Source of the DNA: Undaria pinnatifida
Taxonomy: Eukaryota; Sar; Phaeophyceae; Laminariales; Alariaceae
Direction: 5' to 3'
Assembly (NCBI GenBank): GCA_012845835.1
Contig: JABAKD010000009.1
Span: 7,343,413-7,407,412, forward strand
Length of the DNA stretch: 64,000 bases
The position numbers and the translations under genes are program-made. This document shows, piece after piece, positions 1 to 64,000 of this stretch. The notes under the pieces are model-generated. The model saw only the letters and a list, made by a program, of their open reading frames with translations. It was not told the origin of the DNA and made no database searches. Numbering within the stretch: position 1 is the stretch's first letter; the number at the start of each line of letters is the position of its first letter.

Positions 1-164
1 AGCAGGCACCCCACATGAGCAACACAACACGAACCATCACCGTGTCTACTGCTGTAGCACCAGCACCCTCGTTCAAACATACATGCCGGTAGGTCAGTCA
101 ACCAAAGAGTCTACCACAGCACGAGTTATAGCTTGCCATCGTATAGTGTACCGTCGTATCATAC

Positions 165-287
165 CTGAATGCTGTCGCCCGCCTGAACGGTAAATACTTC
201 GCCCTTGACCTCGACCCTCATGAACAACAGAAGAGCCGTGGCCACCGACCAACAATAATGCCGTGGGATATTCAGTGTCTTTTGCAT
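165..287 (-). CDS. possible 5' exon of a minus-strand gene leaving the window
   Basis: On the minus strand an ATG at 287 opens 41 codons that run into a good donor (CAG followed by GTATGA at 164-159) in phase 0. The peptide has a short basic/polar start, a hydrophobic run (WSVATALLLF) that could be a signal peptide or anchor, then a strand-like segment ending FTVQAGDSIQ. That ending resembles either the first turn of right-handed parallel beta-helix proteins (often xVxxGDSIQAA) or a LysM repeat; the sequence does not decide. The next exon would lie left of position 1, or in 1-140 where I see no clear acceptor. This is a splice-signal plus composition call only. Confidence 0.28.
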
Positions 288-1136
288 AGTAGTGACGAAA
301 AAGGTTTTAGTGGAGCCTGGAGTATCAGTTCTTGTTGTGATCGAAGGGGGGGGGGGGGGGGAGGAGGGGGAGGGCGTGGCCCACGGTGCGTTTCGTCTCT
401 TGTTGTGCGGTGAGCGGTTGGGGCTTTCGGGACGATGTGCTGTGTCTGTTCAATATCCAACCACGTCGATTACCTGCAGCTCGTGCATCATCGCTGTTGT
501 AGTAACAAGAAGTGGAAACACAAGAACAACGAACTGTAAGTTTTAAAACCGAAATTTCATGGGTTTCAACCAACGAGCGCGTGCAAGCGGCACGCATACT
601 CGCCACGCCATTTTGACAAGACGACTTGGAACACGCACCATATGCATGTATTCGATGGCGGAGGCATGCTACGGCCGGAAAGGGTATCGATTGATGTAGC
701 GCTTTTCTCAAACAAAGGCTACGCTAAGGGGAGTACCCCCTCTTTTCGCTACGACCCCGAGTACTGTAGACCACTCGCACGACGAGTGAACCTGCACCAC
801 TCTGTAGAGTGAGCAGGAATTGTTTTGGTTCCGCGCAGGGTAACGAAAACAAGGCCCACCACGCCGGTGGCATGCGTGCGGTCGTGAGCCCGAAGAAAGA
901 GCACAGTCAGGCATCTCGAGATTAGGCGTCGTCGAAGACACTCTACTATAATAGCTCGAGAGGCTCTTACCAACCGAAACACTAGGTCCTAGACCCTGTT
1001 TGTTGTAACCTTGGCCTTTCTCAGGATGCTCGCAAAATAAGGAGCTCGACAGCACTATCTATCATCGTCTAGCTCCCTCAAATAAATGATGTGGAAGTTC
1101 ATTAAGTACTTCACCCCCCGACGCCGCCCAGTTCAC
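288..1136. other. no gene recognised; G-run and unsupported open frames
   Basis: Contains a 16-base G run at 346-361 followed by a G-rich stretch. Short open frames exist on the minus strand, but they show no domain, start context or splice support. Nothing else is supported here. Confidence 0.5.
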
Positions 1137-1245
1137 TCCGCTGCGCCCAAATGTTGGAGGTGTCTCTGCTAGAAGTGGTCACGGTGCTGCTCCGTCTCGG
1201 AAGGGATGCGTGGTCAATGGCCAACGGAGGAAAGCAAAAAGTGAG
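1137..1245 (+). mobile_element. 5'-truncated LINE 3' end (same family as 53.6-54.4 kb)
   Basis: The sequence from about 1147 (cccaaatgttggaggtgtct) to about 1235 is closely similar to 54288-54390, the C-terminal coding end of the LINE fragment near 54 kb. Both read RPNVGGVS and then RKGCVVNG, and both are followed by gagtac and a C-rich tract. Only about 100 bp of the element is present, as expected for strong 5' truncation during target-primed reverse transcription. Confidence 0.6.
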
Positions 1246-1960
1246 AGTACCCCCGCCCCCCCGCCCTAACTAAGGCACCCACGAGGAAATTTCATAGTAT
1301 GCCCATTCATTGCACTGTTAACCAGTAGCTTACCCAAACTAAGCCTTATAACACTCTCCCCCCCTGAAACGGCGGGATACCAGGTCGGCCGGATATACAG
1401 GCGGACCTGTCAATATCCAAGCGGTTTCATTTTTTTCCTGGGGACACCAGAAAGATTATTTTTCAAGTTCGACATGGATGGGGAAAGTCTGAAAACGTTA
1501 ATTATGGTGGATGTGGGGACTCGAATCCACCACCCAAAAAAAAACATGGTCCGTCGACGACGCCATTTGTTAAGGTATTAGTGGGAAATTTTAGTCCGTT
1601 TGACTACTACTGCTGGCAAAAAGTTAACCAATAGCTAACCCACTCTAAGCTTTATGACACATACCAGAAAACAAATCAATTCAAAGGTGTCATCTGATTC
1701 GAAAAAAAGCACCCATAAGGTGCCGAAGTCCGCCTGATAACTGGGTCAAAGTAGGAAGCAGTTCGTCCTTGACGCGACTCGCCGAATACCTCGCGGGGCG
1801 CTTCCCGCTTGGTGCACGCAATGCCTGCCTAGTCTCGGTGAAAAACCGACGTGCCCCGTCGCGGCATTGTTGTGGGGATGCAGGGGTCTATGATCATACA
1901 ACTACGCGGCTATGCAGGGGATGAGCACCCCGTTTCCCCTCGACCACCCGATATGGGGGA
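1246..1960 (+). repeat. repeat family F, copy 1 (interrupted)
   Basis: Two blocks match copies near 58.3-58.7 kb and 59.4-59.6 kb. Block one (about 1270-1335) carries caccacgaggaa-type sequence; block two (about 1725-1930) carries aagtccgcctga and cttggtgcacgcaatgcctg and ends near a ggggtctatgatc motif. The blocks are separated by unrelated sequence at about 1340-1640, suggesting an insertion. The nature of the element is unknown; no coding capacity or terminal repeats are evident. Confidence 0.5.
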
Positions 1961-3601
1961 GGTGATGTTAATATGTTCATGACGGGGTTTAATCGCTGAC
2001 GTCAGACATCTGATCTGCTTTCTTTGATGCCTCATCCCAGCACTGGTTTAGATCCATAAATGCAGTACACACATATATATATATATATCCCCAGTGGTGC
2101 AACGAACAAGCCCACTGACTCGCAGGAGGTGCACGTTCACACGTACATACGCAACACACATACAATTGAAACTATCACACGCAGCCTAAAAAAAATACTG
2201 AGTATGAAATTCAACGAATACTTCGTGATCTCACAGCTAGCTGAATGAAGTACTAAAAAGCACCGATCGATGATGAAGTGTACCTTTATTATTACTTAGT
2301 AAAAAAAAGTAAAATAAACAGCTCAAAGCAGTGTCTTGTGATGCAATTTCATTTAAAAAGAAAACAAACAGCAGCAGCGTCTCGTGATACAAACAAGGAT
2401 TAATTGCGAACTTAGTGGGCTTGCAAAGATATCATCAGGCAGTCCCTCCGCCGGGGAGAGCCCCGCGCCAGACAGCAGCAGCAAGAACGTTGGTTCCGAA
2501 GTGCCCTCTTCATCGTAGTAGGTATGTAGCGGGCAGGGGGAGCCCAACAGCCAGCGGGCGCGCGGTACATATACACCAGATATATTATGACATACAACGC
2601 ATCCACCAGATGATGACAATGAAGATGACGATGACGATGATGGCGATGATGGCAATAATGATTATGACGATGATGATGATGCCGATCATGGGTGTTAACC
2701 TCGCCATGATGCTGGACGAAAAATGCACACACACCAGACTGCTTGTCGATGATGATCAAATGATGATCATCATAAGTTTCGCAATTTTTTGGGCTTGCTC
2801 TTGCCGACGAGAGCAGTCAGCCGTGTTTTCATGCTTCCGACGCTTTTTGAGAGTAGCCGGCCCTACACTTTATTAACAAACCGGACTACGTCGTAAATTA
2901 TTGACACCTACCTGGGAATAATTTCGGAATTCTGGGATTCTGGGAAAAGTACATGTAAGTGTGTGCTTTTTGGCCGCATGATATGTCATCATGCCATTTG
3001 ACATTACTCTGCGCGTAGTAGTTAGTGCTGCCTTTAAGCACTTTTTTTTTCTACGATTCTAGCCCGGCGAAAATATCGAGCAAATAAAATGTCTATTCGT
3101 TCTGCTGGTAATTGCCTTGGTTTGGAACATGAAACTTGCTCGAAATTTATCGAATTGGAATTTGAATCTTCCTTTTTTTTCCTCTGACAGGAGCAGGAGA
3201 GCACCGAGAAAGAAGATTCCTGTATTTTTCTTCTGAAATTTCCAGGGGGGTATTTCGAAATTTCCTTGGTTTCGGAAATGTAAATCTAACTACGTTTGAA
3301 ACCGCACCTTCCTGCTCTTCTGCACGGTTTAATTTTTTGGAACCCATTAATAGCACATGTATCCGTTGGCGACCTGCGATCGCCCAATCTACAGCGAAAT
3401 CAAATCGCCGCTTGCAAACCAGGTGCTGTTCTCGTCCTACGTGGTAGAAATCTCCCGCCTGACGAAGCAATGACTATTTGCAGTCACATATCTAGCAGCA
3501 GGGGGTACGAGAGTTGTACATTCCGTATAAAATATTAGGTAATCTACCGTACAACAGACCGTTCGAGTGTACAATCAACCGCGTCCGGTGAACAAAGGGC
3601 C
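1961..3601. other. no gene recognised; GATGAC-rich low complexity at 2600-2760
   Basis: Contains an AT dinucleotide run near 2071-2087 and a degenerate GATGAC/ATG-rich simple repeat at about 2606-2760 that produces Met/Thr- or His-rich open frames on either strand. No domains or splice-consistent exons were seen. Confidence 0.5.
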
Positions 3602-3845
3602 ATCCCACGGTAGGGGTTGCAGCAGAAAGCCCGTGAACTCTTCACATGAGTACCTCAATATCTCACTCGAAAAAAACATTCGAAGGCATTCGCTCGCAAA
3701 AACCCGACCAAGCTTTTATGCCCCTTAGTCCTAAAGAAACATGTACTCGTGAAATTACTTCATTGAGCGGCAGTTTATCACATGATGAGCTCAATCACCC
3801 AAGGACTTTTTAGCCCAAAAACTGCAACCCCTACCACCGTGGGAT
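3602..3845. mobile_element. MITE family A, copy A1 (244 bp)
   Basis: Long terminal inverted repeats are visible: the left end ATCCCACGGTAGGGGTTGCA mirrors the right end, which reads CTGCAACCCCTACC then ACCGTGGGAT (two extra bases). The interior has no coding capacity. Related copies occur at about 11.35-11.62, 45.17-45.44 and 60.48-61.04 kb and share the internal motif atgtactcgtgaaattactt. No unambiguous target duplication was found, so the transposase superfamily is open. Confidence 0.8.
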
Positions 3846-4439
3846 AAAAAACGATACCCATCAACGAAAAATGGGTTGGGGGGGGGGGTGGAACGACGCC
3901 GATATTTTCTTTGTAGAGTTACTAGTAAATCGGCGGGGTGGAGTCTCGGCGAACGCGGCGACCATCACAAGCAGGGTGCCCCCGTATATTGACGGCGTAG
4001 AGTCCCGTTGAAAGTCTACAAGCATTTACTTACGAGCAAGGGAGGCCTAGATAATACCTTGGAACATGATGCTTTGTCAATCGAGACCCACGGCGGAATG
4101 ATTGAATACATTGTGAATAGTTCGTACACGGCGCACTACCGAATACTTTCAAAATTTTGTCTACTAGAGAGTGGTATACAATACCAAGTACGCGTTTCGC
4201 CAGCATGCATGGAATTTTTTTTCTCGTTGAGCCGGGCAGGTTGGGGTTCGCGCCAACAAGAAGAGAAGTTCCGGGAGAAGCCGGGCTGTGGCAACGCTCA
4301 ACGGCCTGCGCTGCTCAGCCTGGCCAAAATAACAATAATCCAATACCGGTACGCAAAGCGCTACTACTATCATGACTTGGAAAAGCCACGAAAAGCATCA
4401 ACAGCAGTAGGTTCGTGCTGTGGGTGGCTCTCTTCATCG
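3846..4439. other. no gene recognised
   Basis: A plus-strand frame of 144 codons (4008-4442) exists but has no recognised domain, and its end runs into the flank of the minisatellite. A G run lies at about 3878-3888. I do not call a gene. Confidence 0.4.
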
Positions 4440-5650
4440 TGAAGACATCGTAAGACCCGTGGAAGCCCACGGGAGCACACCGGAGACCGAGGGACGTCTA
4501 TGGGAGATCCATCGGAGCCCATGGACGCCCATGGGAGACCCATGGACGCCCACGGACGCCCACGGACGCCCACGGGAGGCCATGGTAGCCCATGGGAGAC
4601 CCATGGGAGACCCATGGGAGACCCATGGGAGATCCATGGGAGACCCATGGACACCAGCCGGTACCCACGGTAGTCCCATGGGCGTTCGTCGGAGACCATG
4701 GGAGCCCATGTGGGCGTCCCGTGGGCGTCCACGGGCGTCCATGGGTCTCTCGTGGGCATCCATGGGCGCCCATGTCCATGGGTTTCTCGTGGGCATCCAT
4801 GGGCGCCCATGGCTCTCCCGTGTGCGCCCATGAGCGACCATTGTTTTCCCGTGGGCGCCAATGAGTGTTTCTTGGCCGTCCATTGGCGTCCCGTGGGCGT
4901 TTACGGGCGTCCTTTGGTCTGCCCTGGGCGTCCAAGATTCTCTCGTGGGCTCTTTAGGGATGTCCATGGGTCTCTCGTGGGCGTCCATGGGCGACCAAGG
5001 GTTGCCCGTGGGCATCCGCATGCGTCGATGGGCGTCCGTGGGCCTCCCGAGGGCGTTCACGGGCGTCCATGGGTCTCCCGTGGGCTCCCGTTGGTCTCCC
5101 TTGGGCATCCATCAGTCTCTGGTGGGCGTCCATGGGCATCCGTGTGTCTCCCATGGGTCTTCCATGGGTCTCCCATGGGTCTCCCATGGGTCTTCCATGG
5201 GTCTCCCATGGGTCTCCCATGGGTCTCCCATGGGTCTCCCATGGGTCTCCCATGGGTCTTCCATGGGTCTCCCATGGGTCTCCCATGGGTCTCCCATGGG
5301 TCTCCCATGGGTCTCCCATGGGCTCCGATGGTCGTCCACGAGTCTCACGTGGGTTCCCATGAGCGCGTGAGAGACCCATGGGTGCCCCATGGGACGCCCA
5401 TAGAAGCTCACGGGACCCATGGACGCCAATTGACGCCCTCGAGAGACCTGTGGCAGACCCACAAAAGCCCGTGAGAAATTCATGGGCGCCCATTGGAGAT
5501 CCATGGACGCCCACGAGAGACTCATGGACGCCCGTGGATGCCCACGGGATGCCCACGGGAGATCCATGGGCACCCCATGGGAGACACATGGACGCCCATG
5601 GACGCCCATGGACGCCCATGGATGCCCACGGGAAACCCATGGGCCATCTC
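4440..5650. repeat. 11-bp-period minisatellite (core CCCATGGGTCT)
   Basis: The core (about 5140-5330) is a near-perfect tandem array of an 11-bp unit, CCCATGGGTCT, with occasional TTCC variants. The flanks are degenerate relatives that switch orientation (gggagacccatg against catgggtctccc) and mix in a catggacgccca variant. Because 11 is not a multiple of 3 and neither strand of the unit creates a stop, all six frames stay open and encode rotations of one 11-residue peptide (MGLPWVSHGSP or its reverse-strand counterpart). The many overlapping open frames here are therefore artefacts of the repeat. Confidence 0.9.
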
Positions 5651-5659
5651 CAGTATTCG

Positions 5660-6155
5660 CCGAAAAAGGACAGGTGCGATAGTAACGCAGACAACATGGA
5701 CGATAGAAACGTGGACCCTTGAAGGCCGAGCGATTTCTTGCTCTACGAGAGGTACGAATATCGTCCCAAACTACGGCCGCCCTTGCCGACGGCTCCAATG
5801 CCCACGGCCCGGGGGCGGGGTTTTCTATGCCCTCCGACGGCAGTCCCACCCTCTGCTTGCATTTGAAAGCCCCAATCCTCCGCGTCGGGCGCCCCAATGC
5901 CCGCGCCCACGCCATGTCGAGCACGGTCCGGCGCGAAGCGGCCCGTCTTTTTCCTCGTGAAATCTTCGAACACGCTACATAAGGTGCCCGAAAAGTCCAC
6001 GTTAGCGCCGTGCCGATCGCGGGCCGGCGCAGCTTGTCGAAAGACGGCCGGCTTCGCCCTGGTCGCGCCCCAGCCCGGCTACCCTTGTCGAATTCTGAGG
6101 CTGATTTGTCCCAGGGCGACTCGTCTGGGAGTCCTCACTGGTCCCAGTAAGACAA
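5660..6155. other. GC-rich stretch with overlapping open frames, no assigned gene
   Basis: Base composition is GC-rich relative to its surroundings and both strands are open for about 250 bases (plus 5719-5982, minus 5743-6000). The minus frame gives a Gly/Ala/Arg-rich peptide beginning MDFSGTLCSVFEDF; the plus frame gives an equally uninformative one. No domain, no clear splice sites. It could be a relic exon. Confidence 0.25.
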
Positions 6156-6157
6156 CG

Positions 6158-7325
6158 CTTAAGCGCCCTGGGGTAGCGGGAGTGGTAAATGCCCATGCCG
6201 ATCTCAGCACTGCCGCTATTCGCCGCGGAATGCCGTCTCCTTTCGCGTGAGCCATCTTCCTTAGCGATTCAAAAACATACCGTACAGCAGCGCGGGGGGA
6301 TGGCGCAAAGGGCATTGCTTGCATTGCGTTTCGCCGTAGCTTGAACAATTAGGTGGTTTCATATTGACGTTTATACGGCCTAGGTGTGTGGTATCGGGAG
6401 GGTGGGCGGGAGGGCGCAAGGAGGCTGTACCCCCTACAGATCTTTGCACTGGAGTCATGCGCCGCAGAATGTTGTCCCTTGCGCGCAAGTCGTCTTCCTT
6501 AGCGATGGAACAAAAGACCTCATGCGGTAGTGCTTGGAGCTAACACAGAGGGACACTGCTTGCATCTTGAGTATTCATTAAAGTTTTCCACCTATTTTAA
6601 TTTTCACACGGTTTAGCTGTGGGATACTTTAGTTTCTCTTACAAATACTTCAGCGCCCGGGAGTGGCGGGGATGGTAATGCTCATGCCTGTTTCAACACT
6701 GCCGCTATTCGCTATGGAATACCGTCCCTTTCGCGCACGCCATCCTCCGTAGCGATACAAAGAAAGAAAGTAGCGGGCGCGGTTGACGCAAAGGAGACCT
6801 TCTGGCATTATGTTTCGCCGTCTACAGGTTGAATGATTAAGGGGTGTCGTATTGGAGTTTATTCGGCCTAGTTGTGGGATGTTGGGGGCGAGGGGGGGAG
6901 GGGGCGTGAGGGGGTTGTACCCATACAGGTCTTTGCACTGGAGTAACACGCCGCATATTGCCGTCCCTTTCGCGCAAGTCGTCGTCTTCCTTCCCGATTG
7001 AAGACCAAAACTGCGCGTGGTGCTAATACAACGCAAAACCGCTCGCATTTGTGAGTATCTATAGTATTCAAGTGGTATTAATGTTTGGGTTGTCGAACGT
7101 CTTACCTGTGTGGTTTAATTGCTTTCTCGTGCAGTTACTTAAGCTCCAGGGGATGGCGGAGGTGGAACATGCCCAACCTGGTCTCAGCACTGGCGTTATT
7201 CGTCTCAGGATGCCTTCCCCTTCGAGCGAGTCGTTGTCATTCGCGGTTGAAAAACAAAAAAAAACATGCAGTAGCGCGCGGACTAACGAAGATCTACACT
7301 GCTTGCATTTGCAGGTAATGCATTA
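6158..7325. repeat. tandem array, about 490-bp unit, two full copies plus a partial third
   Basis: Equivalent unit starts at about 6158 (cttaagcgccctggggtagc), 6648 (cttcagcgcccgggagtggc) and 7138 (cttaagctccaggggatggc) give a constant spacing of 490 bp. Each unit contains a gccgctattcgc... segment and a second related half (ccgcatattgccgtccctttcgcgcaag type), so the unit itself looks like an old duplication. The third copy fades out near 7320. No coding function is apparent. Confidence 0.8.
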
Positions 7326-7365
7326 ACGGGAGGCTAGTAATGAAGTGGTGTCTTGCTCGTAGTTA

Positions 7366-7401
7366 TGTTGTTGTTGTTGTTGGTGTTGGTGTTGGTGTTG
7401 G

Positions 7402-7432
<31 letters not shown>

Positions 7433-7433
7433 T
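7366..7433. repeat. TTG/GGT trinucleotide microsatellite
   Basis: Interrupted (TTG)n with a (GGTGTT)n block. It encodes Asn/His/Gln runs on the minus strand, so the frames crossing it are not evidence of a gene. Confidence 0.9.
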
Positions 7434-8649
7434 ATAAGCTGGAGTGACATGTTCGGGTTGTGTGTGGGCAGCGGGCAGGTATTGCTGTGGGCATTTACGT
7501 AATATTGGTGGCAACTTTGTGTAGCGCAGGTCTTCGTACAACCGTGGTTCCACCCTGTTCGAGGGCATAGCAACACCTGTCAAGTCAGAGACCAGGCAGT
7601 TACGCTTTACTTGGAGGGATAGCGATGGCGTGCTGCTAGACACGTGGAATATCGCGTGTCAGTTTGCACTTGTGCCGACTGATCGTCATGAATCGCCTAG
7701 GGTACAGTGTAGTTGGGAACCCTAACGTGTGGTTTCGGCGTTCTGTACAAGGAGCAGACAAGACGGCGACCGCTACTAGCGCCTTAGAGTTTTGACGTCG
7801 ACGCCCTACCGGATGTATCTAAAGCATGCTGTTGTGGGAAAGACCGGCCGCAACTTACCACCACTACATCGGTTCACTTTTGTATGCCATAATAAAACCA
7901 ATTGTCAACGCGGTTTGCCGTTTTACAAGGGGGCGTTACTTACGATACGCGTAAACATGTGTGTACGAAGCACGTGTCATTGCCCCGAGAAAAACATTGC
8001 GTTCGAAAATATGATCATTTGTTCCGTTGTGCCAATGTACTGAACTAACTTGCCAAATTAACTAGACCACTCACCGTTGACCTCCCAGCACAGAAAATCT
8101 GCTATGCGAAAGAGTATTCCTTCTTGGTTGTACGCTATGGTATCACTTTCTGGACTGACGAGTGTTCCTCTATCGTTCACGATGTTGATGCATGTCACGC
8201 GTCACATGCGAAGCACAAGTAGGTGGCCCTTTGTAAGGAACCCCACGATAAGGAAACGCGGCATACGAGTGATCCCAAAGTTAGGTGCACAGTTTTTTAT
8301 CCCTATTTTACCCCCTCCCATATAATAAAGAAATGAAATACTTTCCAGTTGCGAGATCAAAGATTTCGTCGAAACTGATATTTGCAAGCTTTGTGGGATT
8401 ATAGTGGATCCATAACTCAATAAGGGAACCCAGGCGCCTTACAAAGGGCCATTATACTGCTTACCGCTTGAAAACCGCCACTTTTTTTGCTACCAAAAAT
8501 GAATCACGTGATCCCCAAGTGACAGATAAACGGCCGGGTCAAATTTAAGGGACTTTGTCCCTTAAGAGAGGCATAATGCGTTAAGGGACACAAGGTATCC
8601 TGCCACCTCGTCGCACTACGGTCCCTCAAAAGCACGGATGCACATTATT
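7434..8649. other. no gene recognised; partial family C repeat at 8346-8404
   Basis: A short stretch at about 8346-8404 (ttgcgagatcaaagatttcgtc...) matches the left end of MITE family C. The rest shows only short unsupported open frames. Confidence 0.45.
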
Positions 8650-9560
8650 TGGCGTTTTCGCGGATATCCGCGGCAGTGCCCGTGGCAAGCCGCGGCGTGC
8701 GACGGCTTGCCACGGTCAATGCCGCGCCAACCCGCGACATGCCACGGCAACCGACGGCGACGCCCGCGGCTAGCCACGGCATGCCGCGTCCTGCCCCGAT
8801 ATGACGCGGAAACCGTGGGAGTCCGCTCGCCGCGGGTTGCCGTGGCATGTCGCGGGTTGCCGCGACATGCCGCGGAAATCCGCGGGAATCCGCGTCAGTG
8901 TCCGTGGCAATCCACGACACTATTTTCCACGGCCTGCCACGGCAATGCCCACGGCAAGCGCCACGGCGGCACTCACGACCGTGTCCACGGCAGGCTACGG
9001 CAGTACCCACGGCTATGTCCACGGCTATGTCCATGGCAATGTTTGCGGCAATGTCTGCTACATTCTCCACCGCAATGTCCACGGCAATGTCCACGAGAAT
9101 ATTCACGGTATCGTCCACGGCTGTGTCCATGGCAATGCCCGCGGCGATGTCCGCGGTTATTCCGCGGCATTGCCCCACCGCAATAGCTTCGGTCGTGTCC
9201 ATGGCAACATACACGGCCATATCCACGGCCATATCTACGACAATGCCCGCAGCAACGTCCGCGACAATGTCCACGGACAATGTTCGCGACACGGTTCCAC
9301 GGGCAATGTCCGCGGCAAGGTCCGCGGCAGTGTTCACGGTAAGGTTCTTGCGGTAAGGTCCACGGCAATGCCCATAGTGATGTCCGCGGCAATGGTCCAC
9401 GGCAATGTCCGTGGCAAAGTCCGCTGACGTGTCCGCGGTAATGTCCGCTGCAAAGTTCACGGCAAGGATATGTCCACGGACATGCCTGCGTCAATTTTCA
9501 TGGCAATGTCCACGGCATGTCCACGGACATGTCCGCGGCAACGCCCGCGGCGATGCGCCC
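8650..9560. repeat. 12-bp-period minisatellite (unit GGCAATGTCCAC and variants)
   Basis: A degenerate tandem array in which units such as GGCAATGTCCAC and GGCATGTCCACG recur with C/G substitutions. The 12-bp period keeps any frame in register, so translations are four-residue repeats (GNVH, AMST, QCPR on the plus strand; similar on the minus). The left third (8650-8900) is more diverged and of slightly different unit type. The long open frames over this interval reflect the repeat, not a gene. Confidence 0.9.
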
Positions 9561-9589
9561 AGTCGACGGTGATAAAAAACGTGCACAGT

Positions 9590-9830
9590 CCGACGCGTTC
9601 TGCACCACACTTTTCTGAGGTTTCCTAAATTTTGGGAGCTTAAGACCTCTCCCAAAAACCGATTTGGAGAAAAATAAAAATGCTGCCGGGTGGAAAATCC
9701 CATGGCTTAGGTAAACGACGGGAAACATGCGACAAAAATGTCGTATTTCGGACGATTTTGGGCTTAGGAGCCCCGTCATTGGGAAACCATTCCAGACGAA
9801 AAGTGCTAGGTACCTCTATCGTAGCACGCG
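9590..9830. mobile_element. MITE family B, copy B1
   Basis: The right end reads TACCTCTATCGTAGCACGCGTC, the mirror of the family left end GACGCGTGCTACGATAGAGG seen at 60.68 kb. Here the left end is partly deleted (gacgcgttctgcaccac). Internal motifs (gagctcaagacctctcccaaaaa type and ccgacgattttgggtaaaggag type) are shared with copies at 50.35-50.64 and 60.68-60.95 kb. No coding capacity. Confidence 0.7.
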
Positions 9831-11350
9831 TCGTCTGAGAATTATTAAAAAAATGACCATAGAGCACATAACACATGAACTTTCGCTTCGGGGCACTTTA
9901 ATTTTCGTCTCACAAATATGGTGCAGAGAAAGGTCGACGTGTGTACACCGCGTATGGAGAGCAATACTGGTGTTGGTCCCGAAACTAGATCGGTAACTCC
10001 ATCCACCGGAAGAAAGGGTTTTTTCCTACGATCCACCCTGCGATGTGGGCAAGGACAGTGGGTCTCCATCTTCCCTGTACATGCAGACGCCGCACCGCAC
10101 TTTTGTTATAATGTGATGAATGACCGATGACGGTCTTCAGAGACTAACACTGAGTCGTGGCCAGACGAGCTCGAGCCTGACTGGTGATGGTTTAGGCGAT
10201 GGTTGATAATTTTAAAAGGGCTCTAGTTGGGCCAATAAAAACCTATCTCGTAGCTATGAAGTGTCCAAGTTCAGATGTACGTGTGAAGAGTGAACCTGAT
10301 GTGCAAGCACTCGTGCCTCTTCCTTCTGACGGTAACTAATAATCTCGTATGGTAGTATCCACTACATACGACACCCAGTTCAATCTTACGCACATGACCT
10401 AGTCAGCACTTCGATCTTACGCAGAAAACGTAACGTTTACTCAGTCAACACGTTATTACTTGGTGAAATACCGTACACAGTATGTGTCCTCTTCCATACT
10501 CAAAGTATGTGTCCCCTTCCATACTCAAAGCAATCACCGTCCAATCCATGGTTCGACAGCTTACCCAGTACTCTGCATACACTTATTTGACGTATGTAAT
10601 GAGCATGTACCTTTAACGGATAGATCCCTTGTGGATCCTAGCATATTCTTTCAACACTCCCCCTTAGATGAAATTACCCTATCAAACATGTTCTACCTCA
10701 ATCACCGCTTTACGTTCCTGGTCTAAATCATCGTTTGCAGAAAAATGTCGTGTCAGAGTGTGTTATCTTTTTCTGCTCAGCTTTACTCTACAGTACTCTC
10801 CTGGTCTAAAGCATTATGTGCAGAAAAAATGCCGTGGCAGAGTATGTTATGTTTTTTCTGCTCAGCTTGCGTATGCTATGTTGAGATCTTCCGGAAATCA
10901 TTTCACACACACACACACCCCGTCGGTCGGTAGGTCTTTTCCCTAATGAAGTTGTGCAACTCAGCTCTGACATTACGCGACACGGTGGATGTTATAGAGC
11001 AAATAGTGTCTTCAGCTAGGTGGGCAATCGCCTCCGTCGCTTCCGACGAGGTCTGCCTCATCTCTGATCTAACATCATCAATCATTTCTGACTGTGTGTA
11101 AGTTCCACTGGACATGCTTCGTTCTCTCGTTTGAGTCTAGCCTTCGTACGACTGAGGCTGCGCCGGCATTCGTCTTCCTTCTCCTTGAGCTTCGTTACAT
11201 AATACTTCTTCCACGCCCCCCGTTCGCGGTCAACTGCTTTGACCTGCACGTTGCTATCGAGATTTTTCGGGCTGAGACCATCTGATCTAAACTAGGGGTG
11301 GCAGCTTTGGTCCATGCGCTGGTGAGGAGCCCAAAGAAGAGCCACATCAC
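9831..11350. other. no gene recognised; short tandem duplications
   Basis: A 25-bp unit (agtatgtgtcctcttccatac...) is duplicated at about 10479-10528. An approximately 80-bp unit starting cctggtctaaa and ending tctgctcagctt is duplicated at about 10718-10868. Otherwise nothing is supported. Confidence 0.55.
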
Positions 11351-11621
11351 AGCAGGGGTGCAGCGTATTTTAAGAGTTTTATGAGCTCCTAACATGAGGA
11401 GCTTCGTAGCTCAATAACTCACACGATACTACATGACTTCGAAGGCATTCGTTCGCCCAACTCGACCAAGCTTCAATGCCTTCGCCCTAAAACAATATGT
11501 ACTCGTGAAATTACTTGATTGATGACTACAACTGGTAGTTCCTCACTTGAGGAACCCAATCGGACAGGTACATTATTAGTTAGTCCAACAACTGCAACAC
11601 CGGTCCCCTACCGTCGGATGA
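11351..11621. mobile_element. MITE family A, copy A2 (degenerate ends)
   Basis: Internal blocks (aaggcattcgttcgcccaac, aatatgtactcgtgaaatta) and the right end (ctgcaacaccggtcccctaccgtcgg) align with A1. The left end is eroded (agcaggggtgcagcg). Confidence 0.6.
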
Positions 11622-12229
11622 CTCAGAAGCGCTGTGGTTCCGTCAAGTCATCATATTCCGCTATTTCTATCACGTGCACAAACGTTCCAAACGACTTATC
11701 GGGATAGTTTTCGACGCCCTGCTTGGTGGTCCAGTTGGCGATCTCCGCCGTTGCCTCCTTTCTTGTGTAGTGCTCTTCCAGGAAAGGAAGCCTGTCGTAC
11801 AATCGTATTCGCCGTTCTCGGCCTTGCGTCGTTGTGCTCTCGCCGCCGTCAGATGACATCTCGCTGAAGGGTTCCTCCTCGCCTGGCTGATCGCTGAAAA
11901 TGGGTTTATGTAGGCGTATCCGCACTCGTTGATTCCGTATGTTGGTTTCGTGTGTGGTGGTGTGTATGGCTAATTCAAATGTCTCCTCCAGATCTCGATC
12001 TATCTATCTATTGTAGTGTAGTGTAGTGTAGCTGTCGAATCCCTGTCGTACAATACGCATGTCGTCGTCATAACTTGGCCTCCGTTCACATCGATCTTGG
12101 AGTGCTTCCTCCCATCTTTGTCGATTCTTGACGTGTGCTCATTGGCATTGTCGTCGTGGCATGTTCCTCCTTCGGGTCGAACTTGGGTTGCTCTCTTCCT
12201 CCTCAAATCTCGCTTCTTGTTGTGTACGC
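11622..12229. other. possible copia 3' flank or LTR region; unassigned 100-codon minus frame
   Basis: The interval follows the end of the copia RNase H region in that element's reading direction and could include its 3' LTR, but I cannot find a matching copy at the other end. A minus-strand frame (11925-11623; peptide includes RLYDRLPFLEEHYTRKEATA) is open for 100 codons and is unidentified. Short tandem motifs (gtagtgtagtgtag, tatctatctat) lie at 12001-12032. Confidence 0.3.
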
Positions 12230-12239
12230 CTCGATAAGG

Positions 12240-12990
12240 TTCACTAGGTGTCGACGCGTGTTCTTCGTGGGGAGCTTAGTGCCTACGTCTGCCAGTTGTT
12301 TATGTTTCGCCACGTGGTGGATGGTGATTTTCCGTCCTTGACTAGCTCCTTCAAGCAAAAGAAGCGTAGAGCGATGTGTTTCGTGCGCGAGCTATAGGTG
12401 TTGTTTCCTGCTAGTGTATGTAGGGCTCCGGTGTTATCGCCAAAGAGTGGTGCACTTTCGAAGAGCTTTCAAAATCCCAGCTCGGTCATCAACATGTTGG
12501 AGAGACACACTGCCTATTTGCTTGTGAGTGCCATGGAGATGAGTTCCGCCTCAAGAGTCGACTGCGCCGTCACGTTCTAGAGCGCAGTCTTGATCCTCTG
12601 TGGTCTTTCAGCCAGCATGAACAAGTCGCCAGAGGTTGACTTGCCGTTGTCAGGTTTGTTTCCCCAGTTTGCATCCAATCCCCCGTCATTTTTGAAGCAC
12701 CCTGTCTTGTACGTGGTTGCCAGGCCCATATCTCCCTTTAGGTAGCGGATAAAATGCTTTGCTGCTGTCATGTGCAGCTGGGATGGTTTGCTCATGACGC
12801 GGGCCAGTTGGTTGACGGCGTGAGTGGTGTCGCAGCGTGTGCATTGCCTCGGGAACATCAGAGAACCCATGATCGCCTGGTAAAGTTGGATGCCCGTAGA
12901 ATCTAGCAGCATCGTGTCCGGCTGAGGTTGAGAGATAACTCCGCTCCTGCTCCCGTCGTTTGCACTGGGTTGCATTCTGCCATGCCGAAT
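12240..12990 (-). pseudogene. copia RNase H remnant
   Basis: Minus-strand translations show the copia RNase H/C-terminal signature: a YQAIMGSLMF segment, KHFIRYLKG, LDANWGN, then in a shifted frame AQSTLEAELISMAL, GDNTGALHTLAGNNTYSSRT and KHIALRFF. These correspond to the conserved end of copia polyproteins (LRY.KGT, D..WAGD, EAEY.A, RTKHI). At least three in-frame stops or frame changes occur after about 12577. Non-functional. Confidence 0.85.
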
Positions 12991-13029
12991 CGTGCCAGGA
13001 CTAGCCTGGCGTAGTGCTCTTGGCTAATG

Positions 13030-13935
13030 GTCAGAGTCTAAGCTTCCCTGTCTCCGGTGATTTGCATGCCTAGCACCATCGAGACGTCCCTCATGTGGGT
13101 CATGGCGAATCGGCCCATCAGCTGACTTTTAAGGTCCTCCAGTAGTGGTGTGTCTCCTCCAAAAAGGAGGTCGAATCTGCGTACACGATGGTAAGAATGC
13201 TGAGGTTGTCGTCTGAGCCAAAGACGTAGACGCATGGATCAGATGTACTGTAGTCGCTGTGAATCCCATGTCCTTCAGTGAATTGTCGATGGCGCTGAAC
13301 CAGTTGCGAGGGCTTTAACGAAGTTTGTGCAGGCTCTTCTTGAGTTTCAACACATTAGGACGTCCGGTTGTAGCGTTGAGTGATGCGTAGCTTGGAGGAG
13401 TCTTCACATACAAGTACACCTCCTCCTGTACCTCGGCGTTTACAAAACGTCGTCTGTACATCAAGCTGGGATTACCTCTCAGTCTTCACTCGCAGCCATG
13501 ACGCATGTCATGCGGATGCTCTGGATACGGGATACTGGTGCATATGCGCAGCCACAGTCGATTCCCGGTACTTTCCTCCAGCCCTGGATATACTCTACCT
13601 TTCGGCGCGCGGTCGGCCTTACATTAAGGACCCACTTGATCCCGACCGCCTTGGGCTCCGGTGGTACTGAGTCTGGAGATACCAGGTCTAAGACGGCGTG
13701 TTTCTGGAGGCTGTCCATCTCCTTGTCTGTGGATTTTTCCCTTTTGGTCGCTTGTGGCGATTCAATCGCCTCCTTCAATGTGTTCGGGATCGTAATGACC
13801 TCCCCATCCGAACGGTGCTCGGAGACGGGTTTTCCAGTGGCTAGGGTGTAGTCAAAGTATACTTCCATCTTGTGTTCTTGTTCTCCATCTGACCGGTGTT
13901 CGGTCTCAGCTACCAGCGCGTTTTCCATCATGTTT
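13030..13935 (-). pseudogene. copia reverse transcriptase remnant
   Basis: The N-terminal RT part is seen on the minus strand at 13931-13479: IPNTLKEAIESPQATK, MDSLQKHAVLDLV and GIKWVLNVRP match the usual copia pattern of substrate-binding start (P.t..EA, E..sL..h.v..LV, kWV). Toward the catalytic core the frame breaks; near 13180 the expected YVDD box is altered and split across frames, followed by DLLFGGDTPLLEDLKSQL and VSMVLGMQI in a different frame. Not functional as it stands. Confidence 0.85.
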
Positions 13936-14090
13936 CCTTCTCGTGCGCAACCTCTGCGTCATTGGCCATTGGGCTGGTGAGCAATCCCAGGTTACGTATT
14001 GTAGCTCTCGCTGCTGGGGAGGGTTTTGTCCTTCGTGTGAGACGGGAGTTACGGCACCTCTTGCGCGTGTGCCCATACGTGTTGCGCACC

Positions 14091-14471
14091 CTAGTTCGTG
14101 ATCTGTCGGCAATGCTCCTGTCTGGGTCGTCTCGAGTGTCTGGTCATTGCCGGCGCCATACACGACCGGCTCCTCCTCGTGAGCTCCGACAGTTTCTTCA
14201 GGAGGCTGTCTATCTCTTCGCTGCAGGTGGTTGATACGGATGTCGTTCGTGTTTTCTGCCAGCGAGTTGTCTCCGTGATGCCCTCGTTGGAATCGACCAG
14301 TGTCGACGCTGGGGTATCAATGAAGATGACGTTGCGGTTCCCTGTCACTCGTCCCGTCTTGTTGCTGTATACCCGGTGTGCTTTGCTTCGCTGTTCATAT
14401 GCTGTATCCACAGAGTCTCCCTCCCCAGGCCTTGTCCTCGAGCTTCGACGTGTGTGTTTCGACGTGTACAA
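14091..14471 (-). pseudogene. copia linker between integrase and RT
   Basis: This open minus-strand frame lies exactly between the integrase and RT remnants and is rich in Arg/Thr/Ser, typical of the poorly conserved copia linker. It has no domain of its own; the call rests on position. Confidence 0.5.
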
Positions 14472-14639
14472 AGGCCCTCATGCGGAGGTGATTCAGCTTG
14501 GCGGGTACGCCGAAGAGTACCATGAAGGTGGAGCTTGTGATTGGAGCGCGGAGTGCGGCATGCGGTTGGCCAAGTACGTTGCCGTGAAAAACATTTCTGC
14601 CCAAAAAAAGTTTTGCGAACCCCGCATCTTTCAGTAGGC

Positions 14640-15480
14640 AGCGTGCGATGTTGGCAATTATTTGCCCTTCTAGTTCTGTTAAGGAATGTTGGTGGCGGAA
14701 AACTCGTGACGAATCCCCGTGTCTAGACAGTACTTCTCAAACTACCCTGCCGTGTACTCCCCCCCCGGTCCGTGCGAAGACGTCCGACCCGCAGGCCCCG
14801 GAGAATGACCACGGTCTGTACGAACTGTTGGAGTGTGCTTACTGCATCACCCTGCTCTTTGATGAGAAATACCTTCTTCCATTTGCTGTGCTGATCCGTG
14901 AATATGCTGACGTAACGAAATTCTCCGAGTTCAGGTGGGGATAAATCCCCGAGAAGATCGGTGTAAACCAGTTGGAAAGGCCGATCGGTAGTGTGCGTAG
15001 TTGTCTTGGGATGGTGCAATTGCTTTCTTTTCCCAAACGCGCACACGTCACTGGCGATCTGTTATCACTGTAGATGATGCCGTTGTCGCCGTTGTCGCCG
15101 TTGTCGCGCAGAATCCTCAAACTTTGGGAGTTAATGTGTCCCACTCGTCTGTGCCAAATGTCAGCCGGTACCCGTATCGCTGAGAGGGCCACCTCATCAC
15201 TGGTAGCTTCAGCAATCTCGAGGTCAAAGGAGAGAAGCTCTTGGTTCATGTTCAGCTGTTGCAGTGGCTGGACGTGCTGATTTCGTTTCAGACACGGATG
15301 AGAGTCGATGATGGTAATTATCCCGGTCTTTGCTGCTTGCGATGTTGAGAAGAGGCGATGCTCCAACCCAGGCACAATCAAGCCTTCAAGGTTCAGCTAA
15401 TGCTCGTTGCTTACCATGTCGACGGTTTTCCCGGAAACCATACCGGTGGCCGTTCGTAGTAGAATGCGCCGTCCCGCGGT
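14640..15480 (-). pseudogene. copia GAG-pre-integrase and integrase remnant
   Basis: Minus-strand frames give VPGLEHRLFSTSQAAKTGII, then WHRRVGHINSQSLRIL (the WH.R.GH zinc-binding start of the GAG-pre-integrase domain), then FGKRKQLHHPK and PFQLVYTDLLGDLSP with the first catalytic Asp, FRYVSIFTDQHSKWK, and RLRTDRGG near the second catalytic Asp. The reading changes frame between the two blocks (overlap near 14839-15046). The expected third acidic residue was not found. The upstream side stops abruptly at 15480, where the nested gypsy LTR begins. Confidence 0.85.
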
Positions 15481-15995
15481 TGTGAAGGTGTCGTGGTACC
15501 GGAAGGTGGGAGGGAAAGGACGCAGGGGTATCAGCTTCGCTTGGAGACAGCACCGGTTCTTCTTTATAGATTTCTCATTATTGGCGTTGAGCTATGAGAA
15601 GCTCGAGGAGACAGGAAAGTAGAAGGAGGAGAAAGAGGAGAAGAAGGAGGAGGAGTGAGAGCACGGGGGTGGCGTGAAGCTCACAGAGTTCGGTTCACCC
15701 CAGCATTGCTGCTGTGCTCTCTTCCGGACCTTTACTTATGGAACGTACAAGGAACGTTCTCCCAGATGTTCTATATTCCCATGAGCGCCTAACGTGCTTA
15801 CTTCTATCTATCTTGTCCAGAGGAAGAACGTTCGGTTACCGAGAACGCTCTTGTGGTATAAGCTAGCTAGATTCTACGGGTCATCCACTCCACTTAGAAT
15901 ATTCCGCTCATGAGAATTTTCTTGTGGCCAATAGACCATGACTCTGCGGACTATCTTACCGAATATATTGCCAGATATACTGACACTCTATTACA
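15481..15995 (-). mobile_element. Ty3/gypsy LTR (minus strand), same family as the 19.9-29.5 kb element
   Basis: The interval is the reverse complement of the 491-bp LTR at 19878-20368. Its minus-strand start is TGTAATAGAGTGTCAG at 15995 and its end is CACCTTCACA at 15481 (against CTCCTTTACA in the young LTR). It is clearly more diverged, with length differences (515 bp) concentrated around 15615-15665. It is followed (toward 16165) by the purine-tract sequence and about 170 bp of the internal 3' end, so it is the 3' LTR end of an otherwise missing element inserted in the copia protease region. Confidence 0.9.
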
Positions 15996-16165
15996 TTAGC
16001 CCACCCTGAATAGTCGTAGATGCAGATCACTTGCGCATCAAAGGATGTCAACAAAACATCCAAAATTGGAAAGGGGATCGAAGATGCGGCTATTCGAAAC
16101 AAACAAAAATGAGGCTATAGATTCCCCCACACCTCGTAATAATGAGGCTTGAACGCCTCAATGCA
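15996..16165 (-). mobile_element. internal 3' end of the nested gypsy copy
   Basis: Reverse complement similarity to about 28845-28994: the tagcccaccctgaatagtcg stretch equals the purine tract and its neighbour before the young 3' LTR, and gaggctatagattccccca equals the sequence near 28860. The similarity fades between 16140 and 16190, so the outer boundary is approximate. No second LTR is present, so the element was truncated or deleted. Confidence 0.8.
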
Positions 16166-17105
16166 AGATATACAACCCTATGATGGAGCTCACAACCGTG
16201 AGAGCTCGTATCTTGTGGGGTCTCTCGAGTGGCGTGTAGTTTAGCAGCTTGTCCTTCAGATTCGGGTGAAGTTCGTCGTCAAAGAAATGCCCGGATGTTC
16301 CGCTATTCGCCAGCATGATCAAGATTTTTGGAGCAAGTCTGGGTGTGTCAGCAGTAGCCTCCCTTCTCTTGTTTGTCTGCGCAATTCCCTGGAACTCCGC
16401 AGATTAGGTACCCCCAGAGGCCGCGAAGACATACCGATGCTTTCTTCTTCCGTCGCCGTCGACTCAGTCACCGTGTGGGCAATTTGCATTTCTCCCTGTG
16501 GTTGGTTTTCCGCGTTGTGTTTCCTTTCCTGAACGTTGCACTCGGCATTCCTGTGTGTCGTCAAGTTGTTGAGCGAGCACCATTTTGGTGTAGCAGATCG
16601 GTCCTTCTTGCTGTTTGTGCAATCTCTCTTCAATGTGTCCGAATTATTGGCAGTTGTAGCATCGTACCTTCAGTGATCCTTTGACAGTAGTCATTGACGC
16701 TCCTCTGCCGGCTAGCTTGTTTACTACATGTCCTGGTCTCGAGAGACGGTCGACGTACAAGATTCTCATCATTGATTGAATGGCGTCGATGCCAAAGTTT
16801 GGGCTGTGAAAAGCTTGTCATCTTCTCGAACCCGCTGTCATCGGCCAGGCCTTGCAGTAAGATGCCTTCAAACCTCTTGTCCGAGATCCTCTTTCCCATT
16901 TCATGCAGCCACCCTCAAGCCTCCACTAACTAGCTTGATGGTATTATAGTCATCAGGGTCTGGCCCTTGCTCCACCCGGAAGTTCGTAGCAGGAGGTGCT
17001 TCCTTGCTGTCGCTGTTGCACTTGGTGTACAAAGCGTTCCACTCCTCCTGTCTGTGTTCCAGACCTCCCGTCGGAGTCCTGTCTTCATATTTCGCACTAT
17101 AAAAT
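16166..17105 (-). pseudogene. copia gag and protease-start remnant
   Basis: Minus-strand reading shows DPDDYNTIKLV, ISDKRFEGILLQGLADD, KMTSFSQPK (gag core), then WCSLNNLTTHRNAECN (zinc-knuckle-like C..H...H..C arrangement common in copia gag), then LANSGTSGHFFDDEL, which corresponds to the aspartic protease active site (usually DSGAS) with the catalytic Asp changed to Asn. It runs on to LNYTPLERPHKI before meeting the gypsy insertion. Several frame changes separate the blocks. Confidence 0.8.
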
Positions 17106-17950
17106 AGTGTAGCTCCAGGGCCGCTATTAATAGTGACGAGGTACAGTATATTTTTATGGTCCCGGACGCATGTACGAGGCATACGGTACATCTGGTTCTG
17201 TATGATACTACTGCTGTATACGTACCATATACGTCTATTAAAAGGCCTTTCGGCATCGAGATTGCAGTTTTCACTGCTGTGGCATGTGCTCCGCAGCACA
17301 CCATTGATTCATGATCCTAACCTAGGCGTTGAAATCAATGTCACCACAACACTCGTCAGGCTAGAACGTGGTATTATACCACAGCCTACAACAACCGAAA
17401 CATGAGACATGACACTCTTAAGACTTCTTTCGCATACTTGCACAAGTACGAAGTACAGCAGTAGTAGATTATTTTTAGTTTTCTATATGCTGAAGCGCAA
17501 AGTAGTGATAAAAAAACGGCGGCACCGATGTAATGGAGTGCCCTCCGTAGAAGGATAGTTTTTCGTATAGATTCGACGTGAAACCATGTCATGGTTGAGG
17601 TGACATTAGATGTCACGTTCACGTCAAGGCCGTCATAGATGGGTGATAACGTAGGTAACGATGATGGGACAAGCAGGACGCCCATCATCTCACTACCTGC
17701 TCTACCCTCCGTTTCCCTGCGTTACCCCGCACTACCGTGCCTAGCCCTGTTATGTCTGTCTTTTAGTATCATCTTTAGGGAAATAATGCATGAAAGCTTT
17801 CGAGTCTATCCAGCGAGCCATGAGAGACCAATAAAGACACTGGCTATTATTATGGGCTTTACTGTAGGAACTACTATCGAAATATTTATTGTATCTTCAT
17901 GTATAGGTCTAGTCTAAAGTATCATAAAATTCAAAATTCACTCCATCAAT
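17106..17950. other. no gene recognised
   Basis: AT-richer sequence between the copia gag remnant and a MITE. The copia 5' LTR would be expected here but no partner repeat was found. Confidence 0.4.
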
Positions 17951-18175
17951 CAGCTGTGAAATCGAAGATTTTGTCGAAACTCATCTTTGCAAGCTGTGTG
18001 TGATACTCCGATCGCGCGTATTGCTTGGTATGTGTCCTCATTAAGGATATAGGTCGGCGACTCCCCTTGAAACTACAACAGTGTAGCTTGTACCAGGGTC
18101 AACAGAGTGATGTTAGTCAGTCTGTGCGCGGAAACTATAAAACCCGTTTTTGAGGGGGACAAAATCTGACAGCTG
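17951..18175 (+). mobile_element. MITE-like family C, copy C1
   Basis: Bounded by CAGCTGTGAAATCGAAG on the left and the mirror of CAGCTGTCAGATTTTGTC on the right; both ends share CAGCTGT and a following AGAT-type core, giving short terminal inverted repeats. The internal signature includes gatactccgatcgcgcg, ggtcggcgactcc and gtgcgcggaaactat. This is the most frequent repeat family in the window. Confidence 0.75.
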
Positions 18176-19249
18176 TGGGAAAGAAAGGAAATGCATCAGT
18201 TTATCAAGTGTATGCTGTACGTCGTACAACCAGTGAGGAGAGGGCGGAGAGATCGAAGGGGGGGGGAGGGGGAGGGGGGGGAAGGGGGTTTCCAACAGCT
18301 TTATTTAGGTCGCATAGATGTAGGGACTTGCCATACGCGTGGTGCCAGGTCTAGGTGATGGTTCGAGTGGTGGGGAAGGAGGGGGCGTTTGGGGGGGGGG
18401 GGGGGGGGGGGGGAATTGGACCTACGGCAAGAATGGCTAGAAATATAATGAGGTGGTATCAACTGCCTGGACCATGGTCGTGTCTATTACTCTGGCATAT
18501 TTTGATTTTAGGTGGGGTGTTTGAACAAGAGGGAGCGGGGGGAAAAAAATGGGGGGGGGGTGGAGGCGGGGTGTGTGTGTAGGGGGGGCTGAAAATAATG
18601 GAGCTACGGCATGGATGGCTAGTGTATGTTCATAGGTGGGGAAAGAGAGTGCCCCCTGCAGGTCTGCCAATTGAGCAGGTCCTCGGACAGGACTCACTTT
18701 TTTTGCCTTCGTACAGACGTAGCTTTATTCGATTCCACCAGAGCCCCGGATAGCTTCTGAGATCGGAGGCACGTGCCTCCGATCTATTTCCTAACTTTCC
18801 CGTATATAAAACGCCAACCTTATCATACGAAACCCATCCAAATGATCTCAAATTCGGATAATTACAGGCCTTTCAAGGCCGTATCTTAACACTACTACTA
18901 GAAATATAATGAGGTGATATCGGCTACCTGCACTCTGGCAGCAATTTGATTTTAGGTGGGGCGTTTGAACAAGACGGATCCGGAGGGGGGGGGGCGGGCG
19001 GGGCAACTCAATATTTCTGCGCGGAAACTATTAATCCTTCAAGGGGACAAATCTGACGATTGTAGAAGGAATCTATCAGTTTATATCACCTGTCTGGTAT
19101 TGTTTATTGTTCTAGCAGATTTGATGTTAGGTGTGGTATACAAAACATTTTTTAGGTGTGGTATACACTGTGTGTTAGCTTCATGGTGTGTCATTGTACA
19201 TGGATCGCAAGATTTAATATTTGAATCGATAGGTTGGCATGATTTTACT
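18176..19249. other. G-rich low complexity, no gene recognised
   Basis: Contains G runs including 23 consecutive G at 18391-18413 and others near 18256-18290 and 18550-18580. A segment at about 18985-19060 (caactcaatatttctgcgcg ... ggggacaaatctgac) resembles the right half of family C, in the orientation opposite to the related blocks at 31.44-31.60 kb. Confidence 0.5.
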
Positions 19250-19390
19250 GTGCCGATGTGGGGCTCTGAGGTTGTGTAAGGTTGTAGGGTGGGGACACTA
19301 ATTATAAGACAGACATATATATACTGCAAAATACAACAAGCGAGGTGATGAGGTCATGCCATGACACCACCATTGAGCACGAGGGGGAGA
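19250..19390 (+). repeat. dispersed repeat family I, copy 1
   Basis: Matches 30411-30530: both carry cgatgtggggctctgaggtt, aacaagcgaggtgatg and caccaccattgaccacgag-type motifs. Nature unknown. Confidence 0.6.
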
Positions 19391-19877
19391 AGTAAGTGTC
19401 ACGAATCGTGTCCTAGGCAGTGAGGTCTGGAGTCAGGGTGAGACAGGCGAGGATATTCACGGCGAAGCGGACGACGATATCTAGCTCGTACTAGCATCGC
19501 AATGTCCACATATATGGGCTATATCTGTAGCACGCCTCAGGTATTCATAATGACTGACCTCCGAAGGACCGATACGACCGAGTTCAGAAGGCGCTTGTGC
19601 GTTCCTCGGAGAGAGAGAGCAAGTTCCCTGTGCAGGTGGTGAAGATGGGAAGCCTCCCGAGAAAGTAGTGTATAAATGGTAACTTGATTGCTTATCCGAA
19701 GGGTTTATGAACGCGAACCCAAGGAATTAATAGGTGGTTTGGTTGAAGATTGGTTGTAGTGTCCGGGTGGGGCAGCCACACCCGACTTGGGGAGGGGACG
19801 TAAATATCGCGGCCCCTACTATCACGAAAACGCCTCTGTCATAGCAACTCTTGGAATTGTCACAGAACCGTACCATC

Positions 19878-20368
19878 TGTAATAGAGTGTCGGTATAGCG
19901 GGCAATAGATTCGGTAAGATAGTCCGCAGAGTAACGGTCTATTGGCCACAAGAAGATTCCCTTAGAACGGAATATTCTTAGTGAAGCGGATAACCCGTAG
20001 AGAATAGCTAGCTTATACCACAAGAACGTTCTCGGTAATGGAGCGTCCTCCTCTGGACAAGATAGGTAGAAGTAAGCGCGTTAAGCGCTCTTGGGAATAT
20101 AGCACACCTAGGAGAACGTTCCTTGTACGTTCCATAGGTAAAGGTCCAGAAGAGAGCACAGCAGCAATGCTGGAGGGTGAAGCGAACTCTGTGAGCCTCA
20201 CCCCACCCCCATGCTCTCACTCCTTCCCCTTTCCTGTCTCCTTCGAGCTTCTCATAGCTCAACGCCAGTAATAAGAAATCATCAAAGAAGAACCGGTGCT
20301 GTCTCCAAGCGAAGCTGATACCCCTGCGTCCCTTCCCTCCCAACATCCGGCACCACGACTCCTTTACA
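19878..20368 (+). repeat. 5' LTR of the gypsy element (491 bp)
   Basis: Starts TGTAATAGAGTG and ends CTCCTTTACA. Equivalent to the 3' LTR except for about two small differences, and to the diverged minus-strand LTR at 15481-15995. The element's promoter and polyadenylation signals should be in here but I cannot place them. Confidence 0.95.
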
Positions 20369-20371
20369 ATC

Positions 20372-20389
20372 TGGCGTCGTCGGCAGGAC
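20372..20389 (+). promoter_or_regulatory. putative primer-binding site
   Basis: TGGCGTCGTCGGCAGGAC begins three bases after the LTR end. TGG complements the CCA end of a tRNA, the normal primer for minus-strand synthesis. I cannot name the tRNA. Confidence 0.55.
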
Positions 20390-23300
20390 GTGCGCCCTTT
20401 TAGTGGCAACGTTGGGCCCGCGAATGACGGTTTCCCACTCGCTGCCACGGTGTTGACAGCACCACTGTCCCTGAGCTCGAGGGACAGCCCCGTCGTACAG
20501 ATGGAAGACTCGCGATCACAGTCGACCAGGACATGCTCTGAGCACCCTGCCCCGTCATCCTCGCCGGCTTCACGCATTGCGTGGACTCGGGCCACAGGAT
20601 CTGCATGCCCTAGCGAGTACAGCCCTGCTCTCCAAACGCCTGAAGACAGGACCTCTCAGGGTATCCCCGCCCAGCGTGCGCGCCACCGCGTGGACCCTCC
20701 CGGTACCTCGGCTTTGCCGAGCAATTCCCCCGCGAACTCGGGCGTCCAAGTCAGCACCGCCCGATCGGACCTGACTCTACCCCCGACAACGCCACACGGC
20801 AACATTACCAACAATCGCCGACACCCACCCCTGCAACACCCTTCCGACGACTCGCCCTCGCCAGCACATGACACCGCGGACACCCCGGATTCTTTCCATT
20901 TTTTCTGGAACTCCTCGTCCGTCTTCTCACAGTGGTACCTGTGCGACATCGAGTACGAAAGCGTCACGTACAACTGCGCCGAACAGATGATGATGGCGCA
21001 GAAGGCTGCGCTCTTCGGTGACACCGCGACAGAGCTCCTCATCCGAACCACCCCCGATCCCGCCGACCAAAAATCTCTTGGACGCACCGTGTCCGGCTTC
21101 GACCAGGAGTGTTGGGAGCGACACCGTTACGACATCGTCCTCAACACCAACTTCTGCAAGTTCAGCCAAAACCCGGACCTACAACAAGCGCTCGAGGCAA
21201 CTGGCGAGAAGCACATCGCTGAGGCCAGCCCGTACGACCTCATCTGGGGCATCGGCTATAGGGCCGACCACCCGTTTGCCTGCGAAAGGGCGCGCTGGCG
21301 CGGTCGGAACCTGCTAGGCCGGGTACTTATGGACGTCCGCGAACGCCTTCGTTCAAGCCTCCACGCCACAAGCGCCCTCGCCCCCTGCTCCGCTGAGCCA
21401 ACACCCACCACCACCGACGCCAGCCGGGTCTTCCCCACCGCAGATGGCATCCACGAGACAAGCCCCCCCCCCCTTCGACAAACGCCGAGTACCCCGCTTG
21501 GACTCCTTCTGCCACCCTCCACCCCGGACGCCTTGCCCAGCAGCCACTTCGCTCAGGTCTCCGCCGTCGACGGCGCAACCAACCTATACCCCGCTACTAC
21601 CGCGCCGACGATACCAGAACATGGACCGTGCCTTACAAGCGGCATCCTAACTGTCGACGACGCGTCGTTCACGACCGAAGTTCTAGTCCACAGCGGCCCT
21701 ACCGCCGCCAAACGCTGCAAACTCGTGGCGCTGCTTGACACAGGCTCCCCCCAGTCGTTCATCACCGCCGCCGCCGTGGAACAACTGAAGGCGTCCCGGT
21801 CAGCAACGGATGAGTGCGAGCGACAGAACTCACCTCGTTCATGGGAAGGTTTCGGAACCTCGACTCCCCTCTCCACCACCGTTTCCATCCGCTCAAGCAT
21901 CCAGTTTAAGCACCACCAAACCCCCACCGCCGCCCTGGCAGTATGGGCTTGCGTCGTTCCTGCAGGAACTATGCAGCATCCCATCCTCTTGGGGCGAGAT
22001 AGCTGGATGCGCTTCGAGCGACGCTCGTATACCACGCTCCCGCGACAGCCCCAGCTGCCACACCAGCCCCCCCAACCGACCCTGGGCGAACTTTCCCTGC
22101 GCCACCACGACACCAACAGGGCCTCCGCCTTCATTCCCGACGACCGATACACCGAAGACGTCTACCACCTCCGGTTCACCGGCACGAAAGTTATTTCGCT
22201 TTCCCCCTCGCCGAAGCTCATCAAGGTCAACCTCGTGCGCCAGTCAGGCGCCCCGGCGTTTACCGGGCAGTACATGGTCAACATGCTCCCCCGCGAGGAC
22301 CTTCTCACCGACAAGGAAATTTTCGTCTCCGACGGACACCAGACTATCCCATTGTCAGGATCAACCGATCTCGAACCGGGCGACCTCCTCGGAACCTCCC
22401 TCTCCCCACTGGTGCAAGTACCACTAGCCACCCTTGGGCACCCTTCTTTGGACCCCCCAGCCCCTCCACCTATGCCAGGCGCACATGCCCTACACGACAA
22501 CATCCCTGTGGCCAGCGAGAACCCCCCACCAGCCAATCCCCACGACCCACCGACAGCCCCGTGCCCACAGCTCCTTGCACGCCTCGACACCGATCAACAA
22601 ACTAGCTTCCTCAACCTCTGGGACCGTCTGCCGCCGCATCTGCGCGACATCATCTTCGACCTCCACGGTTCCGGATGGTCCCCATCGGTGATCGACAGCC
22701 TGGGAGATGTCCTCTGCGAGTTTCCGGACGTCTTCTCCACCTCCAAGACCGACTTCGGCTCGTGCTCATTGATGCCGTTCAAGATCACCGTACCTCCGGA
22801 CAGCGAACCAGTTACCTCCCGCCCGTACAGGATCAACCCCATCCTTGCCAAAAAGGCCGACGCCGTCCTCGACCAGTACCTGGCCGCCGGCTTGATTCAG
22901 CATTCGACCTCACCTTACTCCAGCCCCATGGTCGCCATCCCGAAGAAGGACGGCGGTGTCCGCATCACCATCAACTATAAGAAGCTGAACGCCATCAGCT
23001 CCCTCGGACAGCTTCCCATCCCCCGCGTTGACGAGGTCCTCGATTCTTTAAGAAAAGGGCGCATCTTCTCCCTCTTCGACTTGGTCGCCTCGTTCCACCA
23101 AATCACCATCGACAAGGATACCATCCCTTTGACGGCGTTTTGCACGCCAGACCGGCTCTTCGAGTGGCTTGTGATGCCGCAAGGAAGCAGTGCCTCCCCC
23201 GGTTGGTTCGTTAAGGTTATTAACGAGGTCATCAAAGGCTTGGAACGCGTCGCCGCGTACCTCGACGACATCATCGTCTTCGACCCCGACCCCACCGACC

Positions 23301-23914
23301 ACGTCGCCAACATCCGAGCCCTTTTTGGTCGCCTCCGTAAGCACCGCCTCAAACTTTCTCCCTCCAAGGCCAAAATTGGCGCCACAACCGCCGACTTCCT
23401 AGGGCACACCATCTCCGCTGGCGGCTACAGCCCCAACTCCGAAAAGGTCGCCGCCCTCACCAAAATGCCCATGCCCACCGACACGAAACAGGTGCGGTCA
23501 CTCCTCGGAGGTATCAACTACTACGGCAAGTTCCTACCAAACCTTTCCAGACGCCTTCGCCCCATCAACGCTCTACTCAAGCAGGGCACCACCTTCGACT
23601 TCACCCCCGCCATGGAAGCCACCATCCGCGCCATCCTCCACGAACTTACCGAGCCACCGATCCTCGTCGACCCCGACTGGGACGCCGTCGCCGACGACTC
23701 CCGCCCTTTCCGCCTCTACTGCGACGCTAGCATCGACGGCTTTGGAGCGACTCTCGAGCAGGAACAACTTGACGGCTCCGTCCGCCCGATAATCTACATC
23801 AGCCGCGCCACTCTGGACTCCGAACGTTCATGGACACCCCTCGACCTCGAGGCCGGCAGCATCGTTTGGGCGATCAAGCGACTACGCGGGCATCTGTGGT
23901 CCACCCGTTTCTAA
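20390..23914 (+). CDS. gypsy polyprotein part 1: NADAR, protease, RT, RNase H start
   Basis: 1174 residues from a GTG at 20390. The frame is also open upstream into the LTR; the first in-frame ATG is 20501. Residues 1-165 are Pro/Ser/Thr-rich. Residues about 169-320 form a full NADAR (YbiA/DUF1768) domain: FSQWY, CAEQMMMAQKA with Glu198, KSLGR, KFSQN, YDLIWGIG with Asp283 and Trp286, and RNLLGRVLMDVR. Family members hydrolyse N-glycosidic bonds in riboflavin intermediates or ADP-ribosylated bases. A Pro-rich linker follows; the aspartic protease site DTGS is at 450-453; RT spans about 800-1060 with the catalytic Asp897 and YLDD at 957-960; RNase H starts at Asp1112 (LYCDASIDGFGA). No Gag or CCHC knuckle is visible. 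The frame ends at TAA 23912-23914 inside RNase H. Confidence 0.92.
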   Translation: MRPFSGNVGPANDGFPLAATVLTAPLSLSSRDSPVVQMEDSRSQSTRTCSEHPAPSSSPASRIAWTRATGSACPSEYSPALQTPEDRTSQGIPAQRARHRVDPPGTSALPSNSPANSGVQVSTARSDLTLPPTTPHGNITNNRRHPPLQHPSDDSPSPAHDTADTPDSFHFFWNSSSVFSQWYLCDIEYESVTYNCAEQMMMAQKAALFGDTATELLIRTTPDPADQKSLGRTVSGFDQECWERHRYDIVLNTNFCKFSQNPDLQQALEATGEKHIAEASPYDLIWGIGYRADHPFACERARWRGRNLLGRVLMDVRERLRSSLHATSALAPCSAEPTPTTTDASRVFPTADGIHETSPPPLRQTPSTPLGLLLPPSTPDALPSSHFAQVSAVDGATNLYPATTAPTIPEHGPCLTSGILTVDDASFTTEVLVHSGPTAAKRCKLVALLDTGSPQSFITAAAVEQLKASRSATDECERQNSPRSWEGFGTSTPLSTTVSIRSSIQFKHHQTPTAALAVWACVVPAGTMQHPILLGRDSWMRFERRSYTTLPRQPQLPHQPPQPTLGELSLRHHDTNRASAFIPDDRYTEDVYHLRFTGTKVISLSPSPKLIKVNLVRQSGAPAFTGQYMVNMLPREDLLTDKEIFVSDGHQTIPLSGSTDLEPGDLLGTSLSPLVQVPLATLGHPSLDPPAPPPMPGAHALHDNIPVASENPPPANPHDPPTAPCPQLLARLDTDQQTSFLNLWDRLPPHLRDIIFDLHGSGWSPSVIDSLGDVLCEFPDVFSTSKTDFGSCSLMPFKITVPPDSEPVTSRPYRINPILAKKADAVLDQYLAAGLIQHSTSPYSSPMVAIPKKDGGVRITINYKKLNAISSLGQLPIPRVDEVLDSLRKGRIFSLFDLVASFHQITIDKDTIPLTAFCTPDRLFEWLVMPQGSSASPGWFVKVINEVIKGLERVAAYLDDIIVFDPDPTDHVANIRALFGRLRKHRLKLSPSKAKIGATTADFLGHTISAGGYSPNSEKVAALTKMPMPTDTKQVRSLLGGINYYGKFLPNLSRRLRPINALLKQGTTFDFTPAMEATIRAILHELTEPPILVDPDWDAVADDSRPFRLYCDASIDGFGATLEQEQLDGSVRPIIYISRATLDSERSWTPLDLEAGSIVWAIKRLRGHLWSTRF

Positions 23915-24928
23915 ATTTATTCGGACCACAAGGCGCTCGAGAACATCGCCAAGGTTGGTGAGCACAACGCTCGCGTCCGGCGCTGGCTCGAGTTCCTTTC
24001 GGCTTACAACTACACACTGAAGTACCGCAAAGGTACGGCCAACGGCAACGCCGATTTCCTTTCACGCCTACCACAACCAGCCACCGACGCCGACCGCACC
24101 GGACGCAACCGCCTCACTGGCCCGGACACTGTTGGCATCTACCTCATCCGCCCCTGCGGCTTCGCGCCGAACGAGCCGCCTACACCGGGTATCGGCTTGG
24201 GTGGGCTCGTGTCCCCCCCTTCAAGACCCATTCTAACAATCCAGCCTCTTCCCTTCACCGCCGACGACTATACCGACTTCTGCCTACTGGGACCACGCAT
24301 GGAGCACCACGGCATCCCCAACAACTTCGTCGGGCCTATTTCGACCCGCGACTCCACCGCCAGGCCGCTCGTCAGCTCCGAGAATGCCGCCGTGAACACC
24401 GGCGCTCCTCCTGGTTCGGCTTCCAGGCCACCCGTCGTCTCCCCGCTGTCCACCATTGGCGCCACGGAACCACCGCCTTCTGGTCTGATCTCTTCACGGA
24501 CCCGCCATCGCGCCGCCGCCGCCGCGGGAAACCCCCGACCTACCGCAGACTATGGGTTCGGACGCCGTCCGAAACCAACCGTATCCAAAAGATCTACATC
24601 TACCCGTCGACCGCACACGCCCCCGGCCGGGGCCCAACCAAGGCTTCCCCCGACGACAACGCCTCCAGCTTCCGTCCCCATGCCGCCCGCGTCACCCGCA
24701 CCAACCGCACCAAGACCGGCCCCTCCTTCGAGGACTTCTCCGACGTCCCGATCAACACCGCCACTTCTGCTCCCGGATCCTGTTGTCGACCTAAACATCG
24801 ACCCCCACCTCCTCGCCCGCGTTGAGCGCTACACCTACAGAGACTGGGCGCGCGAACAACGCGCAGAGCCCGTGCTACGCCGCCATCCGCTTCCTATCGT
24901 TGGACTCCCCTTCTCCGCCGCCGGCTGA
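23915..24928 (+). pseudogene. gypsy polyprotein continuation: RNase H end and linker (same frame, after a stop)
   Basis: Directly after the TAA the same frame resumes with IYSDHKALENIAKVG, ARVRRWLEFLSAYNYTLKYR and GNADFLSRLP, the standard RNase H C-terminal blocks (SDH.AL, RW...L..Y, N..AD.LSR). The stop is thus a single interruption of one reading frame, explicable by one base change. After the RNase H end (about 24075) comes a Pro/Ser/Thr-rich linker. The frame ends at 24928, but homology passes to another frame at about 24855-24885 (shift equivalent to +1). It is translatable only by readthrough, or dead. Confidence 0.85.
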
Positions 24929-27059
24929 CCTCTTGGATTCCATCCCCTCCGCCCAGCGCCCGCTACTCTCCGACGTCCTCGCACTTGCCGCCAAAGGCAG
25001 ACTCCACCGCGCTGACGACGAAACAGCCCTCCTGATCCAACGTCCACCCACATCTCAACCCGGGAACAGCCTATCGCCACCCGCACCCTATCCCCCCCGC
25101 GTCTACGTTCCAATGCTGATGCGCCCCTGGGTGCTGAACACATGCCACGCCGACACCTCCCTACACCTTGGAGTTACCCGGACGGTTCGCATGCTGGCAC
25201 GGTTTTACTGGTGGATCGGCATGGACGTCTCCGCCCGCTGGTGGATCCGCCGCTGCCTTCACTGCCAGGCGCGCAAGACCTCCCGACACACCATTCGCTG
25301 GCCGACCCTCTCCCTTCCTTTACCCAACGGCCCTGGCATCACCGTCAGCGTCGACTACTTCGGGCCCCTACCTCTCACACCGCGCGGGAACGTACACATC
25401 CTTTTATTTACCGACCGCTTCAGCCGCCGGGCCGACATGTTCGCTGTATCGGCAGAGAACTTCACGGCCGCCGGAACTGCCGACATCCTGCTCAACGAGT
25501 ACATTCCTCTCTGGGGGTGCCCGGTGGCGCTCCTCTCCGACAATGGTCAACAATTCACCTCCAAGCTGGCAACCATCGTCTACGACCGCGTCGGCATCCG
25601 CAAGGTCAACACCAGCGCCTATCACCCCTGCACCAACGGCGGCGTCGAGCGGGTCAACCATGTACTGGCCCAGATGCTCTCCATGGTTGGCAACGAGAAG
25701 CAAACCGACTGGGACGTACTACTGCCGCACGTGTCGGCGGCCTACAACAACTCTGTCAACGCCGCCACCGGACTGGCGCTCAACGAGATCCACATCGGCC
25801 GCCTACCACGCCTCCCGCTCTCGGTCTTCGAACCCGAAAACATCGGCGGTCACCAGAGCTTGGATCGCGACCACCTAGTCTACATCAACCTTGCCACCGA
25901 CCGGCAACAACGCGCCTACTCCCTCGTCCGAGAGCTCCACCGACTTACCGTCTCGCGTCTACAACGCCGCAACGCGCCCATCATGGCCGCCCTCCTCGCC
26001 TCCCCCCCTTTCTCCGTTGGCGGCTGGGCCTGGGTCTACAACTCCGCCTCCACTATCCGCCAGGGTGCCAAGAAGGGCACCGACGCAACCGTTTTGAAGA
26101 CGAAACTCTCGTTGAACTGGAACGGGCCTTTCAAGATCCTCGCGGTGGGCCCGACTGCAGCCTCCGACACCCCCGACAACCGGCCGCTACAAGACAAGCT
26201 GCTTTTCCTCGATCTACCTTCAGACTTTCCGGGACGGGACTCCAAACCACGCGTCTCCGTCAAACGGTGCAAGCCCTGCCACAACCCCGACGACACCAGC
26301 GACATACCCAAGCACCTACCAGCGGACCTCACAACATACGTCCTCACAGCTTCCGCTGCCAAGTCCCCCCCCTACCACGTCACCCTCGACGACGTCACAC
26401 CACCACCGGAGCGCCTTGAGGTTGAGCAGATCACCGGCCACCAACTCGTACGCGGCCGCGGCGGAGTCATCGCCGTCCTATACGAGACCCACTGGACCGG
26501 ACTCCTCAGCTCCTCGTGGGAACGCGAGCTCGACCTCCAACACTTCAGGCGCCATATTATACTCTACTGGTCCGGGAAGCCGACACAACACCGTCAGACC
26601 AACCGCCTCTACCGCCAGATGCGCATCGGCGCCGCACACCGCGAGCTCTCCCGATCTCAAGGCCAACTCTTCCTCGCCCCCGGCTACACCCTGGTCCCCC
26701 GCGACCTTTGGCTTCGCAATTTCAGAAACTCCACCCTCCCCTCCGGGGCACACGTTTGGTACAAGGCACGTGACGGCCTCTGGTGGCTAGGCAAGATCGC
26801 TCACCGCGCGCCACCGGACGCCTCTTCGCGAACCCCCCCGGACCCTCCCCCGGGTAGTTCCTACATCATCAGGTTCCTAGACGACCCCGGCCCGATCAAG
26901 ATCGACCTCCAGCCAGCTCGCTACACTACCGCCCGGAACGCCGTCTCCGGATCGTGGTGTCTTCAACGCCATGGGCATGGGAGCCTATCCCGTGGGGTGC
27001 TACGGAATTCTGATGCTTCCCGCGGTGCCCCTACCGTTCCAACTCCCCCCATTGGTTAG
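24822..27059 (+). CDS. gypsy integrase, chromodomain and Tudor-like C-terminus
   Basis: 745 codons in a frame entered by a shift from the previous one; there is no ATG at its start, so it is not an independent gene. The zinc-binding HHCC is His109, His115, Cys145, Cys148 (HX5H, CX2C). The catalytic core has Asp178 (SVDYFGPLP), Asp240 (LSDNGQQF) and Glu276 (GGVERVNH), with exactly 35 residues between the last two. Residues about 528-585 form a chromodomain-like unit: LEVEQITGHQLVRGRGG, then HWTGLLSSSWERELDL and ILYWSG. Residues about 643-702 (VWYKARDGLWWLGKIAHR, then YIIRFLDDPG and LQPARYTT) resemble a Tudor-type barrel. Chromodomains in this position steer integration toward histone-marked chromatin. 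All catalytic residues are intact. Confidence 0.92.
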   Translation: MSATPTETGRANNAQSPCYAAIRFLSLDSPSPPPADLLDSIPSAQRPLLSDVLALAAKGRLHRADDETALLIQRPPTSQPGNSLSPPAPYPPRVYVPMLMRPWVLNTCHADTSLHLGVTRTVRMLARFYWWIGMDVSARWWIRRCLHCQARKTSRHTIRWPTLSLPLPNGPGITVSVDYFGPLPLTPRGNVHILLFTDRFSRRADMFAVSAENFTAAGTADILLNEYIPLWGCPVALLSDNGQQFTSKLATIVYDRVGIRKVNTSAYHPCTNGGVERVNHVLAQMLSMVGNEKQTDWDVLLPHVSAAYNNSVNAATGLALNEIHIGRLPRLPLSVFEPENIGGHQSLDRDHLVYINLATDRQQRAYSLVRELHRLTVSRLQRRNAPIMAALLASPPFSVGGWAWVYNSASTIRQGAKKGTDATVLKTKLSLNWNGPFKILAVGPTAASDTPDNRPLQDKLLFLDLPSDFPGRDSKPRVSVKRCKPCHNPDDTSDIPKHLPADLTTYVLTASAAKSPPYHVTLDDVTPPPERLEVEQITGHQLVRGRGGVIAVLYETHWTGLLSSSWERELDLQHFRRHIILYWSGKPTQHRQTNRLYRQMRIGAAHRELSRSQGQLFLAPGYTLVPRDLWLRNFRNSTLPSGAHVWYKARDGLWWLGKIAHRAPPDASSRTPPDPPPGSSYIIRFLDDPGPIKIDLQPARYTTARNAVSGSWCLQRHGHGSLSRGVLRNSDASRGAPTVPTPPIG

Positions 27060-28994
27060 TTTCGGGTGTTTTATCTGTTTTTGGTTATTCTACAGTAGTT
27101 TTGGGATTAGTCCTTCACGGTCAGCCTTCTACAACAGTTTCGATAGTACTACCTCATGGTTAGGCCTTTCACCAACGGTAGCATTGGGAATGATTCTTCA
27201 TAGTCAGCCTTCAACCTGCAGTAACTTTAGTGGTATTATCGTGGTCATTCTTCCGACCTAGAGTGTTTTTTGTTTCGTCATGTCTTCTCGTGGTTAGCCT
27301 ACAACCGTTATCAGGCTTGAATTTGGTTTTAACATTGAGGTGTCCCTCGCAATACCTCCGCTTTTGGTTTGTTCTTCATACCAGCGTTTGCCTCTTTTTC
27401 TCACCACCATCGATTCCGTCTGTCCCACTCCGTGACGGCTGACAACTCGTGGTGATAGAGCGGTATTCATAATTTTCTGCAATATGCAGTGTTTTAGGTA
27501 CGCCCGTCTGACGACCCGGTCTTTCTTTGCCCCACTCTGTGATGGCTATCGAACCAGAACCGCCTCGTACCTAGGGTGTGTTAAGGTGTTTCTCCCCCTC
27601 TCTTTTTTATATATTTATTTTTCTTTTGTTTTCTCTCTACCACTACGGTCTCCGCTAGTCTCGTTTCGTCCAGGCTTTCGAACCGTGGTCGTCTCGTTTT
27701 CTTCTTGTGTTTGTACTTCACGATTCCTCCGCCGATACTCGGTGACTTTGCCCCTAGGCGCTCGATCTTTGTGTTGTATCCTGACCGCCGCCGGTGCCGC
27801 TTTGCTCTGACGGCATCGCCGAGCTCTAGGCCTGATCGGTTTTTTGCGCACTTTGCCAAGTAGGGCCCCGGCAGCCTTGCAGACTTGCAAGACCACCGGA
27901 ATGCCGGCCATCCTTTCTTTCTTTCTTTGTATTCTCGTGTTTTCTTCGTGTTTGGGTCACGGTAGCTTTTGCCGCCCCACAAGGCTGTCGACTTCTCAGT
28001 AACCATATTCCTGCCACGGTTGATCCCCTCGAACTGTGCTCAGGTTCCCGTGAACTTCCCAATCACGGCGGTAATTATGCTCTCCCTTGCTTATGAGTCT
28101 TTTGGCTCCTGTTTTTTTTCTTTTAGGTGTACACGTTGCGTTGCCATTCTACGCTATATGACGCGCCAGTCGACCCCCCTGTAGGCGCTGTTTTGGCATG
28201 CTAACTCCGTCGCTCAGCGCTGCTGACATTTTTTTTTTTCTGTGTTCGAACGAATTAGGTCGATCCACTTGCGTACCTCTTTGGCTACCCTGACGTTCTG
28301 TTCGTGTTGGTTGAGTTACCTTGCTACGTTTGCCGGTTTTGTTCCCAGCGCAAACAGACCTCCCAAGTCGCCACGTTGTTCGTTCTACCAAGTGGTCCTA
28401 GCAGCCCCTTAGTTTTAGCAAGCCTTACGGCAACCTAGCAGCGTTGGTTTTGTCTTACGTGTTATTTTTCATTTTCTTCGGGCTTTGGCCACGCGGCTAC
28501 GCATAATGCCTCCCGGCCATATATACTTTCGAATTTGGGTGATGCCCCTTTGCGAGCTTTCGAGTAACCGATCCTGTTCGGCGAACGACTCTCCGTTCGC
28601 TCCCCCCTGGGCCCTACATAGATCGCTCCGGTAATATGTTTCTGTTTTCCCTTTGCTTTCGCTTTGATCTCTGCATTTCTTAGCTGCCTTCCCTCTGTCT
28701 TCGGGTTTCCTTTTTGGTTTTAAGTTTTCAATACTCTACATAGGTTACTCCATTCTGGTTTTCCGTTTTCCTCTCTCTTCCTGTGGCCTGTCTTTTAGCG
28801 ATCTGCTTTATTGGTGAATAGCCCTATCCTTGCAGTTTAGGCCTCTTTACGAGGTGTGGGGGAATCTATAGCCTCATGTGTTTGTTTCGAATAGCCGCAT
28901 CTTCGACCTCCTTTCCCGGTCTTTTAGGATGAACGTTGTCGTCATCTTTCGACCGTCTTGAGGTCTGCATATACGACTATTCAGGGTGGGCTAA
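27060..28994 (+). other. 1.9-kb non-coding 3' region of the gypsy element
   Basis: Between the polyprotein stop and the purine tract the plus strand is T-rich with many stops in all frames. The minus strand has overlapping open frames at 27581-28006 (141 codons) and 27615-27911, rich in Lys/Arg, with no recognised domain. The last 150 bp recur in the nested copy at 15996-16165, so this is genuine element sequence. A spliced antisense or env-like gene cannot be shown. Confidence 0.6.
28983..28990 (+). promoter_or_regulatory. polypurine tract before the 3' LTR
   Basis: AGGGTGGG four bases before the LTR start (then CTAA). The same sequence precedes the diverged LTR at 15995 on the minus strand, which supports a conserved plus-strand primer site. 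Confidence 0.6.
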
Positions 28995-29486
28995 TGTAAT
29001 AGAGTGTCGGTATAGCGGGCAATAGATTCGGTAAGATAGTCCGCAGAGTAACGGTCTATTGGCCACAAGAAGATTCCCTTAGAACGGAATATTCTTAGTG
29101 AAGCGGATAACCCGTAGAGAATAGCTAGCTTATACCACAAGAACGTTCTCGGTAATGGAGCGTCCTCCTCTGGACAAGATAGGTAGAAGTAAGCGCGTTA
29201 AGCGCTCTTGGGAATATAGCACACCTAGGAGAACGTTCCTTGTACGTTCCATAGGTAAAGGTCCAGAAGAGAGCACAGCAGCAATGCTGGAGGGTGAAGC
29301 GAACTCTGTGAGCCTCACCCCACCCCCATGCTCTCACTCCTGTCCCCTTTCCTGTCTCCTTCGAGCTTCTCATAGCTCAACGCCAGTAATGAGAAATCAT
29401 CAAAGAAGAACCGGTGCTGTCTCCAAGCGAAGCTGATACCCCTGCGTCCCTTCCCTCCCAACATCCGGCACCACGACTCCTTTACA
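28995..29486 (+). repeat. 3' LTR of the gypsy element (492 bp)
   Basis: Starts TGTAATAGAGTG and ends CTCCTTTACA; about two differences from the 5' LTR. Followed by CATC, matching the bases before the 5' LTR. Confidence 0.95.
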
Positions 29487-29490
29487 CATC

Positions 29491-30129
29491 CCCCCTAGCA
29501 TAATAATGCGATGACAAGAGCAATATGCTATTAGCAATCCTGTGACTGTATAGCCAAGGGTAAAAAGCCGCAAAGCTCTTAACAGAAATAATGACCTCGA
29601 GGATAGCCTAACAAACCGAAAACACAGGGGCCATAAGAGGGAAATCCTCGATAAAAACCCTCCCCCCTGCCTTTTCACTGCGTTTTTGATCGCCTGACCA
29701 CCATTCAAAGACTAAAAGTCCGTATGTGAACAAAATTGACGTGCATGAAAGCACCACGCAACTCCACGGGACGGACCCGTCTACCCCTTTTTGAGTCTGC
29801 CCACATACAATATAATCCTCCACCAAAATGCAACGTCGGTAGCTCAATAACATACCGCAAAAAAAGAAGAAAAGCACGACGGGCGAAGAAATCCTAAGCC
29901 TTTGGCAAAAGCGGAACTCCGATGCCAGGTTTCAAAGCACCAAACAGAAGCATCTGACACAATAAACCGCAAACAAAATAAACGGCTGAAGGTCGAGGAT
30001 AAGTATGTAGCCCTCACCAAACAACCACTTAATACGTAGTCCATTTAAATTCACCTCATGCCCAACTAGTACTAAACACGACCCCGTCACTTCTCAAGAG
30101 ACTGTACCAACAGCCTATCTATCCGGCTC
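29491..30129. other. no gene recognised
   Basis: The right-hand flank of the gypsy insertion. Two minus-strand frames (29400-29708, 29608-29877) are open but lack any domain; one begins inside the LTR. Not called. Confidence 0.4.
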
Positions 30130-30648
30130 TTCATCGTCAGTGTTTTGAAAGGAACGCTTGATGGACCCGTTCTAAATTACGTTACTTCGTTAGGCATACT
30201 TCTTATTATGGCAGAGGTTGGGAGAGGATCATGCAGACGGTAGGTAGGAAATACCTTACCAGTACGTTATAAGACTTTTCACCTACGTACTAGGTTAGTA
30301 GTGTGGTCTACGGCGCAATTGCAACATATCTGCCTGTACCTCCTTTTCACATTATTATTTATTTGCTAAATGCACGATTATACACCCATGATTTTTACCT
30401 GATTTTCACCTTGTCGATGTGGGGCTCTGAGGTTACCAATTCCAAGACAGAGATACATTATATTACAATTAGAGCAAGCGAGGTGATGTGGTCATGCAAT
30501 GTCACCACCATTGACCACGAGAGGAGGAGAAGGGCAAATCGTCAGTGTTTTGAAAGAAAAGCTTCATGTGCCCGCGCTCAATTACATTACTTCGTTAGGT
30601 ATGTGCCACTTCGTTTGGCAGAGGTTGTCAGGTGATCATGCAGACGGC
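30130..30648 (+). repeat. direct repeat pair (about 110 bp) around repeat family I copy 2
   Basis: Blocks at about 30130-30243 and 30533-30648 share atcgtcagtgttttgaaag, acttcgttaggtat and gatcatgcagacgg. Between them, 30411-30530 is the second copy of family I (see 19250-19390). Flanking direct repeats around an inner block suggest a composite or segmentally duplicated element. Confidence 0.6.
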
Positions 30649-31747
30649 ATTTCCATGTGTACCAGGTATCTATGATACCAGGTACATATATAATTCATTA
30701 GCACAAACTAGGTGTGGGGCCTCTCGTACTACTATATATAGGTGTTACAGGTAGTACATGGTATCACATGACATGTACTCCGTACTATGTACCTGGTACT
30801 CTGTACAGAAGAAGCAACTACCGCCGTTTCTCGCTCAAGCTCGTGCCCGAATCGTGCCCGATAGGAAACACCATGAAAAAATCCCCGCGTATGTCGAAAT
30901 TCCGCAAAGTCTTTCAGCGCATGTCTGGAGCTTTGAATAACAGCAGTGTTTGTGGTGGTGCTCAAATCACACGGGGCGGTAGGGTGGGGCAAACAGATCG
31001 TGTTTGTCCATGATGTTCATCTACTGCTGGAGCAACTGTTATTATTTTTATTGCTTTGTTGTATCGTGCTGGCTGTGCTGCGGCAAAAATGATGCTGCTC
31101 AACTGCTGCACGTATCACATCATATCATAATATCACAGAGTATTACCTCATTATCTTTCTAGAGCCATCCATGCCGCTGCTGCAATCCCCCCCTCCCCCC
31201 GCCCCCAACGCCCCTCTTTCCCCACCACCCGTACCATCGCCTAGATCTAGCACCACGCGTGAATCAAACCCCTACATCTATGCGCCCCCCCCCCCCCCCC
31301 CCCCCCTCGCCCACCTCCCACCTCCCCACCCCCCCACCCCACCCCCACCCCCTCGAACACTCCGCCCTCTACTCACTGGTTGTACGCCTTACAGTATATA
31401 CATGATAAACTGGTGCATGCTCTTTCCAAAACCGTCACATTTATCCCCTTTAAGGATGTATAGTTTCCACGCACAGATTGAGCTGCCCCGCCCGTCCCGC
31501 CCCCGCCCCCCCCCCCATGATAAACTGGTGCATTCTTTCCAAACCCGTCAGATTTATCCCCTCGAAGGATTCATAGTTTCCACGCACAAATTGAGCTGCC
31601 CCACCCGTCCCCCCCCCCCCCTCCCCCCCCCACCCCCGCTCCCTTTTATTCAAAACCAGGCCTTCAAGGTCCTTAAAAACTCCGCCCTCCCCTCACCGGT
31701 TATTCGACTTACAGGATTCACTTGATAAACTGATGCTTTTCCTTCCA
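30649..31747. other. C-rich low complexity and family C-like half copies; no gene
   Basis: A 22-base C run lies at 31285-31306 and further C tracts at about 31500-31515 and 31605-31630. Two related blocks at about 31400-31480 and 31518-31600 (gataaactggtgcat... to ...tagtttccacgcacagattg) resemble the right half of family C in minus orientation. The Pro-rich open frame across 31171-31725 is produced by the C tracts. Confidence 0.5.
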
Positions 31748-31982
31748 CAGCTGTCAGATTTTGTCCCCCTCAGAAACGGGTTTTATAGTTTCCGCGCACA
31801 GACTGACTAACATCACCCTGTTTACCCTGATAGCTACTACACTACCAGGTATGTAGTTGCAAGGGGGGTCGCCGACCTCTATCCTTAGTGATGAGGACAC
31901 ACAACCCGTAATACGCGCGATCGGAGTATCACACACAGGTTGCAAAGAATGAGTTTCGACAAAATATTCGATCTCACAGCTG
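31748..31982 (-). mobile_element. MITE-like family C, copy C2
   Basis: Full-length copy in the minus orientation: CAGCTGTCAGATTTTGTCCC at the left and ATATTCGATCTCACAGCTG at the right. The internal order mirrors C1. Confidence 0.75.
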
Positions 31983-33687
31983 GAGGAATGTTCTTTCATT
32001 TTTATAACAAAAAAATGCACCCTGGTATACCTGCAGGTACCCTCGACGGAACAGTACTACAGAGTGTGCGTTGCCTGCTCTTCAACATGTTGTATTACAT
32101 GAAAAAACGACCTCGGTACGTCGAGTGTTCGTGCTGATTCTTCATTCTAAGGGAGATACAAATTGATATGTGGTCACAGACCCTGAGGCAGGGTAACATC
32201 GTATTAACAGCGTATTAATAGTACCGGCATAAATAGCCTTTTTTTACTACAAAAATTGCAACAGGCATTATGTACGCCAGTACTACTAGTACTCTATAGT
32301 ATATAGTACCCAGTGCTATTCGTAGAGCGTTAGAATGCACAGCAGATCACGGCCTACACTTTTGTATGTACGGGAAGAAAAACTTCTACTCGTACATAAA
32401 CTCGAGATCGAGATGTTGCTGGTCTTGCTACCCAGTACACACGGCCGGTTCGCGGTTATAGGCAGAGGGCTGTAGGCGCTGTAAGCGGTGGGCAGCAGGC
32501 CCGAGTCTGTTCGTGATGTCGTGCCCCTATGCGCAACTTTGGAATTACCGTATTCGTGTGTGACAGTCCCGCGTTATGTGATTGGCTAGGTATATGGAAT
32601 AGCCCAATGAAAACATCGGAGATCGTCGTGAAAAACAACGGCGATGGAACTTATTTCACCGCGCTCTCTCGCTCTCTCTCCGCTCGCTCGCTCAAAAGCA
32701 CGCGAGCTCAAGCTGGGCGTGGCACCGCCGACAGCTACGTAGCTATACGCGGAGCCCGGCGAAGCCAACCATCAGAGAAGCACCACCTGCGCGACTTCAG
32801 CAGCGAGTTCATTCGCCGGCACAGGTACGGATAAGCGATGCGGGGGTATAGCAAACTCTCGTAAGAACCGGTGGTGGGTGGAAAAGTTCCAAATTCTGTT
32901 TGAAGACTGACAGAAAAGATGCGTGGGGCAAGTATAATAGGAGTATGGATGAACGCGTGCCCTAAATTCGTAGTCACCGGCGCCCGCCTGACGTCGCACA
33001 TCTACGCCGCGAGTAGTAGGCAGGCGTTACGAGACTGGCGCCGCTGCTGCACTGCTGTGCGCTGTTATGTCTGTGCCTCGTCTCGTCGTCGCCCTGTTTA
33101 TGGTACTGCTGTACTGCGAGTGGGTGTGCAGGTCTGTGTATTCTCGTAAGCGAGTTTCCGCGTAAGGAGATTTGGGTGTGGTATACCGCCCTGAATGTGG
33201 GCACAAAATTGGGGTCAGTGGATGGTCTCCCTCCCAGCCTTGCCCGAAGCCCTGCCACAGCTCTTCTGACCACGTGTGCTGCAGCCACGCGAGGTGGTCG
33301 GCGGGATTTTTTTGCTTGTGTAGGTGTGGCTAGCCAGCCCTTGCTGCGAATCGCCTGGTGCATGGGTACATCGTGTCGCGAGTACTTTCTCTTCACTGCA
33401 CAAGCGAGTAGTTCAGCTGTCGTCATTGCTGAAGATAAATCTGTTCCGCGATTTCTGTGCGCCCAGCAGCAATAATACCCCGACTCTTTTTCGGGCGAGT
33501 TTTCCGATGTGAGAGACGTACCAAAAAAAGCAGCAGCACGAGTATTAGTGTGATGTGAGAGTGCTATGAGTACCAGAGGGATAATAATACTACGAACAGA
33601 ATACTCCGTATATAGTAATACTTCGAAGTATATAGTAGTGTGCTGCTGTACCGTTGTATTAATATTTTTAAAAATTAAAATACACTC
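31983..33687. other. no gene recognised
   Basis: Several open frames on both strands, the longest on the minus strand at 32974-33753 (259 codons). That frame is basic and His/Arg/Ala-rich, its first part (above about 33688) lies inside a family C copy, and it shows no domain. I treat these as chance frames, but an exon cannot be excluded. Confidence 0.35.
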
Positions 33688-33904
33688 CAGCTGTGAGATC
33701 GAAGATTTCGTCGAAACTCGGCAAGCTGTGTGTGATACTCCGATCGCGCGCATTACGAGTTGTGTGTCCTCATTGAGGATATAGGTCGGCGACTCCCCTT
33801 ACAACTACAGTGTAGCTATCAGGGTCAACAGGGTGATTTTAGTCAGTCTGTGCGCGGAAACTATAAAAAAAAAACGTTTCTGAGGGGGACAAAATCTGAC
33901 AGCT
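33688..33904 (+). mobile_element. MITE-like family C, copy C3
   Basis: CAGCTGTGAGATCGAAG at the left to aaaatctgacagct at the right, with the same internal blocks as C1. Confidence 0.75.
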
Positions 33905-33919
33905 ATTAATATATAGTTG

Positions 33920-34645
33920 TTGGCACTTTATACACACTCTCGTACCGTTCTCCTTCGGCCTGCCCCGTCCTTGGGGTGGGCCGAGGAAGCCCGCGAGGAC
34001 CTGCAGCGGTCTAGCGGCAGTCACACGGGCATCGAGCCTCGGGCTGGGTAGAGAGGGAACCTTGCGCGGTCTGGCTAGTGAACTGCTCACTCTAAGGACC
34101 GCGTGGGGTGGTGGTGATGGGTTTTCTTTTTAACCCCGACGCCGAGGAGCTCATCCCCGGGGCAGGACGGGTACATCACCACAGCAGAGAGCGCAGCGTG
34201 GGCAGCTTGGGGAGTGGAGAGGCTGGCCACCGCGTGGGTACGCATGCACGACAGGAAGGATGGGAGTGTCGGCGTTGGCTGGGACGGCTGCACCCAGCCA
34301 GCGGAAACCAAGGCGCGAACCGGGCTACGAAACGGAGAGCCACAATCATCACATTAATAGAGAGAAAAAAGAAACAACAGAAACAGAAACGGAGGAGGGG
34401 ACGAGCCTCTCGTCGGCTGGCTGAGAAAGCAGCACGCGAGACTCGTAAGAGACGGAAGGCGGCACTTGTGGCGGTAGCGACCTACAACGTGCGTACCCTG
34501 GCCGTAAAGGGGAAGAACGGGTATGGGCATGACGAGCGTGTACTGGCGAAAGGCCAGCAACTCGGCTGTGACTTCATTGGCCTGCAGGAAACTCGACGGC
34601 CCGGCAACACGAGATTCAGTGCAGCTGGATACCAAGTTTTTTGCT
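33920..34645 (+). mobile_element. 5' fragment of a LINE (endonuclease start), 3'-truncated
   Basis: The plus frame 34108-34662 has a basic region (residues about 90-125, including ERKKKQQKQKRRRGRASRR), then VAVATYNVRTLAVKGKNGYG and GCDFIGLQETRRPGNTRFSA, the N-terminus of an exonuclease-endonuclease-phosphatase domain of LINE type: YNVRTL with the Asn, and QETR with the metal-binding Glu. The domain is cut at about 34640 after GYQVF, and sequence then changes to low-complexity purine repeats. Upstream GC-rich DNA from about 33920 may be the 5' UTR. Loss of the 3' side with the 5' end kept is the opposite of ordinary LINE truncation, so a later deletion or insertion is likely. Confidence 0.7.
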
Positions 34646-35507
34646 TAGGTATTTTGGTTTAATAAGAAGAACACAAAGGGGGGAGGGGGGGAAACAGGAG
34701 GAGTAGAAGGAAAGCCGTCCAAGGGAATGGGGGCAGGGGGGGCAACAGGAGGAATAGAAGGGAGACCGCGGTGGACGAAGGCAGGAAGGAGATGGCAGAC
34801 AGGGTAGCAAGGTACCAGGCCGACTAGTAGGTACATAGCACTTTTCGTCTTTTTCTGGGGTATTTTTTTCCCCTTTGTTCCCTCCTTGCGTGTCCAGGTT
34901 TTTGGCTCGTGTTTGGATTATCTTATTTTGGTTTTACTTTACTTTATTTTATTTCATTTTATTACCTGGTATGTTTCTTTTCCGAGCTTTGGCTCTCCTT
35001 TCCGGTTGGGTTGTTTCTTCGATTTCCCCTTCATTTTGTTTGTTTCATTTTTTGTTTTATTTTTATCGTTGTTTTTATTTGTTTTCTTATTTTGTTTTTG
35101 TTTTTTGTTTTTGTTTTTGTTTTTGTTTATTTCGTATTTCTCTCTTCCAATGTATTTCTGTTGCTGACGTATGTATGTTGTGCCTGTCGTACCCAGTACT
35201 AGGGCATGACATTGCGTTGTCGAATGCATTACGATGCATTATCTCTGTGTCGTAGCTTGTGACCACAGAGCTGATCTTTCTAGGGTGAGGAATCAGTACG
35301 GACACTGGGTGTGCTGGATGTCGACGAGTAGAAGAACGGTTTAATGTGGAGAACACACACACACACAGCAGTTTCATAGTGTACAACTCTGTTAATAATA
35401 CTCGTATAATACGAAGTAGTGCTGCATATGTTCCGCCCCCGCGTTCGTAGTTGTGCGCTCACCATTGCATGGCCACACTCACTTGTGTATAGCAAGCCTG
35501 TTTTTTT
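34646..35507. other. purine-rich then T-rich low complexity; no gene
   Basis: Plus strand 34675-34830 is G/A-rich; 34910-35150 is dominated by tttt and tttg runs giving Phe/Leu/Val-rich frames on the plus strand and Lys/Asn-rich frames on the minus. An acacacac run lies near 35352. No supported gene. Confidence 0.5.
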
Positions 35508-35703
35508 TTTTGTTTTTTTTTCATCCTCCGGCGGATGGGGAAAAATAAAGCTTTAGCTCACCTCACTTCCACGTGTTTTCATACGCGTCGTGTGTCGATT
35601 TAACTCAGCTGCTTTCGCAGCCCAACGCTAGCTGGCGCACCCTTCGGGTCCCATTGTAGGTATAGCGTAAGCTGTCCCTATTAGTGGTCTTCGTTACAAC
35701 CCT
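35508..35703 (-). repeat. A-tailed SINE-like family E, copy E1
   Basis: In minus orientation the repeat ends GGATGAAAAAAAA, so the T run at the left is its A tail. Diagnostic blocks: catcctccggcggatgggga, gtcgtgtgtcgatttaactc, cccaacgctagctggcgcac, gtcttcgttacaaccc. It matches 44.10-44.39 kb, and in the opposite orientation 41.50-41.67 and 45.74-46.04 kb. This copy lacks the 5' third present in the longest copies. The RNA ancestor is not identified. Confidence 0.65.
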
Positions 35704-36540
35704 GCAATTATCTGATTTGATAGGTAATTGGCCGTTTTCGTATGATATGTTGGCGTTATATAGTAAGCGCGGATACTAGTTCGCAGTACTGCTGTACTGC
35801 TGTAGTGTGTGTTCGTTCTTTAGTGCGGGGTGTATATTAGCTCGTAGTGTATATTAGATAAGTGGAAATACTTTGAATAATTATGATCACGCGAGTCCCA
35901 AGTCCAGCCGATACCGCGGTAGGTATTTGTTCATTTTGTTGTTTTCGTTGTTCTCACATTAACTCGCACGATCAAGTCCGTGGTCACAGGACAGGCTCCA
36001 GTCACTCTACAGTGGAGGGATGCCCCACAGAAAAAAACACAAAGCCAAAAGTGGCACACGCATAGTCTATATTATAGCTGGTGCAACTAACAATGCCTCC
36101 GACAGGAAAATATAAAAATGAAATCGGGAGTCAGCCTACGACGTGCCAGGTTCATACCGTACTACTGGTACATACGTCTCACTACTCTCGCCTGAAAAAG
36201 CCCGACTACACCGCTCGCCACCCAGAAAAGACTACAACGTATACTCGTATATTGAGAAACAATGATACACGTGGTACCAATCACTACGCATACTCGTATG
36301 CACGTCAGACTCAAGTCAGTTGGAAAAAAAAGAAAAAAAAAAGACAGAAAATAAAGGAAACTATTTGAAAAGAAAGCGAAACGGGGAAGAGGACAAGAAA
36401 AGAGAAAAAAAGAAGAGAAAAGAAAGGAAACTACTTGAGAAGAAAGCGAAACGGGAAAGAAAAGGAAAATAAATGAAAAGGAAGGACTAGAAGAAGAAGC
36501 AAAGAGAGCAAAGAAAAACAAAATAAAACACGACACTAGC
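35704..36540. other. no gene; A/G-rich tract at 36310-36530
   Basis: The second half is an almost pure purine tract on the plus strand (aaagaaaagg type). Nothing else is supported. Confidence 0.5.
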
Positions 36541-36725
36541 AGACTCTATGTAGGAACTGACTAAACACGGCATTGGGCTCAAAGAGTGTATCAAGTGCAT
36601 CATCGATGGCACTGGGGAGAGAACACATCAAGGCGAAGAAGTCAGACCGGCGTTACGATAACTTGTGACGCCATTGGAAGGCCCACAAGCTTCAGGATGA
36701 TGATGGCCAGACCCAGACTTCAGCC
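36541..36725 (-). repeat. dispersed repeat family K, copy 1 (possible degenerate coding fragment)
   Basis: The minus strand reads SLPSAIDDALDTLFEPNAVF, and the copy at 43163-43278 reads SLPSAIDDELDTLYEPNAVF in its own forward frame. The second half (gatggccagacccagactt) recurs at 41822-41897. Conservation of the peptide between copies suggests a fragment of a protein-coding mobile element of unknown type. Confidence 0.5.
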
Positions 36726-37132
36726 TCTTGGGCAGGACCCCCCCCCTTCCCCCCTCCCCCCGGCCGCTTATAGATGCCGACGGTGGATACCGCTGCCGCG
36801 GCCTTTGCGTGTCGCTCTGCAGAGTTTTGCATCTCTCCGCGTCATGCCATTTCCGCATGAATGACTCTGCTCCCTCCTCTACTCGTCGAAACCATCTGCC
36901 GGTCTTGTGTGCATTATTTCGCCACCCTATGATACCACCGCCGGTATGCAGGTTCTCGCGGAACCTGTTTTATGTTTTCGCCTTTTCCGTTTTATTTATA
37001 TCCCTTTCTTTTTATCCCTTTCTTCGTTCCTTGTCCCTTTACGCCTATTATTGCTTTATTTGCTTATTTCTTCGAATGTTTCTGTATTTCATAAAATTAG
37101 TATAACGCCGGAGCTGTGAGTTTATTGTTGTG

Positions 37133-37345
37133 TTCACCTTTTTTGCTTGGTTCTTTCTGGTTTCTTTCGCTTTTGGGTACTCTTGAAGTATTTGTTGAAG
37201 AAACGATAGGTAGGGTGGAAAAAAAACGCCAGCTGTAAGTGTTGCATTATTGTATTTTTCCTTTTTGCTTGGCCCTTTCTGGTTCCTTTTGCTTTTGGGT
37301 ACAGTTGTACCCTTGGGATATTTGTTGAAGAAAATATAGATAGGG
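37133..37345 (+). repeat. tandem duplication, about 120-bp unit
   Basis: Two copies of a block containing ttttgcttggttctttctgg, cttttgggtac and tatttgttgaagaaa. Confidence 0.7.
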
Positions 37346-37364
37346 AGAAAGAAAAAGGAAGCGG

Positions 37365-37720
37365 GGAGGGAAAACAGGACGGCACGACAAAATGAAAAAA
37401 GGACAACAGCCAGCCAGCAACTAACAGTAAAAGTGCAGATGAAACCATCCAACCAACGAAGCATAAAAACAACTACACAGAGGACTAGTATATACCTACA
37501 AAGTAGATGGAGCCATCCAACCAATGTCGTCGCAGCGAAGAGGGAAAACAGGACGGCACGACAAAATGAAAAAAAGACAACAGCCAGCCAGCAACTACCC
37601 AACTCGTAGGAGTAAAGGAGCAGATGAAGCCATCCAACCAACGAAGCAGACAAACAACTAGACAGAGGAGTGGTATATAGCAACAAAGTAGATGAAGCCA
37701 TCCAACCAATGTCGTTGGAG
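37365..37720 (+). repeat. tandem duplication, about 178-bp unit
   Basis: Two copies of a block starting gagggaaaacaggacggcac and ending catccaaccaatgtcg. The minus-strand frame across it (repeating LDGFIC and FFHFVVPSCF) is a by-product. The unit also contains an internal catccaaccaa duplication. Confidence 0.7.
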
Positions 37721-37760
37721 GCACTCTGTGCGCAGGTGATAGATCTAGCAACACATTGAC

Positions 37761-37828
37761 GCACGATCGGAGTATCACACACAGCTTGCCAAAAATGAGT
37801 TTCGACAAAATCTTCGATCTTACAGCTG
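37761..37828 (-). mobile_element. MITE-like family C, partial copy C4
   Basis: Only the left-end third of the family in minus orientation (cgatcggagtatcacacaca ... tcttacagctg). It lies 50 bp from the plus-oriented copy C5, giving an inverted pair. Confidence 0.65.
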
Positions 37829-37876
37829 GAGTGTATTTTTCATTTTTATAAAATATATAAAATGAAAAATACACTT

Positions 37877-38099
37877 CAGTCTCGGTGAGATCGACCAAAA
37901 ATAATATTTTGATCAAAACTCAGCTCTGCAAGCTGCGTGTGATTACTTCGATCGCGCGTGTTACGGGGTGTGTGCCCTCGTGAAGGATACGGGTCGGTGA
38001 CTCCGCTGCTAATGCCAGGCTCCACAGAGCTAAGACTTTTAGCCTTGTTCTGCACGCGGAAACTGTATAACCCGCATTGAGGGGGACAAAACCAGACAT
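37877..38099 (+). mobile_element. MITE-like family C, copy C5 (diverged subfamily)
   Basis: Shares all family blocks but with subfamily changes (tcgaccaaaaataatatttt, gttacggggtgtgtgccctc, ttctgcacgcggaaactgta) also found in C6 at 61.85-62.08 kb. Confidence 0.7.
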
Positions 38100-38514
38100 G
38101 TGTAGAATTCAGTATGTGTGAGTTAGCTTTTGGAGTGAGCTACTTGGGTCTACCGGGTTGTACGCAAGTTCCTGTGTACTCCCTGCATATGTGGCAGGCC
38201 AGCGAAAGTCCAGCCCAGGCCTGATGCTCGGGTTTTTTTGCTGCCGAGTCATGATGGAACATGCGGTGGACATCGATCGCTACTGCCCCGAAGCGATCTC
38301 TCTTCTGCTCTTGATGCAATGCAAAGGCGCAACCACTCACACACCTGTATTGATCGAATGGAGACCGACGACTGAGATCTGGCGTTCTGCATCAGGCGTC
38401 GGGCGGTGCACACACGGTGCACACATGATGATCCCAAAGCTCTTCGAGCGTCCATCTCACACACTCCCAAGGAATACACAAACTTATTATATACGTATAC
38501 TGTACATATTTTTT

Positions 38515-38692
38515 TTCTTCATCCCATTTACTTCCTCGCACTACTCTCGCTCTCTCTCCCAGTAGTAACTCAGATCCGGGGTCACATAGCGGGCCCTCCT
38601 CCCCCCTTCCCACTACGGTATAATAACACCTTCGTTTTTATCGCGAGAATGATCAAGCATTTTCTTCCCTCGACGACTCGCGTCGAAATTAC
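38515..38692 (-). repeat. A-tailed SINE-like family J, copy J1
   Basis: In minus orientation: aattcgacgcgagtcg near the start, then gggcccgctatgtgacccc-type sequence, a ggcgagagtagtgcgagg-type block and an A-rich tail. Three plus-oriented copies follow within 3 kb. Confidence 0.6.
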
Positions 38693-38699
38693 CTGCTAC

Positions 38700-38908
38700 T
38701 ACTACTGTACCCACGCTGCTAGGCGCCCTCAGCAGTTGATCATTTTTTGTATTTTTTGTATTTTTTGCAATAAAGTCAAAATCTCACCACGGCGGGAATC
38801 GAAGTCGAGGACCAACGCTAGTAGTGTTCGAGGGTAACCATTAGACCACCGGGGCGACCGGTTACAGAAAACTTATACTCGTAAACACCCCTAGGGGTGT
38901 ATATAACA
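38700..38908 (-). repeat. tRNA-headed SINE family S2, copy 2, with 16-bp palindrome
   Basis: In minus orientation the head reads CGGTCGCCCCGGTGGTCTAA, with an A-box-like TGGTCTAATGG and a B-box-like ACTTCGATTCCC, followed by the block gatcaactgctgagg that also follows copy 1. On its upstream side lies the perfect palindrome ACACCCCTAGGGGTGT (38885-38900). It is not a functional tRNA: the acceptor stem cannot close. Confidence 0.65.
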
Positions 38909-38911
38909 TGT

Positions 38912-39133
38912 TCTAGTACAAATTCGTTGAGACTTTTGCTTGTGCACAAATCGACTTGCGGAAAAACGCGAGAGCGTGAGTTAGCAACACTCGACGAAAA
39001 AATCGACGCAGCAGTGCTGTGGGATTGCTGAACCCTATGCATGCGAGATAAAAATGAAGGCATGTACCGGGGGGGGGGGAGAAGGGACGACACCTGTGAC
39101 CACGGCTTGTCCAGAAGCTGGAAAGTATATAGA
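38912..39133 (+). repeat. SINE family D, head-less body (copy D3)
   Basis: The body from tgtgcacaaatcgacttgcg through gaaccctatgcatgcgagat to ccacggcttgtccagaagct matches D1 and D2, but the tRNA-like head is missing; instead an inverted S2 copy sits directly upstream. Confidence 0.65.
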
Positions 39134-39162
39134 CGTGTGAACAATATGCAATGAAGTAAAAC

Positions 39163-39302
39163 TGAATAAAATGAGAGGAAGGCACGTACCAGGAGTGGGG
39201 AGGGGGCAGGAGGAGGGCCCGCTCTGTGACCCCGGATCTGAGTTACTGCTGAGAGGGAGGGCGAGAGTAGTGCGAGGGTAATAAATGGGGGGGGGAGGGG
39301 GG
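39163..39302 (+). repeat. SINE-like family J, copy J2
   Basis: ggcacgtaccagg, ggagggcccgctctgtgacc, ggcgagagtagtgcgagggt, aataaatggg. Followed by a G-rich run. Confidence 0.6.
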
Positions 39303-39385
39303 GGGGAAACGAAAAAAATGCACCCCTGCTTTACGTACTGCCATTAATAGTAGAGTGTACCAATAACCTGGCACTAAGCCCATGA

Positions 39386-39572
39386 AATTCGACGCGAGTG
39401 GAAGAGGGAAGAAACTGCTGAGTTCTTCCCGCGACAACAATGAAGGCACGTATCGTAGTGGGGAAGGGGGAGGAATGACCCGCTATGTGACCCCTGATCT
39501 GGGTTACTACAGTATATACTGGGAGGGAGGGAGGGCGAGAGTAGTGCGAGGGACATAAGTGGGATGAAAAAA
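39386..39572 (+). repeat. SINE-like family J, copy J3
   Basis: Starts ttcgacgcgagtggaagagg and ends gggatgaaaaaaaaagaaaa, giving the clearest A-tailed end of the family. Confidence 0.65.
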
Positions 39573-39727
39573 AAAGAAAAGGTCCCAGCCCGGCCAGGAG
39601 CCTCAGCCCTACCCTCTAGCCCGAAAATCATACGCGACGGGATCGGGGGGTGTACATTAAATACAATGTTTTGTTTGGGTGGGGGCGCATTGTTATTCCT
39701 ATACTTTATTACTTTTATTTTTTTTCG

Positions 39728-40026
39728 CACACATCTACTTTCCAGCTTCTGGACAAGCCGTGGTTTCACGCAGGTGTCGTCCATTCTCCCCCCCCGGTTC
39801 TTGCCTTCAATTTTTTATCGCGCATAGGGTTCAGCAATCCCACTGCTCGTCGATTGTTGATCGAGTGTTGCTAACTCAAGCTCTCGGGCTTTCCGCAAGT
39901 CAATTTGTGCGCAAGAAAAAAGTCCCCATGAATTTATACGAGTATGCATTCGGGGGGATTCGAACTAACGAAACCCACCTAATCCAGGCTCGAGGATGAC
40001 CTGATACGCCACCGGGGCGACCGGTT
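39728..40026 (-). repeat. tRNA-headed SINE family D, copy D1
   Basis: Minus-strand orientation. The head starts AACCGGTCGCCCCGGTGG at 40026, has an A-box-like TGGCGTATCAGG and a B-box-like AGTTCGAATCCCC, then the D body ending ccagcttctggac (read in the plus sense) at about 39740. The same structure is present at 63115-63416. Pol III promoter boxes in the right order and spacing support a tRNA-derived SINE. Confidence 0.7.
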
Positions 40027-40085
40027 GCTGCTATATGCGCCCCTAGGGGCGTTTAAAAGTTTTCCGTAACCGGTCGCCCCGGTGG
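40009..40085. other. 18-bp perfect inverted repeat around a 14-bp palindrome (head-to-head SINE heads)
   Basis: CCACCGGGGCGACCGGTT (40009-40026) and its exact complement AACCGGTCGCCCCGGTGG (40068-40085) are the 5' ends of D1 (minus) and S2 copy 1 (plus). The 41-base spacer holds the palindrome CGCCCCTAGGGGCG (40038-40051). The arrangement could fold as a cruciform and places two divergent Pol III-type promoters side by side. Confidence 0.8.
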
Positions 40086-40215
40086 TCTAGTGGTTACCCC
40101 CGAATTCTACTAGCTCGTTGGTCCTTGAGTTCGATTCCCACCGTGTTGTGAGATTTGGCATTTTTTGGCATAAATAAATGCAAAAAAAAAAGGATCAACT
40201 GCTGAGGATGTGTCT
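40052..40215 (+). repeat. tRNA-headed SINE family S2, copy 1
   Basis: Head CCGGTCGCCCCGGTGGTCTA with A-box-like TGGTCTAGTGG (40083-40093) and B-box-like GAGTTCGATTCCC (40127-40139), then gatttggcattttttggca, an A run and gatcaactgctgagg. The region between palindrome and head (agttttccgtaaccgg) is also conserved in copy 2, so the element probably starts at the palindrome. Confidence 0.65.
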
Positions 40216-41267
40216 TGGCTTATTTCGACCTTGTTGTTGGAACGGTTGAAATGGGGCGAGGCTGTTCGCTTTCGCCCCTTCAAATTCCAACCTGTGTGTG
40301 TCCGATGTAAGACTGGGGTCAAGCGACTCGAGCAGATTATAGCGCAACTGAGACCTTTGCGGCGGGACCGTGCAGCTCGCGGGTCGGGAGTAGAGGCACC
40401 GTCACGTGGGCAGCGATTGCTCCTGACACAGGACAACAAGTTCACTCTTCGCAAATAGATCTCAAGGCAAGCCTCACAGACCACGGTGCTAGCTGTCCTA
40501 GCGGCACCGTCGGGACAGATCTCTAGAACTATAACTTGTCATATTGCCCTCGTCGCTCGACAAAGACTGCTGAAAGTTGTACGAACATCGGTCCCACGCG
40601 TTTGCCAGAACATATATCGCCAGAGCCTCGTTCGCAACCCAGTCTTTTGCCTCGGGAGCCTCCTGGTCAGGCCATGGCGGCATCGTGCGGCTCCTGCCGC
40701 GGGCGAGCCCTACGGCGTCCACATACGCTCCACCCCGTGAGTTCCTACGTTATACCATGTGCATCCATGCCCTCGTGGGCCTCGAGCATATGAAGAACCA
40801 CTTCCAGCACCAGATCAGTTGCAGTATAAATCTCGGTCCAAGGGGGCCGTTCTGTTTTGCAGCATACGAAAGAAAAACTGTTTTGGGACGTATTCTTCCT
40901 CTTACAAAATTTTACGGCCCCGATCAGGGCCAGTACGAGAGCTCACCGCTTTTTTCGACAACATGGTTGACGCACACTGACTGCTGCGTCACGAGACGAC
41001 GGGGGTATCCACCGTACATTGGTTGGTTGGTGGCGTTTCATTGGGTCAGGATTTACAGAGTATGTCAACCATGTTCTCGAAAGAGCGGCATTGAAGGTAC
41101 TCTCGTCAGGGGAACGCTAGCTAGAAATCTATTCGATTTGATAACCAATCAACAACAAGCGAGATTACTCTTGTCGTTCCAGATTTCCAAGCGTTCCAGC
41201 GCTGTTGGGAGGAGTTCAGACACCGCCTGAAAGCGCCTATTAATATTAAATAGCATCGTGGGTACGC
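40216..41267 (+). other. unidentified GC-balanced stretch, possible relic coding sequence
   Basis: The plus strand has long, partly overlapping frames (40210-40458, 40486-40740, 40577-41230). In one set of frames peptides such as LQYKSRSKGAVLFCSIRKKN, LTAFFDNMVDAHRLLRHETT and VVPDFQAFQRCWEEFRHRLK read like decayed protein, with stops and frame changes between them. I do not recognise the family. It could be a dead transposon gene or part of a spliced gene. Confidence 0.3.
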
Positions 41268-41466
41268 ACAATTCGACGCGAGCGAGTCGACGAGGGGAAA
41301 AAAAAAAATACTGAATTATTCTCGCGATAAAAAAAAAATGAAGGCACGTTCCGTAGTGGGCAGGGGGCAGGAGGAGGGCCCGCTATGTGACCCCTGATGT
41401 GAGTTACTACTGGGAGGGAGCGCGAGAGCGATGCGAGGATAATAAATGGGATGGAAAAAAATAAAT
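41268..41466 (+). repeat. SINE-like family J, copy J4
   Basis: attcgacgcgagcgagtcga, ctcgcgataaaaaaaaaatg, gagggcccgctatgtgaccc, gggatggaaaaaaataa. The most complete J copy. Confidence 0.65.
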
Positions 41467-41496
41467 AAAAAATGGATAGATAAGACCATGCGGCAA

Positions 41497-41672
41497 CGCT
41501 TAGTAACGGGGACCGCCGATAGGAACAGCTCGCGCTATCGCTGTAGTGGGAACCGAAGGACACGCCAGCTAGCGCTGGATTGCGAAGGCAATCGAGTTAA
41601 ATCGACACACGACGTGTATGAAAATACGTTGAGGTGTGGCGAGCTTGATCTTTTTATTTTTCCCCATCCGTC
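41497..41672 (+). repeat. SINE-like family E, copy E3
   Basis: Plus orientation: ggaccgccgataggaacagc, gccagctagcgctggattgc, gttaaatcgacacacgacgt, then tttttatttttccccatccg. The A tail is replaced by the G-rich tract that follows. Confidence 0.65.
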
Positions 41673-41805
41673 GCGGGGGAGGGGGGGAGGGGGGAGAGCG
41701 GGAGGGGGCAGGGGGGGAGGGGGGAGGAGGGACGGGGAAAGGGGGAGGGGGGGGGAGGGGGGAGGGGGGAGAGGGGGAGGAAGGGGAGGGGCGAAGGGGT
41801 GAAGG
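41659..41805 (+). repeat. extended G-rich tract
   Basis: About 145 bp of gggggagggg-type sequence with many G4-compatible blocks on the plus strand. Directly adjacent to family E copy E3. Confidence 0.85.
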
Positions 41806-41821
41806 GCGGGCGTCATGCCCT

Positions 41822-41897
41822 AGAGACTAAAGTCTGGGTCTGGCCATCATCGTCTTGAAATTTGTGGGCCTTCCAATGGCCGTCACAAGATAGCGTA
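41822..41897 (-). repeat. repeat family K, partial copy
   Basis: The reverse complement matches 36648-36725 (gtgacgccattggaaggccc, gatggccagacccagact). Confidence 0.55.
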
Positions 41898-43162
41898 AAA
41901 ACTTCGTTCCCCCTTGCCGCCTCGGTAAGGCATGCTGCGAAGCATGCTCTAGCAGGCTTGTAGCGAGAGTGGGGGGGTCTTTCTGGCGGGTGTAAGGCCG
42001 GACTCACCCTCAAGGAGTGATACCTTCTTGCTGCGTGTGGCCGCGAGGCTTAGGCGTGGCGGTAGAGTTGGGTCGTACGTGGTGCGTTAGGCATGGTCAC
42101 CTGCGATTCGCGCGTCTTTTTAGGCAGCAGCGGCGGAGCAGCAATGCTTAATCGGGATGCTCGTGCGCGGAGGCAGGCGCCACCACATGCCACGCTACGG
42201 CGCAGTCTCGGTTTGCGTGGAGGGAACTGCGCCGGCAGGAGGCTGGATTCGACGACGAAGGAGGAGGGCGACTGGCCGTCGACGGGCGGGGAAGAGACGG
42301 ATTGAACTCTCCCTGAACGAGAATTTTTTTTTTCAGATCAGCACCGCAAACTGCGTGGAGCATTTTGTTTTTTTTGGACGGGGGAGAAGGGGAACCGACT
42401 GGAATTGAGTGTGAACGAGAGCAAGTGCGAAGGAGCTGGCCGAGTGAGCTAAGGCGATGAGGCGGCCACGGAGAACCACAGCAGGAGGACGGCACACGGA
42501 GACCCACGACCGGCACGCACATCATCATCACGAGAGCAGCGATCGTCTCTTTTTCAAGGGTTATTTTTACGAGGCAGTAGTACAACATGTTACTTACGTC
42601 TCTGATTTTTGTAGAGTTTGTAGAAGAGTTGTATACCCTTCACGGGGAACGACCCGCCGCAATTTTCAATTTTCAGGAACGGGCATCGTAGCTGCGCTGC
42701 AACCTGTCAAATAACTCGGGAAGGAGGGGCGATCATTGATATCTGTACGGTGGTTTTTGGTTCCATTGCTCTTGTTTGCTGCATGCCCGCGGGTCGTCAC
42801 TCTGACAGCACTCCAGACAGCAGGCGCGTTCGTCTATACGCACGATTACCGTGCGGTTCGTACGGTGCAGGCAGCCCAAACACTGTAGTTTGTAGCCGCG
42901 AGTTGGTTAGTTGTGGGGACGGGGGAACTCTATGCTGTAGTTGAGTGGATACCCGCGGCCATGTGAGTTCAGTTGGCACATTTGACCTTCTCACCTGTGC
43001 GCTTTTTTCCGTATCGTGCGTTTTTAGGCGGGAAAGCGTAGTATTTCCCTGACGAATTTTGATTTCACGTGGTTTTTCGGATCTTCCTAGGGCTCCAGCA
43101 CCTTTGTGTGACCACGGACTCTAGATGTTTGACAAGAGTTAATGTGAGAAAACAAGAACAAC
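41898..43162. other. no gene recognised
   Basis: Several short frames on both strands, none with a domain or consistent splice sites. Confidence 0.4.
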
Positions 43163-43278
43163 AACAGCGTAAGATCGCCCTGACTTCTTCGCCATGTTGC
43201 GTTCTCTCCCCAGTGCCATTGATGATGAGCTTGATACCCTCTATGAGCCCAATGCCGTCTTTAGTCAGTTCCTAGGGT
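43163..43278 (+). repeat. repeat family K, copy 2 (forward coding orientation)
   Basis: Forward frame reads DFFAMLRSLPSAIDDELDTL and continues YEPNAVFSQFLG; compare 36541-36725 on the opposite strand. It is followed at once by a 170-bp pyrimidine tract (43300-43470). Confidence 0.5.
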
Positions 43279-44095
43279 CTGCTATTAATATTAATAGTAT
43301 GGATTTTTTTTCTCTTTTCCTTTCCTTGCTTCCTCTTCTTGTCTTGTCTTTCCTTGCTTTTCTTGTCTTTTCTTTTCTTTTCTTTTATTTTTCCTTTTTT
43401 CGCTTTCTTGCCCTTTTCTTTCCTTTCCTTCATCTTCTTTTCTTTTCGTTGTTTCTTTTTTTCCATTTGACTTCCGTCTGTCGTGCGTATGTGTAGTGAT
43501 GCATGCGTCTGTCGTGCGTATGCGTAGTGATAGGTACTACGTACATGCATCATATACGTGGCAGTCTTTCCTCGGTGGCAAGCGGTAAATAATAGGTCAT
43601 CAATGCAGATAAACTGCCAAACAAAATAATATAGGTCTGCGCAGCATTTTTTCACGTGCGCTTCAATCCTAGCGGGGATGTCTCTTAAGCATCTCCTGTA
43701 TTTGGGGGATGAAATGGAACTTACGGTATGGGGGCGGCGGGAGGGGGGGGGGGGGTGAGCTGGAACTTAAAGACCGTGTGAATGAATTAGAGAGCTTTAC
43801 TTCATGGATAAATGGATGGCTCGAAAGGTAAAGAGACGGTTTCACCTGCGGCGGGTGGTGTTAAAAACTATGGCGGTTTTTGTTTCTGGTGGGGCGGCGC
43901 GGGACGGAGGGAGGGGGTTGGGAGGGGGAAGGGGGGGACGGGAGCGCAAGGTTTCACCTGCATGCTAAATGCAGATAACCAATATTTCAAAGATATTCTA
44001 TGAGGTGGATGGGAGCAAAATATATGTGGTCCTGTTTTCTACGTGAATTTTGTAGTGGTTTTACAATTTCCGAACCGCATGATATGAGTACTACT
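43279..44095. other. pyrimidine tract then G-rich sequence; no gene
   Basis: 43300-43470 is nearly pure C/T on the plus strand; 43730-43760 and 43890-43945 are G-rich. No supported gene. Confidence 0.5.
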
Positions 44096-44391
44096 TTTTT
44101 TTTTCATCCTCCGGCGGATGGGGAAAAATAAAGCTTTAGCTCACCACACTTCCACGTATTTCCATACGTGTCGTGTGTCGATTTAACTCAGTTGCTTTCG
44201 CAGCCCAACGCTAGCTGGCGCACCCTTCGGATCCCAGTGTAGGTTTAGCGTAAGCTGTCCCTATCAGTGGTCTTCGTTACAACCCCGGCAGCGCAAGCTG
44301 CCGTTTTATACGGATGCGTGTGTGTGTCGACCCGGCCTGCCCCCTGAGGGTAAGGTTCGGTGGAGATAGCTCAGGTTCGGTGGAGATAGTA
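44096..44391 (-). repeat. SINE-like family E, copy E2 (long form)
   Basis: Minus orientation with A tail at the left edge (tttttttttcatcctccggc in the plus sense). Extends past the E1 end through gcaagctgccgttttatacg to gaccctcagggggcaggccg-type sequence (minus sense) and a tandemly repeated aggttcggtggagatag at 44354-44391. Same extent as E4, so about 295 bp is the full unit. Confidence 0.7.
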
Positions 44392-45168
44392 CTACGTAAC
44401 GTATGACGGTACTTCTGGTATTTTATGCGGTTGAGTTGGTATTTCTGTATGTGTGAAATAATGGAAGATCGTCTGAATGAATATACGACGGCGGTGTCAC
44501 CTGAGCTCTAGACAACCATTGGGGACCTTTCGCCATTCGGGTAACACGCGCAGTCCAGTCGAACTATGCCTGGTCAAAGGGTCGTTCCAAATGACGGTAC
44601 GCACAGCAGCACTTCAGTCTTTGATGAAATTTCGGCATTTTACTGAAATCTGCGAAGGTTGAACATTCACGAGTACGAGCCTCAGTTGGGGTGGTGTTCT
44701 ATCATACATAAAATACACAATAATGTTGTGTATCACCGCTCAGTTGGCTCGCAAAACAATCGCCCACCCGGCACAGAACCACCACTACAGACTGCAGCAA
44801 CGCTCGCGGAAGACACGCGCGTGGTTGTCCCACTGGAGTCGGCCTTACTCGTAGGCAGGTGTCGGTGCCCTGGGAAGTGAAATCCATCGCCTACTCGTCG
44901 CGGTACATCGCCCAACGTGACAAGAATGACCTCAGCTATTGCCGTCAGCGAGCTCGTTCGGTCGGCCGCCTCGGTGCGGTCGCTTTGTCAAGAGACTCGA
45001 CGACGAGAGCTCGGAAGCTCACCGCGCCTTCTGCGATCAGCCATGACCTGACAATGGCCTTGGGAACGACCCTGCTCAGTCTCGTGCGCTCGCGAGTGGT
45101 GACACAGCTCGAGCGGTGCCGCTGCCCGATCCTCTGCACCCTTGTACCTAAAATTTTACTTTTGAGTC
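44392..45168. other. no gene recognised
   Basis: GC-balanced sequence with plus frames 44659-44880 and 44859-45227; the second runs into MITE A3. No domain found. Confidence 0.35.
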
Positions 45169-45438
45169 ATCCCACGGTAGGGGTTGCAGTTGTAAGATTG
45201 CGCCAAAAAGTCCCTGGGCGCGATTGAGTTCCTCATGTTGTGAGAAACTGCCGGTCAATGAAGTATTTTCACGAGTACATTCTATTTTGGACTATCATAC
45301 TCGTAAGGCATAGAAGCTTGGGGCGGGTTGTGCGAACGAACGCCTTCCGAGTCATTTTTTCGGGTGAGATGTTGAGTTCCTTGTGTGAGGAGCTGGGGGA
45401 CTGATCTGATCATGCTAAAACCATACCTACCGTGGGAT
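45169..45438. mobile_element. MITE family A, copy A3 (270 bp)
   Basis: Left end ATCCCACGGTAGGGGTTGCA and right end ACCTACCGTGGGAT; internal blocks (gagttcctcatgttgtgaga, tcacgagtacattctatttt, tgcgaacgaacgcc) match A2 and A4 in reverse order, so this copy is inverted. Confidence 0.8.
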
Positions 45439-45737
45439 GGCTCTTTTTTCCTCCAAGAACTGAAAAACAACCGAAACCTTCGATTATTACCGAAATAATA
45501 GCTTCGTTTTAGGAACGAGTTTACCGAACAACCATACCTGGCTACGAGTATATGATACGTAGGCAGCTATCAAAAGAAGACACCTGGTAACCATTTTTGG
45601 AAATGGTCGTATATACTATAGGTACAGTATATGGAGTATTAGGACCAAGTCTGGCGGAAGGCCATCTCCCATGCATGGCCGGGGGTTTTGTTAGTGGGTG
45701 AGCTTGCGCAAGTCCCACACTACCCGGAAAGATGACA

Positions 45738-46036
45738 TTCCGGGTGGCTATCTCCACCGAACCTGACCCTCAGGGGGCAGGCCGGGTCGACATACCCACG
45801 CATCCGTATACAACGGCAGCTTGGGCTGCCGGGGTTGTAACGAGGACCGCTGATAGGGACAGCTCACGCTATCGCTATAGTGGGATCCGAAGGACGCGCC
45901 AGCTAGCGCTGGGTTGCGAAAGCAACTGAGTTAAATCGACACACGACGCGTACGATATGAAAATACGTGGAAGTGTGGTGAGCTCTATAAGGCTGTATTT
46001 TTTTCTCCCATCCGCCGGAGGATATGTAGAAAAAAA
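45738..46036 (+). repeat. SINE-like family E, copy E4 (long form)
   Basis: Plus orientation: ggctatctccaccgaacctg, cgtatacaacggcagcttgg, gccagctagcgctgggttgc, catccgccggaggatatgta, then an A tail. Inverted relative to E2, 1.3 kb away. Confidence 0.7.
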
Positions 46037-46264
46037 AGAGGACTATGAGGATAGTTGGACATAATGACCGCATTGATAGAACTATCGACACAGCACTACC
46101 CAACATGACAACTACTGCTGTACCAGGTATTCAATAGTGACTTGTGTAAGCGTCGGAATGTCCACCGGGATGATATTATATGTCAGACAAGCCACTTTGA
46201 GATGTATAGCTTGTCGCATAGTATACCAGGCAAAAGGTATCATAGAAATTAAAAATGCACTCCA

Positions 46265-46503
46265 TCCAGCTGTGAGATCGAAGATTTCTTCGAAGCTCAT
46301 CTTGGCAAGCCGTGTGTTATCGTACTCCGATCGCGCGTAATAGCTACCCAAGGGTATCATACTGGTAATATTAACAGTATGGCCGCCAGCTGTGAGATCG
46401 AAGATTTCTTCGAAGCTCATCTTTGCAAGCCGTGTTATCGTACTCCGATCGCGCGTAATAGCTACCCAAGGGTATCATACTGGTAATATTAACAGTATGG
46501 CCG
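46265..46503 (+). repeat. tandem duplication (about 120 bp) of a partial family C copy
   Basis: Two near-identical blocks, each starting ccagctgtgagatcgaagat, passing actccgatcgcgcgtaatag and ending aatattaacagtatggccg. The right half of family C is absent. Duplication of the truncated element together with its flank indicates a local event after insertion. Confidence 0.75.
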
Positions 46504-46950
46504 AGGGGCGGGGCTAAGAAGTGTGGAAAATGGTACCCAGGGGGGTCATCGACGCGGGTGACCGCTTCATGACGAGACGGCCCAGGGGCGAGGCGAAAGA
46601 AGAGCTGGCTGCACCACGCAGCACAGGACGCCAAGAGCAGGGACAAGGGGAAACCCGGGGAGCGGGGGGCGTACTGATACAGCTGTCGTAGATCAATGCA
46701 GAAACGAAATGTAGATCGTGTGGCAAGGCACCAGTTCGACTAATAAGTGGAGCGTGTCCTACTGTTAATACTATGTTATAGTATAGCCTGAACCTCCTAG
46801 AAAGTGGTAGTTTTCGTTTTGTTTGTTTTCGATGAATTCAATGGGGGGAGCGCGAAAGCGACAGTAATGACACTTGTTGTCTTGCTCGCTTGTGTGTATG
46901 TGTGTTGTTTGCTTTCACATTGAAGACTTATTACAAAAAATAAAACACAC
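46504..46950. other. no gene recognised
   Basis: GC-rich stretch 46504-46740 without a recognised domain; it shares a short motif (ggcaaggcaccagttcgac) with 34808-34826. Confidence 0.35.
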
Positions 46951-47205
46951 TCCAGCAACTGCTGTGATGTCGAAGGCTTCGTCGAAACTCATCCTTGCAA
47001 GCTGTGTGTTGATACTCCAGCTGTGAGATCGAAGATTTCGTCGATACTCATCTTTGCAAGCTGTGTGTGATACTCCGATCGCGCGTACTACTGGGCGTGT
47101 GTCCCCATGAAGGATATAGGCCGGCGACTCCCCTTCTTAGATCTAGCTTGTAACCAGGGTCAACAGAGTGATGTTAATCAATCTGTGCACGGAAACTACG
47201 CTCGC
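46951..47205 (+). mobile_element. MITE-like family C, copy C6b with duplicated left end
   Basis: The left end occurs twice (about 46951-47016 and 47018-47085: cagctgtgagatcgaagatt type), then the family continues through gatactccgatcgcgcg, ggccggcgactcccc and gtgcacggaaacta. Confidence 0.65.
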
Positions 47206-48085
47206 GCCACGATATTACCGTGCTTTTTTTATCTTGTTTCATCGCCAGCCGTACATGGGGCACTGAAAAAAAAGACGCCGGAACGTCTTTTCCCATTCTT
47301 TGCGGCAGGATTATTTTTTTAGCCGAAGCCACGGGTCTGTTCATCGGGTTGCGCTTTCGGTTTTGCTCAAAATATTTTCTTCGAGTCGGAGACACATGAC
47401 ACATGACAGGCCTCCCTCAAGTGGTTAGGAGCCTCAGAAAGAAAAAGTGGTGCACCCCCACACCGTAGCATGTGTCATTGGTCAATGCTCTAACTGCATT
47501 AACGCCTTCACAACCGGAAAACCCGTTTTTTTTGGGGGGGGGGAAATTGCTTGAATTTAGTTTAGAGGGGAAAATCTGGGGTTCTCAGGGGGTTAAGCTA
47601 CGGCGCCGGCGAATCTTGTGCTTTGTGGCGCATGTGTTGTGCTCGTGCTCAACATCATATCTTCGTAGCTCTAACGGCCGGCCGCCGTGCCACTGGAACC
47701 GGTACAGACGCGGCGCGCTCGGCTTTCAGAAACCGTTTTTCATGTTGTAATATATTTCTGCCGTAGGTTTTGTAAGGGTGACGAAGGCCTTTTTTTTAGG
47801 GGTGTCACGTTTGGAGCCTTTTTTTTTTGCAGTCGCTCGTTGGTCACTCGCGCGAGTTACCCCCCCCCCGCCCCCCTGTTCCTTTGCGACCTTGACCCCT
47901 TTAGAGCCCCAAAATCCCTCCCTATAATAAATCCTAGTTGATTCGTAAAAAAAAGGGTTTCCAGTTGTAAAATCGTACAAGCTTTCGTGCTGTTTTATTA
48001 ATGACGTATGAATCCGCGATGGAATGGTAAGCCACGCTGCGCCAGATCAATCGTCCAAAGTCAATTTTGTCCGTGAGGAGTGGCT
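47206..48085. other. no gene recognised
   Basis: Short frames only; a G run at 47537-47544 and a C run near 47860. Nothing supported. Confidence 0.4.
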
Positions 48086-48327
48086 CTACGGTAGTAGCCC
48101 CCCCCAACTTTTCTTCAACGAAATCGCCGGTTCTGAGACCAGCTCCCGGCCGTATCTCTCCAAATACGGTGCCCATTGCCACCTCGACATTGATTTTCGT
48201 TCGAAAGTCCTTTTGCAAACAGGGCAATATCTGAAGAGATTTTTTTTGCCCATAGCACCCTTCCTCGTGTCTAGCAGCCATGAAACGCTCGTTAAAGAAA
48301 TCGCTGGTTTGGGGGGGGGCTATCGTA
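48086..48327. mobile_element. MITE family G, copy 1 (242 bp)
   Basis: The left end CTACGGTAGTAGCCCCCCCC mirrors the right end GGGGGGGGGCTATCGTAG. Inside the ends, caacgaaatcgccggtt and aaagaaatcgctggttt are also mirrored. A second copy lies inverted at 63531-63773. The tip CTACGATAG is shared with MITE family B. Confidence 0.75.
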
Positions 48328-48423
48328 GTAAGAATCAGGTATAGTAAGAGTCGCGTGCGAGTTGGTGAAAATCGGGTGCTAAAATGGGGGTATGATACTA
48401 CAATACCGTAGCCTTGCTCCGGG

Positions 48424-48622
48424 TGGTGCATGCTTTTCGTGACGACCAAGGCACACAAGTTGACGGTAAACTCTACTAATATCCTGCTGCGCGACACCTG
48501 GCGACAGCTATACACCTGTAAAACGTGCATGCTTTTCGTGGCTACCAAGGCACACAAGTTGACGGCGACTACTTCATGTCCTGCTGCGCGACTCCCTAGC
48601 GATAGCTATTATACACCTGTAC
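48424..48622 (+). repeat. tandem duplication, about 100-bp unit
   Basis: Two copies of a block with gtgcatgcttttcgtg, ccaaggcacacaagttgacg, cctgctgcgcgac and atacacctgta. Confidence 0.75.
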
Positions 48623-48932
48623 TGCTGTGTGAGATATTTACTCGGTTTGTGTCGATCGTGCGCGTTAATTTCGTGACAGGCGCGGGGAGTACCAGGCGAA
48701 GTGGTGGTATAGTTTGGTTCAACGACGGCACCCCATTGGCTCCCGCCGAGAGGCGGGCTTGGAAGTTCTACAACACATCAGTAATTGCTTGCTGATAAGT
48801 AAGGAGCTCCATCGTGTTTTCGGCCGGGGGCGTACAACAGGGCCTTCGCCAACCATTGCACAGCGCGAAAGAGCTGCACAAAAAGGCCGGAATTCTCCCG
48901 GCCACGCTTTTGCTCTTGGGTAGCGCGCCAAA

Positions 48933-49383
48933 ATGGCACCACCGCTCCTGCGAGCCCTGCCGGCAACTTGCGTAGCCTTGGCCCTAACAGCGTACGCGTA
49001 CGATGCGCCATCAACACCAAGCCTCCAGAACGAAGGACTTCGAGAGGACAATGGCGACACCAGTCACCAGAGAACGCACACTTCTGGGAACGAAACCTCG
49101 TTGCGAGTTCGACATCTTATCAACGGCGGGGGGTCGGACGTTTTCCTTTTGGACATTGGCTCGCTCAGGGATGGCAACCCCTCCGGCGATAGCGGTGATC
49201 AGGATGGGGCGGGGGGGGATGTGCAGCCTCTACCGTGGTTTCAAGGTTTCGTTTCGAGCGGCTCGGAAGCGGAGACAGCGGTGGCGGCGGTTACGGTCGG
49301 GCATCCGATACGCCGAATGTTGTCCTACTTTCGCGAAGGAGATATCGACCTAGAGGCATCGGTATCCTGGATGGAGGACGAAG
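48933..49383 (+). CDS. exon 1 of a sulfotransferase-like gene
   Basis: The ATG at 48933 has a favourable context (gccaaaATGG) and opens a signal-peptide-like start (MAPPLLRALPATCVALALTA), so the product probably enters the secretory pathway or is a type II membrane protein. After a polar stretch comes VGHPIRRMLSYF, which resembles the PAPS 3'-phosphate-binding element of Golgi sulfotransferases (usually Arg-x-Pro...Arg...Ser). Here the usual first Arg is Gly. The exon ends in the donor AAG|GTGAGA (phase 1). Without splicing the frame runs to 49526 through a G run, which is typical intron sequence. No clear 5'-phosphosulfate loop is visible. The assignment is by motif pattern only. Confidence 0.55.
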
Positions 49384-50146
49384 GTGAGACGAATATCAAA
49401 AGGACTAGCCGCTCTTGTGTGGGTTTCGTTGGGGTGGAAGCGCGCGCGCGGGGGGGGGGGGGGGGGAAGGGCGGGGTGAACGGAAGCTCGCCGGGTTCGT
49501 GGAGGGGTAGTCGGCAACGCGGTTGACCCGTGTCGAGTGAGGGATACATGAGATCGTTTGTGTTCTGAATACCTTGGACGAACTGGGTCCCGTCAGATGG
49601 AGTGCATCGTGCGCGGAGGGATGCCGTTGACGCTCCACGCTGATGCGCTTGAGACGAAAGGCTAGCGTGTGCGGTCTTAAGAGAAACGATCTCAGCAATC
49701 CGCTTACATTCCACCATATGCTACAGTTTTCTCTGGATTTGGTAAGCCCACCAGGTTCAGCGTGCTCACTTGTTGCCGACAAAGCCGTGTACGCGTGCAA
49801 TCGAGGATTTCCCTCCACTACGACCCTCCGCTGGGTTTCTAGAGAGTCGGAGGGTGACTCTTTGTACGGCTTCATCTCGTCTGGACTAAGCGTTCTTATG
49901 TTACATCCATCCGCCAGTCTCTTCTCGAGATAATGTACACCACCTCATCCCAACAGGTTATGAGCCTGGATTCGGGGAGGGGGTAGTTCCTATGCCCCAG
50001 GATTGGTCGACCCTGCTGATAATCGCATCGTGTACCATCGTAGATCTTCCGACATACAGACGCGATGGTCTACTGTGTGTTCCAACACTCTTCCCTCCGC
50101 TGCCTCCCCCGAACCCCGTTGGCGACTGGCTTCCCTTTTGTTCCAG

Positions 50147-50274
50147 ATGTTGCCACACACTCTTCCACAAAGTACCGGGGTTACCAGTTCGTGGACAACT
50201 ACCTGGTTCGAGTGCTGGCGGGAAAGTCGGCGTGGGAACTGCCGCCAGGAGGGGTGGGATCTGCGGAACTCATG
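50147..50274 (+). CDS. exon 2 of the sulfotransferase-like gene
   Basis: The acceptor CTTCCCTTTTGTTCCAG precedes it and the donor ATG|GTGAGC follows. It completes the phase-1 codon of exon 1 and ends in phase 0. The peptide includes KYRGYQFVDNYLVRVLAGKS, matching the (D)NY..R.L.G block that follows the 3'-phosphate-binding element in the same family. The intron before it is 763 bp; the one after is 710 bp and contains MITE B2. Confidence 0.6.
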
Positions 50275-50353
50275 GTGAGCGAGCCGTGCGTGTATGCGCG
50301 TTTCAGACACGGAGCTGAAGACGGGCTGAGTTGGTCGCCACAGTCGAGGCTTC

Positions 50354-50638
50354 GACGCGTGCTGCAACAGAGGTAGCAGTTTTCGTCTGAAAAGGTTTCT
50401 GACTGGGGCTCGTTATCCCAGAATCGTCCAAAATGCGCCATTTTTGTTTTTTTGGGGGGGGGATGATTCTTGTCGTGTACCCAAGGCCATGGGATTTTTT
50501 CATCCAGTACGTAGCAGTTTTACTCTTCTCCAAAGAAAGAAACAGTTTTTGGGAGAGGTCGTCTCAAAGATCTCAAAGTGAGGGGTAGTATTAGAAAAAA
50601 AAAAAAGGTGGTGCAGCACCTCTATCATAGCACGCGTC
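50354..50638. mobile_element. MITE family B, copy B2 (inside intron 2)
   Basis: Starts GACGCGTGCTGCAACAGAGGT and ends ACCTCTATCATAGCACGCGTC; inverted relative to B1 and B3. A 7-G run at about 50455-50462 lies inside. It sits wholly within the intron of the sulfotransferase-like gene. Confidence 0.8.
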
Positions 50639-50737
50639 CTTCATGCTGATACTGCTACACGCGGGCATGATGACACCGCAACAAGTTGGTGGCACCTCGA
50701 GTAACGAGGCGAAGTTGGGTTGCTTTCCACGTCACCA

Positions 50738-50790
50738 GTGGTGAGTGCGGCGCGAGTGGTGAGTGCGGCATGAGTGGTGAGTGCGGCCCG
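50738..50790 (+). repeat. 18-19-bp tandem repeat, three copies
   Basis: gagtggtgagtgcggcgc repeated three times within the same intron. Confidence 0.8.
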
Positions 50791-50984
50791 CTTCTTGACG
50801 AGAAAGGATAAGATAGGAAGATAACGGCCCACAATAGCAACCACACGTGACGCGAGCCGAGCCTCCCGTTCTGTGGCGTACGCTGGGTCAAGATCGGACA
50901 CCTCTTCTTCTGGAGGTGTTGGCAAGTCACGGACGACAAGACCGTTATTTTTGTTGTTGTTTCTCTCGGCTTGGCGCGCGGCAG

Positions 50985-51116
50985 GCGGCGCGGATCGTGC
51001 TGGGCAAGTTCGAAGTGATTTTGCGAGAAGAGTGTCTTTCGACAGACATCTCGCTGCTCGTGCCCTACCTCGACGCCGGCGATGCAGCTGCGGAAACGTC
51101 CAGGTACGCCCCGTAA
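50985..51116 (+). CDS. exon 3 of the sulfotransferase-like gene (may be last)
   Basis: The acceptor region is T-rich and ends GCGGCAG; the exon begins in phase 0, matching exon 2. The peptide AARIVLGKFEVILREECLST fits the A...L..FDVVL..E.L region of the family. There are two readings of the end: a good donor CAG|GTACGC after 51103 (phase 2), or read-on to the stop at 51114-51116 (ending RYAP). A next exon was not confidently found, so the gene may be longer. Confidence 0.55.
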   Translation, partial: AARIVLGKFEVILREECLSTDISLLVPYLDAGDAAAETSRYAP

Positions 51117-53643
51117 GAAAAAACGACCCATGACGTCGCGCGCGCGCCGCTCCTCACATGCTGCCATGCGTGACTGCAGCTGACGTCCGCAGTGACAATG
51201 GCAATCATGGGAAGGGGCTCACGAAGAGCGCTCGCCCTGGCGTCAAATCTGCAATCCGCGCCGTCTCTAGCCAGCGCGTGTCAGTATGCCACCTTCATTC
51301 TCCCGCCCCTCAAACGACTGTTTCGGATATTACCGCCAACTACCCCCCGGGATAATTCCTTCTTCCTCTTTAGCCAGTATGCCGCCCTGCACCTCGTCCC
51401 GCCCCCTCTGTGACATGTACTTAGCTGGGATGGAAAGGGCTTCCCTGAGCCCCAGGAGCTTTCCCTACCTCCGGGGGAGGCAGGGCGACGCCTCGTGAGA
51501 GCTAACCGGTGGGATTTACAGGTGAATTGTGGCTCCATACCGGGGTGCGGCGGCTCATGCGGGTCCCTACTGGCCCTGCTGACCTTCCCGACACACGATC
51601 GCGCATGCGCCCGCGTATGATATAAAGTAGGGGCAGAGCTTCTTGCTTATTTGCTTTATCGTTTGCTTGCGGACGACGCTACGGCGGCGCGCGAGACCGC
51701 AGTGCGGTGTCATATAGAGCTCCAAAAGAACACATATTTTGCCACCCCTTGGTATTCGGAGCTTGCGTGATGATGTGTGAAGAGCGTTCGAGGTATCGTA
51801 GCTGACGACCAGGGTGGTGGCTTGCGAGTATAGTTCAGCGATCACCCGACCAACGTCTGTGATCTTCCAGCGTGCTGATTCAAGCTGCTTCGCTCCCTCT
51901 CCCGCTCTCGCGAAGGTCAAGTACGCCTCCCTGCGGACGACTTGTATGCCCGTGCGATCGAGCGTGTGCGAATATTGTGGAATCCTTGTGGCGGCATTCG
52001 TCGCGCAGGTGTCGCACACAAACATGGGAAAACGCGCTTGTCCATAGATACGGAAAATGCAGTTTCATAACCACATGGTGAATCAACGAAAAAAATGCTG
52101 TAATCCGAAAAGAAGATGTTAATGACGCCCGTTAGAGCTCTTTGGTAAAGCAACGCAAGCGTGGTTGTTGAAAACAAAAGCTGGCGTCGCCGATTTCTGT
52201 TCCCTTCCGTTTTTCGCTCTGATTGCAGCTCTGGGACTTCGCGAACCGGTTAGTTATGTCCAGGAGCACGACAGCCGAGAGCTATGATTGCGGCGCCTCA
52301 AGAAGAGAGAGGACGCAGGTAGGTAGGCACAGTCCAGCGCTAGGGCGGAGATTTGCGTGTGTGATACCGTTGCGGGCATGAGACGCGGGTGCACGAATGA
52401 GACCACAGTAACGTCCGTGCCCCGCCAGATGGATGACAATAGCATAGTGTTGACCAAAGTTGTAAATAGACATGTGCCACTCGAACGCCATATGCGGAGT
52501 AAGTAAATCCGTGGCCTTCATGGCAACCAGGAGCCCGATGCAACTCCTGGTAACCAGGAGCCCAATGCAACCCCTAAAAATTCCGCAGGGTACGTTCGTA
52601 GATGCATACTTTTTAGTGTGCGCTTTTTCTATCTTGCTCGCCTTGCGTTGTGCGTCGGAGTCGAGCTGACGCAACTTCCGACTGCACCCCCCGTCTTCAG
52701 GTATGTAGCAAATCGCGGCACGAGGATATTTTTTCACACGAGTGTTCGCTCGCGAAAACTAAACTAAGCGCCTGCGAGCCCCTCACTGACAGTTCTGAAA
52801 AGTGAGAAAGAGCGTATGACCAGTACCTTTATCGTGTATTTTTCGGATGTTGGAGTCAACGTCGATGTTTCGGATATCAGAATCATGATGTAAAATGTGG
52901 TTCAAACCCCAAAAAGAATGAGGCAGAACCAAAGAGTAAACCGTTGCTTTGATGCGACGTCTTAATGAAAGCTGGGCCCACGTAGTCTCGAATGTCAAGC
53001 GTGAAGGCGATCCATGCTTGTGTTGTATCACAAACCGCCCCGTGCAGTTTGATGGACCTTGGGTGAAACGCGCATGCTGAGCAACGCGTGTCATGGAAAT
53101 GACATTTGAACCGCTGTGACAGATTGCTCTCGGGGCAGGACGGCGAGCTGTCGTGTACAACTCCCCAGACTACCATCTGACGTCAGTGTCCATGTTCTCG
53201 TGCGTGTTGATGTCTTGGGGGTATCAAGTCACCGCTGTTCTAAAGGTATGTTCTGCTCCAAGGCATTGTCCCCTTCGTCTCTAAGGAGAGAAGCTCTCCA
53301 AAACCTTGGCACTGCTGTGTGCGTGCGCACCGTAAAACTTGCCGCACACGATTGACGGCAAAAGGGCGCGTTGAGAATAACGGAACAGGGAGCGTGATGA
53401 AATCGTAGTGTAAGACGTCTTTGCCCATTAGCCTGGAACGTGGACGTGCGAGACGAGCTCGTGTTGAGAACGTGTGCGCATGCATAGCTTCGTTGAAGAC
53501 AGAATCCCCGATGCCGTCGTCCTTTGTATACGCCGAAGCCAATGCTGAAATTAACAAAACATCATAATGTATGTTCCGCAACTCCCGAAACCATCCGGCC
53601 GTCTCGTCCACCGCACATGCCGGGTCCGCCCCCCCCCTCGTGC
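51117..53643. other. unresolved region: candidate exons on both strands
   Basis: Minus-strand frames with protein-like texture exist at 53547-53240 (preceded by a good acceptor TTTTGTTAATTTCAG; peptide includes RLMGKDVLHYDFITLPVPLF), 53176-52883 (CHFHDTRCSACAFHP, then YVGPAFIKTSHQSNG), 52737-52560 and 52025-51567 (EAYLTFARAGEGAKQLESAR). On the plus strand a strong donor AAAG|GTATGT occurs at 53243/53244. I cannot join either set into one consistent model and recognise no domain. The interval holds either an opposite-strand gene or upstream exons of the 54.5-59.7 kb gene. Confidence 0.3.
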
Positions 53644-54394
53644 CAGCCATAGTTGATAGGGCTGTATGGAAGAAAATAACAAAAGGGCGAGCTGGAATAA
53701 GATGGGATAACGTAGTCGAAATAATATGGAAGGATTTAGGGGGAGACCAAGTGTCGTCTATAGAGAAGTTTGGCGGGTACAAGACAGAAGTAAAAGAAAG
53801 AATAGAAGAAAGAGAAAGGCAAGCGCTAAGAAATAAGGTGCAAGAGAAGCACTTAGAGATATACGGGGGATTGAGGGAAGGTATTGGAATCAAAACGTAT
53901 CTGCACGGCCCAATGGACGACGCCAAAAAGCTGAAACTGCGATTTCGTGTAGAGGGCCTGGACCTACCAGAAAGAACAAAGATCGATATAATAGCAGTCG
54001 GGAGGAGGAGGACGTGGCTACGCATATGTGCCCGTGTGGCACAACAATAGAGAGTAGGACTCACATAGTCGGAAAATATGAAATATACATGGAGGAACGA
54101 GATGCGTTAGAGGAGATGAGAAAGTTAGACGTATGTGACATGGAAGCGTTTGGTAGACTAGAGAGTGGCGAGAACATAAAACGATCACTATCCTAGTGGA
54201 TAGATGGTGGCCGCAGACGGCGAAACAGGAAGAGGATAGGATAAGAGCAAACAGTTTCTATGTAGTATATGGAAGAAGCGTAATGAACGCCCAAATGTTG
54301 GAGGTGTCTGTATTAGGAGTAAGAACGGTGCTCCGTCTCGAAAGGGATGCGTGGTCAATGGTCAAATGACTAAGGCAAGCAACAAATGAGTACG
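53644..54394 (+). mobile_element. 5'-truncated LINE: C-terminal region with zinc-finger motif
   Basis: The plus strand reads RERQALRNKVQEKHLEIYGG and then GIKTYLHGPMDDAKKLKLRF, then in a shifted frame THMCPCGTTIESRTHIVG and EIYMEERDALEEMRKLDVCD, then RWWPQTAK and further blocks to RKGCVVNGQMTKASNK at the end. C-x-C followed by H and a lost C is the zf-RVT-type motif found after LINE reverse transcriptases. Several frame shifts and a stop break it. The bases before it (C run then TCGTGC, 53629-53643) recur right after it (54395-54419), consistent with a target duplication. Confidence 0.75.
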
Positions 54395-54413
54395 CCCCCC
54401 CCCCCCCCCCCCC
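54395..54413 (+). repeat. 19-base C run at the LINE 3' end
   Basis: Follows the LINE terminal sequence gagtacg; continues into ctcgtgc, which also precedes the LINE. Confidence 0.85.
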
Positions 54414-54486
54414 TCGTGCGCTCCCCTTGCGCGCTTTCACCGCGCGGTGTCGCCATTTTCTTCTCTCTCCATATAAATCCTGCTAG

Positions 54487-54831
54487 AAACCGCCGGAGGG
54501 CTTCCTGCAGCTTCTCCCCTGCGCCTACGATGTCATCCCCCTCCATGACCCCGAGTCGCCGCTCGACCAAAACACGAGCAGAAGCGAAATCGTTTGGAAC
54601 TCGACTATCGCGGGGAAGTTGGGGTTGTCGCCGAGCTCACAATCAGACAATAGCGCCGGGTTTGGCGCCGGCGGGTCTGGCGGTCATGGGTCGATGGGGA
54701 AAGCGGGAGGAGAGGGGGCGTTCGACGTCTCCGTTCTATGCACGGCGTACATGGACCTAAACGTTCTTCTAAACCCGGGCCGTCACGAGTTGGGCGCCAA
54801 GCTTATGGGGCCGCTACTGTGGAACGTAAAC
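54487..54831 (+). CDS. internal exon of an unidentified multi-exon gene (exon a)
   Basis: Acceptor: a pyrimidine-rich stretch (ttttcttctctctccat) then CTGCTAG. The phase-0 frame gives KPPEGFLQLLPCAYDVIPLH, a Gly/Ser-rich loop and FDVSVLCTAYMDLNVLLNPG, ending GPLLWNVN at the donor AAC|GTGAGA (phase 0). There is no ATG near the start in this frame, so earlier exons must exist upstream, probably beyond the LINE. The product is not recognised. Confidence 0.45.
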
Positions 54832-55977
54832 GTGAGATCGGAGTTGTACGGGCGGAAGCGCGGATGCCTTCTTGGGAACTCTAGCGGGCGTGGCTGTAGA
54901 CGGTTCCTCCTTGATTGAAGAGCACGCTCGGTCGTGGATATGTCCGCGTCTGGCACGGGCCTTTATCGGTTAGCACCAAAGGCCTTTGTGTGTGTACGAG
55001 CGCTTGCTATCGGCAATGAGCATGCTTCTCGGGCGGGGAAGGGGGGTAATCAGTGTAAAATGAATGCCCGTAGTCCGTAAGACCATAGACCTACAGTGCT
55101 GGGACGCGACACGTCGGATTTTCACCGACCGGGCAGTTGTTGCTTGCACCAGGCATGTAGCGCCGTGAGGTGTTCGGCGTGTTGCATGAAGGGCGAGTAG
55201 CATCCGGCTAAGAGCCGCGTGTGAAGCAGACTGTCAGCACCTTGTGCGTGCTTTTCTTGCATATAGATGACAGCGTCGAAAGACTCCGGGGGGGGGAAAG
55301 ATACACATTTCACAATGCCAAAGAGTGTTTTAGAGATCGTCGCCGGGCGCAACCGTCGCTCGCTTTGATCCGTTATTTCGTTGTCCTTCCACGAACACGA
55401 ATAAAACGGCGCATCCAGCAGGCGACACCGCTGGAGCCTGCTGTCCCTGCTTCTCGGCTTTGTTTGGGAGGAGAAAAAAAAATTGGTATCTACAGGCCGG
55501 ACGTTTCACCCAGTTTCTGAGGCGCAGATTGACCAACCCTCCACTAGCAAGAGGCTTTCCAAAACCACCGCCAGTCTAAGCGCGAGTGTTTGGGAAAGCG
55601 GCCTACGCATGCAAACGGATCGGTTTACTTACTGCAAACGTTGGGGCCGAGCGATAACGTCCTAGCGAGACAACCACAGTTTTTAAGTTCATGCCTCTCG
55701 ATAGGCAAGCGTATTCACCCTCCCGCCCCTCTCTCCCTACGCCTATAGCGGCACTAACAACAGCATATGGCCCTCCGCGCACTTCATGGGCGGGGTACGC
55801 TCTGTCGTCTCGTTGCGACAACGCACGCCCTCGGCGTGGGCATCGGCGCGAAACTAGTTTCCACCATGACAGGTGCTATTTTTTCTTCTCTCTCTGTTGC
55901 CTTTGTTGATCCATGTTTTTCTTTGGTGCGCACGGCACACTCTCACGACTCATGCGTGTCCCTCGACCATGTACCAG

Positions 55978-56129
55978 GTTTCCATATGGAACATGCACGG
56001 CGTGTCTAGGGGGTTCGAAAACGGAGGTGTGCCCCCGGCGGCGCACGACTTTGCGGAGGGTGTTGCTTCCAGCCAGGGCAAGAAACCCCCTCCGACATTC
56101 TTGACCGTCTACGGAGAGCAGGTGGAAAG
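55978..56129 (+). CDS. unidentified gene, exon b
   Basis: Acceptor ...GTACCAG; begins in phase 0 (VSIWNMHGVSRGFENGG), matching the phase-0 end of exon a across a 1.15-kb intron. It ends in phase 2 at the donor AAAG|GTGAGA after TFLTVYGEQVE. Confidence 0.5.
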
Positions 56130-56769
56130 GTGAGACCGAGTTATTGATGGTGGCACGAAAATCATGCCAGCAGCCTCGAGAACCAGTCGGACCGTTAACA
56201 GGCGGTTTAACGCGACAAAAGGTGGCGTGGCGTTGCCTCTGGTGAGCGTTCAGTTCGAAGGTCCAAGGGCTTACTGTACCCATGCCTCAACTTCCACCCG
56301 CCCACCCACCCACCCCCAACCCCGTTTTTGTTCGACTTTTTTTTTTTTCTTTTGCGTGTCGGGGTGGGGCAGGGGCTATATATCGTATGCACTGGTGCTC
56401 ATGATGCTGCCAAAGCAGAACGGCTGCTGATGTTGACCCGTGCTTCCGGCAACGTTTCGTGTGTCATTCCATCGTGTGGCGGCCCTGTAGCCTCAGGGAC
56501 CCAAAACGCCAGCCCGGCGATTCCGTCAACTCACCACGCCTCGAACAACGCCTTTTTTTTTTGCCTCCGTATTCCTTTTCGTATTTTTTTGGGGTGCACG
56601 TATTATAACCATGGATAGGGCTTCTGCTACCGTAGAGGTACACCTTCGGGTTTTTTTTTTTTCCTGCCGCTCCCCGTTTGAGGAGCTCTATACAAAAAGC
56701 GCTATTAATGTTAACTGCCCGATAAATAATTCTATGGCCTAGCTAGGTATAAACCTAAGATAAGATATT

Positions 56770-56872
56770 GAAAAAAAAATCGTCCGCGTGATTTCGGGCT
56801 ATAAGGAGCGCCCCGTTGTCCGAAAGAGCGTTTCAGCCAAAAAGCGATACCTCGATCGTAGCATAAGTCAAT
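56770..56872. mobile_element. MITE family B, partial copy B4 (inside intron b-c)
   Basis: aaatcgtccgcgtgatttcg ... gatacctcgatcgtagca matches the right half of family B. Confidence 0.5.
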
Positions 56873-57183
56873 AGTTTCGTGGCGATGTTTGGTTTGCAAG
56901 TGATACGGGATGGTATGCCGCAGCCCGGAGTAGTACCATCGCAGCTCGAGTGCAGTCGGTGCACGTATTGGTTGTTCTGACCTCGTTTTGCGTTCCACTA
57001 GGAAGCTTCTTTTAGCCTTTTTTGTAAGCCACGGAATGACTGTATTCGAGGGAAATGACCAGATGTGATAATATTATCATCGTCATCGCCATCACAATTA
57101 AGAAGCTTTTTTTCAAGCATTTTTTCGAGCTGGACACGGACAAAATTTGAGGAAAAAAAGACCAGACGTGAAAGTAGTACCAT

Positions 57184-57185
57184 CG

Positions 57186-57226
<41 letters not shown>
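57184..57226 (+). repeat. ATC trinucleotide microsatellite just upstream of a splice acceptor
   Basis: About 14 near-perfect ATC units, ending 34 bases before the acceptor of exon c. Makes poly-Ser/Asp frames that are not genes. Confidence 0.9.
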
Positions 57227-57227
<1 letters not shown>

Positions 57228-57260
57228 GCATCCATCATTATTTTCACCAATGCCCCGCAG

Positions 57261-57544
57261 GTGGGAAGAGCTGCTGGAGGAGGCCTACGAGGGGTGGGGA
57301 CCCCAAACAAGCCCCCACGCAAACAAACCAACGCGGAAGAAAGAAACGAACCTGCGGGGGCTGTTCCCCCACCCAGGCGTCGTGTATCCCATCTTGCCGA
57401 CGGGGGGCATGAAGATTCCCCGACCCAGCACGGGGCTTTTCCCCTCCCGCACTGACGGCGGCGCAAGCACAGACGGAACGATGGGGCGCGGGGAGACGCG
57501 GCGGGTCAACTTCGTGGTGCAGGTAGGCGTGGTGGACAGGAGAG
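57261..57544 (+). CDS. unidentified gene, exon c
   Basis: Acceptor CCCCGCAG; the first base completes the phase-2 codon of exon b, giving the continuous helix-like join VYGEQVE-R-WEELLEEAYEGW. It continues with TNLRGLFPHPGVVYPILPTG and RRVNFVVQVGVVDRR, ending in phase 1 at AGAG|GTGAAA. An alternative donor CAG|GTAGGC after 57522 (phase 0) fits the next exon less well. Confidence 0.5.
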
Positions 57545-57619
57545 GTGAAAGCCGGGACACTGGCTAGTGTATATTATAGACGAGCTAGATTTCAGGGAGC
57601 TTTCGGGGAATCTCACGGG

Positions 57620-57812
57620 ACATGATCCGTCCCGCGGGTCGGATCAGGAGGCCTAAAAAATCTCGCGGGGCGAGTCGTGTCGGGTCAGGGGGTGATCGAA
57701 ATCTCACGAGTCGGGTCCGGCTGGGTCAGGATTTTTTTGAAATTTCACGGGTGGAGTCGGGTCACCCAGACCCGACCCCACCAGCGAGAAGTGACCCGAC
57801 CCGTGAACACGA
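57620..57812 (+). repeat. GC-rich gggtc/gaccc repeat with inverted arms (intronic)
   Basis: Repeated cgggtcggatc, gagtcgggtc and mirror gacccgacccc motifs; the two halves could pair as a hairpin. Lies between exons c and d. Confidence 0.65.
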
Positions 57813-57831
57813 TAAGGTTTTTCTCTCGCAG

Positions 57832-57903
57832 TCACCTGGCTAGAAAGGGGGAAGCATGGGACGCGGACCAGAGGCGCTGCTGTTATGCAGATTGTTGTTC
57901 CAG
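57832..57903 (+). CDS. unidentified gene, exon d
   Basis: Acceptor TTTTTCTCTCGCAG; phase 1 in and phase 1 out at CCAG|GTTTGC. Peptide TWLERGKHGTRTRG then AAVMQIVVP. Only one frame is consistent with both neighbours. Confidence 0.4.
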
Positions 57904-57971
57904 GTTTGCTGGGACACACTCTCAACTGTTTTCATCGACTTGACTTAACGAAGTTGTTTTTTCCTTCCTAG

Positions 57972-58051
57972 GAATGATTGGAGATCTGACAGTAGAGGGG
58001 ATCGATAGTCTGCTCTCGTGCCCTCTGAGGCGCCAAGGGGTGGGTAGGGTG
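57972..58051 (+). CDS. unidentified gene, exon e
   Basis: Acceptor TTTTTTCCTTCCTAG; the first two bases complete the codon left by exon d. Peptide MIGDLTVEGIDSLLSCPLRR. Two phase-0 donors are possible (after 58039 or after 58051). Confidence 0.45.
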
Positions 58052-58173
58052 GTAGGGCGTCAGTGATGCATATCAGGGGGGCTGATGGATTTTTTTTTCG
58101 CTAAGAAACAGTGCCAATTTGCGGTTTTCGTTCTGTTGTTTTGTCGCTGCTCCCGATCGTGCCTTTCGTGAAG

Positions 58174-58243
58174 GGCATCCTGGTCAGCTCGCGTCGAGAC
58201 TACAAGACTTTGCTCTCCTGCCTTGAGGCGATGTGCACGAATG
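58174..58243 (+). CDS. unidentified gene, exon f
   Basis: Starts in phase 0 after a T-rich stretch ending GTGAAG and ends at the strong donor AATG|GTAAGC (phase 1). Peptide GILVSSRRDYKTLLSCLEAM then CTN. Confidence 0.5.
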
Positions 58244-58254
58244 GTAAGCGTCCC

Positions 58255-58700
58255 TCCGCACCTCGGATATGTCCCGGCATTGTTGGGATGCGAGGGTCCA
58301 TAGTCTTAATATTTACGGCTACGCATGAAATGAGCCTCCCCTCCCCCCCCCCCCGACATGGTAATGCACCCACGAGGCAGTTACATAGTACTCCCATTGC
58401 TGTCTCTGGAAGTGGCCATACCGGAAACCAAAATTAACTCACTGAAGCTGTCATCCATGTGCCAAGTCCGCCTCACAAGCGGTTCTTAGTAGGATGGAGC
58501 TCACCCTTCATGCGACTCGCCGGAAACATCACGGCGCTTCGCGCTTGGTGCAAGCAATGCCTGCCTGGTCGGTGAAAACCCGACGTGCTCCGTCCTGGCA
58601 TTGAGGGGGTGCAAGGGTCTATACCATGTGGTTATACCACTACGATCATGCATGAAAATCGAGTACACCCTCCCCCCCGCCCCCGCCCCCCCATGCAGCA
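58255..58700 (+). repeat. repeat family F, copy 2 (in intron f-g)
   Basis: Two overlapping family blocks: cggcattgttgggatgcgag near 58275, and a longer block from aagtccgcctcacaagcggt through cttggtgcaagcaatgcctg to gcaagggtctata near 58625, separated by a C run and gcacccacgaggcagttaca. Confidence 0.55.
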
Positions 58701-59364
58701 CCGCACCCGCGTCCTTTGGGGAAAATTACTTGGAGTTAGTGTAAAAAAAACGCGGTGGATGTGCAGCCGATGCCCACTGTCGTGACGTTGGTATGTGTGA
58801 AGATTTACCGCAAAGTATTGTTTACGAACGGGAAAACGGCAGAGCCGGTCGTAAGATAGCGCGATGTATAGTTTTTCACGGTGCCTCGATCGTGTGCGAT
58901 GCTGTGACTGCGTTGTTGCCCGGCCGTTCCCCTCTCCGCACGGCTTGGCGGTAGGTTGACCACGAAAACCGACCCCAGTTTTAGGCGGGGAAGACACTTC
59001 GTAGATACATACGACACCATATTCCACATACGGTGCTGAATAAAGTGCAAGGCTTACAAACGTAAGGAAGGACCAATGATACGGTTATGAAACCTGCAGA
59101 CAAACACCAAGGCTCCTACGGCTGTACACCTATGAAACGTGCTGCCTCTAGCGAGCCTTGGACCTCGACCGTTTTGAAACTCTTTCCCGAAAAGGTAGAC
59201 CGCGATTTTTTTTTAGAGGAACACAACATTTTCCTCGCCCCCGGCCCGCTCCGATTACATCCATTCAATAGCGTCCGGAGTGCGAGACATTTGACTCCCT
59301 TCCCCCCCCCCCGCGCTCTAGGCATTCGACACTATCGTCTAAATGCAGGAAAGTACCACGAGGG

Positions 59365-59560
59365 TGAGGAAGTCCACCTCACAATCGGTTCTTAGTAAAG
59401 CGCAGGTCACTCTTCACGCGCCTCGCCAAACACCTCACGGTGCTCCCCGCTTGATGCACGCAATGTTTGCCTATTAATAGTGGGTGAGAACCCAACTAGG
59501 CTCCGTCCCGGCGCTATATAGACCCAAGGGTCTATGGTCCTACGGACTTCGGCCGTTCGT
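59365..59560 (+). repeat. repeat family F, copy 3 (in intron f-g)
   Basis: gtccacctcacaatcggttc, cttgatgcacgcaatgtttg, cccaagggtctatggtccta. Same order as in copies 1 and 2. Confidence 0.6.
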
Positions 59561-59633
59561 GACACGAGGATTCCCTCCCCTCCCCCCTATATTTCCGCAA
59601 AAATCGTGCGACGCCAACGTTGGCCGCTTGCAG

Positions 59634-59746
59634 GCAGAGACAACTTCTCGCTCGACGCCGTGGGCTCTTCCGGTGATTTGGCGGAGGAGCTCGAAGCTCA
59701 CCCCTGCGTTGCGTCCCGCTACACAAAAGCCATCAATCTTGAGTGA
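59634..59746 (+). CDS. unidentified gene, terminal exon g
   Basis: Acceptor GCCGCTTGCAG; two bases complete the phase-1 codon of exon f, then RDNFSLDAVGSSGDLAEELE and on to KAINLE with a stop at 59744-59746. The phase match across a 1.39-kb intron with inserted repeats supports one gene. A polyadenylation signal is not obvious. Confidence 0.5.
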
Positions 59747-60045
59747 GCGAGATTGCGGCGGGGGCTAGGGGGGGCACAAGCTTTTCCTTGAGGACGCGCA
59801 CGTTACATCGTAGACCATGTTTTTTTTGTTCCCGTGCGCGGAGTTTTTTTCTTCTTTTTAACGAGGAAATCGCTACCCTGCGAGCAGTTACACCGTATAG
59901 TGTGCCAGGCACGGCGAAGGCAAACACCATCCTGCGATCGCTATACCGGAAACCGAGGTAGTCCGTATATGTGGTTTTGCTCTCGTAGTAACGGCGGGGG
60001 TGAAAAGGGGAAGCTTGCATCCTCTCCCCACGGTAAAAGGGTGCA

Positions 60046-60329
60046 ATGTTAGTGCGGAGAAACGTCCGAAGGTCGAGCCGCTTTCTTTTGGGCCGCAGGC
60101 TGAAGTATCTCGACGGCATTCGGAGGGCTTTATTGGAGACCGAAGAGAGACTACACCGAAACACCTCGGGCGCGCTCACCGCTACTGCTTTTGTCCTGGG
60201 GCTTTCCGCTCTCCTTGCTGGGCATGCAAACGAACCGCTGCAGGGCGGACAGCAGATGAAGCAGGGCCTGGAGCTGTTGGAACGGTCATCAAACCTCTCA
60301 CAACTCAGAAAGGCCTTGAGCGCCCTGCG
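60046..60329 (+). CDS. exon 1 of a small two-exon gene
   Basis: The ATG at 60046 opens MLVRRNVRRSSRFLLGRRLK, a very basic start that could be a mitochondrial presequence, then a hydrophobic segment (LTATAFVLGLSALLAG, residues about 45-60) that could span a membrane, then a helical QQMKQGLELLERSSNLSQLR. It ends inside an Arg codon at CTGCG|GTATGC (phase 2). Not recognised as any family. Confidence 0.5.
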
Positions 60330-60483
60330 GTATGCTCAGGCCCGTTTTTTCCTTCCACGCCACGTGCATGCGCACGGTTCGCTCGGCGTAGCACTGGCGG
60401 CTTCAAAGCCAGCCAGTACCCCAGTCAGTAGAACGGAACGCCGGCTGGAAAGCACACAAGTCGGGCATACTGACCGGAGTCCT

Positions 60484-61041
60484 CCCACGGGGTAGGGGTG
60501 CAGCATATTCTAAGAATTTTCTGACCTTTGCAGCATATTCTTCCAGGAATATTCTGACCTCCCAACATGAGGAAAAGGCTGAATGAACGTCTGACCCGAA
60601 TCATGCCTTGGAAGGGGTTCGTTCGCGCAATCCGACCAACGCTTCCATGCCCTAAACAGTCCTATTAATAGAACAAATTATAGACGCGTGCTACGATAGA
60701 GATGCACCACTTTGTTTCTGAGGGTTTCTCGACTTAGGAGCTCAAGACCTCTCCCAAAAACTGTTTTGGAGAACAACAGTTCTGCTGCCGGATGAAAAAT
60801 CCCACGGCCTAGGGCTACACGACAAGAACCAAGAAGAAAAGAAAATGTCGTATTATTTCTTTTTTTTCCGACGATTTTGGGTAAAGGAGCCACGTTATTC
60901 AGAAACCATTTTCGCCAAAAAAAGGTATACCTTAATACCTCTATCGTAAAATTATGAGAATAACCGGCAGTTCCTCGCTGGAGGAGCTCAACCGGAAAGG
61001 CATACCTTTTTTTGGCGCAGAAAATGCAGTCCCTACCGTGA
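60484..61041. mobile_element. MITE family A, copy A4, split by a family B insertion
   Basis: Left end cccacggggtaggggtgcag, right end ctgc-like gcagtccctaccgtga; internal family A blocks (atgccttggaaggggttcgt, gcagttcctcgctggaggag) flank the inserted B3. Both lie wholly within the intron 60330-61091. Confidence 0.75.
60683..60948. mobile_element. MITE family B, copy B3, nested in A4
   Basis: Starts GACGCGTGCTACGATAGAGA (from 60684) and ends ACCTCTATCGTA. The 7-base sequence AAATTAT is found directly before (60676-60682) and after (60949-60955), a candidate target duplication. The right tip lacks the last bases of the family end. Confidence 0.75.
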
Positions 61042-61091
61042 TGATGACTCGACGTTTTTTGTGCTGACCTATACGCCCCTGCCCGTCGCAG

Positions 61092-61239
61092 GTACAAGGA
61101 CTTCTACGCCCGGATAAGCCAGGGCGACTTCGTCGTCACCGCGGCTGCCGTTGACGACTACGAGTACGACCGGGCGACGTCGTCGGTACGGTCAAAAATC
61201 GCTCGTCGCAAGAGTTGGAGTTTTGAGCCGAGGGAGTGA
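61092..61239 (+). CDS. exon 2 of the small two-exon gene
   Basis: Acceptor CCCTGCCCGTCGCAG; the first base completes the Arg codon of exon 1 (SALR-YKDFYARISQG). Continues FVVTAAAVDDYEYDRATSSV and stops after SFEPRE at 61237-61239, giving a 143-residue protein. An internal donor-like GTACGG at 61188 could lead to further exons. Confidence 0.5.
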
Positions 61240-61851
61240 ATTGCTCGTGTCACAAGAGTCAAGAGTTTGTGAGACGAGGGAGTGAATAGCTCGTCTCAAC
61301 GGTTGGTTGGAGTTTTCAGACGAGAGCATTGACTCTACTCGTCACATGAGCTGGATTTTTTTCTTCAAGGCGGGTTGCAAGATGGCGTAAAGTGTCTCGC
61401 GTGACGCCGCTCGTTGTGTGTGACTGTGCGGCCAAAAACCGTCGCGGAACGGTCGACGAGTATTCCGTTGAGCTGCGCGGGGGCGGGCCAATTTTTTGCG
61501 CTGATACTTTTTGCTTGTGTAGATCGGGAAGGAAGCTGACGGACGAAAAAAACGCACTCCGTCCCTCGTTGTTGCCAAAATGGCAACGGTTTGGACTGTC
61601 GCTTTGATCGCCCTAGACGAATGACGAAACAACAGATATATTTGGAGGCAGGCCCTGCGAAAACGGCTTCCGAACAAAGCCAGAACACGGCTTTGGGCAC
61701 GGCGGCCCTCCCTTTTACGATGCCGCATCTGTCTCGTCTCCGCATGCGCACCGGGGACATATTACGCGTAACATATCCTGCCCTTGTCGTTTACGCAACG
61801 GGTGCAGCGAACTACTGCGGATCCTGCGCGTCTGGTACAGCTTGGGCTCAA
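61240..61851. other. no gene recognised
   Basis: Contains a short duplicated motif (gacgagggagtgaatagctcg type, 61235-61300). Frames of 130-150 codons occur on both strands (minus 61365-61760, plus 61591-62040), but the plus one runs into MITE C and neither has a domain. Confidence 0.4.
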
Positions 61852-62081
61852 ATGTCTGGTTTTGTCCCCCTCAAAATCAATGCGGGTTATACAGTTTCCG
61901 TGCGAAGAACAATGCTGAACGTCTTAGTTAGTCCTGTTGAACCTGGCATTAGCAGGGGGGTCACCGACCTGTATCCTTCACGAGGGTACACACCCCGTAA
62001 CACGCGCGATCAAATTATGACACGCAGTTTGCAAAGCTGAGTTTTGATCGAAAAAAATAATTTTGGCCGATCTCACAGCTG
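61852..62081 (-). mobile_element. MITE-like family C, copy C6
   Basis: Minus orientation; shares the C5 subfamily changes (aatgcgggttatacagtttc, gttttgatcgaaaaaaataa). Confidence 0.7.
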
Positions 62082-62989
62082 AAGCGTATTTTTCATTTTT
62101 TCTAATGTGAGCTGCCCATGTGGTATTGGTTGAGTGCTCCAAAATGCGCACGCACCTCACCCCAATAGCCCGGTTTCGGCATCCTGTGGTTGACAGGTAC
62201 CGACAGCTCTGCTCCTGGAGAAGCCCCTGGTGATGGCATCGTCTCTTCTGAAAGCCTACCCCTGCCTCTGGAACTCCCGTGTCCACAGCATGGTGAGTCA
62301 CGATGACGCATGAGACGGCAATGGTATGTATACATTGCACGTACTGTATGTTTCCTCATCTCGGTTCTTCTCAGGAGCTCTATGCCTCGCCCAGAAAACC
62401 TGACTTTTTGAAGGAAAAAAAAAAATGAAAGGCATTAACCCAAACCCGTTTCGGACCCAAAAAAGCGCCATTAAAAATAAAAAGGTAAGCAAGACGTGGG
62501 GCAGCGTGCGGCCTGGCCTTGTTCACCCGATAGAGTGGGCGCGCAGCAGCGTGGGTGGTATATTGCTGCGCGCACGTCGTAAAAAGCTCATATCCGTTTG
62601 TAATTTGGAGCGTGAGCTAGCCAACCCCTACGCCAGCAAAACAGCAAAACCCGCTTTGTTTCGCGGGAACGGCGCTGTAATCGTCTATTTATTTCGTCGA
62701 TTTTTTTTCCCTCGAAAAGGCGTTTTCCCTCGAGAAGGCGTTTTCCCTCGAGAAGGCGTTAAGAATGTCATGTTAAGAACGTCATGGCCCGAGTTAAGAC
62801 AACGCTACGGTAGATGCTACGGCGGGGGTTCGTGCCGAAGTGTTTCCGAGGGCGTCCTCGCTTGGGGGAGCTTACCTCTACACCTAGCAACCCTGACCAA
62901 AAAGGCACAAAAAAAAGTTGCGACGTAAATCTGAAAGTGCTGCCTGATGAATAGTTTCTATAGCCTTTGAGGTGTGAGACGCCAAACAC
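62082..62989. other. no gene recognised; 18-bp tandem repeat at 62703-62761
   Basis: ttttccctcgagaaggcg is repeated three times at 62703-62761. Other frames carry no domain. Confidence 0.45.
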
Positions 62990-63098
62990 GCGTTGCAAGA
63001 TTAGTGGTGGCTTTCCGACGATTTTGTGTTGAGGAGACCCGCAATTCGAAGAAACAAAAGTCGAAAAGCCGAAAAGTGGTGCCTCTATCGTAGATGCG
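62990..63098. mobile_element. MITE family B, partial copy B5
   Basis: ttccgacgattttgtgttga and gtggtgcctctatcgtagatg match the right half of family B. Confidence 0.55.
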
Positions 63099-63114
63099 GT
63101 CGTGTAGAACCAAG

Positions 63115-63416
63115 CCTGGTCGCCCCGGTGGCGTATCATTGAGGTTGTCCTCGAGCCTGGTATAGGTCTGTTTCGTGAGTTCGAGTCCCCCCGAGTGCAT
63201 ACTCGCATAAATTCGTAGATGAGTTTTTCTTTGTGCACAAATTTGACTTGGCGGAAAGCGCGAGAGAGCGTGAGTTAGCAGAATTCGATGAAAAAAATCA
63301 ACGAGCAGTGGAATTGCTGAACCCTACGTATGAGCGATAAAAATTGAAGGCAAGAACCGGGGGGGAGAAGGGACGACACCTATTGACCACGGCTTGTCCA
63401 AAAGCTGGAAAGTAGA
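63115..63416 (+). repeat. tRNA-headed SINE family D, copy D2 (best copy)
   Basis: Head GGTCGCCCCGGTGGCGTATC (A-box-like at 63129-63144), B-box-like GAGTTCGAGTCCCC at 63177-63190, then the body with ttgtgcacaaatttgacttg, ctgaaccctacgtatgagcg and ccacggcttgtccaaaagct. Same structure as D1. No A tail; the 3' side ends in a degenerate aaaataaaagaaaataaaat stretch. Confidence 0.7.
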
Positions 63417-63530
63417 AGTGTGAAAAATAAAAGAAAATAAAATAAAATGAAATGAAATGACGAAAAAACAATGTAAAACACATGTGTACGTTATGGTGTA
63501 GAGCTCGGTTGAGGAGCCCCGCCAATGATT

Positions 63531-63773
63531 GTACGATAGCCCCCCCCAAAAACCAGGGATTTTCTTTAATGAACGTTTCGTAGCTGCTCGACTCGAGGAA
63601 GGATACTATTGACAAATAAACATGCATATAATTTTCTTGTGTGCAAAGAAAGGTCTATCGAACGATGACGTCGGGGTGTCGAGCGACACCGTGTTTCAGG
63701 GGATACGGCCGGGAGCTGGTTTCGAAACCGGCGATTTCGTTGAAGAAAATTTGGGGGGGGGGGGCTACCGTAG
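63531..63773. mobile_element. MITE family G, copy 2 (243 bp)
   Basis: The left end GTACGATAGCCCCCCCC mirrors the right end GGGGGGGGGCTACCGTAG. Internal blocks (gaacgtttcgtagctgctcg, gatacggccgggagctggtt, ccggcgatttcgttgaagaa) match copy 1 in reverse. Confidence 0.75.
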
Positions 63774-64000
63774 AACGGCTTCAATCACGAAACGATGTGG
63801 CCAAAACGTGCTACCTTTGTCCAAGCACGGGGTGTTGTAGACAAAGGGGTCATCCCTCTACAGTGCGGTAGGGGGTAGCACTTTCTGGGTTGAATGTTTT
63901 TCTGACCTTGTTACAGGTTGAGCTTCTCAAAAGGTGGAGCTATCTGTCAGCACGATAATTTTACGGGTATGCCAGCTGTTATCCTTGTTTTAGTACTACC

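Follow-up and report, generated by a model that had tools for sequence, protein, structure and literature searches.

A NADAR domain in the Pol of a brown-algal Ty3/gypsy lineage, examined from a Gag-less copy in Undaria pinnatifida

A NADAR domain within a retrotransposon has been described in Ectocarpus, where, according to excerpts of the paper, a YbiA-family NADAR sits at the N terminus of Pol throughout one Gypsy lineage, for example in Gypsy-12_Ec32 (PMC12477816, Genome Biol, 29 Sep 2025). Across titles, abstract openings and passages of the literature, we found no report of NADAR in retrotransposons besides this one. The fusion is therefore already known, and the question left by an earlier sequence-only reading of the DNA studied here, whether it has been reported, is answered. 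The same excerpts note a NADAR in a Tx1 LINE of Crassostrea gigas, but that element is non-LTR and has the domain in ORF1, not in Pol. Passages of a further paper place a NADAR in Roniviridae, RNA viruses that are likewise RNA-based replicators but do not use reverse transcription (PMC11287256). What is new here are the copies of another genome, the Gag-TGA-Pol anatomy, tests of how well the domain is conserved, and the character of the copy from which the analysis started.

In the portions of the biochemical papers available to us, NADARs hydrolyse ADP-ribosyl-guanine in DNA (PMC11543638, PMC11125620), and members of several subfamilies act on guanosine-ADPr DNA and RNA (PMC11543638, PMC11833690, PMC11125620). 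NADAR was the only tested hydrolase family that reversed guanosine-base ADP-ribosylation of RNA in the portion of PMC11833690 consulted, and the residues for ADP-ribose binding and hydrolysis are defined on the P. nicotianae NADAR in passages of PMC11543638. The roles of eukaryotic NADARs are called unclear in the text available from PMC11125620.

We analysed a 64,000-nucleotide stretch of Undaria pinnatifida DNA (contig JABAKD010000009.1, positions 7,343,413 to 7,407,412; hereafter the window). The copy that it contains (Table 1) is assigned to Ty3/gypsy by its LTRs, its target duplication and the position of reverse transcriptase (RT) and RNase H before integrase, with a protease recognised by motif; the Gag that belongs upstream of Pol was removed by a deletion. 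Like the Ectocarpus lineage, the element has NADAR at the N terminus of Pol and a probable C-terminal chromodomain (in the window below the Pfam cut-off), but the window copy comes from another genome, lacks Gag and is broken.

Table 1. Features of the element copy in the window (positions are those of the window).
Feature	Position	Strand	Basis
5' LTR, TGTAA...TTACA	19878..20368	+	Alignment with 3' LTR
Candidate primer-binding site (PBS), TGG..., right behind 5' LTR	20372..20389	+	Sequence
7-nt microhomology at the deletion junction joining PBS to N-terminal Pol	20384..20390	+	Comparison of L147 and L139
Ser/Pro/Thr-rich remnant of the Pol N terminus	20501..20899	+	First in-frame ATG at 20501
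NADAR domain, YbiA subfamily (probable)	20900..21352	+	PF08719, TIGR02464, residue map on 8bau
NADAR-protease linker, poorly conserved	21353..21622	+	Alignment with relatives
Retropepsin-like protease region, LLDTGSPQSFI	21623..22027	+	Motif; homologous region in P0012 and P0122
RT	22937..23413	+	PF00078, E 1.1e-27
RNase H, interrupted by a stop, same frame resuming beyond	23603..23911	+	PF17919/PF17917
In-frame TAA within the RNase H region	23912..23914	+	Sequence
Switch of open frame (23915-24928 frame to 24795-27059 frame)	24795..24928	+	Sequence
Integrase, H2C2 zinc-binding domain and core	25107..25628	+	PF17921, E 3.6e-14; PF00665, E 1.4e-07
Probable chromodomain, integrase C terminus	26418..26561	+	PF00385 on isolated piece
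3' LTR	28995..29486	+	Alignment with 5' LTR

The two LTRs are 99.6% identical in a pairwise alignment (one mismatch and one 1-nt indel), which bears out the near-identity claimed earlier, and CATC at 19874-19877 and 29487-29490 forms the target duplication on both flanks of the element. The candidate PBS begins with TGG, as primer-binding sites do. One stop-to-stop frame at 20258-23914 (1,218 aa) holds NADAR, RT (PF00078) and RNase H, and the integrase of the window copy lies in a separate frame (24795-27059). The sequence-only reading had put NADAR, protease and RT into a single frame; the NADAR and RT of this claim stood by Pfam, and the protease is placed only by its motif and position. A Pfam scan of the window frame gave no significant protease match, the protease region of the sister protein P0122 reached a sub-threshold match to Asp_protease_2 (E 0.027), and we take the DTGS-type motif in the window frame to be the mark of a retropepsin-like protease. 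Also below their cut-offs were the RNase H tail past the stop (PF17917, E 0.0042), the integrase core (PF00665, 32.2 bits against 32.6) and the chromodomain scanned as an isolated piece (PF00385, E 0.0012, 19.1 bits against 25.1); the Ser/Pro/Thr-rich Pol N terminus had no match in a Pfam scan. A single stop and a single change of frame leave the window copy without a working Gag-Pol. Neither lesion had been mentioned in the earlier reading. Scans for tRNAs, with Rfam and of viral contigs led nowhere.

The NADAR domain itself is complete. PF08719 matched over its whole profile (1-163 of 163) with E 4.2e-49 and 167.4 bits against a cut-off of 35.1, and TIGR02464, which NCBIfam names as the riboflavin biosynthesis intermediates N-glycosidase (equivalog), matched the window frame with E 4.7e-42 and 143.8 bits against 73.7; when the NADAR region was scanned alone, the values were 1.8e-50 (Pfam) and 1.8e-43 (TIGR02464). 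The full-length domain proposed from sequence was thus recovered by profile search, the possibility that profiles would return no hit was refuted, and every motif block quoted for it was found. The domain spans residues 215-365 of the frame, and a residue map on PDB 8bau, which we take to be the P. nicotianae NADAR, shows that E242, K249, R276, E322, D327 and W330 are kept. E242 and K249 are the helical-core E43 and K50 of the P. nicotianae protein and E322 aligns with its E125, whereas its Y84 is replaced by Phe and its D86 by Gln. On our reading of the alignment, the window NADAR is probably of the YbiA type, with a glutamate, not an aspartate or histidine, near the C terminus (after passages of PMC11125620).

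The domain and its main active-site residues are common to the window and to NADAR/YbiA proteins (PF08719; 8bau; E. coli YbiA, PDB 2b3w), but the window NADAR lies inside a retrotransposon polyprotein; the listed relatives P0010-P0120 (without P0012 and P0018) are 41 to 53% identical to it. DarT1-NADAR toxin-antitoxin systems share the domain superfamily, but their DarT1-linked (BC4488) subfamily has an aspartate where the window has the glutamate, and Pfam scans of three window frames found no DarT ADP-ribosyltransferase domain. Phage records with a NADAR match numbered 706 (10 of them listed), each below 60% identity, and long proteins queried with the NADAR region yielded 614 candidates, none at E 0.001.

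We next compared 30 element NADARs of at least 115 aa (out of 36, the window included), using P. nicotianae numbering. K50, R79, W89 and D130 were invariant (30/30), K75 and W133 were kept in 29 of 30, E125 in 28 of 29, and E43 in 23 of the 24 rows having a residue at that position; the share of the commonest residue averaged over all NADAR columns was 0.72. The ADP-ribose contact Y84 was Phe in all 30, D86 was variable, and position R93 was Arg in 16, Cys in 13 and Lys in 1.

A search of the genome (511,146,479 bases in 68 contigs) gave at least 152 NADAR matches, 150 of them listed; the count is a lower bound because 150 of 1,449 candidates were scored. Most fall into two groups, window-type (about 80% or more identical) and type B (about 48%), with some intermediate, and the longest frames are 2,371 aa and 2,473 aa, respectively. 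A capture by chance or an assembly chimera confined to one copy, raised by the sequence-only reading as a way in which its proposal could fail, is ruled out by this number. We tallied the best 87 of 150 listed RT matches. In 66 of these 87, a listed NADAR lies 0.3 to 4 kb upstream on the same strand, and by length of the RT frame one lies upstream in 22 of 22 (at least 2,200 aa), 26 of 27 (at least 1,900 aa) and 43 of 52 (at least 1,400 aa).

The other 21 of these 87 RT matches have no listed NADAR upstream, and from these we fetched the 10 whose frames are longest. Of its five window-type members, four copies (L129, L130, L131 and L133) are internal deletions, in which the LTR is followed by resumed element sequence and NADAR is missing; three of these deletions begin in the PBS. 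The match of window-type L132 starts only about 110 nt upstream of RT. For type B (L134-L138), the matches start inside the NADAR-RT interval, and L134 contains 401 N.

The anatomy of intact elements was read from longer copies. An LTR search of the genome (40 of 1,237 candidates scored) gave a spacing between LTRs of 15,287 bases in two window-type copies, of 15,047 bases in a third LTR pair and of 12,175 bases in a fourth; the 5' LTR is separated from NADAR by about 6.7 kb in the first three and by about 3.6 kb in the last. In C22 (stretches L147 and L139), the sole full-length window-type copy read for Gag anatomy, the LTR end and PBS are followed by a leader; next come a Gag frame that contains the zinc knuckle CLNCNGTDHSMKTC, a TGA and NADAR-Pol in the same phase. 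The type-B Gag frame (L140, L145) measures 1,019 aa stop to stop, contains CLNCHEDTHSLRNC and is likewise followed by a TGA with Pol in the same phase; type-B L146 and L141 have shorter upstream frames (856 and 414 aa) with the same TGA. Aligned over 394 positions, the Gags of the two types share 41% identity, and the Ectocarpus-named protein P0136 has a Gag-like stretch, 31% identical over 217 positions, ahead of its NADAR. The type-B Gag matched no Pfam family, and its five PDB matches (best E 0.011) were taken as chance.

The full-length order is LTR-PBS-leader-Gag-TGA-(disordered N terminus-NADAR-protease-RT-RNase H-integrase-probable chromodomain)-LTR, its Gag-TGA-NADAR part being taken from the sequence of a single window-type copy and of type-B copies. 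NADAR had been placed at the Gag position in the sequence-only reading; the window copy proved to be a deletion derivative, and in full-length C22 Gag lies upstream and NADAR in Pol. A replacement of Gag by NADAR is thereby ruled out, as is a Gag-less state of window-type elements as a family, and no sister element in which an ordinary Gag stands where NADAR would be was found among the copies fetched. Gag and NADAR-Pol in one frame split by a TGA correct the picture in which NADAR replaces Gag.

By BLAST, the window matches L147 through 20390 and L139 starting at 20384, so that the 7 bases common to the two matches mark a deletion junction. Relative to C22, about 6.2 kb, Gag included, is absent from the window copy (a figure taken from BLAST coordinates and junction sequences), and it is this deletion across the 7-nt microhomology that left the copy without Gag. 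A jump between templates during reverse transcription, from the PBS into pol, probably gave rise to the window copy. The junctions of the NADAR-less L129, L130 and L133 likewise start in the PBS, and that of L131 starts inside the LTR; deletions starting in the PBS would then represent template jumps in reverse transcription, and they show a route to Gag-less copies.

Related proteins in the databases share the arrangement. A search with the window RT region returned 420 proteins at E 0.001, of which 120 were listed, and 95 of the 120 were at least 44% identical in RT-RNase H. Among those 95, 35 of the 40 that carry NADAR or reach far enough upstream have the domain, a fraction that is generous, since every NADAR carrier is admitted by this criterion; NADAR upstream of RT is thus found elsewhere among the matches listed, as the earlier reading had proposed to check. 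The name Ectocarpus sp. CCAP 1310/34 stands on 23 of the 120, including proteins with both NADAR and RT; Ectocarpus-named matches with at least 84% cover are 50 to 72% identical to the window RT region, and the closest two rows among the matches listed (86% over the RT region) are not Ectocarpus-named. The fragment P0012 has NADAR followed by a protease region, with identities to the window of 79/149 (NADAR), 53/89 (protease region) and 32/76 (linker). As for proteins in which NADAR is absent or incomplete, P0133 has a different upstream sequence and a partial protease, P0139 is a gene model fused with a Helitron-type protein, P0162 has its NADAR cut, and the upstream part of P0191 looks out of frame.

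To see how NADAR has diverged beside its neighbours, mean pairwise identity was taken over the 15 rows in which every part is present, giving 0.642 for NADAR, 0.644 for protease, 0.712 for RT and 0.424 for the linker; mean identity to the window alone, over the rows holding each part, was 0.48, 0.52, 0.64 and 0.21, respectively. NADAR and RT distances were correlated (r 0.91, 23 rows; 0 of 2,000 permutations as high). Pooled over stop-free copies, window-type pN/pS was 0.44 for NADAR (n = 24), 0.57 for the linker (16), 0.27 for protease (18), 0.36 for RT (18) and 0.63 for RNase H (17), and type-B pN/pS was 0.43 for NADAR (n = 13), 0.46 for protease (13), 0.18 for RT (12) and 0.25 for RNase H (12). 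These values include neutral change after insertion and are biased downward by the choice of stop-free copies, and the RNase H value of 0.63 shows noise, so pN/pS across the NADAR copies supports constraint only moderately; the window-type NADAR value is only moderately lower than that of the linker. Together with the near-invariant active site, the co-divergence with RT and the presence of NADAR in 22/22 long frames, pN/pS values below 1 support the view, already put forward in the sequence-only reading, that the domain has been kept by selection in the lineage.

These results bear on what the domain does. We give an even chance to the reading that the window copy is a member of a brown-algal NADAR-carrying Ty3/gypsy lineage in which NADAR is made with Gag-Pol and clears ADP-ribosyl-guanine from element nucleic acid. 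Judging by the frame, NADAR would be synthesised at a low level within Gag-Pol by readthrough of the TGA; it might then be freed by the element protease and carried in the particle along with RNA and RT, where, as an ADP-ribosyl-guanine hydrolase, it would strip guanines of the element RNA or of single-stranded cDNA whose ADP-ribose, if uncleared, would block reverse transcription. Some retroviruses carry a dUTPase in Pol, an accessory enzyme of nucleic-acid hygiene. NADAR may be a comparable module of Pol, by analogy only, as the two enzymes are unrelated. We largely infer the ADP-ribosyl-guanine hydrolase activity of the element NADAR from its residues, and some observations speak against it: the closest NCBIfam equivalog is a riboflavin-intermediate N-glycosidase, the Y84 and D86 contacts differ, and Cys replaces R93 in 13 of 30. 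If the clearing of guanine is correct, retention of NADAR leads to the prediction that ADP-ribosylated guanine is encountered by the element's RNA or cDNA, and the many retrotransposons that keep most of the active site, some with near-identical LTRs, form a natural test case.

One form of this proposal holds that NADAR acts in counter-defence, undoing ADP-ribosylation laid on retroelement nucleic acid by the host, a rival element or a virus. We regard this form as rather unlikely, with the reservation that it is a special case of guanine clearing, so that the odds of the two overlap. It draws on the fact that NADARs are antitoxins, on the retention of NADAR across the lineage and on a partial match to NF053876, a family named anti-phage, which at 40.6 bits is far under the cut-off of 240.

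A different reading, which we consider unlikely, is that NADAR keeps a YbiA-type small-molecule N-glycosidase activity, on riboflavin intermediates or NAD-derived metabolites, and aids the element or the host metabolically. The TIGR02464 score, well above its cut-off, and the identity to the listed relatives agree with it, but the fusion to Gag-Pol puts NADAR beside the element's nucleic acid. Moreover, because several NADAR subfamilies act on guanosine-ADPr DNA or RNA, the family name leaves the substrate undecided.

It is distinctly unlikely, in our estimate, that NADAR is a binding or structural module for ADP-ribose, RNA, chromatin or polyprotein spacing, with no catalysis. The contacts at R93 and D86 are not preserved in every copy, and the presence of a probable chromodomain would suggest an element that collects readers; against this, K50, E43 and the glutamate aligned with the catalytic one are among the best-conserved residues. 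In the passages available from PMC11543638, the counterpart of K50 is essential in the E. coli C7 NADAR and that of E43 is required for rescue in cells.

That NADAR is a passenger captured by chance and now drifting is disfavoured and very improbable: NADAR-less deletion copies exist in the genome and the RT tree places the NADAR-less P0133 and P0139 within the carriers, but the main active-site residues are near-invariant, pN/pS is below 1, NADAR co-diverges with RT and precedes it in all 22 tallied frames of at least 2,200 aa, and internal deletion accounts for four of the five window-type NADAR-less copies examined, in three cases starting from the PBS.

We also examined whether the lineage took up the domain once or more than once. 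The RT tree (without Gypsy-12_Ec32) nested the window within the NADAR lineage, in a clade that includes Ectocarpus NADAR-RT proteins (100/100) and that holds P0133 and P0139 among its carriers. In contrast, three trees separate window-type NADARs from the main element clade. In the NADAR tree with 57 other rows, which we took as non-element by assumption, 12 main-lineage element NADARs group together (97/95) close to Planctomycetota, Myxococcota and a Chrysoparadoxa protein, and the NADARs of the window, P0001, P0003, P0007 and P0012 lie elsewhere, with an unsupported clade of their own (49/0) and the non-element P0013 among them. A single clade for all element NADARs was rejected with 30 other rows from the window's own search only (AU p 0.0158) and was not rejected with a second row set (AU p 0.167), which comprised 23 of those 30 rows, 17 instead of 20 element rows and 34 of 80 bacterial loci. 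The window and type B are 0.47 to 0.48 identical in NADAR at an RT identity of 0.80 to 0.81, whereas NADAR identity between type B and P0131 is 0.60 at an RT identity of 0.74. A swap of NADAR in the window lineage is possible but unproven, and faster evolution of NADAR is a plain alternative that fits the low identity as well as replacement does.

That this Gypsy lineage acquired NADAR repeatedly at the same site of Pol is a long shot; it is suggested by the window NADAR grouping apart from the NADAR of its RT sisters while the window RT nests inside theirs. If it were true, then, taken with the conserved active site, retrotransposons would have recruited a guanine de-ADP-ribosylase time and again, and ADP-ribosylation of retroelement nucleic acid would be a standing pressure in brown algae. 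P0170, which carries no NADAR and branches close to the lineage's base in the RT tree with modest support, possibly reflects the state before capture.

We compared the window frame, the 1,218-residue open frame that carries the NADAR domain, with two copies of type B (L111 and L117), the second NADAR-carrying Gypsy family of the same genome, and found that identity per 50 residues was 0.24 to 0.67 upstream of residue 806 and 0.64 to 0.86 downstream of it. This step in identity suggests either recombination between families upstream of the RT or a large difference in rate.

In two type-B copies (L140 and L145) and in the full-length window-type copy (stretch L139), Gag and Pol lie in the same frame with a TGA between them, and the end of Gag before this codon resembles ...GTFRT(G)N. 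The layout is common to two families whose Gags are 41% identical, and the TGA is a candidate site of stop-codon readthrough.

Three window-type copies without NADAR (L129, L130, and L133) have deletions whose first breakpoint is inside the candidate primer-binding site (PBS) and whose second falls in either the linker or the RT. In this family, reverse transcription seems to produce deletions starting in the PBS repeatedly; among them, junction microhomology was measured in the window copy only.

An 11-sequence alignment of the C-terminal part (26331-27056) showed 24 invariant positions. Past the probable chromodomain lies a possible second small SH3-like barrel (PWWP E value = 0.15, not significant), which may be a second chromatin reader.

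Two NADAR proteins, P0044 (306 aa) and P0026 (344 aa), have additional C-terminal parts, with PF11672 present alongside NADAR in P0044; both are possible further NADAR-family fusions.

Features of the window discussed here
Feature	Position	Strand	Description
Tandem array	4456-5361		Long; units of 11-31 nt; repetitive open frames run through it
Tandem array	8926-9555		Long; units of 12-24 nt; repetitive open frames run through it
Related element	15480-16139	minus	LTR and 3' internal end
Repeat copy	17989-18142
C-terminal part	26331-27056
SH3-like barrel candidate	26745-26885
Repeat copy	33721-33868

The piece of a related element shares about 84% identity with the window element and lies 4 kb away on the opposite strand. 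The two repeat copies, 90 to 94% identical in pieces and spaced about 15.7 kb apart, flank the window element, one on each side.
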